From: Planctomycetota bacterium
GTDB taxonomy: Bacteria > Planctomycetota > Phycisphaerae > Phycisphaerales > SM1A02
NCBI GenBank assembly: GCA_022563315.1
Contig: JADFNO010000004.1
Coordinates: forward strand, 1 to 54,242
DNA length: 54,242 nucleotides
Direction of reading: 5' to 3'
In this document: positions 1-54,242 of the stretch, in pieces
Layout: each line of letters begins with the position of its first letter
Numbering within the stretch: the first letter of the stretch is position 1
Notes under the pieces: model-generated
Databases searched by the model: none
What the model was told of the DNA's origin: nothing
The model's input: the letters and a program-made list of their open reading frames with translations, nothing else
Program-made: the position numbers and the translations under genes

Positions 1-169
1 CGCGCCGCATCAGCGAGTCCTTAACCTCGTCCGCCTCGACTTTGCGGCGCAGCACTTCGTTGGCACGGACGAACATCCACTGCGAATGATCGAGCATCTC
101 CGCCAACTCGGAGAACGCTTGATCGAGTACATCGCCGGATTTGAACGCTGCGAATAGTTGCTTAAACAT
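1..169 (-). CDS. PhoU-like protein, N-terminal part only
   Basis: This gene runs off the left edge, so only about 56 residues are visible. They begin MFKQLFAAFKSGDVLDQAF and form an acidic and basic amphipathic helix pattern. The ATG at 169 has a GGAG six bases upstream, which fixes the start. The gene lies 24 bases after the stop of a Na/phosphate cotransporter on the same strand. PhoU or DUF47 proteins commonly follow such transporters and are thought to regulate phosphate uptake, so that role is inferred mainly from context and from the opening residues. Too little is visible to confirm the helical-bundle metal-binding motifs. Confidence 0.55.
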   Translation of the reverse strand, partial: MFKQLFAAFKSGDVLDQAFSELAEMLDHSQWMFVRANEVLRRKVEADEVKDSLMRR

Positions 170-193
170 GGAACGCTCCGACACGATCGGCGG

Positions 194-1387
194 CTAACTG
201 AGAAGCCGAACGATCAAATACCCAAGACTTGGTATGAGAATAAACACGACGAGTATATAAAGGAAATAATACCGCCTGGATGTTGCGGCAAGTTCGGCAT
301 ACCACCGCGCCAGGCCGATCGGAATGAACCGCAATGGATACCAAATCGCACAGCCGACCACGTTGAACAATACGTGGCAAATGGCGACGCCGACGGCCGC
401 TGCGACGGGATTGGCGGATGCGGCAAGCACGCCCGTGACCGTCGTGCCGATGTTGCACCCCAACATGAATGGAAAAACGCGCTTCGATCTCACGGCGCCG
501 GCCCCAGCCAGAGGAATCATCAGACTCGTCGTGACCGAGCTGGACTGAACGAAAACGGTCGAAATGATCCCCACCACCCATGCCATGAAGTCGTTGCGAA
601 ACAGTATCGAGCTGAACAAGCCTTCGACCCGACGCAACAACGCACCCTTGAGGTTCTTCACCATCAGCACGAGCATGAGGAACAACAACAACAGCCCCAG
701 CACTGCGAGGATCTTCCCTTGAGTCTGCGCATTTGAGGTGAACAAGCCAGCGACCCAATCGAGCACCTTGACAACCCACTTGGTGATCGCCTTGATCGGA
801 CTGTTGGGATTTTGCTGCGGACTTATGCCAAGTGTGCCGGCAGCCCACATCGAGAACTGCGTAAGCCAGCCTTGGCCAGTTGCGCTCAACGAACCGCTGA
901 TCCACTCGATCGGGAAGAGGATGGCAACCGTCAACAGGTTGACGTTGCCGTGCATCAGCGCTGCTGCATAGCCCCGTCGGAACTGATCCTTGATGCGCAT
1001 CATGAAACCGGAGACCAAATTGTTCGTGATGCTCGTTCCGATGTTCGCGCCCATCACAGCGTAGATTGCCGTCTCAAGGTCCATCTGGCCCGCAGCGACG
1101 AGTGCGATTATCAACGACGTTGTGAACGATGAACTTTGGACGATGGCGGTTACGAGGACGCCGCCCATCAGGGCAATCACAGGATTGTGGGCTTGATCCA
1201 AGATTTGCTTGATCTGGGAACCCATCGTCTTGAGCCCACTGCTCATGACGTTGATGGCGGCGAGGAAAAAGTAGAGACAGACCCCGGCATAAATGCCGTT
1301 GAGCCACGCTGGTGTTTCGCGCGTAGATGAGGGCTGACTTAGCGGGGTCGGAGATGATGGGGGCTGCGAAGCGGCGCCCTCGGGCAT
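194..1387 (-). CDS. Na/Pi cotransporter family protein
   Basis: An integral membrane protein of 397 residues, expected to import phosphate with sodium at the inner membrane. After a Pro/Ser-rich N-terminus it has many hydrophobic segments and the two family hallmark repeats, 'VQSSSFTTSL' near residue 64 and 'VQSSSVTTSL' near residue 280, each followed by a 'GANIGTS' or 'GCNIGTT' motif. These inverted-repeat QSSS elements define the NptA/PF02690 fold. The protein lacks a long C-terminal PhoU domain; instead a separate PhoU-like gene follows 24 bases downstream, suggesting a two-gene operon. A TATTAT hexamer at 1445-1450 on this strand could be its promoter, giving a leader of about 50 bases. 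Substrate preference for phosphate is inferred from the family. Confidence 0.9.
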   Translation of the reverse strand: MPEGAASQPPSSPTPLSQPSSTRETPAWLNGIYAGVCLYFFLAAINVMSSGLKTMGSQIKQILDQAHNPVIALMGGVLVTAIVQSSSFTTSLIIALVAAGQMDLETAIYAVMGANIGTSITNNLVSGFMMRIKDQFRRGYAAALMHGNVNLLTVAILFPIEWISGSLSATGQGWLTQFSMWAAGTLGISPQQNPNSPIKAITKWVVKVLDWVAGLFTSNAQTQGKILAVLGLLLLFLMLVLMVKNLKGALLRRVEGLFSSILFRNDFMAWVVGIISTVFVQSSSVTTSLMIPLAGAGAVRSKRVFPFMLGCNIGTTVTGVLAASANPVAAAVGVAICHVLFNVVGCAIWYPLRFIPIGLARWYAELAATSRRYYFLYILVVFILIPSLGYLIVRLLS

Positions 1388-1444
1388 CTCGGTCGGCCCT
1401 CAGTGAGATAGCGATTCGCCCAACGCGAACCGCAGGGGGTCGGC

Positions 1445-1450
1445 ATAATA
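1445..1450 (-). promoter_or_regulatory. Candidate -10 element for the Na/Pi operon
   Basis: TATTAT on the minus strand, about 58 bases upstream of the transporter ATG at 1387, in the AT-richer divergent region between the transporter and the TrmH-family gene. No good -35 is seen at 17 bases. Confidence 0.35.
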
Positions 1451-1510
1451 CGGTCGGCCAGTCTTCTGTCTACGCCGCTTCACAGATTCACGAAAAAAAT
1501 ATTTCGTCGC

Positions 1511-1516
1511 TATCCT
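1511..1516 (+). promoter_or_regulatory. -10-like element immediately before the TrmH-family gene
   Basis: TATCCT followed by seven bases and then the ATG at 1524. No Shine-Dalgarno is present. The spacing would put the transcription start at or beside the A of the ATG, so the message may be leaderless. Confidence 0.45.
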
Positions 1517-1523
1517 CGTCCAG

Positions 1524-2363
1524 ATGGACCAGCGGCGGGCACAGGCTCCCAACGTCTTTGATGTGATCGATTTGACCGATCCTCGCCTCGCCGACTACCG
1601 CGATCTCCGTGACCGGGGGCTGCGTGGCCCAGACGGTATTCCCGGCCTGTTTGTGGGCGAACAGCCGCTGATCGTCCAGCGCATGCTCTCCATGCCGGGC
1701 GTGACCAAGTCCGTGCTCGTGGTGACGACTTGGGCGGACCGCATCGCCCCCCTTGCCCCGCCCGAGGTGCCGGTCTATGTCGCCCCGCTGGACCTGATGC
1801 GGCGCGTGGCTGGATTCGCCGTCCATCGAGGCGTGCTGGCCGTCGGATACCGGGCCAAGGTCGAGCGACCAAGCCTCCACGCGATTATCAGCGGCGACGG
1901 GCCGCTCACATTGCTGCTCTGTGAGGACATCACCAACATCGACAACATCGGACTGCTGTTTCGCAACGCCGCCGCGTTCGGCGTCGACGGCGTATTGCTC
2001 AGTCCCAAATGCCACGACCCGCTGTATCGAAAGTCGCTTCGCGTCGCCATTGGGCACGCCCTGACGGTGCCGTTTGCCCGCAGCGAGGATTGGTCGGGTG
2101 AACTGGCCAAACTCCAGCAAGAATGGAATGTCACGTTGGTGGCCGCGGCGCTGGACGAGCGAGCGGTCGAGCTGGATTCGGCCCCGTGCCCGAAGCGAGT
2201 GGGGCTTGTCGTCGGGGCGGAGTTCGATGGCCTGCCGGCCGCGACGATTGACCGATGCGATGCGATCGTGAAGGTGCCGATGGCCCCCGGCGTAGACTCG
2301 CTGAACGTCGCCGTCGCCGCCGCGGTCTGCCTGCACCGATTTAGTACAGGCAAGCGAATATGA
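1524..2363 (+). CDS. TrmH/SpoU-family RNA methyltransferase
   Basis: A 279-residue SPOUT enzyme expected to 2'-O-methylate a ribose in tRNA or rRNA using S-adenosylmethionine. All three SpoU motifs are visible: 'NIDNIGLLFRNAAAFG' (motif 1, about residues 140-155, with the catalytic-type Arg), 'GLVVGAEFDGL' (motif 2, about 229-239), and 'VKVPMAPGVDSLNVAVA' (motif 3, about 250-266) that forms the trefoil knot. An N-terminal substrate-binding extension of about 110 residues precedes the catalytic domain. The target nucleotide cannot be told from sequence. There is no Shine-Dalgarno; the start sits seven bases after a -10-like box. The stop overlaps the galactokinase start as ATGA, so the two are translationally coupled. 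Confidence 0.88.
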   Translation: MDQRRAQAPNVFDVIDLTDPRLADYRDLRDRGLRGPDGIPGLFVGEQPLIVQRMLSMPGVTKSVLVVTTWADRIAPLAPPEVPVYVAPLDLMRRVAGFAVHRGVLAVGYRAKVERPSLHAIISGDGPLTLLLCEDITNIDNIGLLFRNAAAFGVDGVLLSPKCHDPLYRKSLRVAIGHALTVPFARSEDWSGELAKLQQEWNVTLVAAALDERAVELDSAPCPKRVGLVVGAEFDGLPAATIDRCDAIVKVPMAPGVDSLNVAVAAAVCLHRFSTGKRI

Positions 2364-3541
2364 TGCCGTTGGATCAGCTCGTTGCCGGCGCGATCGAGGC
2401 GTTTACGAGTCGCTTTGGCCGGCCGCCGCGCTTTGGGGCTGCCGCGCCGGGGCGGGTCAATCTCATCGGCGAGCACACCGACTACAACAACGGCTTCGTC
2501 CTGCCCATGGCCATCGACCGTTGGGCGATCGTCGTCGCCGACCTCACGCATGCGAACAACTCCACGCTCTGGGCGATCGACCTCGATCAAACCGTTCAAT
2601 GCGATTTCGCCGGCCTGCGCTCGCCCGTCGCTGGGAGCTTCGCCAACTATCTGTTGGGTGTCGTCGATCAATTCGCGAAGCGCGGCGACTCGATCCCGAA
2701 TCTCGATCTAGCGATCACGAGCACGGTGCCGATCGGGGCGGGGCTGGCCGGCAGCGCGGCAATCGAGGTGGCGACGGCGACCTTGTTGGCGGAAGTCGTG
2801 GGCGCGAGACTCGATCCGCTCGAGAAGGCGTTGCTATGCCAACGAGCCGAGCACACGTTCCCGGGCACGCCTTGCGGCATCATGGACATGTTCATCGCCA
2901 CCGGCGCGCAGCCGAACCACGCGCTATTGATTGATTGTCAATCCAATACAGCCGAGCCCATTCCTTTGCCGCCGGCTGAGTCTGCAAGTGTGCTGATCGC
3001 CAACACGAACGTGCGTCATGAGCTCGCCACAAGCGCCTACGCTGCTCGTCGAGAAAGCTGCCGGAGCGCCGCCGCGAAGCTCGGTCTGACCACATTACGC
3101 GAGGCGGCGACCACAATGGGGATACCTCCGATTTTCTCGGGGCGGGGGCTCACCGATCGCGAATCCCGCTGTGCTGAGCACGTCGTGTGCGAGAACGAGC
3201 GCGTGCGGTCGGCGGCGGCGGCACTGGGCCGCGGCGATCTGGAGACGGTCGGCGGGTTGATGTTCGACAGCCATGCGTCATTGCGCGATCTCTTCGACGT
3301 GAGTTGCCCGGAGCTGGACCTACTGGTTGAGGTCGCCGCTCAGATGCGCAGCGACGGCTCCGTGTTCGGGGCCCGCATGACCGGCGGCGGGTTTGGAGGT
3401 TGCGCGGTGCTTCTTTGCCGAGCCGACCGGGTCACGACCGTGTCGGATGCACTGGCCCATCGCTTCTCGTCCCGGTTCACGCACCCCGCTACGCTGTTCA
3501 CGGTCGCTGCCGTTGGCGCGTCGGGCGCATGTGCCCTCTGA
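2360..3541 (+). CDS. galK: Galactokinase (GHMP kinase family)
   Basis: A 393-residue cytosolic kinase that phosphorylates galactose to galactose-1-phosphate in the Leloir pathway. The galactokinase signature 'GRVNLIGEHTDYNNG' is at residues 31-45. The GHMP ATP-binding motif is at about 124-136 and reads 'PIGAGLAGSAA', a variant of the usual PxGxGLSSSA. The C-terminal 'MTGGGFGGCAVLL' motif is at about 340. Length matches bacterial GalK. No galT, galE or galM is next to it; instead it is coupled through ATGA to an RNA methylase and converges on a LOG-family gene 28 bases beyond. Because the ATP-loop serines are partly replaced, another GHMP sugar kinase is possible, but the N-terminal signature favours galactokinase. 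Confidence 0.88.
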   Translation: MMPLDQLVAGAIEAFTSRFGRPPRFGAAAPGRVNLIGEHTDYNNGFVLPMAIDRWAIVVADLTHANNSTLWAIDLDQTVQCDFAGLRSPVAGSFANYLLGVVDQFAKRGDSIPNLDLAITSTVPIGAGLAGSAAIEVATATLLAEVVGARLDPLEKALLCQRAEHTFPGTPCGIMDMFIATGAQPNHALLIDCQSNTAEPIPLPPAESASVLIANTNVRHELATSAYAARRESCRSAAAKLGLTTLREAATTMGIPPIFSGRGLTDRESRCAEHVVCENERVRSAAAALGRGDLETVGGLMFDSHASLRDLFDVSCPELDLLVEVAAQMRSDGSVFGARMTGGGFGGCAVLLCRADRVTTVSDALAHRFSSRFTHPATLFTVAAVGASGACAL

Positions 3542-3569
3542 TCAGGCGTCCGGGACGAACACGCGGCGT

Positions 3570-4361
3570 TCACCTGGCGCCGTCGCCGGTTTGCTCGTAT
3601 TTCTCGCGCAGTCGTCCGCCTTTGCGCGGCTCGACGCCGGCTCGCGTGCCTTCACCGGTCTGGACCTCCTCGTCGGAGGCGAACCGCGGAAGCTTCTGGG
3701 CCACCTTGCGCTTCCCCGTGAGGTTGTCGTGGATGATGCTGATCGCCTCATCAACATCGTCGGTCAAGCTGAACAGGTCGAAGTCCTCGGCCACAACGGT
3801 CTGGACCCGATCACACATCGTGTGCCTCATCCAGTCCAGAAGTCCCGCCCAGAAGTCACGGCCGATGAGGACGACCGGGAACGGCACGACCTTGAGGGTT
3901 TGAATCAGCGTGAGGCTCTCGAAGAACTCGTCCATCGTGCCAAAGCCGCCGGGGAAGATGACGAATCCCTTGGCATACTTCACGAACATCACCTTGCGGA
4001 TGAAGAAGTAGCGGAAGTTCAGCTCGACGTTCTGGTAGGGGTTGGGCAACTGCTCCATCGGCAACGCGATATTCAAGCCCACCGAAGTGCCTCCGGCTTC
4101 GAGCGCTCCCTTGTTGGCGGCTTCCATGATGCCCGGCCCTCCGCCGGTGATCACCGCAAAGTCCTTGGCCACGAGTTTGGCGCCACAGGTGACGGCGAGT
4201 TGGTAGTAGCGGTCCTGCGACGGCAAGCGCGACGACCCGAATACGCTCACCGACGGCCCGAGCTGGGCGAGCGTCTCGAACGATTCGACGAACTCGCTCA
4301 TGATCCGCAGCACGCGCCATGCCTCGTGCTGCAACGCTTCTTTGTGTTGCACCGTGTCCAT
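3570..4361 (-). CDS. LOG-family nucleoside 5'-monophosphate phosphoribohydrolase
   Basis: A 263-residue Rossmann-like protein of the LOG/TIGR00730 family, which cleaves the N-glycosidic bond of cytokinin or other nucleotide monophosphates to release the base. The nucleotide-binding 'GGGPGIMEAANKGA' (about residues 94-107) and the hallmark 'PGGFGTMDEFFE' (about 158-169, containing the PGGxGTxxE motif) are intact. An N-terminal helix of about 35 residues precedes the domain and the last 30 residues are charged and probably disordered. A strong AGGAGG lies six bases before the ATG at 4361, with a TACGAT -10 candidate at 4383-4388. Many proteins of this family are still annotated 'putative lysine decarboxylase', which is a historical error. 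Confidence 0.88.
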   Translation of the reverse strand: MDTVQHKEALQHEAWRVLRIMSEFVESFETLAQLGPSVSVFGSSRLPSQDRYYQLAVTCGAKLVAKDFAVITGGGPGIMEAANKGALEAGGTSVGLNIALPMEQLPNPYQNVELNFRYFFIRKVMFVKYAKGFVIFPGGFGTMDEFFESLTLIQTLKVVPFPVVLIGRDFWAGLLDWMRHTMCDRVQTVVAEDFDLFSLTDDVDEAISIIHDNLTGKRKVAQKLPRFASDEEVQTGEGTRAGVEPRKGGRLREKYEQTGDGAR

Positions 4362-4515
4362 GCGGAGCCTCCTGAATCTGATCGTATCGGCCAGACGACC
4401 CTCGCCGGTCGGGTATCAGGGGCGAAGCCGATTGGCCGCCAAAGGCGTTTTTGCAATAACATACTGTCTGCCAACGACTTACGCTGCGATATTTGAATAC
4501 GCTTCCTAAAGGTGA

Positions 4516-4521
4516 TAGACT
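4516..4521 (+). promoter_or_regulatory. -10-like element immediately before folC
   Basis: TAGACT, nine bases before the ATG at 4531, with no Shine-Dalgarno between them. Consistent with a leaderless or nearly leaderless transcript. Confidence 0.4.
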
Positions 4522-4530
4522 GCGGGCAAC

Positions 4531-5943
4531 ATGGCCAAAATCCTCTCCTCCCGCCGGCGCGGTTCGGCGACCAACCGCGGCGCGGTCGAGATCATCACCT
4601 TCGCCAATGCCGTTCGGTTTCTGTATGACCGGGTGGATGTCGAGCGGATGCGCGTCGTCCGAGCCAACCAGGGTCTATTCAAGCTGGACCGGATGCGTGG
4701 GCTGTTGGCGGCGCTGGGCAACCCTCACGAGCAACTGCGGACCGTCCACGTCGCGGGAACGCTGGGCAAAGGCTCGACCGTGGCCATGATCGCCTCGATG
4801 CTCCAGGGGTGCGGCTATGGCGTGGGGCAGTACACCAGCCCGCACCTGGTCGACGTGCGAGAGCGAGTCACGATCAACGGCCAGCCCATCAGCAAGACCG
4901 AGTTCACGGAGTCGATACGGCAAACGGCCGCCGCCGCGGCCACGCTGCCCAATGAGCCGACGTTCTTCGAGATGTTGACCGCCCTCGCCTTCAAGTACTT
5001 CGCCGAGCAGGCGGTGGACATCGCGGTCATTGAGACAGGTCTGGGCGGGCGACTCGACGCCACCAACCTGATCCGGCCCGAGGTGAGCGTGATCACCCGG
5101 ATCGACTACGACCACATGCACATTCTGGGTCAAACGCTGCCCAAGATCGCCCGGGAAAAGGCCGGCATCTTCAAGCGCGACGTGCCCGCATTGTCAACCA
5201 AGCAGCCGCCCGAGGTTGAAGAGACACTGCGCGCGGTCGCCGAGCGCGTCAAGGCGCCGTTGCGCCTCATCACCAAGGACATCGAGTTTAGCTGCCGATT
5301 CGGCGGGGCCTCCGGATCGCTGGGCCCCCACACGCGAATCTGTCTGCTGACCGAGACGAGCCAGTTCATGCACCTGCCCGTCCCGTTGCAGGGCGAGCAC
5401 CAGGCGCTCAACTGCGGCCTGGCCCTGGCGGCCATTGACGTCCTCAAGGGATCGGGATTCGAGTTCCCCGAGATCGCCCTGCACGAAGGGTTGGCCAGGA
5501 CTCAGACGCCGGGACGGATGGACCTGGCCTGGCGCCAACCGCGGATCCTTTTGGACGGCGCTCATAACCCGGCCGCGATCGGCGCATTAATGCGAAGTGC
5601 CGGCGCTTATGTGCCTTATGACTCGATGATTTGCGTCTTTGGCTGCTGTGAGGATAAGGACATCCCAGCGATGCTCGACCAGCTCGCGTTGGGGGGAGAC
5701 AAGATCATCTTCACCCGGGCCAAGAACACACCACGGGCCGCCGACCCCAACGAGCTTCACCAGCTCTTCAACGAGCGCAGCGGCAAGATGAGCCAAGTCG
5801 CCCCGACTCTTTCCAAGGCCCTGGATTTGGCGTCACGGGCCGTCGGCCGGGACGATCTCATCTGTGTAACGGGCAGCTTCTTCCTGGTTGGTGAGGCCAA
5901 GAAGTACCTCGCCGACCTGGAGCGCAAGCGCCAGGCGCGATGA
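4531..5943 (+). CDS. folC: Folylpolyglutamate synthase / dihydrofolate synthase
   Basis: A 470-residue Mur-ligase-fold enzyme that adds glutamate to dihydropteroate and to folates in the cytosol. The ATP-binding P-loop 'GTLGKGST' is at residues 76-83, followed by 'QYTSPHLVDVRERV', the characteristic folate/Mg loop. 'ETGLGGRLDATN' and the C-terminal 'LLDGAHNPAA' motif (about residue 340) are also present. Length is slightly above the typical 420-450 because of an N-terminal extension of about 30 basic residues. No other folate genes are nearby. A small hairpin (TGATTC/GAATCA, 5978-5993) follows the stop but has no T-run. Whether it has one or both activities cannot be read from sequence. Confidence 0.93.
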   Translation: MAKILSSRRRGSATNRGAVEIITFANAVRFLYDRVDVERMRVVRANQGLFKLDRMRGLLAALGNPHEQLRTVHVAGTLGKGSTVAMIASMLQGCGYGVGQYTSPHLVDVRERVTINGQPISKTEFTESIRQTAAAAATLPNEPTFFEMLTALAFKYFAEQAVDIAVIETGLGGRLDATNLIRPEVSVITRIDYDHMHILGQTLPKIAREKAGIFKRDVPALSTKQPPEVEETLRAVAERVKAPLRLITKDIEFSCRFGGASGSLGPHTRICLLTETSQFMHLPVPLQGEHQALNCGLALAAIDVLKGSGFEFPEIALHEGLARTQTPGRMDLAWRQPRILLDGAHNPAAIGALMRSAGAYVPYDSMICVFGCCEDKDIPAMLDQLALGGDKIIFTRAKNTPRAADPNELHQLFNERSGKMSQVAPTLSKALDLASRAVGRDDLICVTGSFFLVGEAKKYLADLERKRQAR

Positions 5944-6164
5944 TCCCTCAGGCGGTTCAGGACTAGGTCGCTTATTTGATTCACCTGAATCAGCCGATAC
6001 ACTTGGCAACGATGTGCGCGATGACGACCACGCTTCGACCGCTCCTGCTTGGCCCGACCACCGGGTAGCCCGCGCGCGATCCACTGCACCTATTCACCAG
6101 CAGGGCCTCGCGTTCGCGGGCCCTTATTCCTATTCATCCACCGCCTTTGATCGAGGTTCGACGC

Positions 6165-9050
6165 ATGAACAACGCGTCACCAACCAACGCACAACAGACG
6201 AGCCCGGCTTCTGAGAACAACGACGAAACGCCCCGTTACCGATACACGGGTCGCCTGGCCGGTGAGATCGAAACGCGCTGGCAGGCGTATTGGGAGCGCC
6301 GCGGCACGTTCAATGCACCGAACCCCGGCCACGCCGCCTTCGATGCGTCCAAGCCCAAGTATTTCTGCATCGACATGTTCCCGTATCCATCCGGGGCGGG
6401 GCTGCATGTAGGCCATCCCGAGGGCTATACCGCCACCGACATCGTCTGCCGATTCAAGCGGCATAAGGGGTTCAACGTCCTTCACCCGATGGGATTCGAC
6501 GCCTTCGGTCTGCCCGCCGAGCAGTACGCGATCCAGACCGGGGTGCACCCGTCCATCACGACGCAAAAGGCGATGGACACCTTTCGCACGCAACTGAAAC
6601 GATTCGGCTTTTGCTACGACTGGTCGCGCGAGTTCGCCACCATCGACGAGAACTACTACCGCTGGACGCAATGGATCTGGCTGCGCGCGTATCACGCGTG
6701 GTACGACCCCGCTCAGGACAAGGCACGACCGATTGAAGCGTTGATCGAGGAGTTTGCATCCGGAAGTCGCAGAATCGAACCGAACCCCGATGCCTCACAA
6801 AATGCGGCCGGCGGATCGTTTCAAGAAGTCGCCGTCCCGGAACACGGCGCGTCGTGGGAGGACTACCCGGTTGATGCGCAACGTGTGATTCTGGATTCGT
6901 GGAGATTGGCCTACCTTTCTCAGCAGAGCGTCAACTGGTGTCCAAAGCTTGGAACGGTGCTCGCTAACGAAGAAGTCATCGACGGCAAATCCGAGCGCGG
7001 TCGGCACCCGGTCTATCGCAAGTCGCTGCGACAGTGGATGTTTCGCATCACCGCTTATGCCGAGCGGCTACTGAGTGATCTAGAGAATCTGGATTGGCCC
7101 GAGTCGACGCGCACCATGCAGCAACAATGGATCGGGCGCAGCGAAGGCGCTCACATCGATTTTCCACTGATCGATCCGCCCACGGAGGTCAGTCTCGACC
7201 GGCTGCGCGTTTTTACCACGCGCGCTGACACGATCTTCGGCGCAACCTATATGGTCGTCGCGCCGGAGCATCCGCTGGTGCAACAGATTCTGGATCATCC
7301 GGGCCCTGAAACTCCGGTTGCGGCATTGACCGATTATGTCGCCCAAGCGCTGAGCCGCTCCGACGTCGATCGCATGGCGGAATCCAAGGACAAGACCGGC
7401 GTGTTCACCGGCGTCTATGCCTCGAACGCCGCCACCGGTCAACGGATCCAAATATGGGTCGCCGACTATGTCTTGATGAGCTACGGCACGGGCGCGATCA
7501 TGGCCGTGCCCGGACAAGACCAGCGGGACTGGGACTTCGCCAAGGCGTTCGAGTTGCCCATCGTTCGCACCGTCAAGCCGCCCGCCGACTTTGACGGCGA
7601 AGCGTATCTCGGCGACGGGCCGGCCGTGAACAGTGGTTTTCTTGACGGCCTGAACGTCGCCGACGCGAAACAGAAAACGATCGACTGGCTGGAGCAAACA
7701 AACCACGGCCAAGGCACGGTGCAGTTCCGGCTGCGCGACTGGCTGTTCAGTCGGCAGCGCTATTGGGGCGAGCCCTTCCCGATCGTGCTCGATGACAACG
7801 GCAACCACTACCCCGTCATGGAATCGAAACTGCCCGTCAAGTTGCCGCCGATGGATGATTACACGCCGGCGGAAACCGACGAGCCGCGGCCGCTCCTGGC
7901 CAAGGTGACCGATTGGGTCAACACCACCGCGGGCGACGCCGGCGTCGATCCGGCCCTGTTGGGGCCTGACACGCCGGTGAAGCGCGAGACGAACACCATG
8001 CCCAACTGGGCCGGCTCGTGCTGGTATTACCTGCGCTACTGTGATCCTGACAACGACGAGCGATTCACATCACGCGATTGTGAAACGTATTGGATGGGCG
8101 AGGCCGGGGTTGATTTGTATATCGGCGGGGCGGAGCACGCGGTGCTGCACCTGCTCTATGCTCGATTCTGGCACAAGATCCTTTACGACCTGGGCGAAGT
8201 CTCGACACCCGAGCCGTTCACGCGCCTGTTCCATCAAGGCATGATCACCTCCTTCGCCTATCAGCGCAGCGACAAGACGCTGGTGCCGATGGACGAAGTG
8301 CGCGATGAAGGCGACGAAGCGATCGAGATTGCCACCGGTAAACCTGTAACAAGAATCATCGCGAAGATGTCCAAGTCGCTGCACAACGTCATCAATCCCG
8401 ACGGTGTGATCAACGACTACGGCGCAGACACGTTCCGGCTCTATGAGATGTACATGGGTCCGTTGGACGCGACCAAGCCATGGAACCCGCGCGATATCGT
8501 CGGCGTATTTCGGTTCCTGCAGCGCGTCTGGCGATTGGTCATCAACGAAGATACGGGCGAGTTGGCGCTGGCAAATTCTGCCAACGACGAAGTCGAACGC
8601 GCGTTGCACGGCACAATCGCGAAGGTGGAAAAAGACATCGAACGCCTGGCCATGAACACCGCGATCGCTTCGATGATCGAGCTTGTCAATACCGCAACCT
8701 CACGAGGCGGCTTGACGCGCGATCAGCTCGAACGGTTCGTGGTCGTGCTATCGCCGTTTGCGCCGCATATTGCTGAGGAACTGTGGTCCAAGCTCGGGCA
8801 TGAGCCTTCGTTGGCCGACGCGCCCTGGCCGGACCATGATGAATCGATGCTGGTGAAGGATCAGATCGAGTTGCCGGTGCAGATCAAGGGCAAGGTGCGG
8901 GCCAAGCTGATGATCGCTGCGGACGCCGACGCGAAGCTGACGGAGCAGCTTGTTCTCGCCGATCCGAAGGTCCAGGCCGCGTTAGGCGGGATGACGGTCC
9001 GCAAGGTCATTGTCGTTCCGGGCAAGATTGTGAACATTGTCGCGGATTGA
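6165..9050 (+). CDS. leuS: Leucine--tRNA ligase
   Basis: A 961-residue class Ia synthetase charging tRNA-Leu. The HIGH motif is 'HVGH' at residues 81-84 and the KMSKS loop is 'KMSKS' at 734-738. The CP1 editing domain ('TTRADTIFGATYMVVAPEHP') and the 'TMPNWAGSCWYYLRYCDP' segment are clear. I chose the ATG at 6165 because GAGG lies eight bases before it; a TTG at 6147 would add six residues. It is about 100 residues longer than E. coli LeuS. Much of this comes from an extra segment of about 65 residues at roughly 180-243, just before 'VNWCPKLGTVL', where the usual CPxC zinc pair is broken (CPKL). The 221-base leader region holds no T-box that I can recognise. Confidence 0.96.
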   Translation: MNNASPTNAQQTSPASENNDETPRYRYTGRLAGEIETRWQAYWERRGTFNAPNPGHAAFDASKPKYFCIDMFPYPSGAGLHVGHPEGYTATDIVCRFKRHKGFNVLHPMGFDAFGLPAEQYAIQTGVHPSITTQKAMDTFRTQLKRFGFCYDWSREFATIDENYYRWTQWIWLRAYHAWYDPAQDKARPIEALIEEFASGSRRIEPNPDASQNAAGGSFQEVAVPEHGASWEDYPVDAQRVILDSWRLAYLSQQSVNWCPKLGTVLANEEVIDGKSERGRHPVYRKSLRQWMFRITAYAERLLSDLENLDWPESTRTMQQQWIGRSEGAHIDFPLIDPPTEVSLDRLRVFTTRADTIFGATYMVVAPEHPLVQQILDHPGPETPVAALTDYVAQALSRSDVDRMAESKDKTGVFTGVYASNAATGQRIQIWVADYVLMSYGTGAIMAVPGQDQRDWDFAKAFELPIVRTVKPPADFDGEAYLGDGPAVNSGFLDGLNVADAKQKTIDWLEQTNHGQGTVQFRLRDWLFSRQRYWGEPFPIVLDDNGNHYPVMESKLPVKLPPMDDYTPAETDEPRPLLAKVTDWVNTTAGDAGVDPALLGPDTPVKRETNTMPNWAGSCWYYLRYCDPDNDERFTSRDCETYWMGEAGVDLYIGGAEHAVLHLLYARFWHKILYDLGEVSTPEPFTRLFHQGMITSFAYQRSDKTLVPMDEVRDEGDEAIEIATGKPVTRIIAKMSKSLHNVINPDGVINDYGADTFRLYEMYMGPLDATKPWNPRDIVGVFRFLQRVWRLVINEDTGELALANSANDEVERALHGTIAKVEKDIERLAMNTAIASMIELVNTATSRGGLTRDQLERFVVVLSPFAPHIAEELWSKLGHEPSLADAPWPDHDESMLVKDQIELPVQIKGKVRAKLMIAADADAKLTEQLVLADPKVQAALGGMTVRKVIVVPGKIVNIVAD

Positions 9051-9161
9051 ACGATCGAGCCCGATCTCGATCGACACCCAACCCGGGGACGTTCCAGCGC
9101 CGTTCGGGCGGCGTTCCGGGGGGTGATCAGCGATTTTCTTTGGGTTTGCGGGGAACGGCGA

Positions 9162-9167
9162 TACACT
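9162..9167 (+). promoter_or_regulatory. -10-like element before the DUF2007-like gene
   Basis: TACACT, seven bases before the ATG at 9175. A TTGGGT at 9140-9145 could serve as a weak -35. No Shine-Dalgarno is present, so a leaderless transcript is likely. Confidence 0.5.
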
Positions 9168-9174
9168 TAGAACG

Positions 9175-9537
9175 ATGTACGGCACCGCCCAATGGCAGGA
9201 GCTTTGCCGATTCACGGACCCGCAATTGGCCCGGTCCGTCGCCACGTCGATCGAGTCGATGGAGTTTGAGGTTCGCCTCGCCGCCGGTCCCGGTGATCCA
9301 CCCCAGGAGCGCGCCGAGACGACCGGCCTCGCCCAGCCTCCATACGTCATCGAAGTGGATCACGGCGATTGGCAAACGCTGGCCGACATACTCGACGAGA
9401 TCGTCGATGAGCAGCTTGAGTTCGATCGGCTCTTTGAAACGCGCCACAGGAGACTCAGCCGGCAGCGCATTTTCATCATCATCACGCTGACCGGCGTCGT
9501 GGAAGTGCTGGCAATCCTCGGCTTGATCGAACTGTAG
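9175..9537 (+). CDS. Small DUF2007-like protein with C-terminal membrane anchor
   Basis: A 120-residue protein. Residues 6-75 have the alternating pattern of a DUF2007 (PII-like fold) domain: 'WQELCRFTDPQLARSVATSI' followed by a strand, then 'PPYVIEVDHGDWQTLADIL'. A charged linker and one hydrophobic segment at about 100-119 (IFIIITLTGVVEVLAILGL) suggest a cytoplasmic domain anchored by a C-terminal membrane helix. It heads a run of four rightward genes, three of which show DUF2007-like traits. Function is unknown; the domain assignment rests on pattern rather than a search. Confidence 0.6.
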   Translation: MYGTAQWQELCRFTDPQLARSVATSIESMEFEVRLAAGPGDPPQERAETTGLAQPPYVIEVDHGDWQTLADILDEIVDEQLEFDRLFETRHRRLSRQRIFIIITLTGVVEVLAILGLIEL

Positions 9538-9548
9538 GGGGGAATCCG

Positions 9549-10022
9549 ATGGACGATGAAGCAACTTCACCGTTGCCGGTCAACGCACCGATATTGTGTC
9601 GCCGGTGTCGGTACGACCTTCGCGGCACTGCGTCTCCTGTTTGCCCGGAATGCGGCGCCCCGAAGCTTTGCACGAAGCTCGCGTTCTTTAACAATGACGA
9701 ATTCGATGAAGCCGCGCGCGTTCTCGAAGAGGCAGGTATTCATATTTGGTACCGTCACTCGCACTCCGGCCGTTCTGGAGTAATCGAGATTTTCACCGGT
9801 CAGATGAACAGGCCGGAGATCTGGTTCGGCCAACAGGACCTCAAGAAGGTCTTCGCAACGCTGGATGATGCCGGCGTGGCGACGCCGTTACCCATCGTCG
9901 ATCGGACGGAGGCGAATTGTCCATCTTGTAGCACACCGCTTGACACCAAGGGCGACGAAATCTGCCCGGAATGTGGTACCGCGTTTCAGTGGGTCGATTT
10001 TGACGAGTTGTGCGGAGATTAA
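9549..10022 (+). CDS. Zinc-ribbon protein with a central DUF2007-like domain
   Basis: A 157-residue soluble protein with two zinc ribbons around a central domain. The N-terminal ribbon is 'CRRCRYDLRG...CPECG' (about residues 17-35), a form very common in planctomycetes; the C-terminal ribbon is 'CPSCSTPLD...CPECG' (about 125-143). Between them, 'FFNNDEFDEAARVLEEAGI' and 'FGQQDLKKVFATLDDAGV' resemble the two helices of DUF2007 domains. GGGGGGA lies just before the ATG at 9549, 11 bases after the previous stop, so the two genes probably share a transcript. No enzymatic motif is visible. The metal-binding role is inferred from the eight cysteines. Confidence 0.65.
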   Translation: MDDEATSPLPVNAPILCRRCRYDLRGTASPVCPECGAPKLCTKLAFFNNDEFDEAARVLEEAGIHIWYRHSHSGRSGVIEIFTGQMNRPEIWFGQQDLKKVFATLDDAGVATPLPIVDRTEANCPSCSTPLDTKGDEICPECGTAFQWVDFDELCGD

Positions 10023-10176
10023 AACGCCGATTGCAACCGATCTGAACAGATTGGTCGTGGTCGCCACGGCGAACGAACCAGACGAACCACGACCAGCTCT
10101 ATCAACAGCACCGCTTGCGATTCGCGGCTTCGCCGAGGCAGACGCGTGGAAAGTGACCCGCAGGTGAACAGCCTCA

Positions 10177-10182
10177 TACACT
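10177..10182 (+). promoter_or_regulatory. -10-like element before the DUF2314-like gene
   Basis: TACACT, six bases before the ATG at 10189, with GTGACC at 10153-10158 as a possible -35 (spacer 18). There is no Shine-Dalgarno, so a leaderless start is likely. Confidence 0.5.
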
Positions 10183-10188
10183 TGCGGT

Positions 10189-11580
10189 ATGACGCAAGAG
10201 CGTGAGACACCGGCTGATGCGGCCGCCGCCGTGATCTGCGAGGTTGAACCCTGGGCGTTGCCCGAGCCCGAGCCGATGACGTTGATTGCGCTGTGGCCGG
10301 GGGACGAGCCGCCGACACAGCTTGAGATTCTGGCTGCGTTGTCCAGCGCCGCTGATCAGGACGCCCAGGTGCTGGAGGAACTCTCGCTGGACGAGCCGGA
10401 CGTGCCGTGGGCGATCGTTGTCGGTATCCCCGGGCTACCGGTGGCGCTGAACATTTGGACGGAGCCGGCTCGTGAGCTTCCGCCAGATGAAACTGATGCG
10501 ATCGGTGCTGCGGACTGCAAATGGGTCGTCGGCGTCGAGACGCTACTAGAACCCGGCGATCCACTCGATCGTTTCATAACGCTTATGCGCCTGGTGACGA
10601 GCGCCCTGGAAAGCTCGCCGGCCATCCTTGATGTGAACACAACACAGTGGCATACGCGCCACGATCTCGATGAGCACTTCACTGCTTCCTCGATCGACCC
10701 GCCGGTGGAAGTGCTTTGGGTGATCCAAATCGTCAACCGGGAGGGCGACGAGCAATGCACAGGATCGTCGTGGCTGCACACGCACGGTCTTTGGCGTTGC
10801 GGCAAGCCGGAGCTGGAGATGCTCGAAGTGCCTTCCGCGTACACCAACAGAGCGTGCGAGCTACTGAGCACCATTGCCGGACGATTGCTCGAAGAGCCGC
10901 CGCCCGCGCCTGGCGAACCGTTGATGATCGGCAACGAGATGGCGGTCATACTTCAGCCTTGGCAGGAAGTCGCGCCGTATCTTGCGGATGACATGCCGGG
11001 AAGTATGCGCGATCGCGCCGATGAGAACGACAACGCCCACACGGGAGTCCGGGCCGTCGTGTGCGACCCGAATCCCCGTGGCGCCTACCGCCCACTCTGG
11101 GTGTGGCCGCAGGCGGTGCTGGACCGCATGGAACGCGATGATGCGGTGCTCTACCCAGCCAAGCGCGTTTCACAGCGGCAGGCGTCAATCGCTCGGGCCA
11201 CCTGGCCGGAGCTTGCGACAATGTTCACTTCGTTGTCGGAACCCCTTTTGCGCACCGACATCGACCCGGTAAGGCCAACCGATTCGCCATCGGTGCGATT
11301 CATCATCAAAGCTGGTTTCCTAGAATCCGACCAACCCGAGGAGAATCGCGAGCACCTCTGGTTCGTTGTCCGCCGGTTCGTTGGTGACTCCGCGGAGGCG
11401 CAACTGGTCAATCAACCAATTCACTTCAGCCAGCTAAGAAAAGGCGACATCACGCACGTCCAGCGCGAGACGGTCTCCGATTGGTCGGTGATCACGCCGC
11501 AGGGGAGTTTCGGCCCATCGTCCGTCGGTCAGATGCAGCGCGTCATCGATGAACTGCGCGAGGAGGTACTCAAGACATGA
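10189..11580 (+). CDS. Unknown protein with a C-terminal DUF2314-like domain
   Basis: A 463-residue acidic, probably cytosolic protein. The last 110 residues look like a DUF2314 domain: 'EHLWFVVRRFVGDSAEAQLV', then 'NQPIHFSQLRKGD', then 'VSDWSV', matching the family layout of an EHxW strand, an N-x-P turn and a DW pair. The first 350 residues contain 'WLHTHGLWRCGKPELEML', a motif I associate with uncharacterised proteins paired with DUF2314 (DUF4026-like), but I cannot confirm the family. The stop overlaps the next gene's start as ATGA, so the two products are probably made together. No catalytic motif is evident. Confidence 0.55.
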   Translation: MTQERETPADAAAAVICEVEPWALPEPEPMTLIALWPGDEPPTQLEILAALSSAADQDAQVLEELSLDEPDVPWAIVVGIPGLPVALNIWTEPARELPPDETDAIGAADCKWVVGVETLLEPGDPLDRFITLMRLVTSALESSPAILDVNTTQWHTRHDLDEHFTASSIDPPVEVLWVIQIVNREGDEQCTGSSWLHTHGLWRCGKPELEMLEVPSAYTNRACELLSTIAGRLLEEPPPAPGEPLMIGNEMAVILQPWQEVAPYLADDMPGSMRDRADENDNAHTGVRAVVCDPNPRGAYRPLWVWPQAVLDRMERDDAVLYPAKRVSQRQASIARATWPELATMFTSLSEPLLRTDIDPVRPTDSPSVRFIIKAGFLESDQPEENREHLWFVVRRFVGDSAEAQLVNQPIHFSQLRKGDITHVQRETVSDWSVITPQGSFGPSSVGQMQRVIDELREEVLKT

Positions 11581-11972
11581 CCAACCAGGACGACCTGGAA
11601 CCGATCGCCGAGACCGAGACCGAGTTCGAGGCGCAAACGAAGGCGGTGGTGCTGCGATCGGAGGGGATCGAATGTGCCGTCGTCCACAACGCGCCATCGT
11701 GGACCGGCCAGATGTCGTTGAGTCCAACCGGTCGAGGCGCGTTCGTTCTCGTGAAGCGTCAGGACGCCGATCAAGCCCGCAAAATCCTCCAAGAACGAAT
11801 CGACGACTCCGTCGATCTTGATTGGGACGAAGTGGACGTCGGCGAGCGCGAGGACACACTTCCCCTGCACCCAATCAACGGTATGCCGCTGCCGGCGAAG
11901 ATCGCCGCCGCGCTGATCGCGTTGACGCTCCTGGCGGGGCTGATCGTGGCCGTTCTCGCGATGATTCGGTGA
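11577..11972 (+). CDS. DUF2007-like protein with C-terminal membrane helix
   Basis: A 131-residue protein. Residues 15-70 show the DUF2007 layout: 'EFEAQTKAVVLRSEGIECAV', a variable loop, then 'GAFVLVKRQDADQARKILQE'. A hydrophobic helix at about 105-128 (AAALIALTLLAGLIVAVLA) ends the protein, so it is probably tail-anchored with the domain in the cytoplasm. It overlaps the upstream DUF2314-like gene by four bases, which implies coupled translation. It has the same plan (domain plus C-terminal helix) as the protein at 9175-9537. Function is unknown. Confidence 0.6.
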   Translation: MTNQDDLEPIAETETEFEAQTKAVVLRSEGIECAVVHNAPSWTGQMSLSPTGRGAFVLVKRQDADQARKILQERIDDSVDLDWDEVDVGEREDTLPLHPINGMPLPAKIAAALIALTLLAGLIVAVLAMIR

Positions 11973-12003
11973 GACATGGAACGCGCGTGGGCGGGCAGCG
12001 AGC

Positions 12004-12885
12004 TCAGCCGCCCTGGGGCGTCTGTGACTCGACCTCGGGCGTCGATCTGTCACGGAACTCAATCAGTCTTGGTCGCGGTCCGAATCGATCGACGGCTTGG
12101 TCCGCGTCGACGGCGCGGGCGCGATCGAGAGTCGTGTTTCTCTGCACTTGCCCTGTAGCTGGGTCGATCAACAGCTCCGCTGAGCCCAGCACCAGCTCGA
12201 ACTGCAGGGTTCGCATTTTCGGTTCTTCCGTGCCCTGGTCTTCTTGATCGACGCGCCGCTGCACTGTGATCGTGACTATATCACCCGGCTTTCGAGCCTG
12301 GATCATCGCTACGAACAACTCCCATCGCGCCGTGGGCTGACCGTTGAAGTGAGTGACGTGATCGCCAGGCTCGATCACTTCGATGGCGGGCAGCCCCTCG
12401 ACCAATTGCTCGACGATGATCTCGTTGTGCCGGCGTCGTCGAGGATCAACGCTTATGCCAATCGCCCCGCGGGGCGCGTTGAGCAAATCATCACGCAGTA
12501 CCAGGAGCAGGCGATGCCGTTGTTCGAGGCTGAGACGCTTCCCGGCGAGCATCTTACAAATCTGACGGCGATCCACCGTCCAATCCAGAAGCCGTTGCAT
12601 GGCTTCTTCCCGAGTGCCGAACACCGCGTCCTCGAGCTGAGCGACGAGGTCAGCGAAGCTCGGGTCCACCGTGACGAACTCGAGCTCCTGATCCGTGGGC
12701 AGAGCGGTGGTGTCGGAGATGGAGATGGAGATGGAGATCGAGCTGGGCGTCGGCTCCAAGATCTCGGCTTGCGGCTGTTGCCCGATCGCCGCATCCGCCA
12801 GGCAAACAGTCGTCGCGACGACGACGATTCGGGCGGTTATTGGCCACCGCCAGGCGTGGCGGATTCTCTGAGCCAATCGTCTCAT
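12004..12885 (-). CDS. Secreted or membrane-anchored PDZ-domain protein
   Basis: A 293-residue protein with a basic N-terminus and a hydrophobic stretch (about residues 15-35, ending near 'AIGQQ') that reads as a signal peptide or anchor. A low-complexity 'SISISISIS' follows at about 49-57. Residues 135-215 look like a PDZ domain: 'RGAIGISVD', 'EVIEPGDHVTHFNGQP' and 'RKPGDIVTITVQR' are the carboxylate loop, the core and the final strand. No protease triad is visible, so it is probably a periplasmic binding or scaffold protein. The ATG at 12885 follows the upstream phosphotransferase stop by three bases, so it is the last gene of the tpiA operon. GGGGG lies seven bases before it. Confidence 0.6.
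   Translation of the reverse strand: MRRLAQRIRHAWRWPITARIVVVATTVCLADAAIGQQPQAEILEPTPSSISISISISDTTALPTDQELEFVTVDPSFADLVAQLEDAVFGTREEAMQRLLDWTVDRRQICKMLAGKRLSLEQRHRLLLVLRDDLLNAPRGAIGISVDPRRRRHNEIIVEQLVEGLPAIEVIEPGDHVTHFNGQPTARWELFVAMIQARKPGDIVTITVQRRVDQEDQGTEEPKMRTLQFELVLGSAELLIDPATGQVQRNTTLDRARAVDADQAVDRFGPRPRLIEFRDRSTPEVESQTPQGG
12714..12739 (-). repeat. Coding hexanucleotide tandem repeat (Ser-Ile)
   Basis: About four copies of GGAGAT on the plus strand, encoding alternating Ser-Ile in the mature N-terminus of the PDZ protein. Six-base units change length without shifting frame. Confidence 0.7.
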
Positions 12886-12888
12886 CCT

Positions 12889-13992
12889 TCAACCCCCGAG
12901 ATAACGAACGAGCTTCTCGGCCCGCGGCACGATCCAGCGGGACTCTCGCTCAACCATACGCAGGAATGAGGAGGCGCGGATGCGTCCAAAGCTCCCGGTC
13001 GCCGCGATCGGCACCACGCTCTCCATGATCAACGCCTCCACGATGAGCCAGGGCAACGAGGCCAGCTCCTGATCGGTGAGACGATCGCCGGCCGTCTCAT
13101 GATATCCGCGCACCAGCGCGCGAACCCGCTCGGCATCGAGGCCCACCGGCCAGTGGTCCGGATCGTCCGGCCAGGACATTCGCATCGAGAATTGCAACAC
13201 CGCGTTGGCAATGTCAGCCATCCGCGGCTCAAGGCGGGCCGAGTCGAAGTCCAGCACCGCAGCGATCTTCGAGTCGTGAAACAGGAGGTTCCCGGGATGC
13301 CAATCGCCGTGGATGATGACTTTCGGCCACGATCGGTACCCAAACTTATCGACGCGTTTCGCGGCCTCGTTATACGTCTTGTGCAGGAACACACAGATCT
13401 TTTTCAGCATCTTCCGATCCGCCTGCGGCTCGACCGCAGCGACAGCGTCGGGAATTTGGGAGAGCTTGACCTCGAGTCCCACGGCGCCGTGGTAGGCTCC
13501 GACCGGCGGATCGAAGGGCGGCTTGAATGTCGCGAGCAACCGATGCAACGCGCCCAGCACCCGGCCTGCCTCGTGCGTCTGGGCCACCGACTCGTCATAC
13601 CGCGTCCCCGGGGCATAGTGGAACAGCTCGTAGATTCGGCCGTTGAGTTGAAGCAGCGAGTTGTTCGTGCCTCGCGTCCCCACCAGAGCCGCGATGGGGT
13701 AGTTTCGCTCAGCTAGGAATAGCTGCAGGCTTTGGGCGAACGCCACGCGATACGGATCATCCCGACCAGGGGCCCGGCGCTTGAGAAGGTACCGACCGGA
13801 TTGGCTCTTGATGCGGACCTTGGGCGCTCGCCGCGATCCTCGGCGGTACTCTCGGATTTGCTCGATCTGGCCGAGGTCGTAGTGACTGAGCACGATCGCC
13901 AGCTCGTGCGAATCGAATTGATCGCGCTGACTCTCCGGTTCGAGAAACGGCCCGAGGTGCGCTTGCGGTTCTTGAGGCTCCGGCAAGGCCAT
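12889..13992 (-). CDS. Aminoglycoside phosphotransferase-family kinase-like protein
   Basis: A protein of about 367 residues with the APH/homoserine-kinase-II/CotS fold, which phosphorylates a small hydroxyl compound with ATP. The Brenner-type catalytic motif 'HGDWHPGN' is at about residues 228-235, and the Mg-binding 'LDFD' (the DFG equivalent) is at 247-250. The N-lobe is less conserved. The natural substrate is unknown; the family ranges from antibiotics to sugars and choline, and the housekeeping operon (secG, yicC) argues against a resistance role. The start is uncertain: I chose the ATG at 13992, but a TTG at 14034 would add 14 residues, and neither has a good Shine-Dalgarno. Confidence 0.75.
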   Translation of the reverse strand: MALPEPQEPQAHLGPFLEPESQRDQFDSHELAIVLSHYDLGQIEQIREYRRGSRRAPKVRIKSQSGRYLLKRRAPGRDDPYRVAFAQSLQLFLAERNYPIAALVGTRGTNNSLLQLNGRIYELFHYAPGTRYDESVAQTHEAGRVLGALHRLLATFKPPFDPPVGAYHGAVGLEVKLSQIPDAVAAVEPQADRKMLKKICVFLHKTYNEAAKRVDKFGYRSWPKVIIHGDWHPGNLLFHDSKIAAVLDFDSARLEPRMADIANAVLQFSMRMSWPDDPDHWPVGLDAERVRALVRGYHETAGDRLTDQELASLPWLIVEALIMESVVPIAATGSFGRIRASSFLRMVERESRWIVPRAEKLVRYLGG

Positions 13993-14049
13993 ACCACTGT
14001 TATGCACCGTGATGACCTGCCGGGCAAGGATCAACCCGGCAAATCTCGG

Positions 14050-14937
14050 TCACTCCACGTTTTGCACTTGTTCCTTTATCCGATCGATAGCGCCCTTGAC
14101 CTCTACGATGAGGCGGCTGATCTGAGCGTCGAGACACTTGGCCGCGATCGTGTTCGCCTCCCGCAGCATCTCCTGCCCGAGAAAGTCGAGGGTGCGCCCC
14201 GCCGGCTCGCCATCGTCGGCGTCGATGATCTCGGCGAAATGCTCCAAGTGCGCCTGCAACCGCGTGACCTCTTCGGCGATGTCGGCCCGTTCCGCGTACA
14301 CCGCCACCTCCCGGAGAAGGTCATCGTCGCTGACGGCCGTCGCGTTCTCCGCCAGCAACACGGTGATCCGGTCGCGAAGCCGCTCCTGATACAGTTCCAC
14401 GACCTTCGGCGCCCGCTCAGCGATCAGGGCCAGACGCTCGACCACCTGACGGCGATAGGTGTGCAGCAGCTCATGCAGCCCTCGCCCCTCACGACTGCGC
14501 ATGGCCAGGACCTTGTCACACGCTTCCTGAGTCAGGCTCGCCAGGACCGGCTTCGCCCTCTCCAGCATCTGCTCCCCGGTTCCCGACATAACCACTCCGG
14601 GCAGCGCAATCAGAGCCCCGACGTCGATCCTCGCTGTATCATGATCCACGCCCGGCACGTCCAGCAACTGATCAAAGTAGCGCTGCAGCGCATTGGTGTT
14701 GATCTGCGCCGCGGCGTCCGCTGAGGAATCGGAGAACCGCACGGTCACGGTGATGCTTCCGCGATTGAGCCGGCTCGCCACCGCTGATTCGAGTTCCGGT
14801 TCCAGGCCTTGCAGCTCTTCGGGCACCCGCGTCACGGCCTTGAAATACTTGCTGTTCAGCGAGCGCACCTCGATGACATAACGGGCCCCGTCCACCTCCT
14901 TTGCGGCGGTCCCAAAGCCCGTCATCGAACGAATCAT
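14050..14937 (-). CDS. YicC-family endoribonuclease-like protein
   Basis: A 295-residue protein of the YicC/YloC family. The start is set by the invariant opening 'MIRSMTGFG' and a GGAGAG ten bases upstream. 'EVRSLNSKYFK' in the first 45 residues and the C-terminal 'FLGQEMLREANTIAAKC' are family hallmarks, and the length is typical (about 290). YicC proteins have been reported to act as an RNase affecting small RNA turnover in enteric bacteria. The gene follows secG by four bases in the tpiA-secG-yicC operon. An in-frame extension to 15150 exists but would add 71 basic, unconserved residues. Confidence 0.9.
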   Translation of the reverse strand: MIRSMTGFGTAAKEVDGARYVIEVRSLNSKYFKAVTRVPEELQGLEPELESAVASRLNRGSITVTVRFSDSSADAAAQINTNALQRYFDQLLDVPGVDHDTARIDVGALIALPGVVMSGTGEQMLERAKPVLASLTQEACDKVLAMRSREGRGLHELLHTYRRQVVERLALIAERAPKVVELYQERLRDRITVLLAENATAVSDDDLLREVAVYAERADIAEEVTRLQAHLEHFAEIIDADDGEPAGRTLDFLGQEMLREANTIAAKCLDAQISRLIVEVKGAIDRIKEQVQNVE

Positions 14938-14941
14938 CGGC

Positions 14942-15382
14942 TTACCGCTCTCCGGGGTTGTCGTCGGTGTCGTCGTTGGATTGATCCGAATCCGGAGGAT
15001 CAACGGTCGGTACAGCATCGTCCGGCGGCGGAATTGTCGCGCCCGTATCAAACCCGCCGGTATCGCCCAAACCCGGATCGACACCCGGCCCTGACTGCAA
15101 CCCCGCTGTCGCCGCCGCCGGCACCGGTCCACCTTTGGGGGGGTTATCAAGGATATTCAGCGCAATCGCCAACGACAGGTACAGGACGAACGCGACGACG
15201 GTGGCGACAGTCAGGGCGTCGCCGACCCGTCCGCCGAACACCGTATCCGTGCTGCTGCCGCCCGCGCCGCCGAACGCCCCCGCCAACCCACCGCCCTGGG
15301 GGCGTTGGACGAGGATGATCAGCACCATCGCCAACGCGACCAACATGAAAAGGATGGTGACGATCAGGAACCAGATACTCAT
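14942..15382 (-). CDS. secG: Protein translocase subunit SecG
   Basis: A 146-residue inner-membrane protein, the small subunit of the SecYEG channel. Two membrane segments (about residues 3-25 and 53-75) flank the conserved cytoplasmic loop 'VQRPQGGGLAGAFGG', which is diagnostic. The remaining 70 residues form a Pro/Gly/Asp-rich tail that is longer than in E. coli SecG (110 residues) and ends in a very acidic stretch; such tails vary widely. The start overlaps the tpiA stop as ATGA, giving translational coupling. Confidence 0.93.
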   Translation of the reverse strand: MSIWFLIVTILFMLVALAMVLIILVQRPQGGGLAGAFGGAGGSSTDTVFGGRVGDALTVATVVAFVLYLSLAIALNILDNPPKGGPVPAAATAGLQSGPGVDPGLGDTGGFDTGATIPPPDDAVPTVDPPDSDQSNDDTDDNPGER

Positions 15383-16182
15383 GCTGTAGGCGCCTCTCGC
15401 TTTTTCTCGGTGGCTTGAACCGCAGCCTCAACGATAGCCTTGAACTGCGCCGAGTCGAGCGACGCACCCCCAACCAGCCCCCCGTCGATCTGGGGCTCGC
15501 CGAACAGGTCCCGGGCATTCGACGCGTTGACCGACCCGCCATATTGGATTCGCAGCTCGTCGGCCGTGTCTTGATCATACAAGTCCGCCACCGATCGCCG
15601 AATGATCTGATGCACCGCCGACGCGTCCTGCGGGCTGGCCACTTGCCCGGTTCCGATGGCCCAGACCGGCTCGTAGGCGATGGTCACCCGCCCCATCTGT
15701 TCGGGCGCGACGTCCCGCAACCCCGCCATGAGCTGAGACACATTGACCCGGTTGGTGTCGCCGGCCTCGCGCTGCTCCAGGGTCTCGCCGATACACAGCA
15801 CCACGTCCAGCCCCGCCGCCAGCGCCGCCAGGAGCTTGGCGTTCACCCGCTCGTCGTCCTCGCCGATGACGTGCCGCCGTTCGGAGTGGCCCACAAGCAC
15901 GACCTTCACATTCAGGTCCAGCAGCATGTCCGTACTGACCTCGCCGGTGTACGCGCCGTTGGGTTGGTGATAAACATCTTGGGCCCCGAGCAAAAGCCCG
16001 TGATGACCCAGCGTCCGACCCACCACTTGCAGATAAGGGAACGGCGGGTACAGCGCGATGTCACAACGATCGGCAAAGCCACCGCACGCGGCCACGACGT
16101 CGTCCGCCAACTCCACCGCCGACGCCAGATCGGTGTTCATCTTCCAGTTGCCGCCGACGAACGGCCTGCGCGAGATTCCCAT
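15379..16182 (-). CDS. tpiA: Triosephosphate isomerase
   Basis: A 267-residue TIM-barrel enzyme interconverting dihydroxyacetone phosphate and glyceraldehyde-3-phosphate. 'GGNWKMN' near residue 10 carries the catalytic Asn and Lys, 'GHSERR' carries the catalytic His, and 'AYEPVWAIGTGQ' carries the catalytic Glu and leads into the flexible loop 6. 'IQYGGSVNASN' forms the phosphate site. The ATG at 16182 is seven bases after a TACACT box and has no Shine-Dalgarno, so it is probably leaderless. It heads the operon tpiA-secG-yicC-phosphotransferase-PDZ. An in-frame extension to 16284 would run into REP repeats and is rejected. Confidence 0.96.
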   Translation of the reverse strand: MGISRRPFVGGNWKMNTDLASAVELADDVVAACGGFADRCDIALYPPFPYLQVVGRTLGHHGLLLGAQDVYHQPNGAYTGEVSTDMLLDLNVKVVLVGHSERRHVIGEDDERVNAKLLAALAAGLDVVLCIGETLEQREAGDTNRVNVSQLMAGLRDVAPEQMGRVTIAYEPVWAIGTGQVASPQDASAVHQIIRRSVADLYDQDTADELRIQYGGSVNASNARDLFGEPQIDGGLVGGASLDSAQFKAIVEAAVQATEKKREAPTA

Positions 16183-16189
16183 ACGCCAC

Positions 16190-16195
16190 AGTGTA
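16190..16195 (-). promoter_or_regulatory. -10-like element immediately before tpiA
   Basis: TACACT on the minus strand, seven bases before the tpiA ATG at 16182. The adjoining REP hairpin begins at 16196, so the box abuts the RAYT module. No Shine-Dalgarno is present. Confidence 0.5.
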
Positions 16196-16234
16196 CCGAA
16201 GAACAGCGGGTCAAGCCCGCCGGCTAAACCAGCT
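16196..16234 (+). repeat. REP-like hairpin, left direct copy
   Basis: This is one of a direct repeat pair (the other is 16941-16980) that differ by one extra A. It contains a hairpin with stem GCGGG/CCCGC and loop TCAAG, followed by the head GGCTAAACC (GTTTAGCC on the other strand). It flanks the RAYT gene. Confidence 0.8.
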
Positions 16235-16240
16235 TCCTGC

Positions 16241-16273
16241 CGTTTCGCCGCAGGGCTTGACCCTGCTTTCTTC
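16241..16273 (+). repeat. REP-like hairpin, left inverted copy
   Basis: Head GTTTCGCCG then a hairpin with stem GCAGGG/CCCTGC and loop CTTGA. It is the inverted partner of 16196-16234, so the two together form a REPIN-like doublet upstream of the RAYT gene. Confidence 0.75.
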
Positions 16274-16284
16274 TCTTCACCCAC

Positions 16285-16290
16285 TACAAT
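16285..16290 (+). promoter_or_regulatory. -10-like element before the RAYT gene
   Basis: TACAAT, eight bases before the ATG at 16299, just outside the left REP doublet. No Shine-Dalgarno is present. Confidence 0.45.
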
Positions 16291-16298
16291 TCACCCTC

Positions 16299-16895
16299 AT
16301 GGTCCGCACCTACCACGTCATCTTCTCAACCTACGGCTTCTGGCTCCCCAACGACCCGCGCGGCTCCGGTTCCGACTGTGTAGCAGCGACCCATCTGCAA
16401 CGTTTCGGCCCGGCAGTCAATGTGCAAACAAAGCAATCCGTCGCGCACCGCCCTCACGATTGCGCCGTTCGAAAGGCTGCCAAGGAACAACTCAAATACC
16501 CGCCGGTTATCTTTGATAGAGTTCAAGCACGTGCGGTAGCCAGAGGGTTCGCACAAGTACTTCAGGAATACGACTACCCCGTGTACGCCTGCACAATTCT
16601 CCCGCAACACGTGCATTTGGTGATCGGCCGGCACGCTCGCGCAATCGAACGCATCGTCGCACATCTCAAACGCGGCGCAACACTCAAGCTATTCGAGGAG
16701 GATCGTCATCCGTTGATGCACTATCGAGGTCCGCGTGGTGCGGTTCCATCTCCCTGGAGCAAGCGCACGGGATGGACCGTGTACTTGAACGACGAACAAA
16801 CCGTTCGACATCGCATTCAGTACGTCGAACAGAACCCTGTGAAGGAGGGCAAGCCGCAACAACACTGGAGCTTCGTCAAACCGTTCGCACCATAG
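16299..16895 (+). CDS. REP-associated tyrosine transposase (RAYT, IS200/Y1 family)
   Basis: A 198-residue single-domain HUH nuclease of the Y1 transposase family. The metal-binding HUH motif is 'HVH' in 'LPQHVHLVIGRH' (about residues 105-116). The catalytic tyrosine lies in 'RIQYVEQNPVKEG' (about residues 171-183), a signature of RAYTs. There is no accessory TnpB. It starts at an ATG eight bases after a TACAAT box. It sits between tpiA and alaS and is framed on each side by a doublet of REP-like hairpins (16196-16273 and 16902-16980), which are presumably its nucleic-acid substrates. The frame is intact, so the gene may be active. RAYTs are usually single-copy, vertically inherited housekeeping-like transposases. 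Confidence 0.88.
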   Translation: MVRTYHVIFSTYGFWLPNDPRGSGSDCVAATHLQRFGPAVNVQTKQSVAHRPHDCAVRKAAKEQLKYPPVIFDRVQARAVARGFAQVLQEYDYPVYACTILPQHVHLVIGRHARAIERIVAHLKRGATLKLFEEDRHPLMHYRGPRGAVPSPWSKRTGWTVYLNDEQTVRHRIQYVEQNPVKEGKPQQHWSFVKPFAP

Positions 16896-16901
16896 TTCTC
16901 C

Positions 16902-16935
16902 CCGTTTAGCCGCACGGCTTGACCGTGCTTTCTTC
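16902..16935 (+). repeat. REP-like hairpin, right inverted copy
   Basis: Head CCGTTTAGCCG then a hairpin with stem GCACGG/CCGTGC and loop CTTGA, starting seven bases after the RAYT stop. Compared with 16241-16273 the stem bases have changed on both sides so that pairing is kept. Confidence 0.78.
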
Positions 16936-16940
16936 CCGCG

Positions 16941-16980
16941 CCGAAGAAACAGCGGGTCAAGCCCGCCGGCTAAACCAGCT
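16941..16980 (+). repeat. REP-like hairpin, right direct copy
   Basis: Near-identical to 16196-16234 in the same orientation, with stem GCGGG/CCCGC, loop TCAAG and the same GGCTAAACC end. Its last base begins the TACACT box of alaS. Confidence 0.8.
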
Positions 16981-16985
16981 ACACT
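16980..16985 (+). promoter_or_regulatory. -10-like element for alaS
   Basis: TACACT, 13 bases before the alaS ATG at 16999, predicting a leader of only about six bases. No Shine-Dalgarno. The box touches the right REP repeat. Confidence 0.4.
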
Positions 16986-16998
16986 GTCGCTTCAAGCC

Positions 16999-19923
16999 AT
17001 GACCACCCAAACTCAAGCCATCCGAACCGCCGCCCAGATTCGACGCGAATTCATCGACTACTTCGCCAAGAAGCACGGCCATGCGTTCGTCCCCTCGTCG
17101 CCCGTCGTCCCGCATGACGACCCCACGCTGCTTTTCACCAACGCCGGGATGAACCAGTTCAAGGAAATCTTCCTTGGCCACGGCCGGCGCGACTACACCC
17201 GGGCCGTCAACACCCAAAAGTGCATCCGAGCCGGCGGCAAGCACAACGATCTCGAAGACGTCGGCAAAGACCACTACCACCACACCTTCTTTGAAATGCT
17301 CGGCAACTGGTCGTTCGGCGACTACTTCAAGGCCGAGGCCATCGAATGGGCGTGGGATCTGCTCACGGAAGTGTGGGGGCTCGACAAGGACCGCCTGCAC
17401 GTCACCGTCTTTGAGGGCAACGAAGCCGAAGGCACCGAACCTGATATCGAAGCGGAAGAAATCTGGAAGCGGTTCGTGCCTGCCGATCACATCAGCCGGT
17501 GGGGAAAGAAAGACAACTTCTGGGAGATGGGCGAGACCGGCCCGTGCGGGCCGTGTAGTGAAATTCATTACAACTTCGGTGATGTTGCCTCGGGGGCAAA
17601 GCTCGTCAATGCCGGCGATCCACAAGTCGTCGAACTGTGGAACCTCGTCTTTATTCAGTTCAATCGAGCCCCCGGAACTAAGGACAAGCCTGGAGCGCTC
17701 TCCCCGCTGCCGGCCAAACACGTCGACACCGGCATGGGGCTGGAGCGCCTCGTGCGCATTTTGCAAAATGTAGATAGCAATTACGCCACCGATCTGTGGA
17801 CGCCGATGTTTGAGGCGATCCAAAAACACACCGGCGCGCATCCGTATCAAGGCTCGCTGGACGATCCGGTTGATGTCGCCTATCGCGTGATTGCCGATCA
17901 CATTCGGTGTCTGACGTTCGCGATCACGGATGGCGCCTGGCCGAGCAACGAAGGGCGCGGCTACGTCTTGCGGCGCATTCTTCGCCGTGCTGTCCGCCAT
18001 TCGCACCAAACATTGCAAACCAAAGGCGCCTGGCTGTACGAGTTGGTTCCCGCAGTAATCGATTCACTGGGCGAAGCGTTCCCCGAACTCAACGACAAGC
18101 CGGACAAGGTCGCGGCAGTTATTCGTGATGAAGAGGAGGGATTCCTGCGAACCTTGGATCGGGGGATAGTACTGTTCAACGAAGCCGCCGATGTTGCCAT
18201 GATCGATGCTCATCCCGACGGATGGACCGGAACGGACCCGTCGCACACGCCCGTCATTTCAGCTGACGCCGCATTTCGGTTGCACGACACCTACGGCTTC
18301 CCGATCGACTTGACGCGCATCATGGCTGAGGAACGGGGCATGACCGTTGACGAAGCCGGCTTCGAGAAACTCATGGCCGAAGCGCGTGAGAAGAGTCGCA
18401 GAACCTCCGATACCGACGCGAAGTTCACGCTTGGGCCTGATGCGATTTCGAAGTTGCAACATCTCAACGTCAATCCGACTGTTGATGAATATAAATATGA
18501 CGCGAAGCCGCTAAGCGGCCAAGTGGTCGCCATTTGGAACGGCACGGACCTCGATAACGTCGCACACGTCGGCACGAAGATCGCGGTCATTCTCAATCGC
18601 ACGAATCACTACGCCGAAGCCGGCGGCCAAGTCGGCGATCAGGGGTCGATCGAGACGGACGTATTCGATCTCGGCACCGCTCCAGGCCGTGGCTATTCCG
18701 GAAGCGAACCGACCGGCGACTGCCGATTCAAGGTACAAGACACGCAATCCATCGGCGGGTACGTGCTCCACATCGGCCACGTCACCGAAGGAAAACTCTG
18801 CGTCAAGGACAAAATCACCGTCACCGTCGATCGTAATCGGCGCGCATCCATTTTGGCTAATCACACTTCGACCCACCTATTGAACTTCGCGCTGCGCGCG
18901 GTGATCGGCCCGGAAGAAGATCAAAAAGGCTCGCTCGTCGCGCCGGACCGGTTGCGCTTTGATTTCAGCTCGTCTCACGCGATGACCAGCGAGCAGATCG
19001 AGCAGACTGAGCGCCTCGTCAATGCGGACATTCAGCAGGAGCTGGAGGTCTACGACGAGGTGGTGCCGTTATCGCAAGCCAAAGCGATAATCAGCCTGCG
19101 GGCGGTGTTCGGCGAGAAATACCCCGACCCCGTGCGCGTGGTCAGCATCGGCGTGCCGCTGAAGGAAGTGCTGGCCGACCCGTCCAACGAGCAATGGAAG
19201 GAGTTTTCCATCGAGCTTTGCGGTGGAACGCACCTCAGCGAGACCGGCGAAGCCAAGCGCTTCATCATCACGCACGAACAAGCACTGGCGGCAGGGGTGC
19301 GCCGCATCATCGCGCTGACCGGCCCCGCCGCCATGGCCGCCGACGCAGCTGGCAATGAACTCGAATCCAGAGCGCAGCGCGCGGGCGACTTGGACGACCG
19401 CGAACTTCCGGCCGAATTTGACCAGATCACGAAGCTCCTAGAACAGCTTACGATCGGGGCGGTGGCGCACAATCGAATCGAAGCGCTGCTTGAGCCGTTG
19501 AAAGGGCGCATGAAGGAACTACGCCGCCAGGCGCGCGCGGAATCTCGATCGAATATCGTCGATCAAGCGCGTGATATCGCGGCCAGCGTGACCGGCTCTG
19601 TCATCGTCGAGCTGTTGCTTGGCGCCGACAAGGAAACGCTGCGCTCAGCCTTGGATACGGTTCGCGCCAAACATACGAGCGCAGCGGTGATGCTTTTTAC
19701 CGCGGACGAGATCGAATCGAAGGTGTCGATTGTGGCGCGCGTGCCCGAGGATATGATCAAGAAGGGACTCAAAGCGGGCGACTGGGTGCGCGAAGCGGCG
19801 AAGGCCTGCGGCGGCAGCGGCGGCGGTCGCGCCAACATGGCCCAAGCCGGCGGAAAGAATCCCGACAACGTCCCCGATGCCATCAGCATCGCAAAAAGTT
19901 ATGCTCAGAAGATCCTTCAATGA
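16999..19923 (+). CDS. alaS: Alanine--tRNA ligase
   Basis: A 974-residue class II synthetase charging tRNA-Ala. The aminoacylation core opens with 'FTNAGMNQFKEIFLG' and includes 'FEMLGNWSFGDYFK' and 'ETGPCGPCSEIHY'. The editing domain has its zinc ligands in 'HTSTH' (H622, H626) and 'CGGTH' (C741, H745). The C-terminal DHHA1 domain ends with 'GGSGGGRANMAQAGG'. It is about 100 residues longer than E. coli AlaS; extra segments are visible around residues 385-430 and 480-580. The following small gene overlaps its stop by four bases (ATGA). Confidence 0.96.
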   Translation: MTTQTQAIRTAAQIRREFIDYFAKKHGHAFVPSSPVVPHDDPTLLFTNAGMNQFKEIFLGHGRRDYTRAVNTQKCIRAGGKHNDLEDVGKDHYHHTFFEMLGNWSFGDYFKAEAIEWAWDLLTEVWGLDKDRLHVTVFEGNEAEGTEPDIEAEEIWKRFVPADHISRWGKKDNFWEMGETGPCGPCSEIHYNFGDVASGAKLVNAGDPQVVELWNLVFIQFNRAPGTKDKPGALSPLPAKHVDTGMGLERLVRILQNVDSNYATDLWTPMFEAIQKHTGAHPYQGSLDDPVDVAYRVIADHIRCLTFAITDGAWPSNEGRGYVLRRILRRAVRHSHQTLQTKGAWLYELVPAVIDSLGEAFPELNDKPDKVAAVIRDEEEGFLRTLDRGIVLFNEAADVAMIDAHPDGWTGTDPSHTPVISADAAFRLHDTYGFPIDLTRIMAEERGMTVDEAGFEKLMAEAREKSRRTSDTDAKFTLGPDAISKLQHLNVNPTVDEYKYDAKPLSGQVVAIWNGTDLDNVAHVGTKIAVILNRTNHYAEAGGQVGDQGSIETDVFDLGTAPGRGYSGSEPTGDCRFKVQDTQSIGGYVLHIGHVTEGKLCVKDKITVTVDRNRRASILANHTSTHLLNFALRAVIGPEEDQKGSLVAPDRLRFDFSSSHAMTSEQIEQTERLVNADIQQELEVYDEVVPLSQAKAIISLRAVFGEKYPDPVRVVSIGVPLKEVLADPSNEQWKEFSIELCGGTHLSETGEAKRFIITHEQALAAGVRRIIALTGPAAMAADAAGNELESRAQRAGDLDDRELPAEFDQITKLLEQLTIGAVAHNRIEALLEPLKGRMKELRRQARAESRSNIVDQARDIAASVTGSVIVELLLGADKETLRSALDTVRAKHTSAAVMLFTADEIESKVSIVARVPEDMIKKGLKAGDWVREAAKACGGSGGGRANMAQAGGKNPDNVPDAISIAKSYAQKILQ

Positions 19924-20357
19924 CAAACACAAACCCAGATCAAAAAAACCGCGTGCCGATCGACCCTGACAAAAAGGACGCAGACGCCGCATCGCTCCCG
20001 CTCTCCGGTCTGCCCGAAGCTGATGACAACCTGCCCGCCGTCGTCCAGGATGTCGATACGAATCAGATCAAGCAGTTCATAACGCAGATTCGATCAGCTG
20101 AGCATCAGGTGGGCCAGCACATCATCACCGCGCTGCAGGACCCCGATACCGTGGCCGTGCTTACCACCGTGGTGATCGGACCTAAGGGCGGACAGCACAT
20201 CGTCTCAGCCGGGCTCGATCCCGAAACGCTTGAAGAGGTTCAGAAGATGTTGGTCAAGGCCGAAGAGGATCGCCACGAGGACATCCCCTGCGTCGGCTTC
20301 CATTGCTTCCTGAAGCGCAAACCGAAGAAGGAGGCGGACGGTGATTCACAGGCGTGA
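19920..20357 (+). CDS. Unknown acidic protein coupled to alaS
   Basis: A 145-residue protein with no signal peptide. The first 45 residues are polar and probably disordered. The middle contains '[20 protein letters not shown]' and a compact core with '[20 protein letters not shown]', then a helix '[13 protein letters not shown]' and a Lys-rich tail. I do not recognise the family. The start overlaps the alaS stop and its own end overlaps the next gene's start by 17 bases, so it is clearly within an operon. A role in the cytosol is likely, but no function can be assigned. Confidence 0.6.
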
Positions 20358-21297
20358 GTTCCTCAAACGAACCGCCGTCGCAGCCGCCGCCCCGATCGCG
20401 CTGAGCAGCCGATCGTTCGCGCATCGTTTTCAAGACAAGGACAAGCCGTTGTTCAAGATTTCGTTAGCGCAGTGGTCGCTTCACCGCATGCTCCAGGGGG
20501 GCAAACTCGATGCGCTCGACTTTGCTGCGTTCGCCAAGAACGAATTCGGCATCGAGGCGATCGAGTACGTCAACTCGTTCTTCAAGCAATACGCCCAAGA
20601 CAAAGCCTATTTGGATCAACTGAACAGGCGAGCGCAGACGAACGGCGTCAAAAGCTTGCTCATCATGGTCGATGGCGAAGGCGCACTTGGTGATCCCGAT
20701 GACCTCAAGCGCGAGCAGGCGATATTCAATCATCACAAATGGGTCAATGCCGCCAGATTCCTTGGATGCCATTCGATTCGTGTCAACGCTCAAAGTAGTG
20801 GGAGCGACGACGAGCAGCGCGATCTCGCGGCGGACGGTCTTCGCCGCCTGACGGAGTTCGCTGCTCAAGAAGACCTCAACGTCATCGTCGAGAACCACGG
20901 CGGGCTCTCGTCCAACGGCGGGTGGTTATCAAGTGTGATCAAACAAGTCGATCATCCGCGATGTGGCACACTGCCTGACTTCGGCAACTTCTGCCTGGAT
21001 TGGAATCGGCGCGACGAGCCGGACGCCTGGTACGACCGCTATCAAGGCGTGACTGAACTCATGCCCTTCGCCAAAGCGGTCAGCGCCAAATCGCACGATT
21101 TCGACGAATCAGGCAACGAAACGAAAACTGATTTTCGCCGAATGATGAAGATCGTGCTCGATGCGAATTACCACGGCTACGTCGGCATCGAATACGAAGG
21201 CAGCCGCCTCAGCGAAGTTGAAGGTGTCAAGGCGACGAAGAAACTGCTCGAAACCGTGCGTGAAGAACTCGCCGTGCCAGCGAATTCAAGCGAATAA
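20341..21297 (+). CDS. Tat-exported sugar phosphate isomerase/epimerase-like TIM-barrel protein
   Basis: A 318-residue protein with a twin-arginine signal, '[18 protein letters not shown]', at the N-terminus, predicting export in folded form. The mature part resembles xylose-isomerase-like TIM barrels (AP endonuclease 2 family): '[13 protein letters not shown]' near the start, 'NVIVENHGG' in the middle with a likely metal-ligand Glu, '[10 protein letters not shown]', and '[17 protein letters not shown]' near the end. Such Tat-exported members are abundant in planctomycetes and are thought to act on sugars in the periplasm. The start is GTG at 20341, chosen because AAGGAGG lies seven bases upstream within the previous gene. 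The substrate is unknown. Confidence 0.82.
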
Positions 21298-21372
21298 TCC
21301 CACCGCGAGGCGTTACAAGCCGGCCGGTCCTTCCTCCCTCATCCCTCATAACACATGGCTCATCCCTCTCTG

Positions 21373-21378
21373 TACAAT
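21373..21378 (+). promoter_or_regulatory. -10-like element before the MDR oxidoreductase
   Basis: TACAAT, seven bases before the ATG at 21386. No Shine-Dalgarno; a leaderless transcript is likely. Confidence 0.45.
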
Positions 21379-21385
21379 CCCCGCC

Positions 21386-22417
21386 ATGAAAGCAGTCGTC
21401 ATCTCGCAGCAGGGGACGCCCGTCGCGCCGAACGTGCAGGTCGTCGATGATTGGCCGGACCCAACCGCCGCCCCCGGGAATGTACTCGTCAAGACCGAAG
21501 CGTCGGCGTTGAATCATCTTGATCTATGGATCGGCCGAGGCCTGCCCGGGCTCGACTTCGACTATCCGCGCATTACCGGTTCGGACGGATGCGGGACCAT
21601 CGAAGCGGTCGGGGCAGGCGTTGACGAAAGTTGGATGGGAAAGCGCGTGGTCGTCAACGCCGCCGTCCCTCAACCGCAACCCGAGCTTCCCGAGATCGGC
21701 TCCGGTCCCGGCGATATTCGAATGATCGGCGAGCACGATCCCGGCACCATGGCGGAAAAATTCGTCGCCCCCGTGACCAACGTCGCGTGTGTCGGCGATG
21801 TTGAACCAACCGATGCCGCTGCGTATGCGCTGACTCATCTGACGGCCTGGCGCATGTTGATCAGCCGCGCGCAACTTCGCGCCGGGCAAACGGTGCTGAT
21901 CACAGGGATCGGCGGCGGGGTTGCCCTGGCTTGTCTGAACATCGCCCAACATTTCGGTTGCAAGACGGTCGTCACCAGCCGACATCAATCCAAGCTCGAC
22001 AAAGCAGCCGACCTCGGCGCCACCCACGGCATCCTCGACACCGGCGAAGATTGGTCGCGCCAGGTACGCCAAGTCACGTCCAAACAAGGCGCTGATGTCT
22101 GTGCCGATTCGATCGGTAAGGCTGTGCATTTGTCGTGCATCAAGTCATTGGCGCGCGGCGGGGTGTTCGTCACCTGCGGCTGCACCACCGGCCCCGATGC
22201 GACAACCGACTTGGCCCGCATGTTCTGGAACCAATGCTCGATCATGGGTTCAACGATGGGCGATATGGACGAGTTTCGCCAGGCGATTTCGTTACTGAAT
22301 AGCGGCGCGATCAAGCCGGTCGTTGATTCGGTGCACGATGCGAATGACGCCGCCAAAGCATACGAACGGCTCGAATCCGGCGACCAATTCGGCAAAGTCG
22401 TGATTCGATGGGGATGA
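21386..22417 (+). CDS. Medium-chain (MDR) zinc-type alcohol dehydrogenase/quinone reductase-like oxidoreductase
   Basis: A 343-residue MDR-superfamily oxidoreductase. The N-terminal GroES-like domain has 'TEASALNHLDLWIGRG' and 'ITGSDGCGTIEAVGAGV'. The cofactor domain has the Rossmann motif 'LITGIGGGVALACLN' with 'VVTSRHQSKLDKA', where the Arg after strand 2 suggests NADPH rather than NADH. The catalytic-zinc cysteine is replaced (Asn-His-Leu-Asp at that place) and the four-Cys structural zinc loop is absent, so this is probably a zinc-independent reductase. An in-frame extension to 21161 overlaps the previous gene and is rejected in favour of the ATG after the TACAAT box. Its substrate is unknown. 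Confidence 0.83.
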   Translation: MKAVVISQQGTPVAPNVQVVDDWPDPTAAPGNVLVKTEASALNHLDLWIGRGLPGLDFDYPRITGSDGCGTIEAVGAGVDESWMGKRVVVNAAVPQPQPELPEIGSGPGDIRMIGEHDPGTMAEKFVAPVTNVACVGDVEPTDAAAYALTHLTAWRMLISRAQLRAGQTVLITGIGGGVALACLNIAQHFGCKTVVTSRHQSKLDKAADLGATHGILDTGEDWSRQVRQVTSKQGADVCADSIGKAVHLSCIKSLARGGVFVTCGCTTGPDATTDLARMFWNQCSIMGSTMGDMDEFRQAISLLNSGAIKPVVDSVHDANDAAKAYERLESGDQFGKVVIRWG

Positions 22418-22424
22418 TTCTCCT

Positions 22425-22457
22425 GCGAGCCGGCTCGTCCTCGAGCCCGGTTGACGC
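22425..22457 (+). repeat. REP-like palindromic element, copy A
   Basis: Contains the palindrome GAGCCGGCTC and a hairpin GGCTCG-TCCT-CGAGCC, followed by CGGTTGACGC. A second copy with two or three changes lies at 43608-43640. It begins eight bases after the MDR oxidoreductase stop. Confidence 0.65.
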
Positions 22458-22531
22458 GGGAACTACAACAGGCGATCACTGAACCAGAACCGCAACGATA
22501 CCCTCTCACGCGCGTCAGCCGCGGGCGGGGA

Positions 22532-22553
22532 TCCCGATGGAGTCGGGACGGCT
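22532..22553 (-). repeat. REP-like hairpin 'AGCCGTCCCGA', copy A
   Basis: Read on the minus strand it is AGCCG then stem TCCCGA/TCGGGA. A close copy lies on the plus strand at 26691-26712. Confidence 0.6.
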
Positions 22554-22585
22554 CGCTGGTCTTCGCCCAAACACCGCGCAAACAA

Positions 22586-22614
22586 ACACCCGCCTGTGTT
22601 TGACAAGCGGGTGT
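22586..22614 (-). terminator. Hairpin after the four-helix membrane protein gene
   Basis: An eight-base-pair stem ACACCCGC/GCGGGTGT with a 13-base loop, 32 bases beyond the stop at 22646. The downstream side on the minus strand is T-rich but not a pure T-run, so it is a plausible rho-independent terminator. Confidence 0.45.
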
Positions 22615-22645
22615 GGTGTACTCGAATCGATGCGTTGCCGTCGGC

Positions 22646-23140
22646 TTACGCGGCTTGCTGGAACTCGTCGATGGATTGCGTATCCTCGATCGCGGCCGGT
22701 TGACCGGAGAACGCTGCCTTCCATTCAGGCTGGAGGAACAACCAAACCAACAGTCCGCCGTACACAGCGAAGCCGAGGTTGAAAAGGTTGAATCCGCTAA
22801 AGAGCGTGATGATGTTCAGCACCGCCCACGCGCCGCCGCAAACCATCGCGAGCTTGCGTCCCCAAGGCTTGAGCCCCAGCACGCCGATGCCTGAGAACAG
22901 CATCGCAGCGCTCGCGCCGAACGCGACGATTCCGACGATGGCCATGATCCCGCCTAGGCCGGCTGCGCCAGTGGCTGCGCCTTCGAACTCAGCGCCGAAC
23001 TCCGCCTCCATCCCCGCGCCCATCGCAGCCATCATGCCGCCGCCGAGCACGATCAAGATTGCGAATAACGCGCCGATCGCTCCAAATACGATATTGATGA
23101 CGCCGACCGCGGTCATCCCTCCGGTTCGCTTATTGCCCAT
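22646..23140 (-). CDS. Small polytopic membrane protein, function unknown
   Basis: A 164-residue protein with about four hydrophobic segments (roughly residues 10-38, 58-84, 95-115 and 118-138). Between segments one and two lies an alternating 'AEFGAEFEG' stretch. The last 25 residues are polar with several acidic residues and are probably cytoplasmic. The ATG at 23140 has GGGGA six bases upstream. It resembles the generic small DUF4064-like membrane proteins in plan only; I do not recognise a family with confidence. It is transcribed alone and ends in a hairpin. Confidence 0.65.
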   Translation of the reverse strand: MGNKRTGGMTAVGVINIVFGAIGALFAILIVLGGGMMAAMGAGMEAEFGAEFEGAATGAAGLGGIMAIVGIVAFGASAAMLFSGIGVLGLKPWGRKLAMVCGGAWAVLNIITLFSGFNLFNLGFAVYGGLLVWLFLQPEWKAAFSGQPAAIEDTQSIDEFQQAA

Positions 23141-23320
23141 GAGTAATCCCCTTCCCGTCCCTGGTCAAATTGAAGCGAACTGGAATCCACCGGCACGAAA
23201 AGGCCAGGATAAGCCTGCATCTGGACGACAAGGCGCTTCGTGTCCCATAAGGATCGGAGCAACCGTTCCAGCCTAACGCTCCACGACCGAATACCCGCCG
23301 CTACCGCCGGGACAGAACAC

Positions 23321-23326
23321 TACAAT
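23321..23326 (+). promoter_or_regulatory. Candidate -10 element for the YbdK-type ligase gene
   Basis: TACAAT, 64 bases before the preferred ATG at 23391. It overlaps an upstream in-frame ATG at 23325, which argues against that ATG being the start. Confidence 0.4.
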
Positions 23327-23390
23327 GGCCGCGGGCGGTGCAGACTTCAGATCAAGCCACGCTCAGCCGTCCCCAAAGGCAGGTCGCCCG

Positions 23391-24512
23391 ATGCCCTATT
23401 CCTTCAACGGAAACCAAACGCACAGCCTCGGCGTGGAGATCGAACTGCAGATCGTCGACGCTGAGTCGCTGGCACTGTCCAATGCCGTCCAGCAGATTCT
23501 CGATCGCGTTCCTAAGAAGTGGTCCGACAAGATCAAGCCGGAGCTCATGCAGAGCTACTGCGAATTCAACACCGACGTGTGCTCGGCGGTGAAGGACGTC
23601 GAGCCGGACCTGGTCGAGAAGCTGCAATGGGGCCGGTCGGTCGCTCAGGAACTTGGGTTGAAGTTCGTGTGGGGCGGTACGCACCCCTTCAGCCCCTGGT
23701 ACGAACAGGAATACACCCCGGGCGATCGGTACGAATGGCTGACGCATGTCATGCAGGACATCAGCCGACGTCTTGTTGCGTTCGGCCTGCACATCCACGT
23801 CGGCGTAGACTCGGGCGATAAGGCGATCCAATTGTGCGATCGTCTGCTGCGCCACCTTCCTACGCTGCTGGCGCTCAGCGCCAACTCACCAATGTGGAAC
23901 GGGCGCGAAACCGGTCTCGCCTCGTATCGATCAAAGCTCATGGAGGCGTTGCCCACCGCCGGCCTCCCCCAACACATGCGCAACTGGTCAGAGTACGTTT
24001 GGCTCGTCGATCACATGATCGCATCAGGATTTCTGCGCTCGATCCGCGAGATCTGGTGGGACGCCCGGCCGCACCATGAATTCGGAACGGTCGAAGTGCG
24101 CATCATGGACATGCCGCTAAACATGCGCCATCTGCTGTCACTAGTCGCGCTGACCCAGTCGTTGGTCGCAGCAATCTCCGAACAAATCGATCGCGGGGCC
24201 TATCTGTACGACTGCCATCCAATGATCGCCAAGCAGAACAAATGGCACGCGGTCCGCTTCGGAATGGACGCTACCTTCGTTGACCCCGATACGATGCAAG
24301 GCGTCCCGGCGCGCCAGATCGTCGAACGGCTCATGACGCTATGTCAACCCTTCGCCGAAAAACTTGGTTGCGCTCAGGAGCTCCAAGGCTTGACCGACAT
24401 CCTCGAGCATGGCAACGGAGCGCAGCGACAACGCGAGGTCTACCAGCGAACCGGCGACATGCGCGAGGTCGTAAAATACCTGATCGAGCAGAGTGAGCTA
24501 GCCATGGTGTAG
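23391..24512 (+). CDS. YbdK-type carboxylate-amine ligase (glutamate-cysteine ligase family)
   Basis: A 373-residue GCS2-family ligase. Family marks are 'LGVEIELQIVD' at about residues 13-23, which bears the metal-binding Glu residues, 'HIHVGV' at about 138-143, and 'HEFGTVEVRIMD' at about 231-242. E. coli YbdK has weak glutamate-cysteine ligase activity; the natural substrates of most members are unknown. I chose the ATG at 23391, which directly precedes the conserved domain; the ATG at 23325 overlaps a TACAAT box. The next gene, clpS, begins 97 bases later. Confidence 0.85.
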   Translation: MPYSFNGNQTHSLGVEIELQIVDAESLALSNAVQQILDRVPKKWSDKIKPELMQSYCEFNTDVCSAVKDVEPDLVEKLQWGRSVAQELGLKFVWGGTHPFSPWYEQEYTPGDRYEWLTHVMQDISRRLVAFGLHIHVGVDSGDKAIQLCDRLLRHLPTLLALSANSPMWNGRETGLASYRSKLMEALPTAGLPQHMRNWSEYVWLVDHMIASGFLRSIREIWWDARPHHEFGTVEVRIMDMPLNMRHLLSLVALTQSLVAAISEQIDRGAYLYDCHPMIAKQNKWHAVRFGMDATFVDPDTMQGVPARQIVERLMTLCQPFAEKLGCAQELQGLTDILEHGNGAQRQREVYQRTGDMREVVKYLIEQSELAMV

Positions 24513-24608
24513 ATGAATCCGGCCGAGGAAGATGACTTGTAGTCGCTCAACGGCCTATCGTTCATTGGCCCACTTCGTGTGATTGAGCGTGATTTCAGAA
24601 AGCCCGCT

Positions 24609-24935
24609 ATGTCCCAAGCCGACGAATCTGATCTCGATAGCAGCGGACCCGGCACATCCACCGCGGTCAAGACGAGACCGAAACCGCCCAAGCCCAAGCG
24701 TCTGCGCCCCTGGCAAGTGTTGCTGCACAACGATGAAGTCAACGACATGCTGTACGTCGTCGAAACGATCATGGAGCTGACGACGCTGAACCGCGACGAC
24801 GCCGTGCAGCGGATGGTCGAAGCCCACAAAATGGACATCGCATTGCTGCTGACCACGCACCGCGAGCATGCCGAGTTGCTCTGTGAGCAGTTCCAGAGCA
24901 AGCGACTCAAGGTGACCGCCGAGCCGGCGCCGTGA
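24609..24935 (+). CDS. clpS: ATP-dependent Clp protease adaptor ClpS
   Basis: A 108-residue adaptor that binds N-degron substrates and delivers them to ClpA/ClpC. After about 35 polar residues rich in Pro and Lys comes the conserved core 'PWQVLLHNDEVNDMLYVVE', with the 'HNDEVN' loop (matching the usual NDDYT region) that contacts the ATPase, and 'HREHAELLCEQF' near the end. The start is the ATG at 24609; a GTG at 24579 would add ten residues. No clpA or clpP is in the window. Confidence 0.9.
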   Translation: MSQADESDLDSSGPGTSTAVKTRPKPPKPKRLRPWQVLLHNDEVNDMLYVVETIMELTTLNRDDAVQRMVEAHKMDIALLLTTHREHAELLCEQFQSKRLKVTAEPAP

Positions 24936-25077
24936 CGGCCACTTACATTGTTCTTCGGTTCTTTTTCGACGAGAAGCCTATTGCATCACAGCATGAGCGG
25001 CGTCATAATTGACGTTACGAGAATACCGTTCGTCGTACTGTCTGAAACAAGCGAGAGATTGATCGGAGCAAAACGAT

Positions 25078-26667
25078 ATGCCGGATCAGCGTTATCGCAC
25101 GCACAATTGGGTCGCCTTGGGTCTTCTCATCACTTTCGGATCACTCTCTTCGACATCGTGGGGCCAGTGCCAGGTCAATGAGCTATCCAAATTCATCGCT
25201 TCCGAGGTCGCGACCTTCGATGCGTTCGGCGGATCGATATCGATGAGCGGCTTTGTCGCCGTGATCGGGACTGAAGGTGATGACGCGCCAGGCATGAATT
25301 CAACCGGCGCCGCATATATCTACCGCTACGACCCCATGACCGCGCAGTGGAACCAAGAGGCGAAGTTGGTCGCCTCGGACGCAGCGTCTTGGGACGAATT
25401 CGGCACCGCCGTCGCCGTCGATGGTGACTTCGCCGTCGTCGGCGCCAATCAGATCGGCAACATCGGACCCGGCGCAGCCTACGTTTTTCGCTACGACCCT
25501 GATACCGGCCAGTGGAACGAACAAGTCAAGCTCACCGCGTCCGACGCTGAATCAAAGGATGAGTTCGGCCATGCCGTTGCCATCGACGGCGATCGGATCG
25601 TCGTCGGCGCATTTCGAGGCGATGACTTTTGCCCGGGGAATCCAAATTGCGATTCGGGTGCGGCCTACGTCTTCCGCTATGATCCCGATACATCGGGATG
25701 GAGCGAAGAGGCCAAACTCACCGCTTCTGACGCGGCGTTCCTCGACGCCTTTGGGAACTCCGTGTCGATCAGCGGCGACGTCATCATCATCGGTGCGGAG
25801 TACGCCAATGATGCCTGCCCCGAAGATCTCTTTTGTAATTCGGGTGCGGCGTACATCTACCGTTTCGATCCCAAAACAGAACAATGGAACGAGCAAACCA
25901 AGCTCACCGCTGACGACGCCGCGACTAAGGATATCTTTGGCTATGTCGTTTCGATAAACGAGCAAGGGATCGCCGTCATTTGCGCGGCACAGTTCAACAA
26001 CGCCGGCGTCGGGAAAGCCTACGTTTTTCAATATGATGCGAAAGGCGAATCGTGGCACCAACAGGCGAAACTCACCGCTTCTGACGCACTGACCGGCGAC
26101 CAGCTCGGCGTTTCCGTGACCATGGCGGGCGATGTTATTGCCCTAGGAATGCGCTCGCCGACGCTGTTTGGGGGTACCGGTTTCGGCGCCGCCTATCTGT
26201 ATCAAGAACCCCTCGGCGGCTGGACCAACTCGACCGAAACCGCCAAGCTCACTCCCTCCGATGCGCAAGTGAATGATTCATTCGGCATCGCAGTCTCTAT
26301 CGACGACGGCATCGCGCTCATAGGAGCTTTCGAGGATAATGATGCTGGTGCGCTTTCGGGCTCGGTCTATTTCTTCGGCGGTCTTTCCGATTGCAATACC
26401 AACGGCGAGCTCGACCTCTGCGACATCGCCGACGGGTTCAGTAGCGACGAGAACAACAACGGCATCCCCGACGAATGTGAACCCCCACCTTGCCCATGGG
26501 ATCTCGACGGCAGCAACGACGTTGGTGTTAAGGATCTGCTCATCTTGCTGGGCGTCTGGGGGCCGTGCCCGCCGAAGGGAGATTGCTCCGCCGACTTCGA
26601 CGGCAGCGGCGACGTTGGCGTTAAGGATTTGCTCATCTTGCTGGGCGTCTGGGGTTCCTGTCCCTGA
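25078..26667 (+). CDS. Secreted seven-repeat FG-GAP/beta-propeller protein with duplicated C-terminal motif
   Basis: A 529-residue exported protein with an N-terminal signal peptide ending near 'SSTSWGQC'. Seven repeats of about 55-65 residues follow, each starting 'KLTASDA..DEFG.AVAIDGD' and ending 'GAAYVFRYDP', which predicts a seven-bladed FG-GAP propeller. Then comes an Asp/Asn-rich linker ('DCNTNGELDLCDIADG') like thrombospondin-type calcium repeats. The protein ends with two near-identical copies of 'DVGVKDLLILLGVWG', flanked by Cys-Pro. This tail is typical of large secreted planctomycete proteins and may be a dockerin-like or sorting element. GGAG precedes the ATG by about ten bases. 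Ligand and function are unknown. Confidence 0.82.
   Translation: MPDQRYRTHNWVALGLLITFGSLSSTSWGQCQVNELSKFIASEVATFDAFGGSISMSGFVAVIGTEGDDAPGMNSTGAAYIYRYDPMTAQWNQEAKLVASDAASWDEFGTAVAVDGDFAVVGANQIGNIGPGAAYVFRYDPDTGQWNEQVKLTASDAESKDEFGHAVAIDGDRIVVGAFRGDDFCPGNPNCDSGAAYVFRYDPDTSGWSEEAKLTASDAAFLDAFGNSVSISGDVIIIGAEYANDACPEDLFCNSGAAYIYRFDPKTEQWNEQTKLTADDAATKDIFGYVVSINEQGIAVICAAQFNNAGVGKAYVFQYDAKGESWHQQAKLTASDALTGDQLGVSVTMAGDVIALGMRSPTLFGGTGFGAAYLYQEPLGGWTNSTETAKLTPSDAQVNDSFGIAVSIDDGIALIGAFEDNDAGALSGSVYFFGGLSDCNTNGELDLCDIADGFSSDENNNGIPDECEPPPCPWDLDGSNDVGVKDLLILLGVWGPCPPKGDCSADFDGSGDVGVKDLLILLGVWGSCP
26503..26664 (+). repeat. Internal DNA duplication encoding the two C-terminal motifs
   Basis: Segments 26503-26568 and 26599-26660 are close DNA copies, so the duplication is recent or kept similar by gene conversion. 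Confidence 0.75.
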
Positions 26668-26690
26668 AGAAGGCATGATGGCATCAAGAT

Positions 26691-26712
26691 AGCCGTCCCG
26701 ATTTCATCGGGA
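26691..26712 (+). repeat. REP-like hairpin 'AGCCGTCCCGA', copy B
   Basis: AGCCG then a seven-base-pair stem TCCCGAT/ATCGGGA with loop TTC, 24 bases after the FG-GAP protein stop. It matches 22532-22553 on the other strand. It might also act as a terminator, but no T-run follows. Confidence 0.6.
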
Positions 26713-26857
26713 GTACCCCGCGGACGCCTCCAAACTCAGTCAACGATCCGTTGGGCAACGATCCCGTTTAGCCGCGAGCCGAAGGCGAGCGCGTCGCCGA
26801 AATGGCATCAAAGCATCGAGGAAATATTCAATACGGCGAAACTGCGGCGCTGATTTG

Positions 26858-27271
26858 TCATTGGGCAACGTTGTCTTCGGCCGGGCGATCGCTCTCGGCG
26901 CCGAATGTGAACTCGGCCCCGACCTTGCACACTGGGCCGAACAGCCGGCGGCAATGAACGATCCGAAGCGGCAGATGACGCAGCCGACCGCTGGCCGGCT
27001 CGAAATTCACGAAGATCTTGTCGTTCACGTTGAACCGATAGACCGTGAGCAGACCGACGCCCACTTCCGAAAGATCCTGGGCCCACGCCTGGCACACATG
27101 CAATATTCTCCCCGTCTCGGACCGAGCGCAGAGCGCGACTGGAACGTTGAGCTGATATCGCGGCGCGCATCGCTGGTTCAGGAGACGGGCATCGCGCACG
27201 CGCAGCTCCTGGATCAGACCCTTGAGCCAGATAGAGTGATCGTGCTCGACTTCCGGCGAAGCTTGCGTCAT
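26858..27271 (-). CDS. PilZ-domain protein, probable cyclic-di-GMP receptor
   Basis: A 137-residue cytosolic protein made almost entirely of one PilZ domain. The RxxxR motif is present in 'QRCAPRYQLNVPV' (about residues 33-45), and the second motif appears as 'DLSEVGVG' (about 66-73), fitting the (D/N)xSxxG consensus, so cyclic-di-GMP binding is likely. 'RIVHCRRLFGPVCKVGAEF' forms the last strands of the barrel. With no fused output domain, it probably acts through a partner. It is transcribed alone, convergent with the FG-GAP gene. Confidence 0.78.
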   Translation of the reverse strand: MTQASPEVEHDHSIWLKGLIQELRVRDARLLNQRCAPRYQLNVPVALCARSETGRILHVCQAWAQDLSEVGVGLLTVYRFNVNDKIFVNFEPASGRLRHLPLRIVHCRRLFGPVCKVGAEFTFGAESDRPAEDNVAQ

Positions 27272-27619
27272 AAAAGCGTACCCCGCGCCGTTCCGGTTCG
27301 CGGTTAAAGCGCACCGGCGGCTCCCAGTTCAGGATACGATTCGTAGCTGCGTGGCCCTGAGTCGAGCCGCGGGATTCGGTACAATTCAAGTGCGTAGTGA
27401 GAGGTGGGTCGAGCTGAGGGACGAGGCGCTGCGCGTGAAGATGTGCCGGTTGTAGGGGTCAGGCGCCGAGGAGTTTGGAGGGCCAAGCCCCTCACCCCAA
27501 CCCTCGCCCACCCCCGGATAAGGGAGAGGGAGTAAAAAGACCCTCACCCCAACCCTCTCCCGGAGGGAGAGGGAGTAAGAAATAGAGGAAGAGGGAGTTA
27601 GAAGACCGGTGCCCGGTTG
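27272..27619. repeat. 348-base intergenic stretch with C-rich/G-rich hairpin repeats
   Basis: Between the PilZ gene start and the tmk stop. The left 200 bases show no gene or clear signal. At 27488-27531 and 27541-27577 lie two tandem copies of a repeat beginning CCCTCACCCCAACCCT and ending GGGAGAGGGAGTA; the second folds as CCCTCTCC/GGAGAGGG. A related element is at 44465-44510. On the minus strand these follow tmk and could end its transcript. Confidence 0.6.
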
Positions 27620-28300
27620 TTAGCTGAAGCGGTGCTTCAGTTGTTCGAGCAACTGCGCAAAGACCTCGTCAGGTTGGGCTGAGGCGTCGATGACGACGTG
27701 CCGCTGTGGGTCGGCCTCGGCCTGGGAAAGGAATCCCTGCCGAACGGCCTGCTGGTACTGCGGACCGCGAAGCTCAACTCTGTCGGAAAAAAGTGTCGCC
27801 TGCAGGAACGAGGAAGTTGCGGCGCGCTTGGAATCACCCGTTAGTCGCTTGGCTGCGGTCGCACCATCGACATCGAAGATGACCGTCAGGTCGGGCCAGG
27901 TCGAACCGACGGCGACGCGCCCCACGTCGAGGATCTCCTGCTGATCCAGGCCGCCGCCCGTTCCTTGATATGCAAGTGTCGAACTGATGAACCGATCAGC
28001 GATCACCAGATCGCCCCGAGCCAGGGCGGGACGAATGTAGTGCTCGACGAGTTCGGCCCGACTGGCCATGTACAACATCATCTCGCAGCGCAGGGACATG
28101 TCGGTATTGGCGGGATCGAGCAGCACGGCCCTGATCTGCTCGCCGATCTTCGTTCCGCCGGGCTCTCGGACTTCGCACACGCCGATCCCAGCCTCACGAC
28201 AATGGTCGGCGAACCGGGCGAACTGGGTCGTCTTGCCCGACCCGTCGGGGCCGTCGAAAACCAAGAACCGACCGGCGAGGCGTGTGATCCAATCGCTCAT
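27620..28300 (-). CDS. tmk: Thymidylate kinase
   Basis: A 226-residue P-loop kinase converting dTMP to dTDP. The P-loop 'GPDGSGKTT' is at residues 17-25, preceded by 'RFLVFD', and 'EPGGTKIGEQIR' and 'IADRFISSTLAYQG' (the DRx motif) follow. A lid region with 'LTGDSKRAATSSF' replaces the usual arginine-rich LID, and the protein ends in a helix 'EVFAQLLEQLKHRF'. The ATG at 28300 is the natural start; the longer frame to 28420 adds 40 unconserved residues overlapping the divergent promoter of the next gene. Confidence 0.93.
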   Translation of the reverse strand: MSDWITRLAGRFLVFDGPDGSGKTTQFARFADHCREAGIGVCEVREPGGTKIGEQIRAVLLDPANTDMSLRCEMMLYMASRAELVEHYIRPALARGDLVIADRFISSTLAYQGTGGGLDQQEILDVGRVAVGSTWPDLTVIFDVDGATAAKRLTGDSKRAATSSFLQATLFSDRVELRGPQYQQAVRQGFLSQAEADPQRHVVIDASAQPDEVFAQLLEQLKHRFS

Positions 28301-28433
28301 CGAGGCGACTATGCGCTGTGAGGCGAGGATTGACAAGGCCGCACTGTTCCGCGGGCCGGGGATACTCGCGAGCTGGGCCTGCGATCCGCCGGTCACTTGT
28401 GAGACGGAGCCTTCAATCACGGCCCTCGCCGGC

Positions 28434-28439
28434 TATGAT
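28434..28439 (+). promoter_or_regulatory. -10-like element before the split zinc-ribbon gene
   Basis: TATGAT, eight bases before the ATG at 28448. No Shine-Dalgarno. Confidence 0.45.
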
Positions 28440-28447
28440 TGTGCTAC

Positions 28448-28987
28448 ATGCGGATCGACCTACGCGATGAGTCCAGGGAGAGGATCGGCCGCATCGAGGT
28501 TGATCCGTCCCTGCGTCCAACCCGCGTGAGCATCGTGGAAACCGGCCGGGAGGTGTTCCTGGACTGGGACACAGCGGTGGACGACGCCGGCCACTTGCGG
28601 CGCTGTGTGGCGTGCGGGTGTCAGGACCTGTACCGAACCAAGGCCTTCCCGCAGGTGACGGGGCTGGTGGTTGTGCTCGCATTTGCCGGAGCCATCGTCG
28701 GCGCACTGGGATTCGCCACGCCGCCGGTCTTGTCCGTGATGATCGGCGTGTTGGCAGCGGACGTCGGGATTCTTCTTTTCGCCCGGAAACGGCTGGTCTG
28801 CCATCGGTGCCGTTCGAGTTTTCATGGTCTTCCGATCGCGAAGTACCACCCGGGCTGGGACCGCACGGTGGCAGAACGTCACTCAGCTCACCCGGGATCA
28901 CCATCAGCGCCGCCCGCCCCGGAGGCCCCCCGCGCCCCCCGCGAGCCACCGGTTCGCCCGGCGGTGCATGGGCAGCGTTTGGCGTGA
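28448..28987 (+). CDS. Membrane hairpin protein with a split zinc ribbon
   Basis: A 179-residue protein. Residues 1-50 form a soluble beta-rich segment. 'CVACGCQDLY' (about residues 53-62) and 'CHRCRSSFHG' (about 117-126) are the two halves of a zinc ribbon, separated by two membrane helices (about 70-90 and 92-110). The hairpin would bring the halves together on the cytoplasmic face. The last 45 residues are Pro/Ala/Arg-rich and disordered. Its stop overlaps the following GTG start as GTGA. Function is unknown; the metal role is inferred from the four cysteines. Confidence 0.65.
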   Translation: MRIDLRDESRERIGRIEVDPSLRPTRVSIVETGREVFLDWDTAVDDAGHLRRCVACGCQDLYRTKAFPQVTGLVVVLAFAGAIVGALGFATPPVLSVMIGVLAADVGILLFARKRLVCHRCRSSFHGLPIAKYHPGWDRTVAERHSAHPGSPSAPPAPEAPRAPREPPVRPAVHGQRLA

Positions 28988-29649
28988 CCGGCCAACCTAC
29001 GCTGTTGCTGCTTGGAGGCGGAGGTCATGCGGCCGTTGTGGCCGAAGCGGCATCTGCGGCAGGCTGGTCCGTGGCCGGCTTCCTCGACGACGACAACACC
29101 GTCAACGAGCTTCAACCCGTCGGTCTCGTGCGGCTGGGAACGATTGCGGACTTGACGGACGCGCTTGGTGCGCTGGGCCGCAGTGCCGTCGCTCATGCCG
29201 CGGTCGGTGATCCTGACTTGCGGCGTCGCTGGCTGGACCGTGCTGGTGATGCAGCGGCTGGGGCCATTGTCCATCCCTCGGCGATCGTTTCACCCTCGGC
29301 AACCCTGGGCGAAGGCAGCTTCATCGGCCCGCGCGCGATTGTGAACGCCCGAGCCGTGGTTGAGCGTGGCGCGATTGTCAACAGCGGGGCCATTGTCGAA
29401 CACGACTGCCACTTGGCGGCGTTTTGTCACGTCGGCCCGGGTGCGGCGCTCGGCGGAGCCGTGATGGTCGGCCCCGGGGCGCTGATCGGCATCCACGCGG
29501 CGGTCCTCCCAGGTTTACGCGTGGGGGCTGGAGCCATACTCGGGGCTGGGGCCGTGGCCGTTCGGGACCTCCCGCCTGGGGCCACTGCGGTAGGCGTGCC
29601 GGCCCGGACGGTCGCCCTGGCGGCTGCTTCGGCCAAAGCCCCGATCTAA
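28984..29649 (+). CDS. NeuD/PglB-type hexapeptide acyltransferase
   Basis: A 221-residue sugar O- or N-acetyltransferase. The N-terminal Rossmann-like part opens 'LLLLGGGGHAAVVAEAA' and has 'VAGFLDDD', typical of NeuD and PglD. A left-handed beta-helix of [LIV]-G-x4 repeats follows from about residue 90, with the catalytic-type His in 'VNSGAIVEHDCHLAAFCHVG'. It probably transfers an acetyl group from acetyl-CoA to a nucleotide-amino sugar. The start is a GTG at 28984 overlapping the previous stop by four bases. The acceptor cannot be told from sequence; the window's glycan genes are about 16 kb away. Confidence 0.82.
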   Translation: MTGQPTLLLLGGGGHAAVVAEAASAAGWSVAGFLDDDNTVNELQPVGLVRLGTIADLTDALGALGRSAVAHAAVGDPDLRRRWLDRAGDAAAGAIVHPSAIVSPSATLGEGSFIGPRAIVNARAVVERGAIVNSGAIVEHDCHLAAFCHVGPGAALGGAVMVGPGALIGIHAAVLPGLRVGAGAILGAGAVAVRDLPPGATAVGVPARTVALAAASAKAPI

Positions 29650-29668
29650 AAGCGTCGAAAACACCGAT

Positions 29669-30076
29669 ATGCGACGCCTTGACTGGATCAGCCTGTTTAT
29701 CACAGCCCTGCTGCTGACCGGCTGCGACAACCGGGTCAACGTCGCCATCGCGCCGACGCCAGTCGAGATCGTCGCGGAAAAGACCGGGCTCGGCCGATCG
29801 GTCCGACACGGCAATCTGGCGACGATCAGCTACCACGTGACGCTTCCAAACGGCAAGGAGTTGCTGCACGACCCGGAGTTCAAGTTCCTCGTCGATACGA
29901 AGCAGCCCACCGTTATTCAAGCCATTAATGACACGGTCATCGGCATGCGCGTCGGCGGGACAAGGACGATCGACTGCCCACCTCGTCTGCACTGGGGCCG
30001 ACTCGGATCGGGCGACGGGAAGATTCCGGCCAACACCAACCTGATTATCCGCATCAAGCTTCTGGCGGTCGAGTAG
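29669..30076 (+). CDS. Lipoprotein of the FKBP-type peptidyl-prolyl isomerase family
   Basis: A 135-residue protein with a lipobox 'LLLTGC' at residues 14-19, so it is lipidated and held at a membrane. The remainder looks like a short FKBP domain: 'GNLATISYHVTLPNGKEL', 'VIQAINDTVIGMRVGGTRTI' and 'IPANTNLIIRIKLLAVE', which are the first strand, the helix-plus-strand and the last strand of the fold. It is shorter than canonical FKBPs, and several active-site aromatics (the usual GWE and F-D pairs) are missing, so isomerase activity is uncertain. The gene lies 19 bases after the acyltransferase stop, probably in the same operon. Confidence 0.75.
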   Translation: MRRLDWISLFITALLLTGCDNRVNVAIAPTPVEIVAEKTGLGRSVRHGNLATISYHVTLPNGKELLHDPEFKFLVDTKQPTVIQAINDTVIGMRVGGTRTIDCPPRLHWGRLGSGDGKIPANTNLIIRIKLLAVE

Positions 30077-30122
30077 CGCACCAGGCAAGTCGTGACTTTG
30101 GCTCGCGGATTGAAACGCCGAC

Positions 30123-31007
30123 TCACGTGATGATGGCCGCCAGCCCCCAGAACACCACGGCGAGCAACAGCGCGGTAAGTCCTGCCGTGGCGGCATCGCG
30201 CGGCGTGAGGCGGAAGAAGAACATCGACAACCCTACGAAAATGCCCCCGTGCAATATCCACTCGGCGCTAAGCTCGATGAATCCACCACCCAGATCGACA
30301 AACTTCGCGAGCCACAGCGTTGCAAAGACACCTACGATGCGCAGCGATCCCAGTCGCCAGTCACCGAAGGTCGTTTCGTTCAGCCGTGAAACAACGAACA
30401 CACCCGCCAAACCACACAGTGACCCAAGAACAAGCGTGGCGAGATAAATACCCCATTGCCCAAAGCGCTGGGCGGCGGCGGGGTCGATGGGAAAACCATC
30501 GTCCGATTTGAGGTTGAACAGACCGTCGGCGCCGGCCAAGTAACCGATCGAAATCACCAGCACGCTGATCCCCGCCAAAATGCCTGGCACCCGGAAATCG
30601 CCTCGCCCGGGTAGGCACAGCGGCTCCGGCGGCTCATCCTCATCCTCATCCTCATCCTCCTCGTGCCCCTCCTCCCCCGTTTTGGTCTCCAGGACGCGCA
30701 GCGTCTTGAGATCAAATCCGCACCGCAGGCACACGAGCAAATTGCCCTGCCGCATCGTCGCCCCACAGTTCGGGCAAACATCAAGCGCCTTGACCGACGA
30801 CTTGCTGGGCTCTTCAGCCTCGCTCGCGCCGTTATCCCCATCCGTAGATTCACGCGAACCGTCGTCGGGTTCCAACTCCAACGGCTCGACGCCCTCACCA
30901 GGCTCGACCCGCGCCGACCGCTTGGCCGGATCCTGGATCTGCGGATCGTCCTCAGCGTGGTCTTCGACCGAGTATGGCTCGGGTTGTTCGTTTTCGTGGT
31001 CAGTCAT
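30123..31007 (-). CDS. Zinc-ribbon, multi-helix membrane protein of unknown function
   Basis: A 294-residue protein. Residues 1-70 are very acidic and low-complexity. A zinc ribbon 'CPNCGATMRQGNLLVCLRCG' spans about 78-97. An acidic 'EDEDEDEDE' run follows at about 118-126. About five or six hydrophobic helices make up residues 140-294. This plan (disordered acid tail, ribbon, then membrane helices) is frequent in planctomycete hypotheticals. It is convergent with the FKBP lipoprotein gene and divergent from the DUF481 gene. No function can be inferred. Confidence 0.65.
   Translation of the reverse strand: MTDHENEQPEPYSVEDHAEDDPQIQDPAKRSARVEPGEGVEPLELEPDDGSRESTDGDNGASEAEEPSKSSVKALDVCPNCGATMRQGNLLVCLRCGFDLKTLRVLETKTGEEGHEEDEDEDEDEPPEPLCLPGRGDFRVPGILAGISVLVISIGYLAGADGLFNLKSDDGFPIDPAAAQRFGQWGIYLATLVLGSLCGLAGVFVVSRLNETTFGDWRLGSLRIVGVFATLWLAKFVDLGGGFIELSAEWILHGGIFVGLSMFFFRLTPRDAATAGLTALLLAVVFWGLAAIIT
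30635..30661 (-). repeat. Coding hexanucleotide repeat (Glu-Asp)
   Basis: Four to five copies of CATCCT on the plus strand, encoding alternating Asp-Glu in the zinc-ribbon membrane protein. In-frame length change is possible. Confidence 0.7.
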
Positions 31008-31194
31008 GCTTGGAACACGTAGTCAGACGATGCCGCTGGAATCACCCCGTGACGGGTCGACGCACATCTCACGCAAATCGATCCTTATCGTGCAGCATAA
31101 TAGTTCGTCCCCGGTATTGTATACGGATTCCCAGCCGGATTAGCCTCGGCTGAGGATCATCGCGTTCCCATCAACCAACCTGTGAGGACCAATC

Positions 31195-32181
31195 GTGCGA
31201 AAGTGGATTGTGCTGTTTGCGTTGCTTCCGGCCGGTGTCTCGTTCGCGGACCGGATCGAGCTGATTACGGGCGAGGTGCTGCGCGGTGAGATCGTCCAGA
31301 GCACCGCCGAGTGGTTGGTGCTCGATCACCCGATTCTCGGTCGCCTGGAGATTCCGGCCCAGGCGGTGCAGCGCATGGACTATCTTCCTCCAGCGCCGTC
31401 GTCGCCGCCGAACGAGCGTGTTCGTGATGCCCGGAAGTCCCAGCCGAACCCCGCGCCACCCACGCCGGCGCCGCCACCGCCGACGCCCGATCCGGGGCCG
31501 CGCTGGCACTCCAAACTCGAGTTCGGCTTCGCCGCCACCGAAGGCAACAGCGAAACCGCCAACCTCATACTCGCGTTCAACACCGCGATCGATCGAGGCC
31601 ACGATCGATATGACTTCGACAGCCGATACGCGCTGCGCTCCAGCCGCGGCGACCGCTCCGAGAACAAGTTGACCGCGGGCTTGCTGGCCCAGTGGCCGCT
31701 GTCTAATCCTCGTTGGAGTTACTTCGCCCAATCCCGCTATGACTTCGACGAGTTTCAATCCTGGGATCACCGCGTCACCGGCGGCGGCGGCATGGGCTAT
31801 CACCTCATCGACATCAACGAGGTTGATCCAGCCGGCAACGCCAGCGATGTGTTCGATGTGCGCATTCGCCTCGGACTCGGGCTCCGCCGAGAGTTCGGCT
31901 CGACCAACGAGCGCATTCAACCGGAAGGGATCTTCGGCGGCGATCTGGTGTGGCAACTCAATTCACATCAGCGCCTGGCCGCCGGCACCACCTTCTTCCC
32001 CAACCTTGAGGAAACCAGCGAGTTTCGCGTCGTGACCAAAGCCGAGTGGGTCCTTGATCTGGACACCTTGGACGGCCTGAGCCTCAAGCTCGGTTTGGCG
32101 CACGAGTTCCAATCCGTCACTGACCCCGGCATCGAGGAAAGCGACCTCTCCGTCTACGGCGCGTTCGTCCTCGCTTTCTAG
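31195..32181 (+). CDS. DUF481 (YdiY-like) outer-membrane beta-barrel protein
   Basis: A 328-residue exported protein. The signal peptide is residues 1-18 (ending near 'VSFADR'). Residues 20-60 ('ELITGEVLRGEIVQSTAEWL') form a small beta domain common in such proteins, followed by a Pro-rich linker at about 85-105. From about 108 on, alternating strands fit DUF481: 'HSKLEFGFAATEGNSETANL', 'YDFDSRYALRSSRGD', 'LAQWPLSNPRWSYFAQSRYD', and a C-terminal strand ending 'VYGAFVLAF' with the terminal Phe expected of outer-membrane barrels. The start is a GTG with GAGGA seven bases upstream. Its ligand is unknown. Confidence 0.83.
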   Translation: MRKWIVLFALLPAGVSFADRIELITGEVLRGEIVQSTAEWLVLDHPILGRLEIPAQAVQRMDYLPPAPSSPPNERVRDARKSQPNPAPPTPAPPPPTPDPGPRWHSKLEFGFAATEGNSETANLILAFNTAIDRGHDRYDFDSRYALRSSRGDRSENKLTAGLLAQWPLSNPRWSYFAQSRYDFDEFQSWDHRVTGGGGMGYHLIDINEVDPAGNASDVFDVRIRLGLGLRREFGSTNERIQPEGIFGGDLVWQLNSHQRLAAGTTFFPNLEETSEFRVVTKAEWVLDLDTLDGLSLKLGLAHEFQSVTDPGIEESDLSVYGAFVLAF

Positions 32182-32208
32182 GTAAAAGGGAACAGGCGGG
32201 CGCGGGAT

Positions 32209-33048
32209 CTACGAAGATTCGACGCGGTGAAGGAGGAATCGTCCGGCCCGATCGGGATCGGGCGAGACACGCTGGACGGCAGCGCCCGGTTCATGGTCGA
32301 GCACGAGCCGCCAGTTCTCCTCGGCGGCGCGCTGCAGCAGGGCCTGTTTGGACAGCATGTTCTCATACGGCAGCATGTCGTAGCCCATGTTGAACGATGG
32401 GCCGAGGTGATTGACCGTCGGCATGACGTCGCCGGGAAAACACACAATGCCCTGACCGTCATCGAAGCGCACCGCCTGTTGGCCCCAGGTGTGACCGACC
32501 ATGGGCCAGACGTTCACGCCGGGCAGAACCTCGTTTTCGCCATCGGTGAGGCGCACGCGATCAGCGATCGGGTCGAGGTGACTGCGAAGATAGGTGCGGG
32601 TCATGGTGGACTTGTTAGCCAGGGCGTCTTCCCATTCCGTGCGCTGCACGATGACCTGTGCATTGGGAAAGGCCGGGACCGCGTCGCCGGAGTCGTCGAG
32701 CCGGGTCAGTCCGCCGGCATGGTCAAAATGCAGATGGGTGACGACGACGAAGTCGATCTGATCGGGTCCGCATCCAACCTTGCCCAAGGCATCGATGACC
32801 GTGCGGTGCTCAAGGTCATAGAACCCGCGTTCCTTGTCGGACCACTTGTCGCCGAAGCCGGTCTCGATGAGCACTTTTTGCGAGCCGTCGTCCAGGAGCA
32901 GGCAGTTGGTTTGCAGTGCAATTCGGTGGTTATGGTCCGGCTCCAGGCGCGAGGCCCAGATGGTTCTGGGCACGACGCCGAACATACTGCCCCCGTCGAG
33001 TCGAAACGACCCCGCCCGGAGCAGTTGCCAGGACCAGTGGTGCGCCAT
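32209..33048 (-). CDS. MBL-fold metallo-hydrolase
   Basis: A 279-residue metallo-beta-lactamase-fold enzyme. The metal-binding 'THLHFDHAGG' is at about residues 104-113 (HxHxDH complete), with a later His in 'MVGHTWGQQAV' and an Asp in 'VCFPGDVMP'. The arrangement resembles the N-acyl homoserine lactonase and YtnP-like subgroup, so hydrolysis of a lactone or ester is plausible but unproven. The ATG is six bases after a TACACT box and has no Shine-Dalgarno. It is convergent with the DUF481 gene, 27 bases away. Confidence 0.82.
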   Translation of the reverse strand: MAHHWSWQLLRAGSFRLDGGSMFGVVPRTIWASRLEPDHNHRIALQTNCLLLDDGSQKVLIETGFGDKWSDKERGFYDLEHRTVIDALGKVGCGPDQIDFVVVTHLHFDHAGGLTRLDDSGDAVPAFPNAQVIVQRTEWEDALANKSTMTRTYLRSHLDPIADRVRLTDGENEVLPGVNVWPMVGHTWGQQAVRFDDGQGIVCFPGDVMPTVNHLGPSFNMGYDMLPYENMLSKQALLQRAAEENWRLVLDHEPGAAVQRVSPDPDRAGRFLLHRVESS

Positions 33049-33054
33049 TCGTGC

Positions 33055-33060
33055 AGTGTA
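33055..33060 (-). promoter_or_regulatory. -10-like element before the MBL hydrolase gene
   Basis: TACACT on the minus strand, six bases before the ATG at 33048. The gene on the other side of this short divergent region has the same arrangement at 33125-33130. Confidence 0.5.
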
Positions 33061-33124
33061 TCAACCGTCGCCAAGCAGCGACCGTCCCGCCGTGAACAGC
33101 GCACCGGAGCGTGGCGAGCCGCGG

Positions 33125-33130
33125 TACACT
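33125..33130 (+). promoter_or_regulatory. -10-like element before the methyltransferase gene
   Basis: TACACT, ten bases before the ATG at 33141, with no Shine-Dalgarno. Confidence 0.45.
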
Positions 33131-33140
33131 GTGGCTCGCG

Positions 33141-33851
33141 ATGCCCACCACTGAGACTGCCGACAGCATCTATACGACCGGGGAGTACGCACAGCGGAAT
33201 CCGACGTACCACGTCGAGGATTCCGCCTGGAAGGCGGGCCACATTCTGCGCATGATCCATAAGCACAGTCTCCAGCCACGAACGATCTGTGAAATTGGAT
33301 GTGGCGCCGGAGAGATTCTCAGGCAATTACAAGATGCGCTTCCGGGGGATGTGCAGTTTGATGGGTACGAAATCTCACCACAGGCGTTTGCGCTGGGCCA
33401 GGAGCGCGCGAACGAGCATCTGCGGTTTCATTGTCAAAGCACTCCGTCGGGGCAGGACCGAGCATTTGATCTGCTCCTGTGCATCGACGTGTTCGAGCAC
33501 GTGCCGGACTACATCGGGTTTCTCAAGGCGCTACACCCCAAGGCAGATCGAACGATCTTCCACATTCCGCTTGATCTGTCGGTGCAATCGGTATTGCGCA
33601 GCACACCGATCATGAACACGCGCCGCCAGTTTGGTCATTTGCATTACTTCACGAAGAGCACCGCGCTGGCCACACTGGCCGACTGCGGCTACGAGGTCAT
33701 CGACTGGTTCTACACTGCGGTGGGAGCTGAACGTGGCCGAGGATTCAAGTCACAGCTCGCCAAGTGGCCGCGAAAAATCCTCGCCGCGCTCAATCAGGAT
33801 CTCTCGGCGCGCGTGCTCGGCGGACACTCGCTTCTCGTCCTGGCCAAATGA
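33141..33851 (+). CDS. Class I SAM-dependent methyltransferase
   Basis: A 236-residue methyltransferase. The SAM-binding motif I is 'ICEIGCGAGEIL' (about residues 49-60), motif II 'FDGYEISPQAF' (about 74-84), and motif IV 'FDLLLCIDVFEHV' (about 107-119), where 'DVFEHV' is typical of UbiE/Coq5-like and glycan methyltransferases. 'HLHYFTKSTALATLADCGYEV' near 160-185 is common in methyltransferases of polysaccharide clusters. It is adjacent to and convergent with a nucleotide-sugar dehydrogenase. The substrate is unknown. The start is the ATG at 33141; an upstream in-frame extension overlaps the TACACT box. Confidence 0.83.
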   Translation: MPTTETADSIYTTGEYAQRNPTYHVEDSAWKAGHILRMIHKHSLQPRTICEIGCGAGEILRQLQDALPGDVQFDGYEISPQAFALGQERANEHLRFHCQSTPSGQDRAFDLLLCIDVFEHVPDYIGFLKALHPKADRTIFHIPLDLSVQSVLRSTPIMNTRRQFGHLHYFTKSTALATLADCGYEVIDWFYTAVGAERGRGFKSQLAKWPRKILAALNQDLSARVLGGHSLLVLAK

Positions 33852-33865
33852 GGTGCGGGTTACGC

Positions 33866-35242
33866 CTACGCCTTGACGATCGCTGCCGTTGGGTTCGGCA
33901 CGCGGGACATGGCGTTGCGCGTATCGACGACGAGCGGCGCATACTTGCCGATCTTCTCGTAATCGACACTTGTATGATCGGTGACGATCAGCACGCAATC
34001 ATGGTCCTTGAGCGTTTGCTCGGTCAGCGGCGACGTTGACAGATCGATATCGTGAGCGCGCATGTCGGGGAACGTCGGCACAAGCGGGTCGTGATAAGCG
34101 ACCTTAGCGCCGCCCGCCCACAGCAACTCGATGATCTCCGCGGCGGGGCTCTCGCGCACGTCATCGATGTCGCGTTTGTAGGCGATCCCAATGATGAGCA
34201 CCTTCGCCCCTTTCAGCGCCCGGCCGCGTGCGTTCAGCGCTGATATCACCTGCGAGACAACGTACACGGGCATTTGAGCGTTGATCTCGCCCGCCAACTC
34301 GATGAACTTCGTGTTGCGGCCGATGGCTTTGGCCTTCCAAGTCAGGTAGAACGGATCGATGGGGATGCAGTGTCCGCCGAGCCCGGGTCCGGGATAAAAC
34401 GCCTGGTATCCGAACGGCTTGGTCGAAGCGGCTTCGATCACCTCCCAGATGTCGATCTTCATGTCGGCCAGGAGTGTCTTGAGCTCGTTGACCATCGCGA
34501 TGTTGACGGCGCGATAGATGTTCTCCAGCAGCTTGGCCGCTTCCGCGACTTCCGCGGTGGAGACTCGGTGCACCTCACTGACTAAGCTGCGATACATCGC
34601 CACCGCGAGATCGGTGCTGACCTCGTCGACGCCGCCGACCAGTTTGGGGATCGTGGCGGTGTTGTAATCGGGTCGCCCGGGGTCTTCGCGCTCCGGGCTG
34701 TAGGCCAGGAAGAAGTCCTTCCCGCAGCGAAGGCCAGATTCCTTCTCGAGGATCGGAAGCATCTCGTCGCGGGTCGTGCCGGGATAGGTCGTTGACTCCA
34801 GCACGACCAGTTGACCTTTTCGCAATATGCCGGCCACCATCTTCGTACTGTCGAGCACGAAGCTCAGGTCGGGCTCCCGGTGCGGGCCCAACGGCGTGGG
34901 TACACACAGGAGAATGGCATCTGCGGACACGAGGTCCTTTGATTCGGCCGTCGCCTTGAACCGCTCGGACGCCGCGAGCTCTTTCGCCAGGTCGTCACCG
35001 AGATGCTTGAGGTACGTTTCGCCGCGATTGAGCGTGTCGATCTTCGTTCGGTCGCGGTCGTAGCCGACCACCGAGAACCCTGCCTCGTGTGCCGCCCGCA
35101 CGAGCGGTAGCCCCACGTAGCCAAGCCCGACCACGGCGATGGTTGCGGTCGCAGTTTCGAAGCGTTCCATCAACGTGGCGGCTGGAGCGCCCGAGGTGTC
35201 CGGCGGCGGTGTCTTGGATGTGGAAACAGTGGTCATCGTCAT
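33866..35242 (-). CDS. Nucleotide-sugar 6-dehydrogenase (WbpA/UDP-HexNAc type)
   Basis: A 458-residue NAD-dependent dehydrogenase that oxidises C6 of a UDP-sugar twice to the uronic acid. The Rossmann motif 'GLGYVGLPL' is at residues 39-47. 'YSPEREDPG' and 'GGHCIPIDPFYL' follow, with catalytic Cys292 in the latter. The C-terminal domain has 'KVLIIGIAYKRDIDDVRESP'. The 'ERxxPG' and 'GGHCIPxDP' forms match UDP-N-acetylglucosamine/mannosamine dehydrogenases (WbpA, WecC) rather than UDP-glucose dehydrogenase. With the WbpB-, WbpE- and WbpD-like genes at 47906-50772 it could supply a diacetamido uronic acid. A TACAAT at about 35317-35322 is a possible promoter, giving a leader of some 75 bases. 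Confidence 0.87.
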   Translation of the reverse strand: MTMTTVSTSKTPPPDTSGAPAATLMERFETATATIAVVGLGYVGLPLVRAAHEAGFSVVGYDRDRTKIDTLNRGETYLKHLGDDLAKELAASERFKATAESKDLVSADAILLCVPTPLGPHREPDLSFVLDSTKMVAGILRKGQLVVLESTTYPGTTRDEMLPILEKESGLRCGKDFFLAYSPEREDPGRPDYNTATIPKLVGGVDEVSTDLAVAMYRSLVSEVHRVSTAEVAEAAKLLENIYRAVNIAMVNELKTLLADMKIDIWEVIEAASTKPFGYQAFYPGPGLGGHCIPIDPFYLTWKAKAIGRNTKFIELAGEINAQMPVYVVSQVISALNARGRALKGAKVLIIGIAYKRDIDDVRESPAAEIIELLWAGGAKVAYHDPLVPTFPDMRAHDIDLSTSPLTEQTLKDHDCVLIVTDHTSVDYEKIGKYAPLVVDTRNAMSRVPNPTAAIVKA

Positions 35243-35437
35243 TGGCGTGGCCCGCGCGAGGCCGCTGGTCGTGACAGAAGATGATGTGGCTGGACAACGA
35301 GCCGTCGTATTGTACTACGCCCAGACCACACCCTGCGGTTCATTGTTCTATTGTCCGCCCCAAGCCGTGGCGACGCAAGCAGTAGTTGCCAACAACAGGC
35401 CAAAGGGGACGGACGGGGGCGTCAAGCGCCGTGAGCC

Positions 35438-36721
35438 TTAGATGAGCGATTCCGGCTGCTCCAGCAGCTTCATGAGCGTATTGAGGAACCGGGCGCATTC
35501 CGCGCCGTCCACGACACGGTGATCGCTACTGAGGCTCAGCGGCATCACCTTGCCCGCGTAGAACTTGCCGTCGCTCACCAGCACGCGCTCCTTGGCCCGG
35601 CCGACGGCCAGAATCGCAACCTCCGGATAGTTGATGATCGGCGTGGAGAACATTCCGCCGAGGCTGCCGGCGTTGCTGATCGTAAACGTCCCGCCCACGA
35701 GCTCTTCACGGGGGATCGAACGATCGCGGCAACGCTTGGCGAGGTCGGCCACGGCCCCGTCAATCTGCGCGATGCCGAGCGCATCGGCGTTTGGAATTAC
35801 AGGCACCATCAGGCCGTGGTCGGTATCCACCGCGATGCCAAGGTTGATCACGCTCTTGAGAAGGATTTCCTGCCGCTGATCATCGACGTTGGCGTTGAGC
35901 GATGGATGTTCCTTCAGCGCTCGGCAGACCGCAATGACGATGAACGGCAGGAAGCTGAGCTTCGCGCCGATGACGGCTGCATATTCCTTGCGCTTGGCGT
36001 CGAGGACCGTGACGTCCGCTTCATCCACGAGGGTGAAGTGCACGGCAGTTCTGATCGAACGGTTCAGCGCCTCGGCGATCTTCCGCCGAACACCTCGCAT
36101 CGGGATTCGCTCCGCCACTCCGTCGGTGGAGATGGGCGGCGGCGGCGCAGCGGCGTGGGGGGTGACCGCGGGTTGGGCTGTTTCGCTTCCGGTGTAGGTG
36201 TGAATGTCGCCGACGGTGACGCGTCCGCCTCGGCCGGTGCCGGGGATCTCGTTGATGTCCACGCCAAGTTCCCGAGCAACACGCCGCACCGCCGGCGTCG
36301 CCAGCGCCTTGCCTGAACCGTCCGTGACATGTTCTTGATGGTCGCGGCGGGTAAACCGATCAGAGACGGTCAAGGAACTTTCCACCGTGCCGACGACGGT
36401 GCCGGCGTCGTCGCTCTCGGTCTTGGGTTCTTCGCGGCGAGGCTCGGTCGCGACCTCGCCGTTGTCCGCTTTATAACTGACCAGGACGCTTCCGACCTCG
36501 ACGATCTCACCTTCCTTGCCGTGCAGTTTCTCGATGACCCCGCTCCAGGGGCTGGGCACTTCAACGAGCGCCTTGTCGGTTTCCATCTCCGCGAGGGTCT
36601 GATGCTCTTCGACGCGGTCGCCGGGCTTGACCTTCCAGGAGATGATCTCCGCCTCGTGAACACCTTCGCCGAGGTCCGGCAGGATGAAGTGCGATTTGTC
36701 GATTGGTTGTTTGATGACCAT
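35438..36721 (-). CDS. 2-oxoacid dehydrogenase E2 (dihydrolipoamide acyltransferase)
   Basis: A 427-residue E2 core enzyme that moves an acyl group from E1 through lipoate to CoA. One lipoyl domain spans about residues 8-80, with the lipoylated Lys in 'METDKALVEV'. The E1/E3-binding domain is at about 135-170 ('TPAVRRVARELGVDI'). The catalytic domain carries the active-site His in 'SSDHRVVDGAE' near the end. It belongs with the E1-alpha and E1-beta genes upstream, but is separated from them by a GxxExxY cassette. The ATG at 36721 has no Shine-Dalgarno because the cassette's repeat lies just before it. A single lipoyl domain and the neighbouring leucine-type dehydrogenase favour a branched-chain substrate over pyruvate, without proof. 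Confidence 0.87.
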   Translation of the reverse strand: MVIKQPIDKSHFILPDLGEGVHEAEIISWKVKPGDRVEEHQTLAEMETDKALVEVPSPWSGVIEKLHGKEGEIVEVGSVLVSYKADNGEVATEPRREEPKTESDDAGTVVGTVESSLTVSDRFTRRDHQEHVTDGSGKALATPAVRRVARELGVDINEIPGTGRGGRVTVGDIHTYTGSETAQPAVTPHAAAPPPPISTDGVAERIPMRGVRRKIAEALNRSIRTAVHFTLVDEADVTVLDAKRKEYAAVIGAKLSFLPFIVIAVCRALKEHPSLNANVDDQRQEILLKSVINLGIAVDTDHGLMVPVIPNADALGIAQIDGAVADLAKRCRDRSIPREELVGGTFTISNAGSLGGMFSTPIINYPEVAILAVGRAKERVLVSDGKFYAGKVMPLSLSSDHRVVDGAECARFLNTLMKLLEQPESLI

Positions 36722-36738
36722 GGGTTTAGGAAGACACA

Positions 36739-36764
36739 CCACAGAGGCACAGAGGACACAGAGG
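36739..36764 (+). repeat. Left inverted repeat of the GxxExxY cassette
   Basis: A CACAGAGG-type repeat immediately upstream of the E2 start; it has displaced whatever ribosome-binding site E2 once had. Confidence 0.75.
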
Positions 36765-36783
36765 AAGAATGAAGGAAGTTAGG

Positions 36784-37218
36784 TCAGAGGATTCTCCGCA
36801 ACAAACCGTCTCGGAGGCGCGGTACGTTGAAGTTCATAAGTAGTCCGACGCGTTTCTTGGCGAGTCGCAGATAGGTGAGGAGTTGCGCCTCGTGGATTGG
36901 CATGATTTTTTCAACAGCTTTCAATTCTACGACCACTGTATTGTCAATCAGAAAGTCGAGTCGGTATCCAGCATCGAGCCGCCTGCCTTTGTATTCGATC
37001 GGAAGTTCAAGCTGTCTTGTAAATTGAATTCCGGAATGTTGAAATTCATCTGCGAGGCACTCTTCATACACAGATTCGAGAAGTCCGGGACCCAGCGCAC
37101 GATGAACCTCGATCGCAGCTCCAATGATCCGTTCGGTCAGCTCCTTGTGTACGTACCGTTCCTCTCCCAGCATCACAGCTGTTTTCTCTGTGTCCTCTGT
37201 GCCTCTGTGTTGAGTCAT
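36784..37218 (-). CDS. GxxExxY protein (PDDEXK-like nuclease family)
   Basis: A protein of up to 144 residues. 'AAIEVHRALGPGLLESVYEECLA' is the name-giving GxxExxY motif, here GLLESVY. The PDDEXK-like core follows: 'RLDAGYRLDFLIDNTVVVELKAVE' supplies the Asp and the ExK (E-L-K), and 'AQLLTYLRLAKKRVGLLMNF' the C-terminal helix. Members are widespread and of unknown function, with a predicted nuclease fold. If translation starts at 37218, six bases after the E1-beta stop, the first residues 'MTQHRGTEDTEK' are encoded by the flanking inverted repeat. A second ATG at 37173 ('MLGEERYVHKELT') is just inside the repeat and is equally plausible. Confidence 0.8.
   Translation of the reverse strand: MTQHRGTEDTEKTAVMLGEERYVHKELTERIIGAAIEVHRALGPGLLESVYEECLADEFQHSGIQFTRQLELPIEYKGRRLDAGYRLDFLIDNTVVVELKAVEKIMPIHEAQLLTYLRLAKKRVGLLMNFNVPRLRDGLLRRIL
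37184..37212 (-). repeat. Right inverted repeat of the GxxExxY cassette
   Basis: An inverted copy of 36739-36764. It is translated as 'HRGTEDTEK' if the upstream ATG is used. Confidence 0.75.
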
Positions 37219-37223
37219 CGGTT

Positions 37224-38192
37224 TCAATACGCCGCCACCTCTTCGATCGCCTTGCCGATGCGCTCGGCTTCGGGAAGGTACTCCAGTTCCATCTTGTAAT
37301 ACGGCATCGTGGTGTCGAAACCCGTGACGCGCTGGATCGGCGCTTCCAAATATAGGAAGCAATGCTCCATGATGCGGCTGGCAATCTCCGCACCCAGGCC
37401 GCAGTTCTTGGGCGCTTCGTGGACGATCACCACCCGGCCGGTCTTCCGCGCGGAATTTACGATGGTTTGAGTGTCCAGCGGATCAATGGTTCGAAGGTCA
37501 ATCAGCTCAATTGATTTCCCTGAGCTCTCGATCGCGTTCATGCATTGAACGACGGGCGCTCCCCATGAAATGATCGTCAACTCGTCGCCTTCAGTGACAA
37601 CACGCGCCTTTCCCAGCGGGATGGTGTATTCGTCTTCAGGCACTTCTTCGCGAAACGCTCGATACAAGCGCTTGGGTTCAAAGAAGATGACGGGATCGGG
37701 GTCGCGGATGGCCGAGATGAGAAGTCCTTTAGCGTCGTACGGCGATGCGGGCATCACGACTTTGATCCCGGGCTGGTGCGCAAAGAACGCTTCCGGACTG
37801 TCGCTGTGAAGCTCCGGCGCATGAATCCCGCCCCCGACCGGGACGCGCAGTGTCAGGGGCACGGTCAGGGCACCGCGCGTTCGACTGCGCATCCGGGCTG
37901 CGTGCGTGCAAATTTGGTCAAACGCGGGCGCGAGAAATCCTTCGAACTGAATCTCCGGAACCGGCCGAAGCCCCGCCATGGCCAGACCGATCGAAGTCCC
38001 AACGATTCCCGATTCGGCCAGCGGCGTGTCCACGACGCGCTCGGCGCCGAACCGCTTGTACAGGCCCTCGGTGACCCGGAACACCCCGCCGTTTCTGCCT
38101 ATATCCTCCCCGAGCAAAATAATGCGATCATCACGCTCCATTTCCTGGATAAGCGCGAGGTTGATTGCTTGTACGAGTGTCAAGTTAGCCAT
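37224..38192 (-). CDS. 2-oxoacid dehydrogenase E1 component, beta subunit
   Basis: A 322-residue transketolase-type protein that with E1-alpha decarboxylates a 2-oxoacid using thiamine diphosphate. It opens 'LTLVQAINLALIQEMERD', has 'LLGEDIGRNGGVFRVTEGL' (the conserved cofactor-contacting Glu region), 'PLAESGIVGTSIGLAMAG', 'PVGGGIHAPELHSDSPEAFF', and the C-terminal 'LIDLRTIDPLDTQTIVNSARK'. It follows E1-alpha by 17 bases. Length and motifs fit both pyruvate and branched-chain enzymes; the leucine-type dehydrogenase two genes upstream suggests branched-chain oxoacids. Confidence 0.9.
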   Translation of the reverse strand: MANLTLVQAINLALIQEMERDDRIILLGEDIGRNGGVFRVTEGLYKRFGAERVVDTPLAESGIVGTSIGLAMAGLRPVPEIQFEGFLAPAFDQICTHAARMRSRTRGALTVPLTLRVPVGGGIHAPELHSDSPEAFFAHQPGIKVVMPASPYDAKGLLISAIRDPDPVIFFEPKRLYRAFREEVPEDEYTIPLGKARVVTEGDELTIISWGAPVVQCMNAIESSGKSIELIDLRTIDPLDTQTIVNSARKTGRVVIVHEAPKNCGLGAEIASRIMEHCFLYLEAPIQRVTGFDTTMPYYKMELEYLPEAERIGKAIEEVAAY

Positions 38193-38209
38193 AGGTCGGT
38201 ATCTTGTAG

Positions 38210-39340
38210 TTAGACGGTTTCCTCAACGCTTGGGGCAGGGGATGCCTCGATGCCTCTTTGTTCTTGGCCTAAGCTGCTGGTGCGCATCGTGTCGCGCTGC
38301 CGTCGAACTTCGTCGGGAATCTCGGCGTACATCGCGTCGAAAATCTCACTGGTGGGGGTCGCGGCAATCTCCTCGGCGCGCTTCGCGGCCGCGTTGACCT
38401 GCTCCTTGGCCTTGGTTTGCAGCGCTTCCTCCTTGGTGCTGTTCCACAACTTGCGCTCGGTTAGATAGTTGCGGAGGCGGACCAGGGGATCGCGCTGCAT
38501 CCACAATTGCACCTCCGCTTCATCGCGGTATCGACGAGCATCGTCTGCGGTGGTGTGATCACCCAGGCGGTACGTCACCGCTTCGATGAAGGTCGGCCGA
38601 TGCTCTTCACGAGCGCGCCGCGCCGCTTCCTTGACGACTTTCACCACAGCGAAGATGTCGTTCCCATCGCACTGGATGCTTTCCATGCCGTAGGCAAGGC
38701 CGCGCTGCGCCAACGTCGGGGCGGAGCATTGAATCTTCGTCGGCACCGAGATCGCCCAGCCGTTGTTCTGGCACAGGAAGATGACCGGCAGATCGAGGTT
38801 GGCGGCGAAGTTCATCGCCTCGTGGAAATCACCCTCGCTGGTGGCGCCGTCCCCGAAGAACGTACAGGCGAGCCGATCCTCCTTGCGATACTTGCACGCC
38901 CAGGCAAGGCCGGCCGCGTGCAGCAATTGTGTGCCGATCGGGATGGCCAAGGGCGTGATGCATAGCTCGGCGGGAATCTGATTGCCGCGCTCGTCTCCCA
39001 TCCAATGCAACAGGATGTATTCCATCGGCAGACCGCGCCAGAACAGCCCGGTGTTTTCTCGGTAACACGGGACCAGCCAGTCGTCATTGTTCAGCGCGTA
39101 GGCGGTCCCGAGCGACGCAGCCTCCTGGCCTCGGTTCTCCGGGTAGGTGCCCATGCGGCCCGATCGTTGCAGCTTGAAGGCGATCTGATCGAACTGCCGC
39201 GACACCGTCATGGCTTCGTAGAGCTTGATGACATCCTCGTCGGGAATCAGGTCCGCGCCGAGCTGCGCGTCGAACCGACCGTGCTCGTCGAGGATCGAGA
39301 CCGACTCGATGCTGGCGGTGAAGACTGTCCTAGCCGGCAT
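38210..39340 (-). CDS. 2-oxoacid dehydrogenase E1 component, alpha subunit
   Basis: A 376-residue thiamine-diphosphate enzyme. The cofactor motif is 'GDGATSEGDFHEAMNFAA' with the closing Asn-Asn in 'LCQNNGWAIS' (about residues 168-200). 'GRMGTYPENRGQEAA' and 'YRLGDHTTADDARRY' (phosphorylation-loop region in homologues) are also present. The start is the ATG at 39340, with AGGAG seven bases upstream inside the previous gene; the two overlap by 11 bases. The C-terminal 30 residues are a Ser/Glu-rich tail. Substrate specificity between pyruvate and branched-chain oxoacids is unresolved from sequence. Confidence 0.9.
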   Translation of the reverse strand: MPARTVFTASIESVSILDEHGRFDAQLGADLIPDEDVIKLYEAMTVSRQFDQIAFKLQRSGRMGTYPENRGQEAASLGTAYALNNDDWLVPCYRENTGLFWRGLPMEYILLHWMGDERGNQIPAELCITPLAIPIGTQLLHAAGLAWACKYRKEDRLACTFFGDGATSEGDFHEAMNFAANLDLPVIFLCQNNGWAISVPTKIQCSAPTLAQRGLAYGMESIQCDGNDIFAVVKVVKEAARRAREEHRPTFIEAVTYRLGDHTTADDARRYRDEAEVQLWMQRDPLVRLRNYLTERKLWNSTKEEALQTKAKEQVNAAAKRAEEIAATPTSEIFDAMYAEIPDEVRRQRDTMRTSSLGQEQRGIEASPAPSVEETV

Positions 39341-40406
39341 GGACCTGCTCCTGAGCGGTTTGCGGCCCCGCGGCGATGCGCTGATCCGCCAGGGCAACCG
39401 CAGCAGCGTGCGTTGACGGCATCGACTCGGCGTCCTGAAGCACCTGCGCTGTCGTCCCTTCAATATCGGCGATCTTCTGATCGATCTGAGCCTCCGTCAG
39501 ACCCAGATGTGTTCCCGCCAGTTGAATCAATCCGCCGGCGTTAGACACGAAATCAGGCACATACAGAATCCCGAGGTTCTTCAGAATCACGGCGTCTTCA
39601 TCCGGATCGTCGAGTATGTTGTTCGCAGCGCCCGCAACGATGGGACAACGCAGCGATCGCGCGCGATTCGCATCAATCACTCCCCCCAGTGCGCACGGTG
39701 CGAGAATATCACATTCGGTCGAGAACAGCGCAGCATCGGAATCGACGAACTCCAACCCGAGCTCGACGATAGCCCGTTGCCGCGTCGCGTCGTTGATTTC
39801 GGCCCCGATCACCTTAGCGCCCGCTTCCAATAGGAGTTGGGCCAATCCAAACCCGACGTGGCCGATGCCTTGGATCGCCACCGTCAGCCCGCTGAAATCG
39901 ACGGGCTTACCGAGATGCGCGAGCGCCGCCTTCATCGCGTTGATCGTTCCGCGCGCGGTGTACGGCGAGGGATCGCCGCCGGTCGAGATACGTTCACCAC
40001 CCATGACGTGCTTGGTCTGGGTCGCCATCCAGTCGATGAATTGCGGATCGGAACCGACGTCTTCGGCGGCGATGTATGCGCCGTGGAACGTCTCGACGAA
40101 CCGGCCCATGGCGAGCGCTTCGGCTTCGGTGGTCCGATGTCCCGGCTTGGGTAGAAGAATCACGCTTTTGCCCCCGCCCATGGGAAGGGCTGCGGCTGCG
40201 GCCTTGTAGGTCATGCCTTCTGACAATCGAAGCACGTCGTACAGCGCGTCGGCTTCCGTGGCGTAATGCCACCGCCTCGTCCCGCCCAGCGTGTTGCCCA
40301 GCTTGGTCGAATGGATGGCGATGATCGCGCGCAGGCCCGTCTCAGGATCCTGGTGGAAGCAGACTCGCTCGTGTCCGCGTTCAGTCATCTGTTCGAAGGT
40401 GTTCAT
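39330..40406 (-). CDS. Leucine/valine-type amino acid dehydrogenase
   Basis: A 358-residue Glu/Leu/Phe/Val dehydrogenase-family enzyme that deaminates a branched-chain or related amino acid to its 2-oxoacid with NAD. 'HSTKLGNTLGGTRRW' begins the substrate site, 'AAALPMGGGKSVI' contains the catalytic Lys (PMGGGK), and 'AAEDVGS' the catalytic Asp region. The Rossmann motif is 'IQGIGHVGFGLAQLL' (about residues 182-196). Length (about 360) matches leucine dehydrogenase rather than the longer glutamate enzymes. It is directly followed by E1-alpha and E1-beta, so its product could pass straight to the 2-oxoacid dehydrogenase. Confidence 0.88.
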   Translation of the reverse strand: MNTFEQMTERGHERVCFHQDPETGLRAIIAIHSTKLGNTLGGTRRWHYATEADALYDVLRLSEGMTYKAAAAALPMGGGKSVILLPKPGHRTTEAEALAMGRFVETFHGAYIAAEDVGSDPQFIDWMATQTKHVMGGERISTGGDPSPYTARGTINAMKAALAHLGKPVDFSGLTVAIQGIGHVGFGLAQLLLEAGAKVIGAEINDATRQRAIVELGLEFVDSDAALFSTECDILAPCALGGVIDANRARSLRCPIVAGAANNILDDPDEDAVILKNLGILYVPDFVSNAGGLIQLAGTHLGLTEAQIDQKIADIEGTTAQVLQDAESMPSTHAAAVALADQRIAAGPQTAQEQVHAG

Positions 40407-40510
40407 GACAAACTCATCAGTCTCCAGGTCAACTCCCGTGGCCGCTGGTCGAGGCGGCGATCACGCATGGCGGCGCCGAGCGGCGCCTCGTAGACGGTTT
40501 CGACCGATCC

Positions 40511-42457
40511 TCATCGGGGCGGGGCGTCGGACGAGGCGGCGACGATCGAACCGGACCCGAACTGAGGGATATGGGTCTGGTCCGGCACGCGACCTGTGCC
40601 GGCGGCTGACTCATCCGGCGTCCCCTCAGGGATAGCGTAATCTGAATTGGGCAGCGAATCCATCTGCATCATCGCCGCCTCGGCGCAACGACGCATGGTT
40701 CGGTCGGTGTTCTGTCGCAGAGCACGGACGCTCGAATGGAACTCGTGCTGGGCGATCTCGCAGACGTGCTCGACGGTTTTCATCTCCTGCTCCAACTGCT
40801 CACCGTTCACCCCATCCCGGATCGACTTGTCGAGGCGGGCGAGGCTGCACGCCATCGCATAGATCCAAAGCACACACCAACTCAGGCGATACTGAATCAT
40901 TTGCCGGGTGATCAGCTGCTCGCGGTGTGTTTTGAACATCATTTTCACCTGATGGCTGAACTCGCCAACGAGCTGCTCGAGCTTGCGCTGAAGGTGGGCA
41001 AGCTCAGGGCGAAGGCGCGTGATCGAGGGCGCGGGGCGACGCAGACCGAGATACAACTCGGCCGCGAGCCGCAACCCTTCCAGAATGTGGGAAGTCGGGT
41101 TCGCCTTGATCTGAAGCAGGTGTTCACCAAGTTGCTTCGAGCCGTAGGCAAAGACGAAGCTGTGCATGACTTCGTTAGCGCCTTCGACGATGGTGTTGAT
41201 GCGGCTGTCGCGCCATAGCCGCTCGACGATGTTCTCGGTCATATACCCTTCACCGCCCATGATCTGAAGCGCAAAGTCGGTGCAGCGGAATCCCATCTCC
41301 GAGCAGAAGACCTTACACAGCGCGGTTTCGAGCATGATGTCTTCATCGCCGCGATCGAGGAAGCCCGTGGTCATGTAGAGCATTGCGTCCATTGCATAGC
41401 AGTAGGCCCCGAGCGTGGCGACCTTCTCTTGCATCAGCTCGAACTCGCCGATTGGCCGGTCGAACTGGTAGCGGTACTTGGCCCACTTGATGCCCTGCTC
41501 CATGGCGACGCGGCTGGCGCCGACCATTCCGGCCGACAATGTGCAGCGACCATAATTCAAGCACGTCAGCGCGACGTTGAGCCCCTTGCCCTCTTTGTGC
41601 AGCAGGTTCTCCTTCGGAACCCTGACGTTCGTGAAGCGGATGCGCGCCTGCCAGGTGCCGCGGATTCCGCATTTGGCGCGGTTGCGGCTGAAGATGTCTA
41701 TGCCCTCCATGTCCGGAGTACAGATGAGGGCGGTGATGCGCTCCGTCTCCTTGCCGGTCTCGGGATCCTGCAACTTCTGCTTGGCCATCACGGTAAACAA
41801 GCCGGCCATCGCGGCGGAGGTCGCCCATTTCTTTTCGCCATTGAGGATGTAGTACTCACCGTCGTCGGTCAGCTCGCAGTGGGTCTCCTGAGCGGCGGCG
41901 TCGCATCCGACGTTAGGCTCGGAGAGGCAAAAAGCGCTGAGCATCTCCTTGGACATGGGCGGCAGATAACGCTGTTTCTGCTCGGGGGTCCCAAACAGCG
42001 AGATTGCGCCGCACCCGATCGATTGATGGGCGGACACCATGACCGCCGTCGAGCCGCAGGATCGCCCGATGCGCTCCAGGACGCGGTTATAGCTGGTGAT
42101 GCCGAAACCGCCGCCGTCATATTCGGTCGGGATAATCATCCCCATCACGCCGAGGTCGAACAAGCGCTTGATCGCCCACGCTGGTATCTCCTGCTCCTGA
42201 TCGATCTGGATCGCAGGGTGCTCGTGGCGAAGGTAGTGGTCCAGCGCCGCTAACAACTGATCGCAGCGAGCCGTCTCGTCGGGGCTCACCTCCGGAAAGG
42301 GAAAGACAAGCTCCTCGCGAAAGTTGCCCCAGAAGATGCTCTTGATGAAGCCCATCCGGGTAGGATCAGGCCCGAGCATCTCCTGGGCCTTGGCGATCTG
42401 CGTGCGGTCTCTCGCCGAAATGTTCTTCAAGCTGGCAATGAGATCGGGCTTGGACAC
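40511..42457 (-). CDS. Long-form acyl-CoA dehydrogenase
   Basis: A 648-residue FAD enzyme that introduces a double bond at C2-C3 of an acyl-CoA. A 90-residue N-terminal extension precedes the ACAD domain. 'LSEPNVGCDAA' and 'YILNGEKKWATSAAMAG' are ACAD signatures, 'QIMGGEGYMTENIVERLWRD' is the FAD-contact segment, and the catalytic Glu is in 'IVEGANEV'. About 170 further residues follow, as in the VLCAD/ACAD9 and DUF1974-like long forms, forming a second helical domain. The start is a GTG at 42457 with GGAGG eight bases upstream; a TTG two codons earlier is too close to it. It leads the branched-chain operon. Confidence 0.87.
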   Translation of the reverse strand: MSKPDLIASLKNISARDRTQIAKAQEMLGPDPTRMGFIKSIFWGNFREELVFPFPEVSPDETARCDQLLAALDHYLRHEHPAIQIDQEQEIPAWAIKRLFDLGVMGMIIPTEYDGGGFGITSYNRVLERIGRSCGSTAVMVSAHQSIGCGAISLFGTPEQKQRYLPPMSKEMLSAFCLSEPNVGCDAAAQETHCELTDDGEYYILNGEKKWATSAAMAGLFTVMAKQKLQDPETGKETERITALICTPDMEGIDIFSRNRAKCGIRGTWQARIRFTNVRVPKENLLHKEGKGLNVALTCLNYGRCTLSAGMVGASRVAMEQGIKWAKYRYQFDRPIGEFELMQEKVATLGAYCYAMDAMLYMTTGFLDRGDEDIMLETALCKVFCSEMGFRCTDFALQIMGGEGYMTENIVERLWRDSRINTIVEGANEVMHSFVFAYGSKQLGEHLLQIKANPTSHILEGLRLAAELYLGLRRPAPSITRLRPELAHLQRKLEQLVGEFSHQVKMMFKTHREQLITRQMIQYRLSWCVLWIYAMACSLARLDKSIRDGVNGEQLEQEMKTVEHVCEIAQHEFHSSVRALRQNTDRTMRRCAEAAMMQMDSLPNSDYAIPEGTPDESAAGTGRVPDQTHIPQFGSGSIVAASSDAPPR

Positions 42458-42709
42458 GAACAAATCCTCCGTGGATCAGGCATCCTCGCAGGTTCTACGG
42501 ATCAACGATCCTTCCACCAGCCTGAGGCCACCTCAAGAGATTCTAGTCGACGCGAGGCTTATGGCCGCCAAACCAGCCGAGCTGGGCTGACGGCGGACCC
42601 TCTGCTTAGAGATCGACAAGGTGCAGCGGCGGCTTTGCCTCCAACCGGTCCGTCCGCCTCCACCGCGGGGCAGGCCTCGCCCGCGGGGTACCTGCCTAGT
42701 TTGTGAAAT

Positions 42710-42715
42710 ATTGTA
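42710..42715 (-). promoter_or_regulatory. Candidate -10 element for the branched-chain operon
   Basis: TACAAT on the minus strand within an AT-rich palindromic patch (TTTGT...ACAAA). It would give a leader of about 240 bases to the acyl-CoA dehydrogenase. No convincing -35. Confidence 0.35.
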
Positions 42716-42745
42716 CAAAGCCAGGCTCAGCCGACCAGGAGCGCG

Positions 42746-42829
42746 AAAAGGGGTCGGGAGTCTTTTCTCAAAAACGGCTCTGACACGGTCAAAATCGCGG
42801 TTCTTGAGAAAAGACTCCCGACCCCTTTT
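42746..42829. repeat. Perfect 26-bp inverted repeat (REPIN- or terminator-like)
   Basis: The arms 42746-42771 and 42804-42829 are perfectly complementary; each contains GGGGTCGGGAGTCTTTTC or its complement. The 32-base loop includes AAACGGCTCTGACACGG. The right arm ends five bases before the enoyl-CoA hydratase stop, and both outer ends are A/T-rich, so it could terminate transcription in either direction. Confidence 0.8.
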
Positions 42830-42834
42830 TCTTC

Positions 42835-43584
42835 TTACTCGCGCCCGAAGAGGGCCCGTAGACGTGCCTGTGCTTCGGCTGAAGCGATCACATCGGCCGA
42901 GAGGTCCGCCGCTCGGTCCAGGGCCGCGTCCTCGAGCGAGCCATCCAGCTCATTGAGCCAGGTCTTGGTCGTCCTCGAGGCCAGCACCCCAGCCTCTGTC
43001 AGCGATCGCGCAAGTTTCACGACCTCGGCCTCCAAGTGATCACGGTCAGCCAGGTGCGTGGCCAGCCCCCGCTCGTATCCCTCCTGCCCGCTGATCGTTC
43101 CGCCGGCGAGCAGCATCGCGCGGGCGCGACCCGGGCCGATCTTGCGGATCAGCCAGGGAGCGACCACCGCCGGGCATAAGCCCAGGCTGACCTCGGGATA
43201 GCCAACTTTCGCCTCAGGATGGGTGATCGCAAAATCAGTGACGACCATCAGCCCGCAGCCGCCGCCGACCGCTGCCCCTTGCACCTTGGCGATGGTGGGC
43301 ATGGGTAGGCGACGAATTCGTCGCAGAACGCGCGAAAGCCCGCGCAACATTCGGCGCATTCCGTCCGCATCCGCCATCACCCCTTGCAGGTCCATTCCTG
43401 CGCAGAACGCTTCACCCTCGCCACTGAGGATCAGCACGCGCACCGAATCGTCACGCTCGATCGATTCGATCGCCTGCTCCAGCGCTTCGATCAGTTCGAT
43501 CGACAGCGCGTTGCGCTTCTGCGGGCGGTTCATCGTGACGGTCGCGATGCCATCAAGCACTGAATTGTGCACGAGTTCACACAT
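42835..43584 (-). CDS. Enoyl-CoA hydratase/isomerase-family protein
   Basis: A 249-residue crotonase-fold enzyme. 'VTMNRPQKRNALSIELIEAL' is the N-terminal signature, 'LSGEGEAFCAGMDLQG' provides the first oxyanion-hole amide, and 'KVQGAAVGGGCGLMVVTDFA' the second. The typical catalytic Glu positions are replaced in part ('EVSLGLCPAVVAPWLIRKIG'), so the reaction (hydratase, isomerase or lyase) is uncertain. It has a close paralogue at 44516-45274, sharing 'WLNELDGSL' near the C-terminus. It is leaderless-looking: TAAACT lies six bases before the ATG. Context suggests branched-chain acyl-CoA breakdown. Confidence 0.85.
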   Translation of the reverse strand: MCELVHNSVLDGIATVTMNRPQKRNALSIELIEALEQAIESIERDDSVRVLILSGEGEAFCAGMDLQGVMADADGMRRMLRGLSRVLRRIRRLPMPTIAKVQGAAVGGGCGLMVVTDFAITHPEAKVGYPEVSLGLCPAVVAPWLIRKIGPGRARAMLLAGGTISGQEGYERGLATHLADRDHLEAEVVKLARSLTEAGVLASRTTKTWLNELDGSLEDAALDRAADLSADVIASAEAQARLRALFGRE

Positions 43585-43590
43585 GTTTGA

Positions 43591-43596
43591 AGTTTA
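43591..43596 (-). promoter_or_regulatory. -10-like element before the enoyl-CoA hydratase gene
   Basis: TAAACT on the minus strand, six bases before the ATG at 43584; no Shine-Dalgarno. Confidence 0.4.
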
Positions 43597-43607
43597 GCCA
43601 GAAGGTA

Positions 43608-43640
43608 GCGAGCCGGCTCGTCCCCGAGCCCGGTTTACGC
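43608..43640 (+). repeat. REP-like palindromic element, copy B
   Basis: A second copy of the element at 22425-22457, with hairpin GGCTCG-TCCC-CGAGCC and the tail CGGTTTACGC, between the enoyl-CoA hydratase and zinc-ribbon genes. Confidence 0.65.
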
Positions 43641-43665
43641 TCAAGCGGGCCGCGCCGTCGATCAC

Positions 43666-44400
43666 CTACTGCGTCAGCGTTCCGCACTCCGGGCAACGTT
43701 CGCCGAACTGGTTGCCGCGCAGATCGTAGCCACAGGCGGTACACAGTCCCTGTCGATAGCGTTGGCGCCGATCGGCATGACGCCCGGCTGAGATGAACAA
43801 CCAGCCCAGCCTCGCCATTGACACGCACGTTCCCCCTCCGAACGCCAGAAGAAGCGTCCAGATGATTCCGTTGGCGGCCCAGGTGGCGATCCGGTGATCC
43901 GCACCCGGGATCGATCCGCGCCAAACCTCGAGTTCCTCAGCGTGCCCGCCTCGAAAAAGGGCAGCGGCGATCGCGGCCCGCACTGGTGAATCGCTCGGCA
44001 AATCGACCAGCTCCTTGGATCGACCGGTCGAGAAAACGTCCATCTCAAGCGACGGTTCGGGTCGGCGATGTGAGGTTACAAACGGCCAGCCGCGCCGCTC
44101 GCTAGCGATGCTGAACTCGAAATTGGCGTAGAAAACGGAGTCGCGAACCAACTCGAACGGGAGTTCGTCCCCGGCGAGGTTGGCCCTGAATGACCCGCCG
44201 ACGTCTTGATACACCTTGCCGCCGACGAGGACGGTCGGGTCGGTCCTGATGTAGAACTGGTCCGCCAGCCAGACCGTGGGCCACGCCATCCCCACAGCGC
44301 CCGCGAGGGCAATGTCCATCGCAGTCGTCCACACCGTACGCCGGCGCGTCGCCGAGTAGTAGCGAATCATGCGGAGATGGTGGAGCACCCAACGAAGCAT
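43666..44400 (-). CDS. Membrane protein with a C-terminal YDLRG zinc ribbon
   Basis: A 244-residue protein. One membrane helix is near residues 27-47 and another near 180-203; the approximately 130 residues between them would be extracytoplasmic. The last 25 residues hold the ribbon 'CTACGYDLRG...CPECG', the planctomycete-type motif also seen at 9549-10022. I chose the ATG at 44400 because a TATCCT box lies eight bases upstream; a GTG at 44403 is adjacent. It is sandwiched between two enoyl-CoA hydratase paralogues but has no visible link to that chemistry. Function unknown. Confidence 0.65.
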   Translation of the reverse strand: MLRWVLHHLRMIRYYSATRRRTVWTTAMDIALAGAVGMAWPTVWLADQFYIRTDPTVLVGGKVYQDVGGSFRANLAGDELPFELVRDSVFYANFEFSIASERRGWPFVTSHRRPEPSLEMDVFSTGRSKELVDLPSDSPVRAAIAAALFRGGHAEELEVWRGSIPGADHRIATWAANGIIWTLLLAFGGGTCVSMARLGWLFISAGRHADRRQRYRQGLCTACGYDLRGNQFGERCPECGTLTQ

Positions 44401-44408
44401 CACTGATG

Positions 44409-44414
44409 AGGATA
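44409..44414 (-). promoter_or_regulatory. -10-like element before the YDLRG membrane protein gene
   Basis: TATCCT on the minus strand, eight bases before the ATG at 44400; no Shine-Dalgarno. Confidence 0.4.
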
Positions 44415-44464
44415 ACTTCGGAGCGGCGTCGCCGTCGGTTGCTCTTGAGACGATCGGCCGAGCG

Positions 44465-44510
44465 TATGTTCCCCCTCCCTTCCAGGGAGGGGGCGAGGGG
44501 GTGGGTCACC
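44465..44510. repeat. C-rich/G-rich hairpin repeat
   Basis: A hairpin CCCCCTCCCT-TCC-AGGGAGGGGG followed by CGAGGGGGTGGGT, just downstream of the second enoyl-CoA hydratase gene. It belongs to the same family as the tandem pair at 27488-27577 and may act as a terminator. Confidence 0.6.
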
Positions 44511-44515
44511 ATGTA

Positions 44516-45274
44516 CTAACCCCGCTTTGACCAAAAATCGCGCAGCCTGCTGACTGCCTCATCGCTATCGGCGATCTCGGCTGATCCGTCGCGCGGGCCG
44601 TCGAACAGATCGTCGTCAAGCGAGCCGTCCAACTCATTCAGCCATCGCTTCGTCACGCGCAACGCCTGTGGACTCTGCTCCGTCAATCGTTGGCACATCG
44701 AGATTGCTTTGACAAGCACTGCTTCGTCATCGTTCGTTAGATGATGCACGAGTCCTTGGCGATGCGCGGTTGTGCCGTCAATCAATTCCCCGCCCATGAG
44801 TAATGATCGCGCAGCGCCCGGTCCCATCGCCTGTTGAAGTGTGGGAATGTTCACCGCCGGCGAGACGCCTAGCTTGTGAACGGGATAGCCGAACTTCGCG
44901 GTTGCCGAGGCGATGACGATATCGCACGCCGAGACCATCGCGCACCCGCCGGCAATCGCCGCCCCATGCACCGCTGCGACAACGACCTGTGGCAATCGGC
45001 GCAATGATCGAATCGTCGCACTCAAACGATCGATGTACTGCTTCATCAAAGTTGGATCATCGACCGCTGCGCCCAGCTCAAACCCCGAGCAGAACGCCTT
45101 GCCGTTGCCGTGAAGCAGCGAAACGTGGATGTCACTGCGTGCCGCAACATTACGCAGTGCTTCGTCGAGTTCATCGAACATCACAATGCTCATGGCATTA
45201 CGCCGCTTCGGATCGTTCAGCACGATCGTTGCGATCGAATCTTCGAAACCGAGTTGAACGAGATCATTTGGCAT
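44516..45274 (-). CDS. Enoyl-CoA hydratase/isomerase-family protein (paralogue)
   Basis: A 252-residue crotonase-fold enzyme. 'IATIVLNDPKRRNAMSIVMF', 'LLHGNGKAFCSGFELG' and 'VAAVHGAAIAGGCAMVSACD' are the family core, with the two oxyanion-hole segments. The C-terminus 'VTKRWLNELDGSLDD' matches the paralogue at 42835-43584, pointing to an old duplication within this cluster. In leucine breakdown a methylglutaconyl-CoA hydratase of this fold is needed, which is one possible role. No Shine-Dalgarno is seen. The glycosyltransferase upstream ends 17 bases before its start. Confidence 0.85.
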   Translation of the reverse strand: MPNDLVQLGFEDSIATIVLNDPKRRNAMSIVMFDELDEALRNVAARSDIHVSLLHGNGKAFCSGFELGAAVDDPTLMKQYIDRLSATIRSLRRLPQVVVAAVHGAAIAGGCAMVSACDIVIASATAKFGYPVHKLGVSPAVNIPTLQQAMGPGAARSLLMGGELIDGTTAHRQGLVHHLTNDDEAVLVKAISMCQRLTEQSPQALRVTKRWLNELDGSLDDDLFDGPRDGSAEIADSDEAVSRLRDFWSKRG

Positions 45275-45290
45275 AGGTGTCGCGTCACGA

Positions 45291-46604
45291 TCAGGCCGGC
45301 ATCAGCGACCCAGCGGTTTCTCGAATCATCTCGAGCAAGCGCAGCGATTGCGATCGGCGGGTGAAACTGGCAATGCGTTCGTGATTCGGCTCAGTGTGAA
45401 GCAACTGCGGTGCGGTCAGAAGGCTCGTCAGGGCATCGATGATACGTTGCACGTCGATCCCGAGGTGAAATCCCCGGCCGACCTTGCCCACCATCCGAGC
45501 CATCGCAGATTCGGCGCTCCCGCCGACGACAAGAATCGGGGCGCGAACCGACAAATACTCAAACAGCTTGCCGGTCAGCACACCGGCTTTGGGATCGTTC
45601 CAATCAACAAGCACCAGGGCGTCGGCGTCGCGCTGCATCCGTAACGCCTCCGGCCGCTCGACGGCTTCGCGTGCTTCGACAAGCTCGGCGACTTCGTATT
45701 GCCGGGCGAGGTTGGCCCAGGACTCGTAGCCGCGCCCCACGACCACCAATCGCAGACGCCCCGCGAGATCGGGGTTGTCCTGTCGCAGCGTCCGCATCGC
45801 CTCCAGCAGCGGCGCGGGATTCTGGCCGTCGCGATACAACGTGCCGGTGTAGACCAGCCGAACGTTCCCGTCGTCCGGGAAGATCCTCGACTGAGGCAAC
45901 GACTCGGCTTCTTCCGGATCAAACCCGTTGTAGACGACTTCGACATTTGCCCGCGTTTGGGAGCGCAGCGTCTGGGCGAGCTCTTCACTAACGGTCGTGA
46001 CGAGATCCGTCTGCGCCAGGCAGCGTCGCTGCAGCACGCGCTCTCGAAGCGTAAATGGAAACAATCCGCGATACAGATGGTTGTTCACCCACAGATCGCG
46101 GAAATCCGTCACCCAACACCGCGCGAGACCGAGCCGCTCTAGCTCCAGGCCGACGAGGTGCGCCGTGTACGGACCCGAGGAGCTGATCACGACATCCCAC
46201 GGCGGCTGCTTCCGGCACCAGGCGATCGCCGGCTTCACCCAGCCGTCAGTGAGGTCCGGCATACGAACGGCTGAGAATACGCCAGTGCGATCGCGCAACC
46301 GTCGAAGCGGTCCCGGCTTGCCCTCGGCGACCGCAATCGACCCGGTGTTCTGCGCGATCACTTTCCCCGCTTGATGCTCGCGGCGGCGCAGCGCACGGAA
46401 GATGAGCGGCACGTCGTAGCTGATTTCGGCCACACTGTACTGATCGTCCGTCCCCAAAGAACCCGCCGGAGCTTCGTCCTTGGCCGTGGTCAGGACCGCG
46501 ACCTCTTCGCCTGCGTCGGACCAGTGTCGGGCAAACGCACAGGCGCGCAGAGAGGCGATGTTGTCTTGTGGAGGGAAACAGGGTGAAACAAGTAGGACAC
46601 GCAT
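45291..46604 (-). CDS. Glycosyltransferase family 4-type protein
   Basis: A 437-residue GT-B glycosyltransferase, cytoplasmic or membrane-associated. It opens 'MRVLLVSPCFPPQDNIASLR', the N-terminal acceptor domain, and has the nucleotide-sugar domain from about residue 225 ('VRLVYTGTLYRDGQNPAPLL'), with 'GVLTGKLFEYLSVRAPILVV' near the end, matching the EX7E-like donor site. It follows the other glycosyltransferase by seven bases. In the frame upstream of 46604 there are 40 arginine-rich residues that I reject as non-coding. The sugar and acceptor are unknown. Confidence 0.85.
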   Translation of the reverse strand: MRVLLVSPCFPPQDNIASLRACAFARHWSDAGEEVAVLTTAKDEAPAGSLGTDDQYSVAEISYDVPLIFRALRRREHQAGKVIAQNTGSIAVAEGKPGPLRRLRDRTGVFSAVRMPDLTDGWVKPAIAWCRKQPPWDVVISSSGPYTAHLVGLELERLGLARCWVTDFRDLWVNNHLYRGLFPFTLRERVLQRRCLAQTDLVTTVSEELAQTLRSQTRANVEVVYNGFDPEEAESLPQSRIFPDDGNVRLVYTGTLYRDGQNPAPLLEAMRTLRQDNPDLAGRLRLVVVGRGYESWANLARQYEVAELVEAREAVERPEALRMQRDADALVLVDWNDPKAGVLTGKLFEYLSVRAPILVVGGSAESAMARMVGKVGRGFHLGIDVQRIIDALTSLLTAPQLLHTEPNHERIASFTRRSQSLRLLEMIRETAGSLMPA

Positions 46605-46611
46605 GGATCGA

Positions 46612-47808
46612 TCAGGCCGCGGGCCCGAGCTTCTCCTGCGTCGAAGCGCGCTCGCCGCGATAGGCGCTGAGCAATCCTGCGACATAGTTCGCCTCGCTTC
46701 GTTGAGCCAGAAACGCCGAAACATCGAACTGATTCAGCTCGCCGCGCTCGAAGCTCGCTGTGACATCATTGAAACTCGTTTCGACACTCTCAGGGTCAAA
46801 CGGATCGAACATGAATCCCACGCCGCTCGCTACCACAATCTCCTTCGTGCCGCCGAAGTTCGAAACCAGAATATTCGTCCCAAGCGACAGCGCCTCAAGC
46901 ACGCTCATTGGATAGTTCTCAGCGCACAGCGAGCCGAGGACAAGTAAGTGACTGGCGCCGATGATCGACATTGTCTCGTCATGTGGCCTGAGACCGACAA
47001 ACTCAACACGCTCTTGAATCCCGCGCCGCGTGCAGATATCACGACATCGATCAAGTTCAGTTCCTTCGCCGACGATGGTCAGCGTGCCCGCAAAGGATTC
47101 CGGTAGCGATTCGAGAAACTCAGCCAACCCTTTCTCGGGCTCGACGCGCCCGCTAAAAACCATACGCAGCGGTCCATCGGGCTTGCTCGGCACACTTGTC
47201 GAACGCGGCGCCGGAAACGGAAGCAGTTGCGTCGGCATCCCAAGACCATCGAGCATGCGCTTGAGATACCGACTCGGACACAGAACACAGTCGATGACGC
47301 GACGGCGTTTGTGCAGGCGGTAATTCCAAACGTGTTGGAGCACTTTCAACAACGAATGTGAGATCGACCGGCCATCCCAACGGCGGGTCAAAAGGTACGC
47401 CACGCTCGCCAAGCGCGACGCATCGGCCGGTTGCATTCGTCCCCTTTGATAATGGCACATTCCCGAGTTCGGGCACAAAAGGTGATGATCGTGTGCGGTC
47501 ATCACCGTGCGGGCTGAATGTTGTTTGCAGTACGACTCCAGCACCGCGAGAATGCCCGGCGACAATGTGTGATAGAAGTTGTGCAGATGAATAACGTCCG
47601 GTTGGTACGCAGCCAGTCGCTCAGCCAGCGCTCTCTTGCAAACACTCGATTCGATATAGCTCAAGGGCGTTCGGCGATGACCCTTGATTTCGTCCCCGGT
47701 CAAGAGGTCCACTTCAACTCCGCGGGATCGCAACAGCGACATCGTCATTTCGACGACAACTTCGCATCCACCCGAGGCGCGGTAATCGTTGACGTGTAAC
47801 ACTCTCAA
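46612..47808 (-). CDS. Glycosyltransferase family 4/1 protein
   Basis: A 398-residue GT-B glycosyltransferase. The start, 'MRVLHVNDYRASGGCEVVVE', is a TTG at 47808 or the GTG two codons later. The donor domain has 'RMVFSGRVEPEKGLAEFLES', 'IVGEGTELDRCRDIC' and 'AENYPMSVLEALSLGTNIL', the classic GT4 EX7E segment (E-N-Y-P-M-S-V-L-E). It probably acts with the downstream glycosyltransferase in building a surface glycan. The 97-base gap upstream separates it from the aminotransferase gene. Confidence 0.86.
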   Translation of the reverse strand: MRVLHVNDYRASGGCEVVVEMTMSLLRSRGVEVDLLTGDEIKGHRRTPLSYIESSVCKRALAERLAAYQPDVIHLHNFYHTLSPGILAVLESYCKQHSARTVMTAHDHHLLCPNSGMCHYQRGRMQPADASRLASVAYLLTRRWDGRSISHSLLKVLQHVWNYRLHKRRRVIDCVLCPSRYLKRMLDGLGMPTQLLPFPAPRSTSVPSKPDGPLRMVFSGRVEPEKGLAEFLESLPESFAGTLTIVGEGTELDRCRDICTRRGIQERVEFVGLRPHDETMSIIGASHLLVLGSLCAENYPMSVLEALSLGTNILVSNFGGTKEIVVASGVGFMFDPFDPESVETSFNDVTASFERGELNQFDVSAFLAQRSEANYVAGLLSAYRGERASTQEKLGPAA

Positions 47809-47905
47809 CGCGATTTCTCACTGCGGGCGGAAGGTCCGCCCTGGCGTAGCCGCGAGGCTCGTGCAGTGTACCGACGCAGCGTGACGTTGGGCAGAGCGCA
47901 GTCGA

Positions 47906-49102
47906 TCAGGCCTTGGTTGCGCACGCGTGTTCGCCGATGTAGGCGACGATCGTATCGGTCACGTGAGCAAGCTGTTGGTCCGTCAACTCCGGATAAATGG
48001 GCAGCGCGAGTGTTTCTCGGGCCGCCGACTCAGACTCCCCCAGGTCGCCTTGGGCGTAGCCGAGGTAGGCGAAACACTCCTGCATGTGAAGCGGCACCGG
48101 ATAGTAGATCTCCGTGCCAATGCGCTGATCCTGCAAGTGCTGGCGCAATTCGTCGCGCATGGGGCCTGGAACTCGAATGACGTATTGGTTGTAAATATGC
48201 GTGGCCTGGCCCGATGGCGGCTGGGGCGTTCGCAGCGGGAACCCGCCTGCGGTCAGGGGAACCGCTGATGTCGCAGCGCCGGCCGCAGCAAATGCGCCAT
48301 CGTACGCCTCGGCGTTTTCGCGCCGCCCTTCATGCCATGCAGCGATGTGTCGCAGCTTGACGCGCAAGATTGCGGCTTGGAGCGCATCCAATCGCGAATT
48401 CAGGCCGATTATCTTGTGATAGTACTTGGGCTTTGAGCCGTGCAAACGGAGTATGCTGAGCCGCTCGGCGAGGTCGGCGTCGTTGGTCGTGAGAATCCCT
48501 GCATCTCCGTAGGCGCCAATATTCTTAGATGGGAAGAAACTGAAGCAACCAATCACGCCGCGCGAACCGGCAAGCTTACCGTCGCTATCACGACTGCCGA
48601 TCGCTTGCGCCGCATCTTCGACGATCGGCACGCCAAGCTCCTCGCCCAACGCGAGGTACGCGCTCATATCCACCGTTTGCCCATACAGATGCACGGGCAT
48701 GATCGCTTTGAGTCGTTTGCAGCGCGACGCCGCCTGGCGAACCGATCCAAGATCGACGTTGTACGTTTCCGGGTCGATATCAGCGAAGACAGGGACCGCA
48801 CCGAGCCGGGCAATCGAGCCGGCGGTGGCGAAGAACGTATACGTCGGGCAGATGACTTCATCACGCGGGCCGATGTCAAGCGCCATCATGGCGAGCAGCA
48901 CTGCATCCGATCCCGAAGCGCAGCCGATCGCAAAACGAGCGTCGCAGTACGAAGCGATTTCCTCTTCGAGGCTGCTGACCTCCGGCCCCATGATGAACCG
49001 CTGCGTTTCGAGCACGCCTTGGATCGCCTTGTCGATCTGAGCTTTGATCGTGGCATATTGAGCGCGCAGGTCCAACAGCGGGACCGTCACTTCACTGGTC
49101 AT
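47906..49102 (-). CDS. DegT/DnrJ/EryC1-family sugar aminotransferase (WbpE-like)
   Basis: A 398-residue PLP enzyme that transaminates a keto group on a nucleotide sugar. 'VPLLDLRAQYATIKAQID' opens the protein; 'VEDAAQAIGS' (residues 161-170) contacts PLP; the Schiff-base lysine is K193 in 'FFPSKNIGAYGDAG'. 'GLNSRLDALQAAIL' follows as in WbpE and DesI-type enzymes. The ATG at 49102 has AAGGAGG upstream and overlaps the acetyltransferase gene by 11 bases. With the genes on either side it would carry out C3 transamination in a UDP-diacetamido uronate route. Confidence 0.88.
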   Translation of the reverse strand: MTSEVTVPLLDLRAQYATIKAQIDKAIQGVLETQRFIMGPEVSSLEEEIASYCDARFAIGCASGSDAVLLAMMALDIGPRDEVICPTYTFFATAGSIARLGAVPVFADIDPETYNVDLGSVRQAASRCKRLKAIMPVHLYGQTVDMSAYLALGEELGVPIVEDAAQAIGSRDSDGKLAGSRGVIGCFSFFPSKNIGAYGDAGILTTNDADLAERLSILRLHGSKPKYYHKIIGLNSRLDALQAAILRVKLRHIAAWHEGRRENAEAYDGAFAAAGAATSAVPLTAGGFPLRTPQPPSGQATHIYNQYVIRVPGPMRDELRQHLQDQRIGTEIYYPVPLHMQECFAYLGYAQGDLGESESAARETLALPIYPELTDQQLAHVTDTIVAYIGEHACATKA

Positions 49103-49712
49103 CGTCCTGCACCTCCTTGAGCGGACTGATAGTCTCATCGCGGTGCGCATATTCGTTGCCGCACGAACTGCAAACGATGCGCTCATCTTGGGTAGACGGC
49201 AGGCGGTCCCCACATCGACACACCCACCCAACTCGTTTCGCCGGAACACCGACGACAAGAGCATAGTCCGTCACGTCCTTGGCGACGACCGCACCAGCGC
49301 CGACAAAGGCAAAACGCCCGATTTGCACGGGGCAGACGAGCGTGCAGTTCGCGCCCAGGCTCGCGCCGCGCCGCACCAACGTCCGCTGATACTTTCCCCG
49401 TCGCACGATCTCGCTGCGCGGATTGATGATATTGGTAAAGACCATCGACGGACCGCAGAACACGTCGTCCTCGAGAACGACGCCGGTGTAGATCGACACG
49501 TTGTTCTGGACTTTGACATTGTCGCCGAGCACGACGCGCGGTGAGACGACCACGTTCTGCCCGATGTTGCAGTTCTTCCCCAACGTGGCATCAGCCATGA
49601 TGTGGGAGAAGTGCCAAATCTTCGTGCCCGCGCCGATCTCACATGGCTCATCGACGTAAGCCGAGTCGTGGACCTGTACGTTCGGATGCTTGGCGGAATC
49701 AAACCGAGACAT
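49092..49712 (-). CDS. Hexapeptide N-acetyltransferase (WbpD/WlbB-like)
   Basis: A 206-residue left-handed beta-helix acyltransferase. 'IGAGTKIWHFSHIMADATLG' is nearly diagnostic of WbpD, with the active-site His region, followed by 'CNIGQNVVVSPRVVLGD'. 'VFTNIINPRSEI' and 'GAGAVVAKDVTDYALVVGVP' complete the helix. A C-terminal zinc ribbon 'CRCGDRL...CSSCGNEY' is present, as in many WbpD homologues. It would N-acetylate C3 of a UDP-3-amino sugar uronate. It overlaps the oxidoreductase gene by 14 bases, so the operon order is oxidoreductase, acetyltransferase, aminotransferase. Confidence 0.88.
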   Translation of the reverse strand: MSRFDSAKHPNVQVHDSAYVDEPCEIGAGTKIWHFSHIMADATLGKNCNIGQNVVVSPRVVLGDNVKVQNNVSIYTGVVLEDDVFCGPSMVFTNIINPRSEIVRRGKYQRTLVRRGASLGANCTLVCPVQIGRFAFVGAGAVVAKDVTDYALVVGVPAKRVGWVCRCGDRLPSTQDERIVCSSCGNEYAHRDETISPLKEVQDDDQ

Positions 49713-50772
49713 GCGGCTGAGACACCGTAGTGACGGGCGTGGTGATCGGCTCGGTTTCACGATGTGCCGCGACGGCCTGCGACGCCAAAGTCAGCGTCAC
49801 CGGCTGGCCGTTTGTCATCAACGAGCGCTGCGCAGCATGAAGAATCTGCAAGACGCGCAAGCCGTTCTCACCATCCGTCCTCGGGCCCTGCCGTGTCTGG
49901 ATGCAGTGAAGGAAGTGCTTCACCTCTTGTTTGAGCGGCTCATCGTCGGGGTATTCGACCTCGACGCCCTCGCCCCGCACCGGTACGGGCTGGCCTTGTT
50001 CCCAATCCACACGCTGATCGTACAGCACCAGTTTCTTGGCCACGTCATCGAAGCTGGCCATCTTCTTTGAACCGATCACGACCAGCCGCTGCTCTTTGAA
50101 CGGATGCAGCCATGACACAAAGATATGCGATCGAACGCCGTTGTCGAACAGCAACTGGGTCACGGTCACGTCGGCGATGTTCGCCTGCACATACGACCCG
50201 CCGGTGGCCACGACCTGGAACGGCATCGCCCCGACGAGCCGGAGGATCACGGAAATATCGTGCGGTGCGAACGACCACAGCGCGTTTTCCTCCGTCCGAA
50301 TTTTGCCCAGATTCAACCGGTTGGAAGTCACGTAGCGGATCTTGCCCAGCTCGTTGGCCTCAATGAGTTGCTGGAGTTTGACGATCGCGGGGTGGTATTC
50401 CAGAAGGTGCCCGACCATGAGGATTCGGCCGGCGGCATCGGCGCGGGTGACGAGGTCCCGTGCCTCATCCACATCAATGGTGAGCGGCTTCTCGACAAAA
50501 ACGTCCTTGCCTGCGTCGATCGCTTTGAGCGCGAGGGCGTAGTGCGTCTCGGCCGGCGTCGCGATCATGACACCAATGACCGCGGAGTCCGCAAGGACCG
50601 GCTCGATGGAGTCGTAGACGTTCACATCCGGTGCGATTTGGGCGGCTTTGGTTCGCCCGGTCGGGGTTGGGTCAACTACAGCTCGCAGGCTGCCGAGCGC
50701 ATTGGCGGTGCGGACGATATTTGCCCCCCAGGCCCCGCATCCAAGCACCGCGATTTGCGCATCTGATGCCAC
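49699..50772 (-). CDS. Gfo/Idh/MocA-family oxidoreductase (WbpB/WlbA-like)
   Basis: A 357-residue NAD(P)-dependent sugar oxidoreductase. 'IAVLGCGAWGANIVRTANAL' is the Rossmann motif and 'VFVEKPL' (EKP) the family catalytic motif; 'IRYVTSNRLNLGKI' and 'HDISVILRLVGAMP' match the WbpB group. It would oxidise C3 of a UDP-HexNAc uronate before transamination. The start is a GTG at 50772, chosen because GGAG lies seven bases upstream; a TTG at 50796 lacks one. It heads the leftward glycan operon and is divergent from a methyltransferase. Confidence 0.87.
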   Translation of the reverse strand: MASDAQIAVLGCGAWGANIVRTANALGSLRAVVDPTPTGRTKAAQIAPDVNVYDSIEPVLADSAVIGVMIATPAETHYALALKAIDAGKDVFVEKPLTIDVDEARDLVTRADAAGRILMVGHLLEYHPAIVKLQQLIEANELGKIRYVTSNRLNLGKIRTEENALWSFAPHDISVILRLVGAMPFQVVATGGSYVQANIADVTVTQLLFDNGVRSHIFVSWLHPFKEQRLVVIGSKKMASFDDVAKKLVLYDQRVDWEQGQPVPVRGEGVEVEYPDDEPLKQEVKHFLHCIQTRQGPRTDGENGLRVLQILHAAQRSLMTNGQPVTLTLASQAVAAHRETEPITTPVTTVSQPHVSV

Positions 50773-50932
50773 GCGATCGCTCCGTTCAATCGTCAAAAGA
50801 AGGCTTCAACGCCCCAAAAGGGCGTCTACGGCCGGACGATCCAGCCCTGTTCGCACGTTGGCCCAGACGCTAGCAGTCGCCGACCGGCCGGTCAACTATC
50901 TGCCCATCACAATGCCGATCGCCGAAGCACAC

Positions 50933-50938
50933 TATTAT
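50933..50938 (+). promoter_or_regulatory. Candidate -10 element for the rightward methyltransferase/SGNH operon
   Basis: TATTAT, 56 bases before the ATG at 50995, in the 222-base divergent region with the oxidoreductase gene. -35 not clear. Confidence 0.35.
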
Positions 50939-50994
50939 GTATCCAATCCAGATTCGTTCACCAACGAGGTCCTCGGTCCATCGCCCCGCCCGCC

Positions 50995-51702
50995 ATGACC
51001 AACGAGATTTACCAATCCGCTCAGGAAGCCCGCCAGGCCACCGATGCCTTCTACGCCGATCACGGCTTCGAGTACACGCCCGACCAAGTTCAGCAGTGGC
51101 TGAAAATCTATCTGCCGCAATTGCCTAAATCCGGGTGCGTGCTCGATCTGTGTTGCGGCGACGGCATTTGGGCCGCCGGCCTCAAAACGCTCAGTCCTGA
51201 CTTGAGTCTTTACGGGATCGATATTTCCGCCGGGGCGATCGACAAAGCGAAAGAATTGGCGCCGCAAGATGCAGCGCAATTCGTCGTCGGCGATGCGGAG
51301 GACTCACTGCCGTGGCCGGACGGAACCTTCGATCTGATCTTCGCGCGTGGGGCGGGGCTGTACAACCAACACTCCATGGACCGACCCGCCGCCATCGCCG
51401 TCATCGAAATGTGGCACCGGGCATTGAGACCTTCGGGGCGCTTCGTCTCGATCTTCTACTCGAACCCTGAGCTGTTCGGCAGCTACACGAACCCCTTGAA
51501 AGTGCGTTTGCCGTATAACCGCGCGCCGCGCCTGACTGACGCTGTCGATTTCACCGGCGGGAAGTACCACCACGATATCACCAGCTTTTTGTTGCCGTTT
51601 CGTAAAGCTAGTAATGTAAAGCTCGGCGAATACCGTTTCGTTCGAAACACACATATTCTCGACACGCGTTTGGTATCAGCCTCGAACGACCAAGAACTGT
51701 AA
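50995..51702 (+). CDS. Class I SAM-dependent methyltransferase
   Basis: A 235-residue methyltransferase. SAM motif I is 'VLDLCCGDGIWA' (residues 49-60), motif II 'LYGIDISAGAI', and motif IV 'FDLIFARGAGLYNQ', with 'MWHRALRPSGRFVSIFYS' as the post-I strand region. The rest lacks a known substrate domain. The following gene begins one base after its stop, so they are co-transcribed. Given the neighbouring SGNH hydrolase and glycan genes, O-methylation of a sugar or lipid-linked glycan is a plausible role, inferred only from context. Confidence 0.82.
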   Translation: MTNEIYQSAQEARQATDAFYADHGFEYTPDQVQQWLKIYLPQLPKSGCVLDLCCGDGIWAAGLKTLSPDLSLYGIDISAGAIDKAKELAPQDAAQFVVGDAEDSLPWPDGTFDLIFARGAGLYNQHSMDRPAAIAVIEMWHRALRPSGRFVSIFYSNPELFGSYTNPLKVRLPYNRAPRLTDAVDFTGGKYHHDITSFLLPFRKASNVKLGEYRFVRNTHILDTRLVSASNDQEL

Positions 51703-51703
51703 G

Positions 51704-53167
51704 ATGATCGTCTACGAGAACCCCAATCATCAATTTGACGCTTCGGGTTATAACGAAACGTATACCGCTGATCGACAGCACTTCACACATCGCCAGACGT
51801 TTGAAGCGTTGGACGCGCTTTTCGCAGAGCACATTCGCCTCGACAGTCCGTTTTGGTGTTTGGACTTGGGCTGTGGACAAGGTCAGGTGGCGGCGAAAGT
51901 ACGTGATATCGTTGCCCAGCGCGCCCCGGAGATGCTCGCTGACTCACGAATCTACGGTCTGGACCTCAGTCCTGTCGCCATCCGCCAATGTGATGTGTCG
52001 TACCCTGATCTGCTGTGGATCAACGACACCCTGCAGGATTTTCTCACGCGCCAGGACACGCGCTGCGACCTTTTCGGCCGCTTCGATCTGGTTATCAACA
52101 AAGGCGGTTTGACCTTCGTCGATTCCGAGGATGAGTACGACCAGTTGCTGACCGGCATACACGCGCTGCTGCGCGACGGCGGGCGATACTTGTACATCCA
52201 GAACAAGAACTTCTACGCCAAGTGGAGTAACCAGACCTGCCGGGGCTGGAGTCGCGATGTCTTTGACATCGCCGGCGAACGGATCAGTGCGCCGAGGATC
52301 ATCGAGCACAGCGGCTACTTCATCCACGTCTACACCAGACAGCCCGAATCCGCAGGCGGCGCCTATCGGCCGGCGGCGGATGAACCACTGATGATCGAGT
52401 TCACGCTGAATACGGGGCAGGGCGAGGACTGGTTCGTCGGCGGGGATGAGATCATTGCCGGGCGAACGAAGTTCCTGTGCGGACCGCCGGATCGGTCCCG
52501 TTCGTTCATGTTTCAGGTTCCGCCCAAGGGTAGTCCCCAGACTCGCGCGCGACATGCTGAACTGGTTGCGGCAACGTCGGCGGCGCGCCGCGCGGGCGAG
52601 CCGGTGTTGGTCGTTCCAACACATCGCATCCTGCGCCCCGACGGCGGGCGCGGCGTCCTGACGCCGAAGCTGTACGACGAAATTTCCGGACAGGGCGTCA
52701 GCCCATTGCACTATCCGGCGGATTGCCTGACCACGCGCGAGTATTGCAACGTGGTCAACGAGTGGATCGCCGCGCGCCCGGATGCCATTCTGCTCGGTCT
52801 GGGGCTCGAGGATTATCGCCGTGACGCCGAAACCGCAACCCAGTTGATCGATCTCGATGAGTTCACCGTGCGCGTTGACTGGCTGACGTGGAAGCTTCAG
52901 CGCGAAACGCACGCGCGCCTCATCTGGCTGTGGCTCGAATTGGACCGGGACATCACCTCCTCCGACGGGCGGCGCGTGTACCGGCATGAGGATGCCCGCG
53001 CATTTCAGCAGGCGGTCGAGCCCCTCCTCCGCATGCGCGGGGTCCAGGTTGAGCAGATTGCCCACGGCAGTCTGATCTCCGGAGACCACCTCGATCTTCC
53101 TCGAACCGTCCAGCGCATTGGCGGGATGATCTGCAACGCGCTGAAGCAGGAGAGCGTCGCGCGATGA
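51704..53167 (+). CDS. Methyltransferase fused to a degenerate SGNH-like domain
   Basis: A 487-residue two-domain protein. Residues 1-215 are a class I methyltransferase: motif I 'CLDLGCGQGQVA' at 52-63, motif II 'IYGLDLSPVAIRQC', motif IV 'FDLVINKGG'. Residues 295-487 can be laid alongside the SGNH hydrolase encoded next: 'VLVVPTHRIL' (301-310) sits where the nucleophile block should be but has no GDS; 'ILLGLGLEDYR' (362-372) matches block III; 'SGDHLDLPRTVQRIGG' (459-474) matches block V with the catalytic Asp replaced by Ser. So the second domain probably binds rather than hydrolyses. It overlaps the SGNH gene by ATGA. Function unknown. Confidence 0.78.
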   Translation: MIVYENPNHQFDASGYNETYTADRQHFTHRQTFEALDALFAEHIRLDSPFWCLDLGCGQGQVAAKVRDIVAQRAPEMLADSRIYGLDLSPVAIRQCDVSYPDLLWINDTLQDFLTRQDTRCDLFGRFDLVINKGGLTFVDSEDEYDQLLTGIHALLRDGGRYLYIQNKNFYAKWSNQTCRGWSRDVFDIAGERISAPRIIEHSGYFIHVYTRQPESAGGAYRPAADEPLMIEFTLNTGQGEDWFVGGDEIIAGRTKFLCGPPDRSRSFMFQVPPKGSPQTRARHAELVAATSAARRAGEPVLVVPTHRILRPDGGRGVLTPKLYDEISGQGVSPLHYPADCLTTREYCNVVNEWIAARPDAILLGLGLEDYRRDAETATQLIDLDEFTVRVDWLTWKLQRETHARLIWLWLELDRDITSSDGRRVYRHEDARAFQQAVEPLLRMRGVQVEQIAHGSLISGDHLDLPRTVQRIGGMICNALKQESVAR

Positions 53168-53967
53168 GCTATATCGCGGCTGAGTCAGCGACCATTCGCC
53201 GAAAGGACGGCTCGACAGTTCAGTTGACTGGGCCGCACGCCCAGCAGCTTTATCTACACCGCAACACACAGGATCTGTCGGTCAAATGGCTGCGACTGCT
53301 TGGCGGCCGGAATGAGTTTGAACGATCTCGCCAGCAGCAGATTGTGGATCGCCTTGCGGATGCCGAGCGTTCCGGCCGGAAGCGCGTGCTCCTGATCGGT
53401 GATTCGATCCGTATGAGGCTCCGCGACACGACGGGGTATGGGTTGCACACCTACAAATACCTTCTGGATCACGTTAATCTCACCCACATTCCCCACAATA
53501 CAGGCGGCACGACGCCAGTTCTGCAGTACCTCAATGACTGGCTTTCATGTCGGCCTGAGATCGTTCACATCAACGCGGGGCTCCACGACCTGGCGACTGC
53601 AGCGCCCGACACGCAGCCGCATCGGTGTTACAACACGCCCGAGACGTATGCGTCGAACCTGCGCCGGATTGTGAAGTTGCTCAGGAACGCCGGCGTGCCG
53701 CACGTGATCTGGGGGCTCAGCACGCCCGTGCACGACCAGTGGCACACGACCAGCTGGCTACACCGCCTCAACAAAGACGTCACCCTGTATAACCAGATCG
53801 CCACGCAGGTCATGGCTGAGCTGGACGTCCCGATCAACGACCTGTTCCAGCCGATGCTTGATGCCGGCCTGGAGACGTGTCTCATGCGAGACGGGGTGCA
53901 TCTGACACATACCGGCAGCACCCTGCTGGGTAGAATTGTCGCGGACCGGATTCTAACGGTGTGCTGA
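53164..53967 (+). CDS. SGNH/GDSL-family hydrolase or acyltransferase
   Basis: A 267-residue protein. Block I is 'VLLIGDSIRMRL' (GDS at 79-81, with the nucleophile Ser), block III 'INAGLHDL' (about 136-143; the usual Asn of the oxyanion hole is replaced), and block V 'RDGVHLTHTG' (D243, H246). There is no signal peptide, so it appears cytoplasmic. Members deacetylate or transfer acyl groups on carbohydrates. Its start overlaps the fused methyltransferase by four bases, which ties it to the same job, probably modification of a sugar or glycan. Confidence 0.82.
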   Translation: MSYIAAESATIRRKDGSTVQLTGPHAQQLYLHRNTQDLSVKWLRLLGGRNEFERSRQQQIVDRLADAERSGRKRVLLIGDSIRMRLRDTTGYGLHTYKYLLDHVNLTHIPHNTGGTTPVLQYLNDWLSCRPEIVHINAGLHDLATAAPDTQPHRCYNTPETYASNLRRIVKLLRNAGVPHVIWGLSTPVHDQWHTTSWLHRLNKDVTLYNQIATQVMAELDVPINDLFQPMLDAGLETCLMRDGVHLTHTGSTLLGRIVADRILTVC

Positions 53968-53991
53968 TTCGTTTTGGAACAGCTCGTAGCT

Positions 53992-54056
53992 CGTAGCAGG
54001 CTTTGAGCCTGCCGTTACTTTAGGAACTTACACCCCCAGGCCAAAGGCCTGCTACC
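53992..54056 (+). repeat. REPIN-like pair with GTAG heads
   Basis: Two inverted hairpin units. The left is GTAG then CAGGCTTTGAGCCTGCC; the right, read on the other strand, is GTAG then CAGGCCTTTGGCCTGGG. Each folds on itself and the two can also pair with each other. It lies in the 100-base gap before the last gene. Confidence 0.7.
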
Positions 54057-54067
54057 AACTCACCGCC

Positions 54068-54242
54068 ATGTACTCGTACAACCCCGATCGACGCGGACTC
54101 AGTGAAGTCAAGCTTCTGAAGCTCGAGCCGTGGCGGTTGTATCCCAAGGGTGATGCGCTCAACGTCGAGTTTTTGAAGCAGCATCGCCCCGACAAGCCGC
54201 GCCTGACCCAAGACACGCCCATCGCTTCGATTGGAAGTTGTT
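54068..54242 (+). CDS. Probable GSCFA-family protein, N-terminal part only
   Basis: Runs off the right edge; about 58 residues are visible, beginning MYSYNPDRRGLSEVKLLKLE and ending '...PIASIGSC'. A Gly-Ser-Cys after a hydrophobic strand is how GSCFA-domain proteins (SGNH-related, often in glycan clusters) present their nucleophile motif, but the final Phe-Ala is just outside the window. The ATG at 54068 has no clear Shine-Dalgarno. It follows the SGNH hydrolase gene by 100 bases containing a REPIN-like pair. Confidence 0.5.
   Translation, partial: MYSYNPDRRGLSEVKLLKLEPWRLYPKGDALNVEFLKQHRPDKPRLTQDTPIASIGSC

Follow-up and report, generated by a model that had tools for sequence, protein, structure and literature searches.

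The central finding of this analysis is a 487-residue planctomycete protein that joins an intact-looking class I SAM methyltransferase to a C-terminal domain with a predicted SGNH fold and without the catalytic residues of that superfamily, encoded by a gene whose end overlaps the start of a separate SGNH gene. The window analysed here, 54,242 nucleotides in length, is the whole of contig C141 of a planctomycete MAG. Near its right end, on the plus strand, the gene for a 235-residue class I SAM methyltransferase recognized by Pfam (hereafter MT1; 50995..51702) is followed after 1 nt by the fusion gene (51704..53167), assigned from Pfam, sequence profiles and structural models. The fusion stop overlaps by 4 nt the start codon of a gene for a 267-residue SGNH/GDSL hydrolase family protein (53164..53967; Pfam PF13472, E 4e-12), and the series ends with the 5' part of a GSCFA-family gene, assigned from its orthologues, of which 58 residues (54068..54242) precede the contig edge. 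Each of these parts belongs to a known family. What appears to be new is the combination of domains, a pseudoenzyme domain attached to a methyltransferase in a putative glycan-decoration cassette.

The setting of these genes supports the view that this is a surface-glycan locus, with MT1 and the GSCFA gene as probable members of it. Divergent from MT1, on the minus strand, lie genes for a Gfo/Idh/MocA oxidoreductase resembling WlbA and UDP-GlcNAc 3-dehydrogenases (49699..50796), a WlbB-like hexapeptide-repeat acyltransferase (49092..49760) and a WlbE-like DegT/DnrJ/EryC1 aminotransferase (47906..49264); to their left are two glycosyltransferases and, farther left, a nucleotide-sugar dehydrogenase. 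The Wlb-type trio of dehydrogenase, aminotransferase and acyltransferase occurs together in the window; its exact sugar is unproven, since all NCBIfam scores fall under the equivalog cut-offs. Besides its diacetamido-uronate-type genes and glycosyltransferases, the locus includes sulfotransferases. A pair of genes of the enoyl-CoA hydratase family (PF00378; 42835-43584 and 44516-45274) adjoins the glycosyltransferases of the window locus. The first-pass annotation had described the rightmost genes in this arrangement, and had named diacetamido-uronate genes running divergently from them; a check of the open reading frames places the former where they were said to be, and Pfam identifies the latter as the Gfo/Idh, hexapeptide acyltransferase and DegT genes.

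Both parts of the fusion can be delimited. Residues ~1-215 form the methyltransferase, with the motif LDLGCGQGQV; residues ~223-295 form a linker; and residues ~296-487 form the domain of SGNH fold. The N-terminus matches Pfam PF08242/PF13649, the motif I stretch DLGCGQGQV (DxGxGxG) and flanking methyltransferase residues are invariant in all three known fusions, and in a full-length model compared with the PDB, residues 15-213 resemble class I methyltransferases such as Coq5 (Z 12.5). By sequence and model, then, the methyltransferase is predicted to be intact.

The assignment of the C-terminal half required more sensitive comparisons. Pfam does not reach this half of the window protein, and PF13472 matches the corresponding domain of both orthologues under its curated cut-off (E 4.1e-5 and 3.4e-4). 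A profile built from the three dead domains alone, searched against a small set of open reading frames, recovers SGNH proteins of Acidobacteria, Kuenenia, Planctomycetales and Chloroflexi, the best matches having E 5e-12 to 4e-10. When the dead domain is aligned with a profile of the local SGNH proteins, hhalign returns a probability of 95.6% (E 1.3e-8), and pairwise core scores between the dead domain and SGNH proteins stand 6-10 sd over shuffles in the best pairs. An AlphaFold model made from the three dead domains alone, with no active SGNH in the input, has pLDDT 54 and pTM 0.55; almost all of the PDB entries that it matches are SGNH enzymes, led by 4h08 (Z 11.4, rmsd 3.7, 170 residues aligned). 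In the full-length model, made with a deeper alignment, residues 298-483 match TesA and acetylxylan esterases at Z ~14 (TesA: Z 14.2, rmsd 3.2, 163 aligned), a result that is not independent because the deeper alignment contains active SGNHs. The domain is accordingly modelled as an SGNH fold, alpha/beta/alpha with the SGNH block order. Such a methyltransferase-pseudoSGNH fusion of 487 residues was what the first-pass annotation had proposed, naming structure prediction of residues 295-487 as one way to judge it; the prediction gave an SGNH fold rather than an unrelated one, the profiles, hhalign and the AlphaFold/PDB matches agree, and Pfam, profiles and model bear out both halves.

The same comparisons show what this domain has lost. 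The block I Ser, block III Asn and block V Asp-x-x-His of catalytic SGNHs are all missing or broken in the C-terminus of the fusion. In an alignment of 23 sequences, all three fusions carry Arg (Arg308 in the window) where the nucleophile Ser would be, and the block III Asn position holds Glu, Glu and Asp in the three dead domains. The window protein keeps the block III Asp370, and its block V reads Ser459-Gly-Asp-His462 (SGDH), with Ser in place of Asp and His462 retained; the missing GDS and the Asp-to-Ser change initially described for this protein therefore both hold. Block V of the other two dead domains reads DRNA and DRAA, that is, Asp-x-x-Ala, in a register read manually in a region that aligns poorly. 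Thus, the catalytic residues other than Ser have been lost differently among the three members, the Ser has given way to the same Arg in each, and this combination makes the site look repurposed. The constant Arg suggests that the pocket has taken on a new role instead of decaying at random. Among the three fusions, about 30 positions in the dead domain are invariant. Identity among the three genomes is 27-37% for the dead domain, 47-55% for the methyltransferase domain and 50-63% for the separate SGNH.

The separate SGNH protein is likely active, judging from the residues it keeps. Ser81, Asp243 and His246 are invariant in the three orthologues, giving a GDS nucleophile and a block V DxxH. 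Its block III is GLHD instead of GxND, so that the oxyanion-hole Asn is replaced by a His (His141) found in the whole subfamily and in distant relatives, and the block II Gly is not conserved (Gly114 in the window, Glu in the orthologues). SASA and PatB1 are SGNH families that also lack the block III Asn (PMC9487903), and because they work without it activity is likely here as well; because the Asn is a His, activity is not certain. The first-pass description of an active SGNH therefore stands for Ser, Asp and His and has to be qualified at the oxyanion hole. Measured against the SGNH/GDSL superfamily (PF13472 Lipase_GDSL_2, CL0264), the dead domain and the separate SGNH share the fold, the block order and the beta-alpha topology; the dead domain departs from it by Arg for Ser, Glu/Asp at the block III Asn and a disrupted block V pair; in the separate SGNH the departure is the block III His, with Ser, Asp and His in place. 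An insert of 6 residues after block I is common to these two proteins only in the alignment, and hints that the dead domain may be a duplicate of the local SGNH gene; branches in the tree are very long, at 5.5 and 1.9 changes per column, and the match of the N-terminal extension did not rise above shuffles. In other genomes of the family, SGNH domains of the GLHD subfamily form the C-terminus of long proteins that are sulfatase-like by eye (L009-L015, L019). Outside the family, relatives of this subfamily are fused to a dienelactone-hydrolase-like domain or to CBM9.

The fusion is rare, and where it occurs it is accompanied by the SGNH gene. Among 181 genomes of the family, three carry it, in three genera; the other two carriers are the Phycisphaerales MAGs OFTM33 (L004/L021) and SS_bin_71 (L005/L022). 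Fusion and SGNH genes overlap in each, by 4 nt in the window and by 13 nt in both OFTM33 and SS_bin_71, so the co-occurrence on which the initial proposal depended was found in all three genomes. In genome G023 the gene that comes after the SGNH gene overlaps it as well, by 4 nt. A single-sequence search of 392 genomes of the phylum found only the window itself, a profile search of 397 genomes of the class found the fusion twice and none beyond the genomes already named, and 72,556 plasmid records contained none. Scans of about 85,000 GTDB species used short peptide patterns, which can miss diverged copies: the pattern from the fusion sequence found none, missing OFTM33 and SS_bin_71, and the pattern from the SGNH alignment found close relatives only in those two.

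Comparison of these genomes also shows how the pair is embedded. OFTM33 and SS_bin_71 also carry the fusion-SGNH pair in glycan loci, where MT1 and GSCFA genes lie nearby, with the pair on the opposite strand relative to both; because the pair is inverted there, the order of the four genes seen in the window is not fixed. In both genomes the pair is followed by a gene for a protein of 790 or 758 residues (L004 7576-9948; L005 5510-7786) with a stretch that is polysaccharide-deacetylase-like by eye and a methyltransferase-like C-terminus; the two copies are 52% identical and fall below every Pfam and NCBIfam cut-off. In the closely related sister genome G001 (L047), the DNA of the uronate genes and of the greater part of MT1 is mostly 91-99% identical to the window. 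Similarity ends sharply inside the last 100-150 nt of MT1 (window 51560-51702), with 73% identity over its final 100 nt and none beyond. In G001, sulfotransferase and glycosyltransferase genes replace the fusion-SGNH pair, and MT1 and the diacetamido-uronate genes remain. This boundary has the form expected when surface-polysaccharide loci exchange cassettes. The four genes had been proposed as one unit, and this survives in part: MT1 and GSCFA accompany the pair in 3 of 3 genomes, but the order is inverted in two and the pair is absent from the sister genome.

The GSCFA neighbour had been called GSCFA-like, and can now be placed in the family with confidence. Full-length orthologues (L004/L005) match PF08885 at 160 and 161 bits (cut-off 25; E 1e-46), and the 58 residues in the window are ~83% identical to one of them; the remainder of the gene was not recovered from any other part of the assembly. 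GSCFA (PF08885) belongs to the SGNH clan and its function is not known, so this neighbour, a clear member, gives no mechanism (PMC9487903). Two other genomes carry disrupted relatives. In G014 (L050 9369-11263) an MT1 relative is missing model positions 90-205, and in the GSCFA gene positions 44-155 are swapped for DNA with an unrelated methyltransferase reading frame, reflecting either rearrangement or assembly error. In G002 (L048 558-1194), a 66%-complete MAG, the N-terminal part of GSCFA runs into the C-terminal part of MT1 on the same strand in overlapping frames, probably through a deletion or a chimeric contig.

Overall, we propose that the fusion and its partner form a rare, exchangeable cassette that modifies a surface glycan and in which the dead domain serves for docking or for holding the sugar, a reading to which we give about an even chance. 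Neither a signal peptide nor a membrane segment was detected by hydropathy in MT1, the fusion or the SGNH protein, which makes work in the cytosol probable. The general pathway might then run as follows. The fusion and the SGNH would share one cytosolic substrate, a sugar linked to a nucleotide or a lipid. The methyltransferase domain would methylate a hydroxyl or a carboxyl, perhaps on the diacetamido-uronate for which genes lie nearby, and the SGNH partner would take an acyl group off the same glycan or transfer one. The dead domain might be the pseudoenzyme half of a pair with the active SGNH, or it might grip the sugar for the fused methyltransferase, its former active-site pocket, with the invariant Arg in place of Ser, holding an anionic sugar. 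The substrate is guessed from neighbouring genes. The most specific version, a heteromer of dead and catalytic SGNH in which the Arg site holds an anionic sugar and methylation and (de)acylation are coupled on one glycan, is in our judgement rather unlikely; gene overlap in 3 of 3 genomes favours a link between fusion and SGNH and does not prove a complex. Against the cassette reading more generally, there are three members only, their coupling could reflect shared inheritance of one cassette, and the faster divergence of the dead domain also fits relaxed constraint.

Precedents exist for separate elements of this proposal. Haloferax AglP is a cytosolic SAM methyltransferase acting on a surface-glycan uronate (PMC2952790), and the window protein resembles it, by description, as a class I SAM methyltransferase, predicted to be cytosolic, in a surface-glycan locus beside uronate genes; unlike AglP, it is fused to a dead SGNH domain. 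The T. brucei AdoMetDC prozyme is a dead paralogue acting in a heteromer (PMC6221367), and here too a dead relative is encoded along with one that keeps its catalytic residues, although the window's dead copy is fused to another enzyme. The OSK domain, of the SGNH clan, has an SGNH fold without hydrolase activity and binds RNA in the animal germline (PMC9487903), which makes it a fellow non-hydrolase SGNH fold in an unrelated setting. A search of open-access papers found none on an SGNH-methyltransferase fusion or on SGNH pseudoenzymes of this kind. Dead SGNH domains have, to our knowledge, rarely been described.

Among the alternatives, the one that survives best has no dead-active interaction at all: the dead domain would be an independent module that directs the methyltransferase by binding a carbohydrate or an acyl carrier, and the SGNH would just carry out the pathway step that follows. 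Overlapping genes are frequent in glycan operons and are no proof of a complex, the pocket side keeps the block III Asp and gains the invariant Arg, and the subfamily is elsewhere fused to carbohydrate-processing or carbohydrate-binding domains (sulfatase, CBM9), all of which would suit such a module; the SGNH gene directly overlapping in 3 of 3 genomes weakly favours a closer link, and we regard this explanation as possible though somewhat unlikely. Alternatively, the dead domain may be the leftover of a bifunctional methyltransferase-esterase whose activity moved to the separate SGNH, leaving a tolerated appendage. Its identity below that of the methyltransferase domain and the SGNH is consistent with this, as is the loss of block V residues that vary from member to member; nonetheless, an open frame and a predictable fold persist in three genera at about 27-37% identity, Ser has become the same Arg in every member and some 30 positions are invariant, and we consider this history unlikely. 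That the C-terminal domain is an unrelated alpha/beta fold merely resembling SGNH would accord with the low confidence of the three-sequence model and is otherwise effectively refuted, as highly improbable, by independent sequence profiles and by top structure matches that are nearly all SGNH.

If the sugar-holding heteromer is real, a pseudo-esterase would serve as the substrate-holding subunit of a methyltransferase. A dead SGNH fused to a methyltransferase and encoded in overlap with a catalytic relative would give insight into the construction and coupling of enzymes that decorate glycans, and the locus offers a place where the function of GSCFA could be tested.

Repeats were noted at two places in the window. 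Between the SGNH and GSCFA genes lies an inverted repeat (53993-54055) with arms GTAGCAGGC...GCCTGCTAC and a predicted hairpin at z -2.3; it was considered as a member of the REP family and rejected as such, being single-copy in its genome, and no further copies were found in four genomes. At 16191-16980 a 234-residue open reading frame, transposase-like by eye and with no Pfam match, lies between paired REP-like repeats of 33-34 nt, both direct and inverted, whose 26-nt core is also present in G014.
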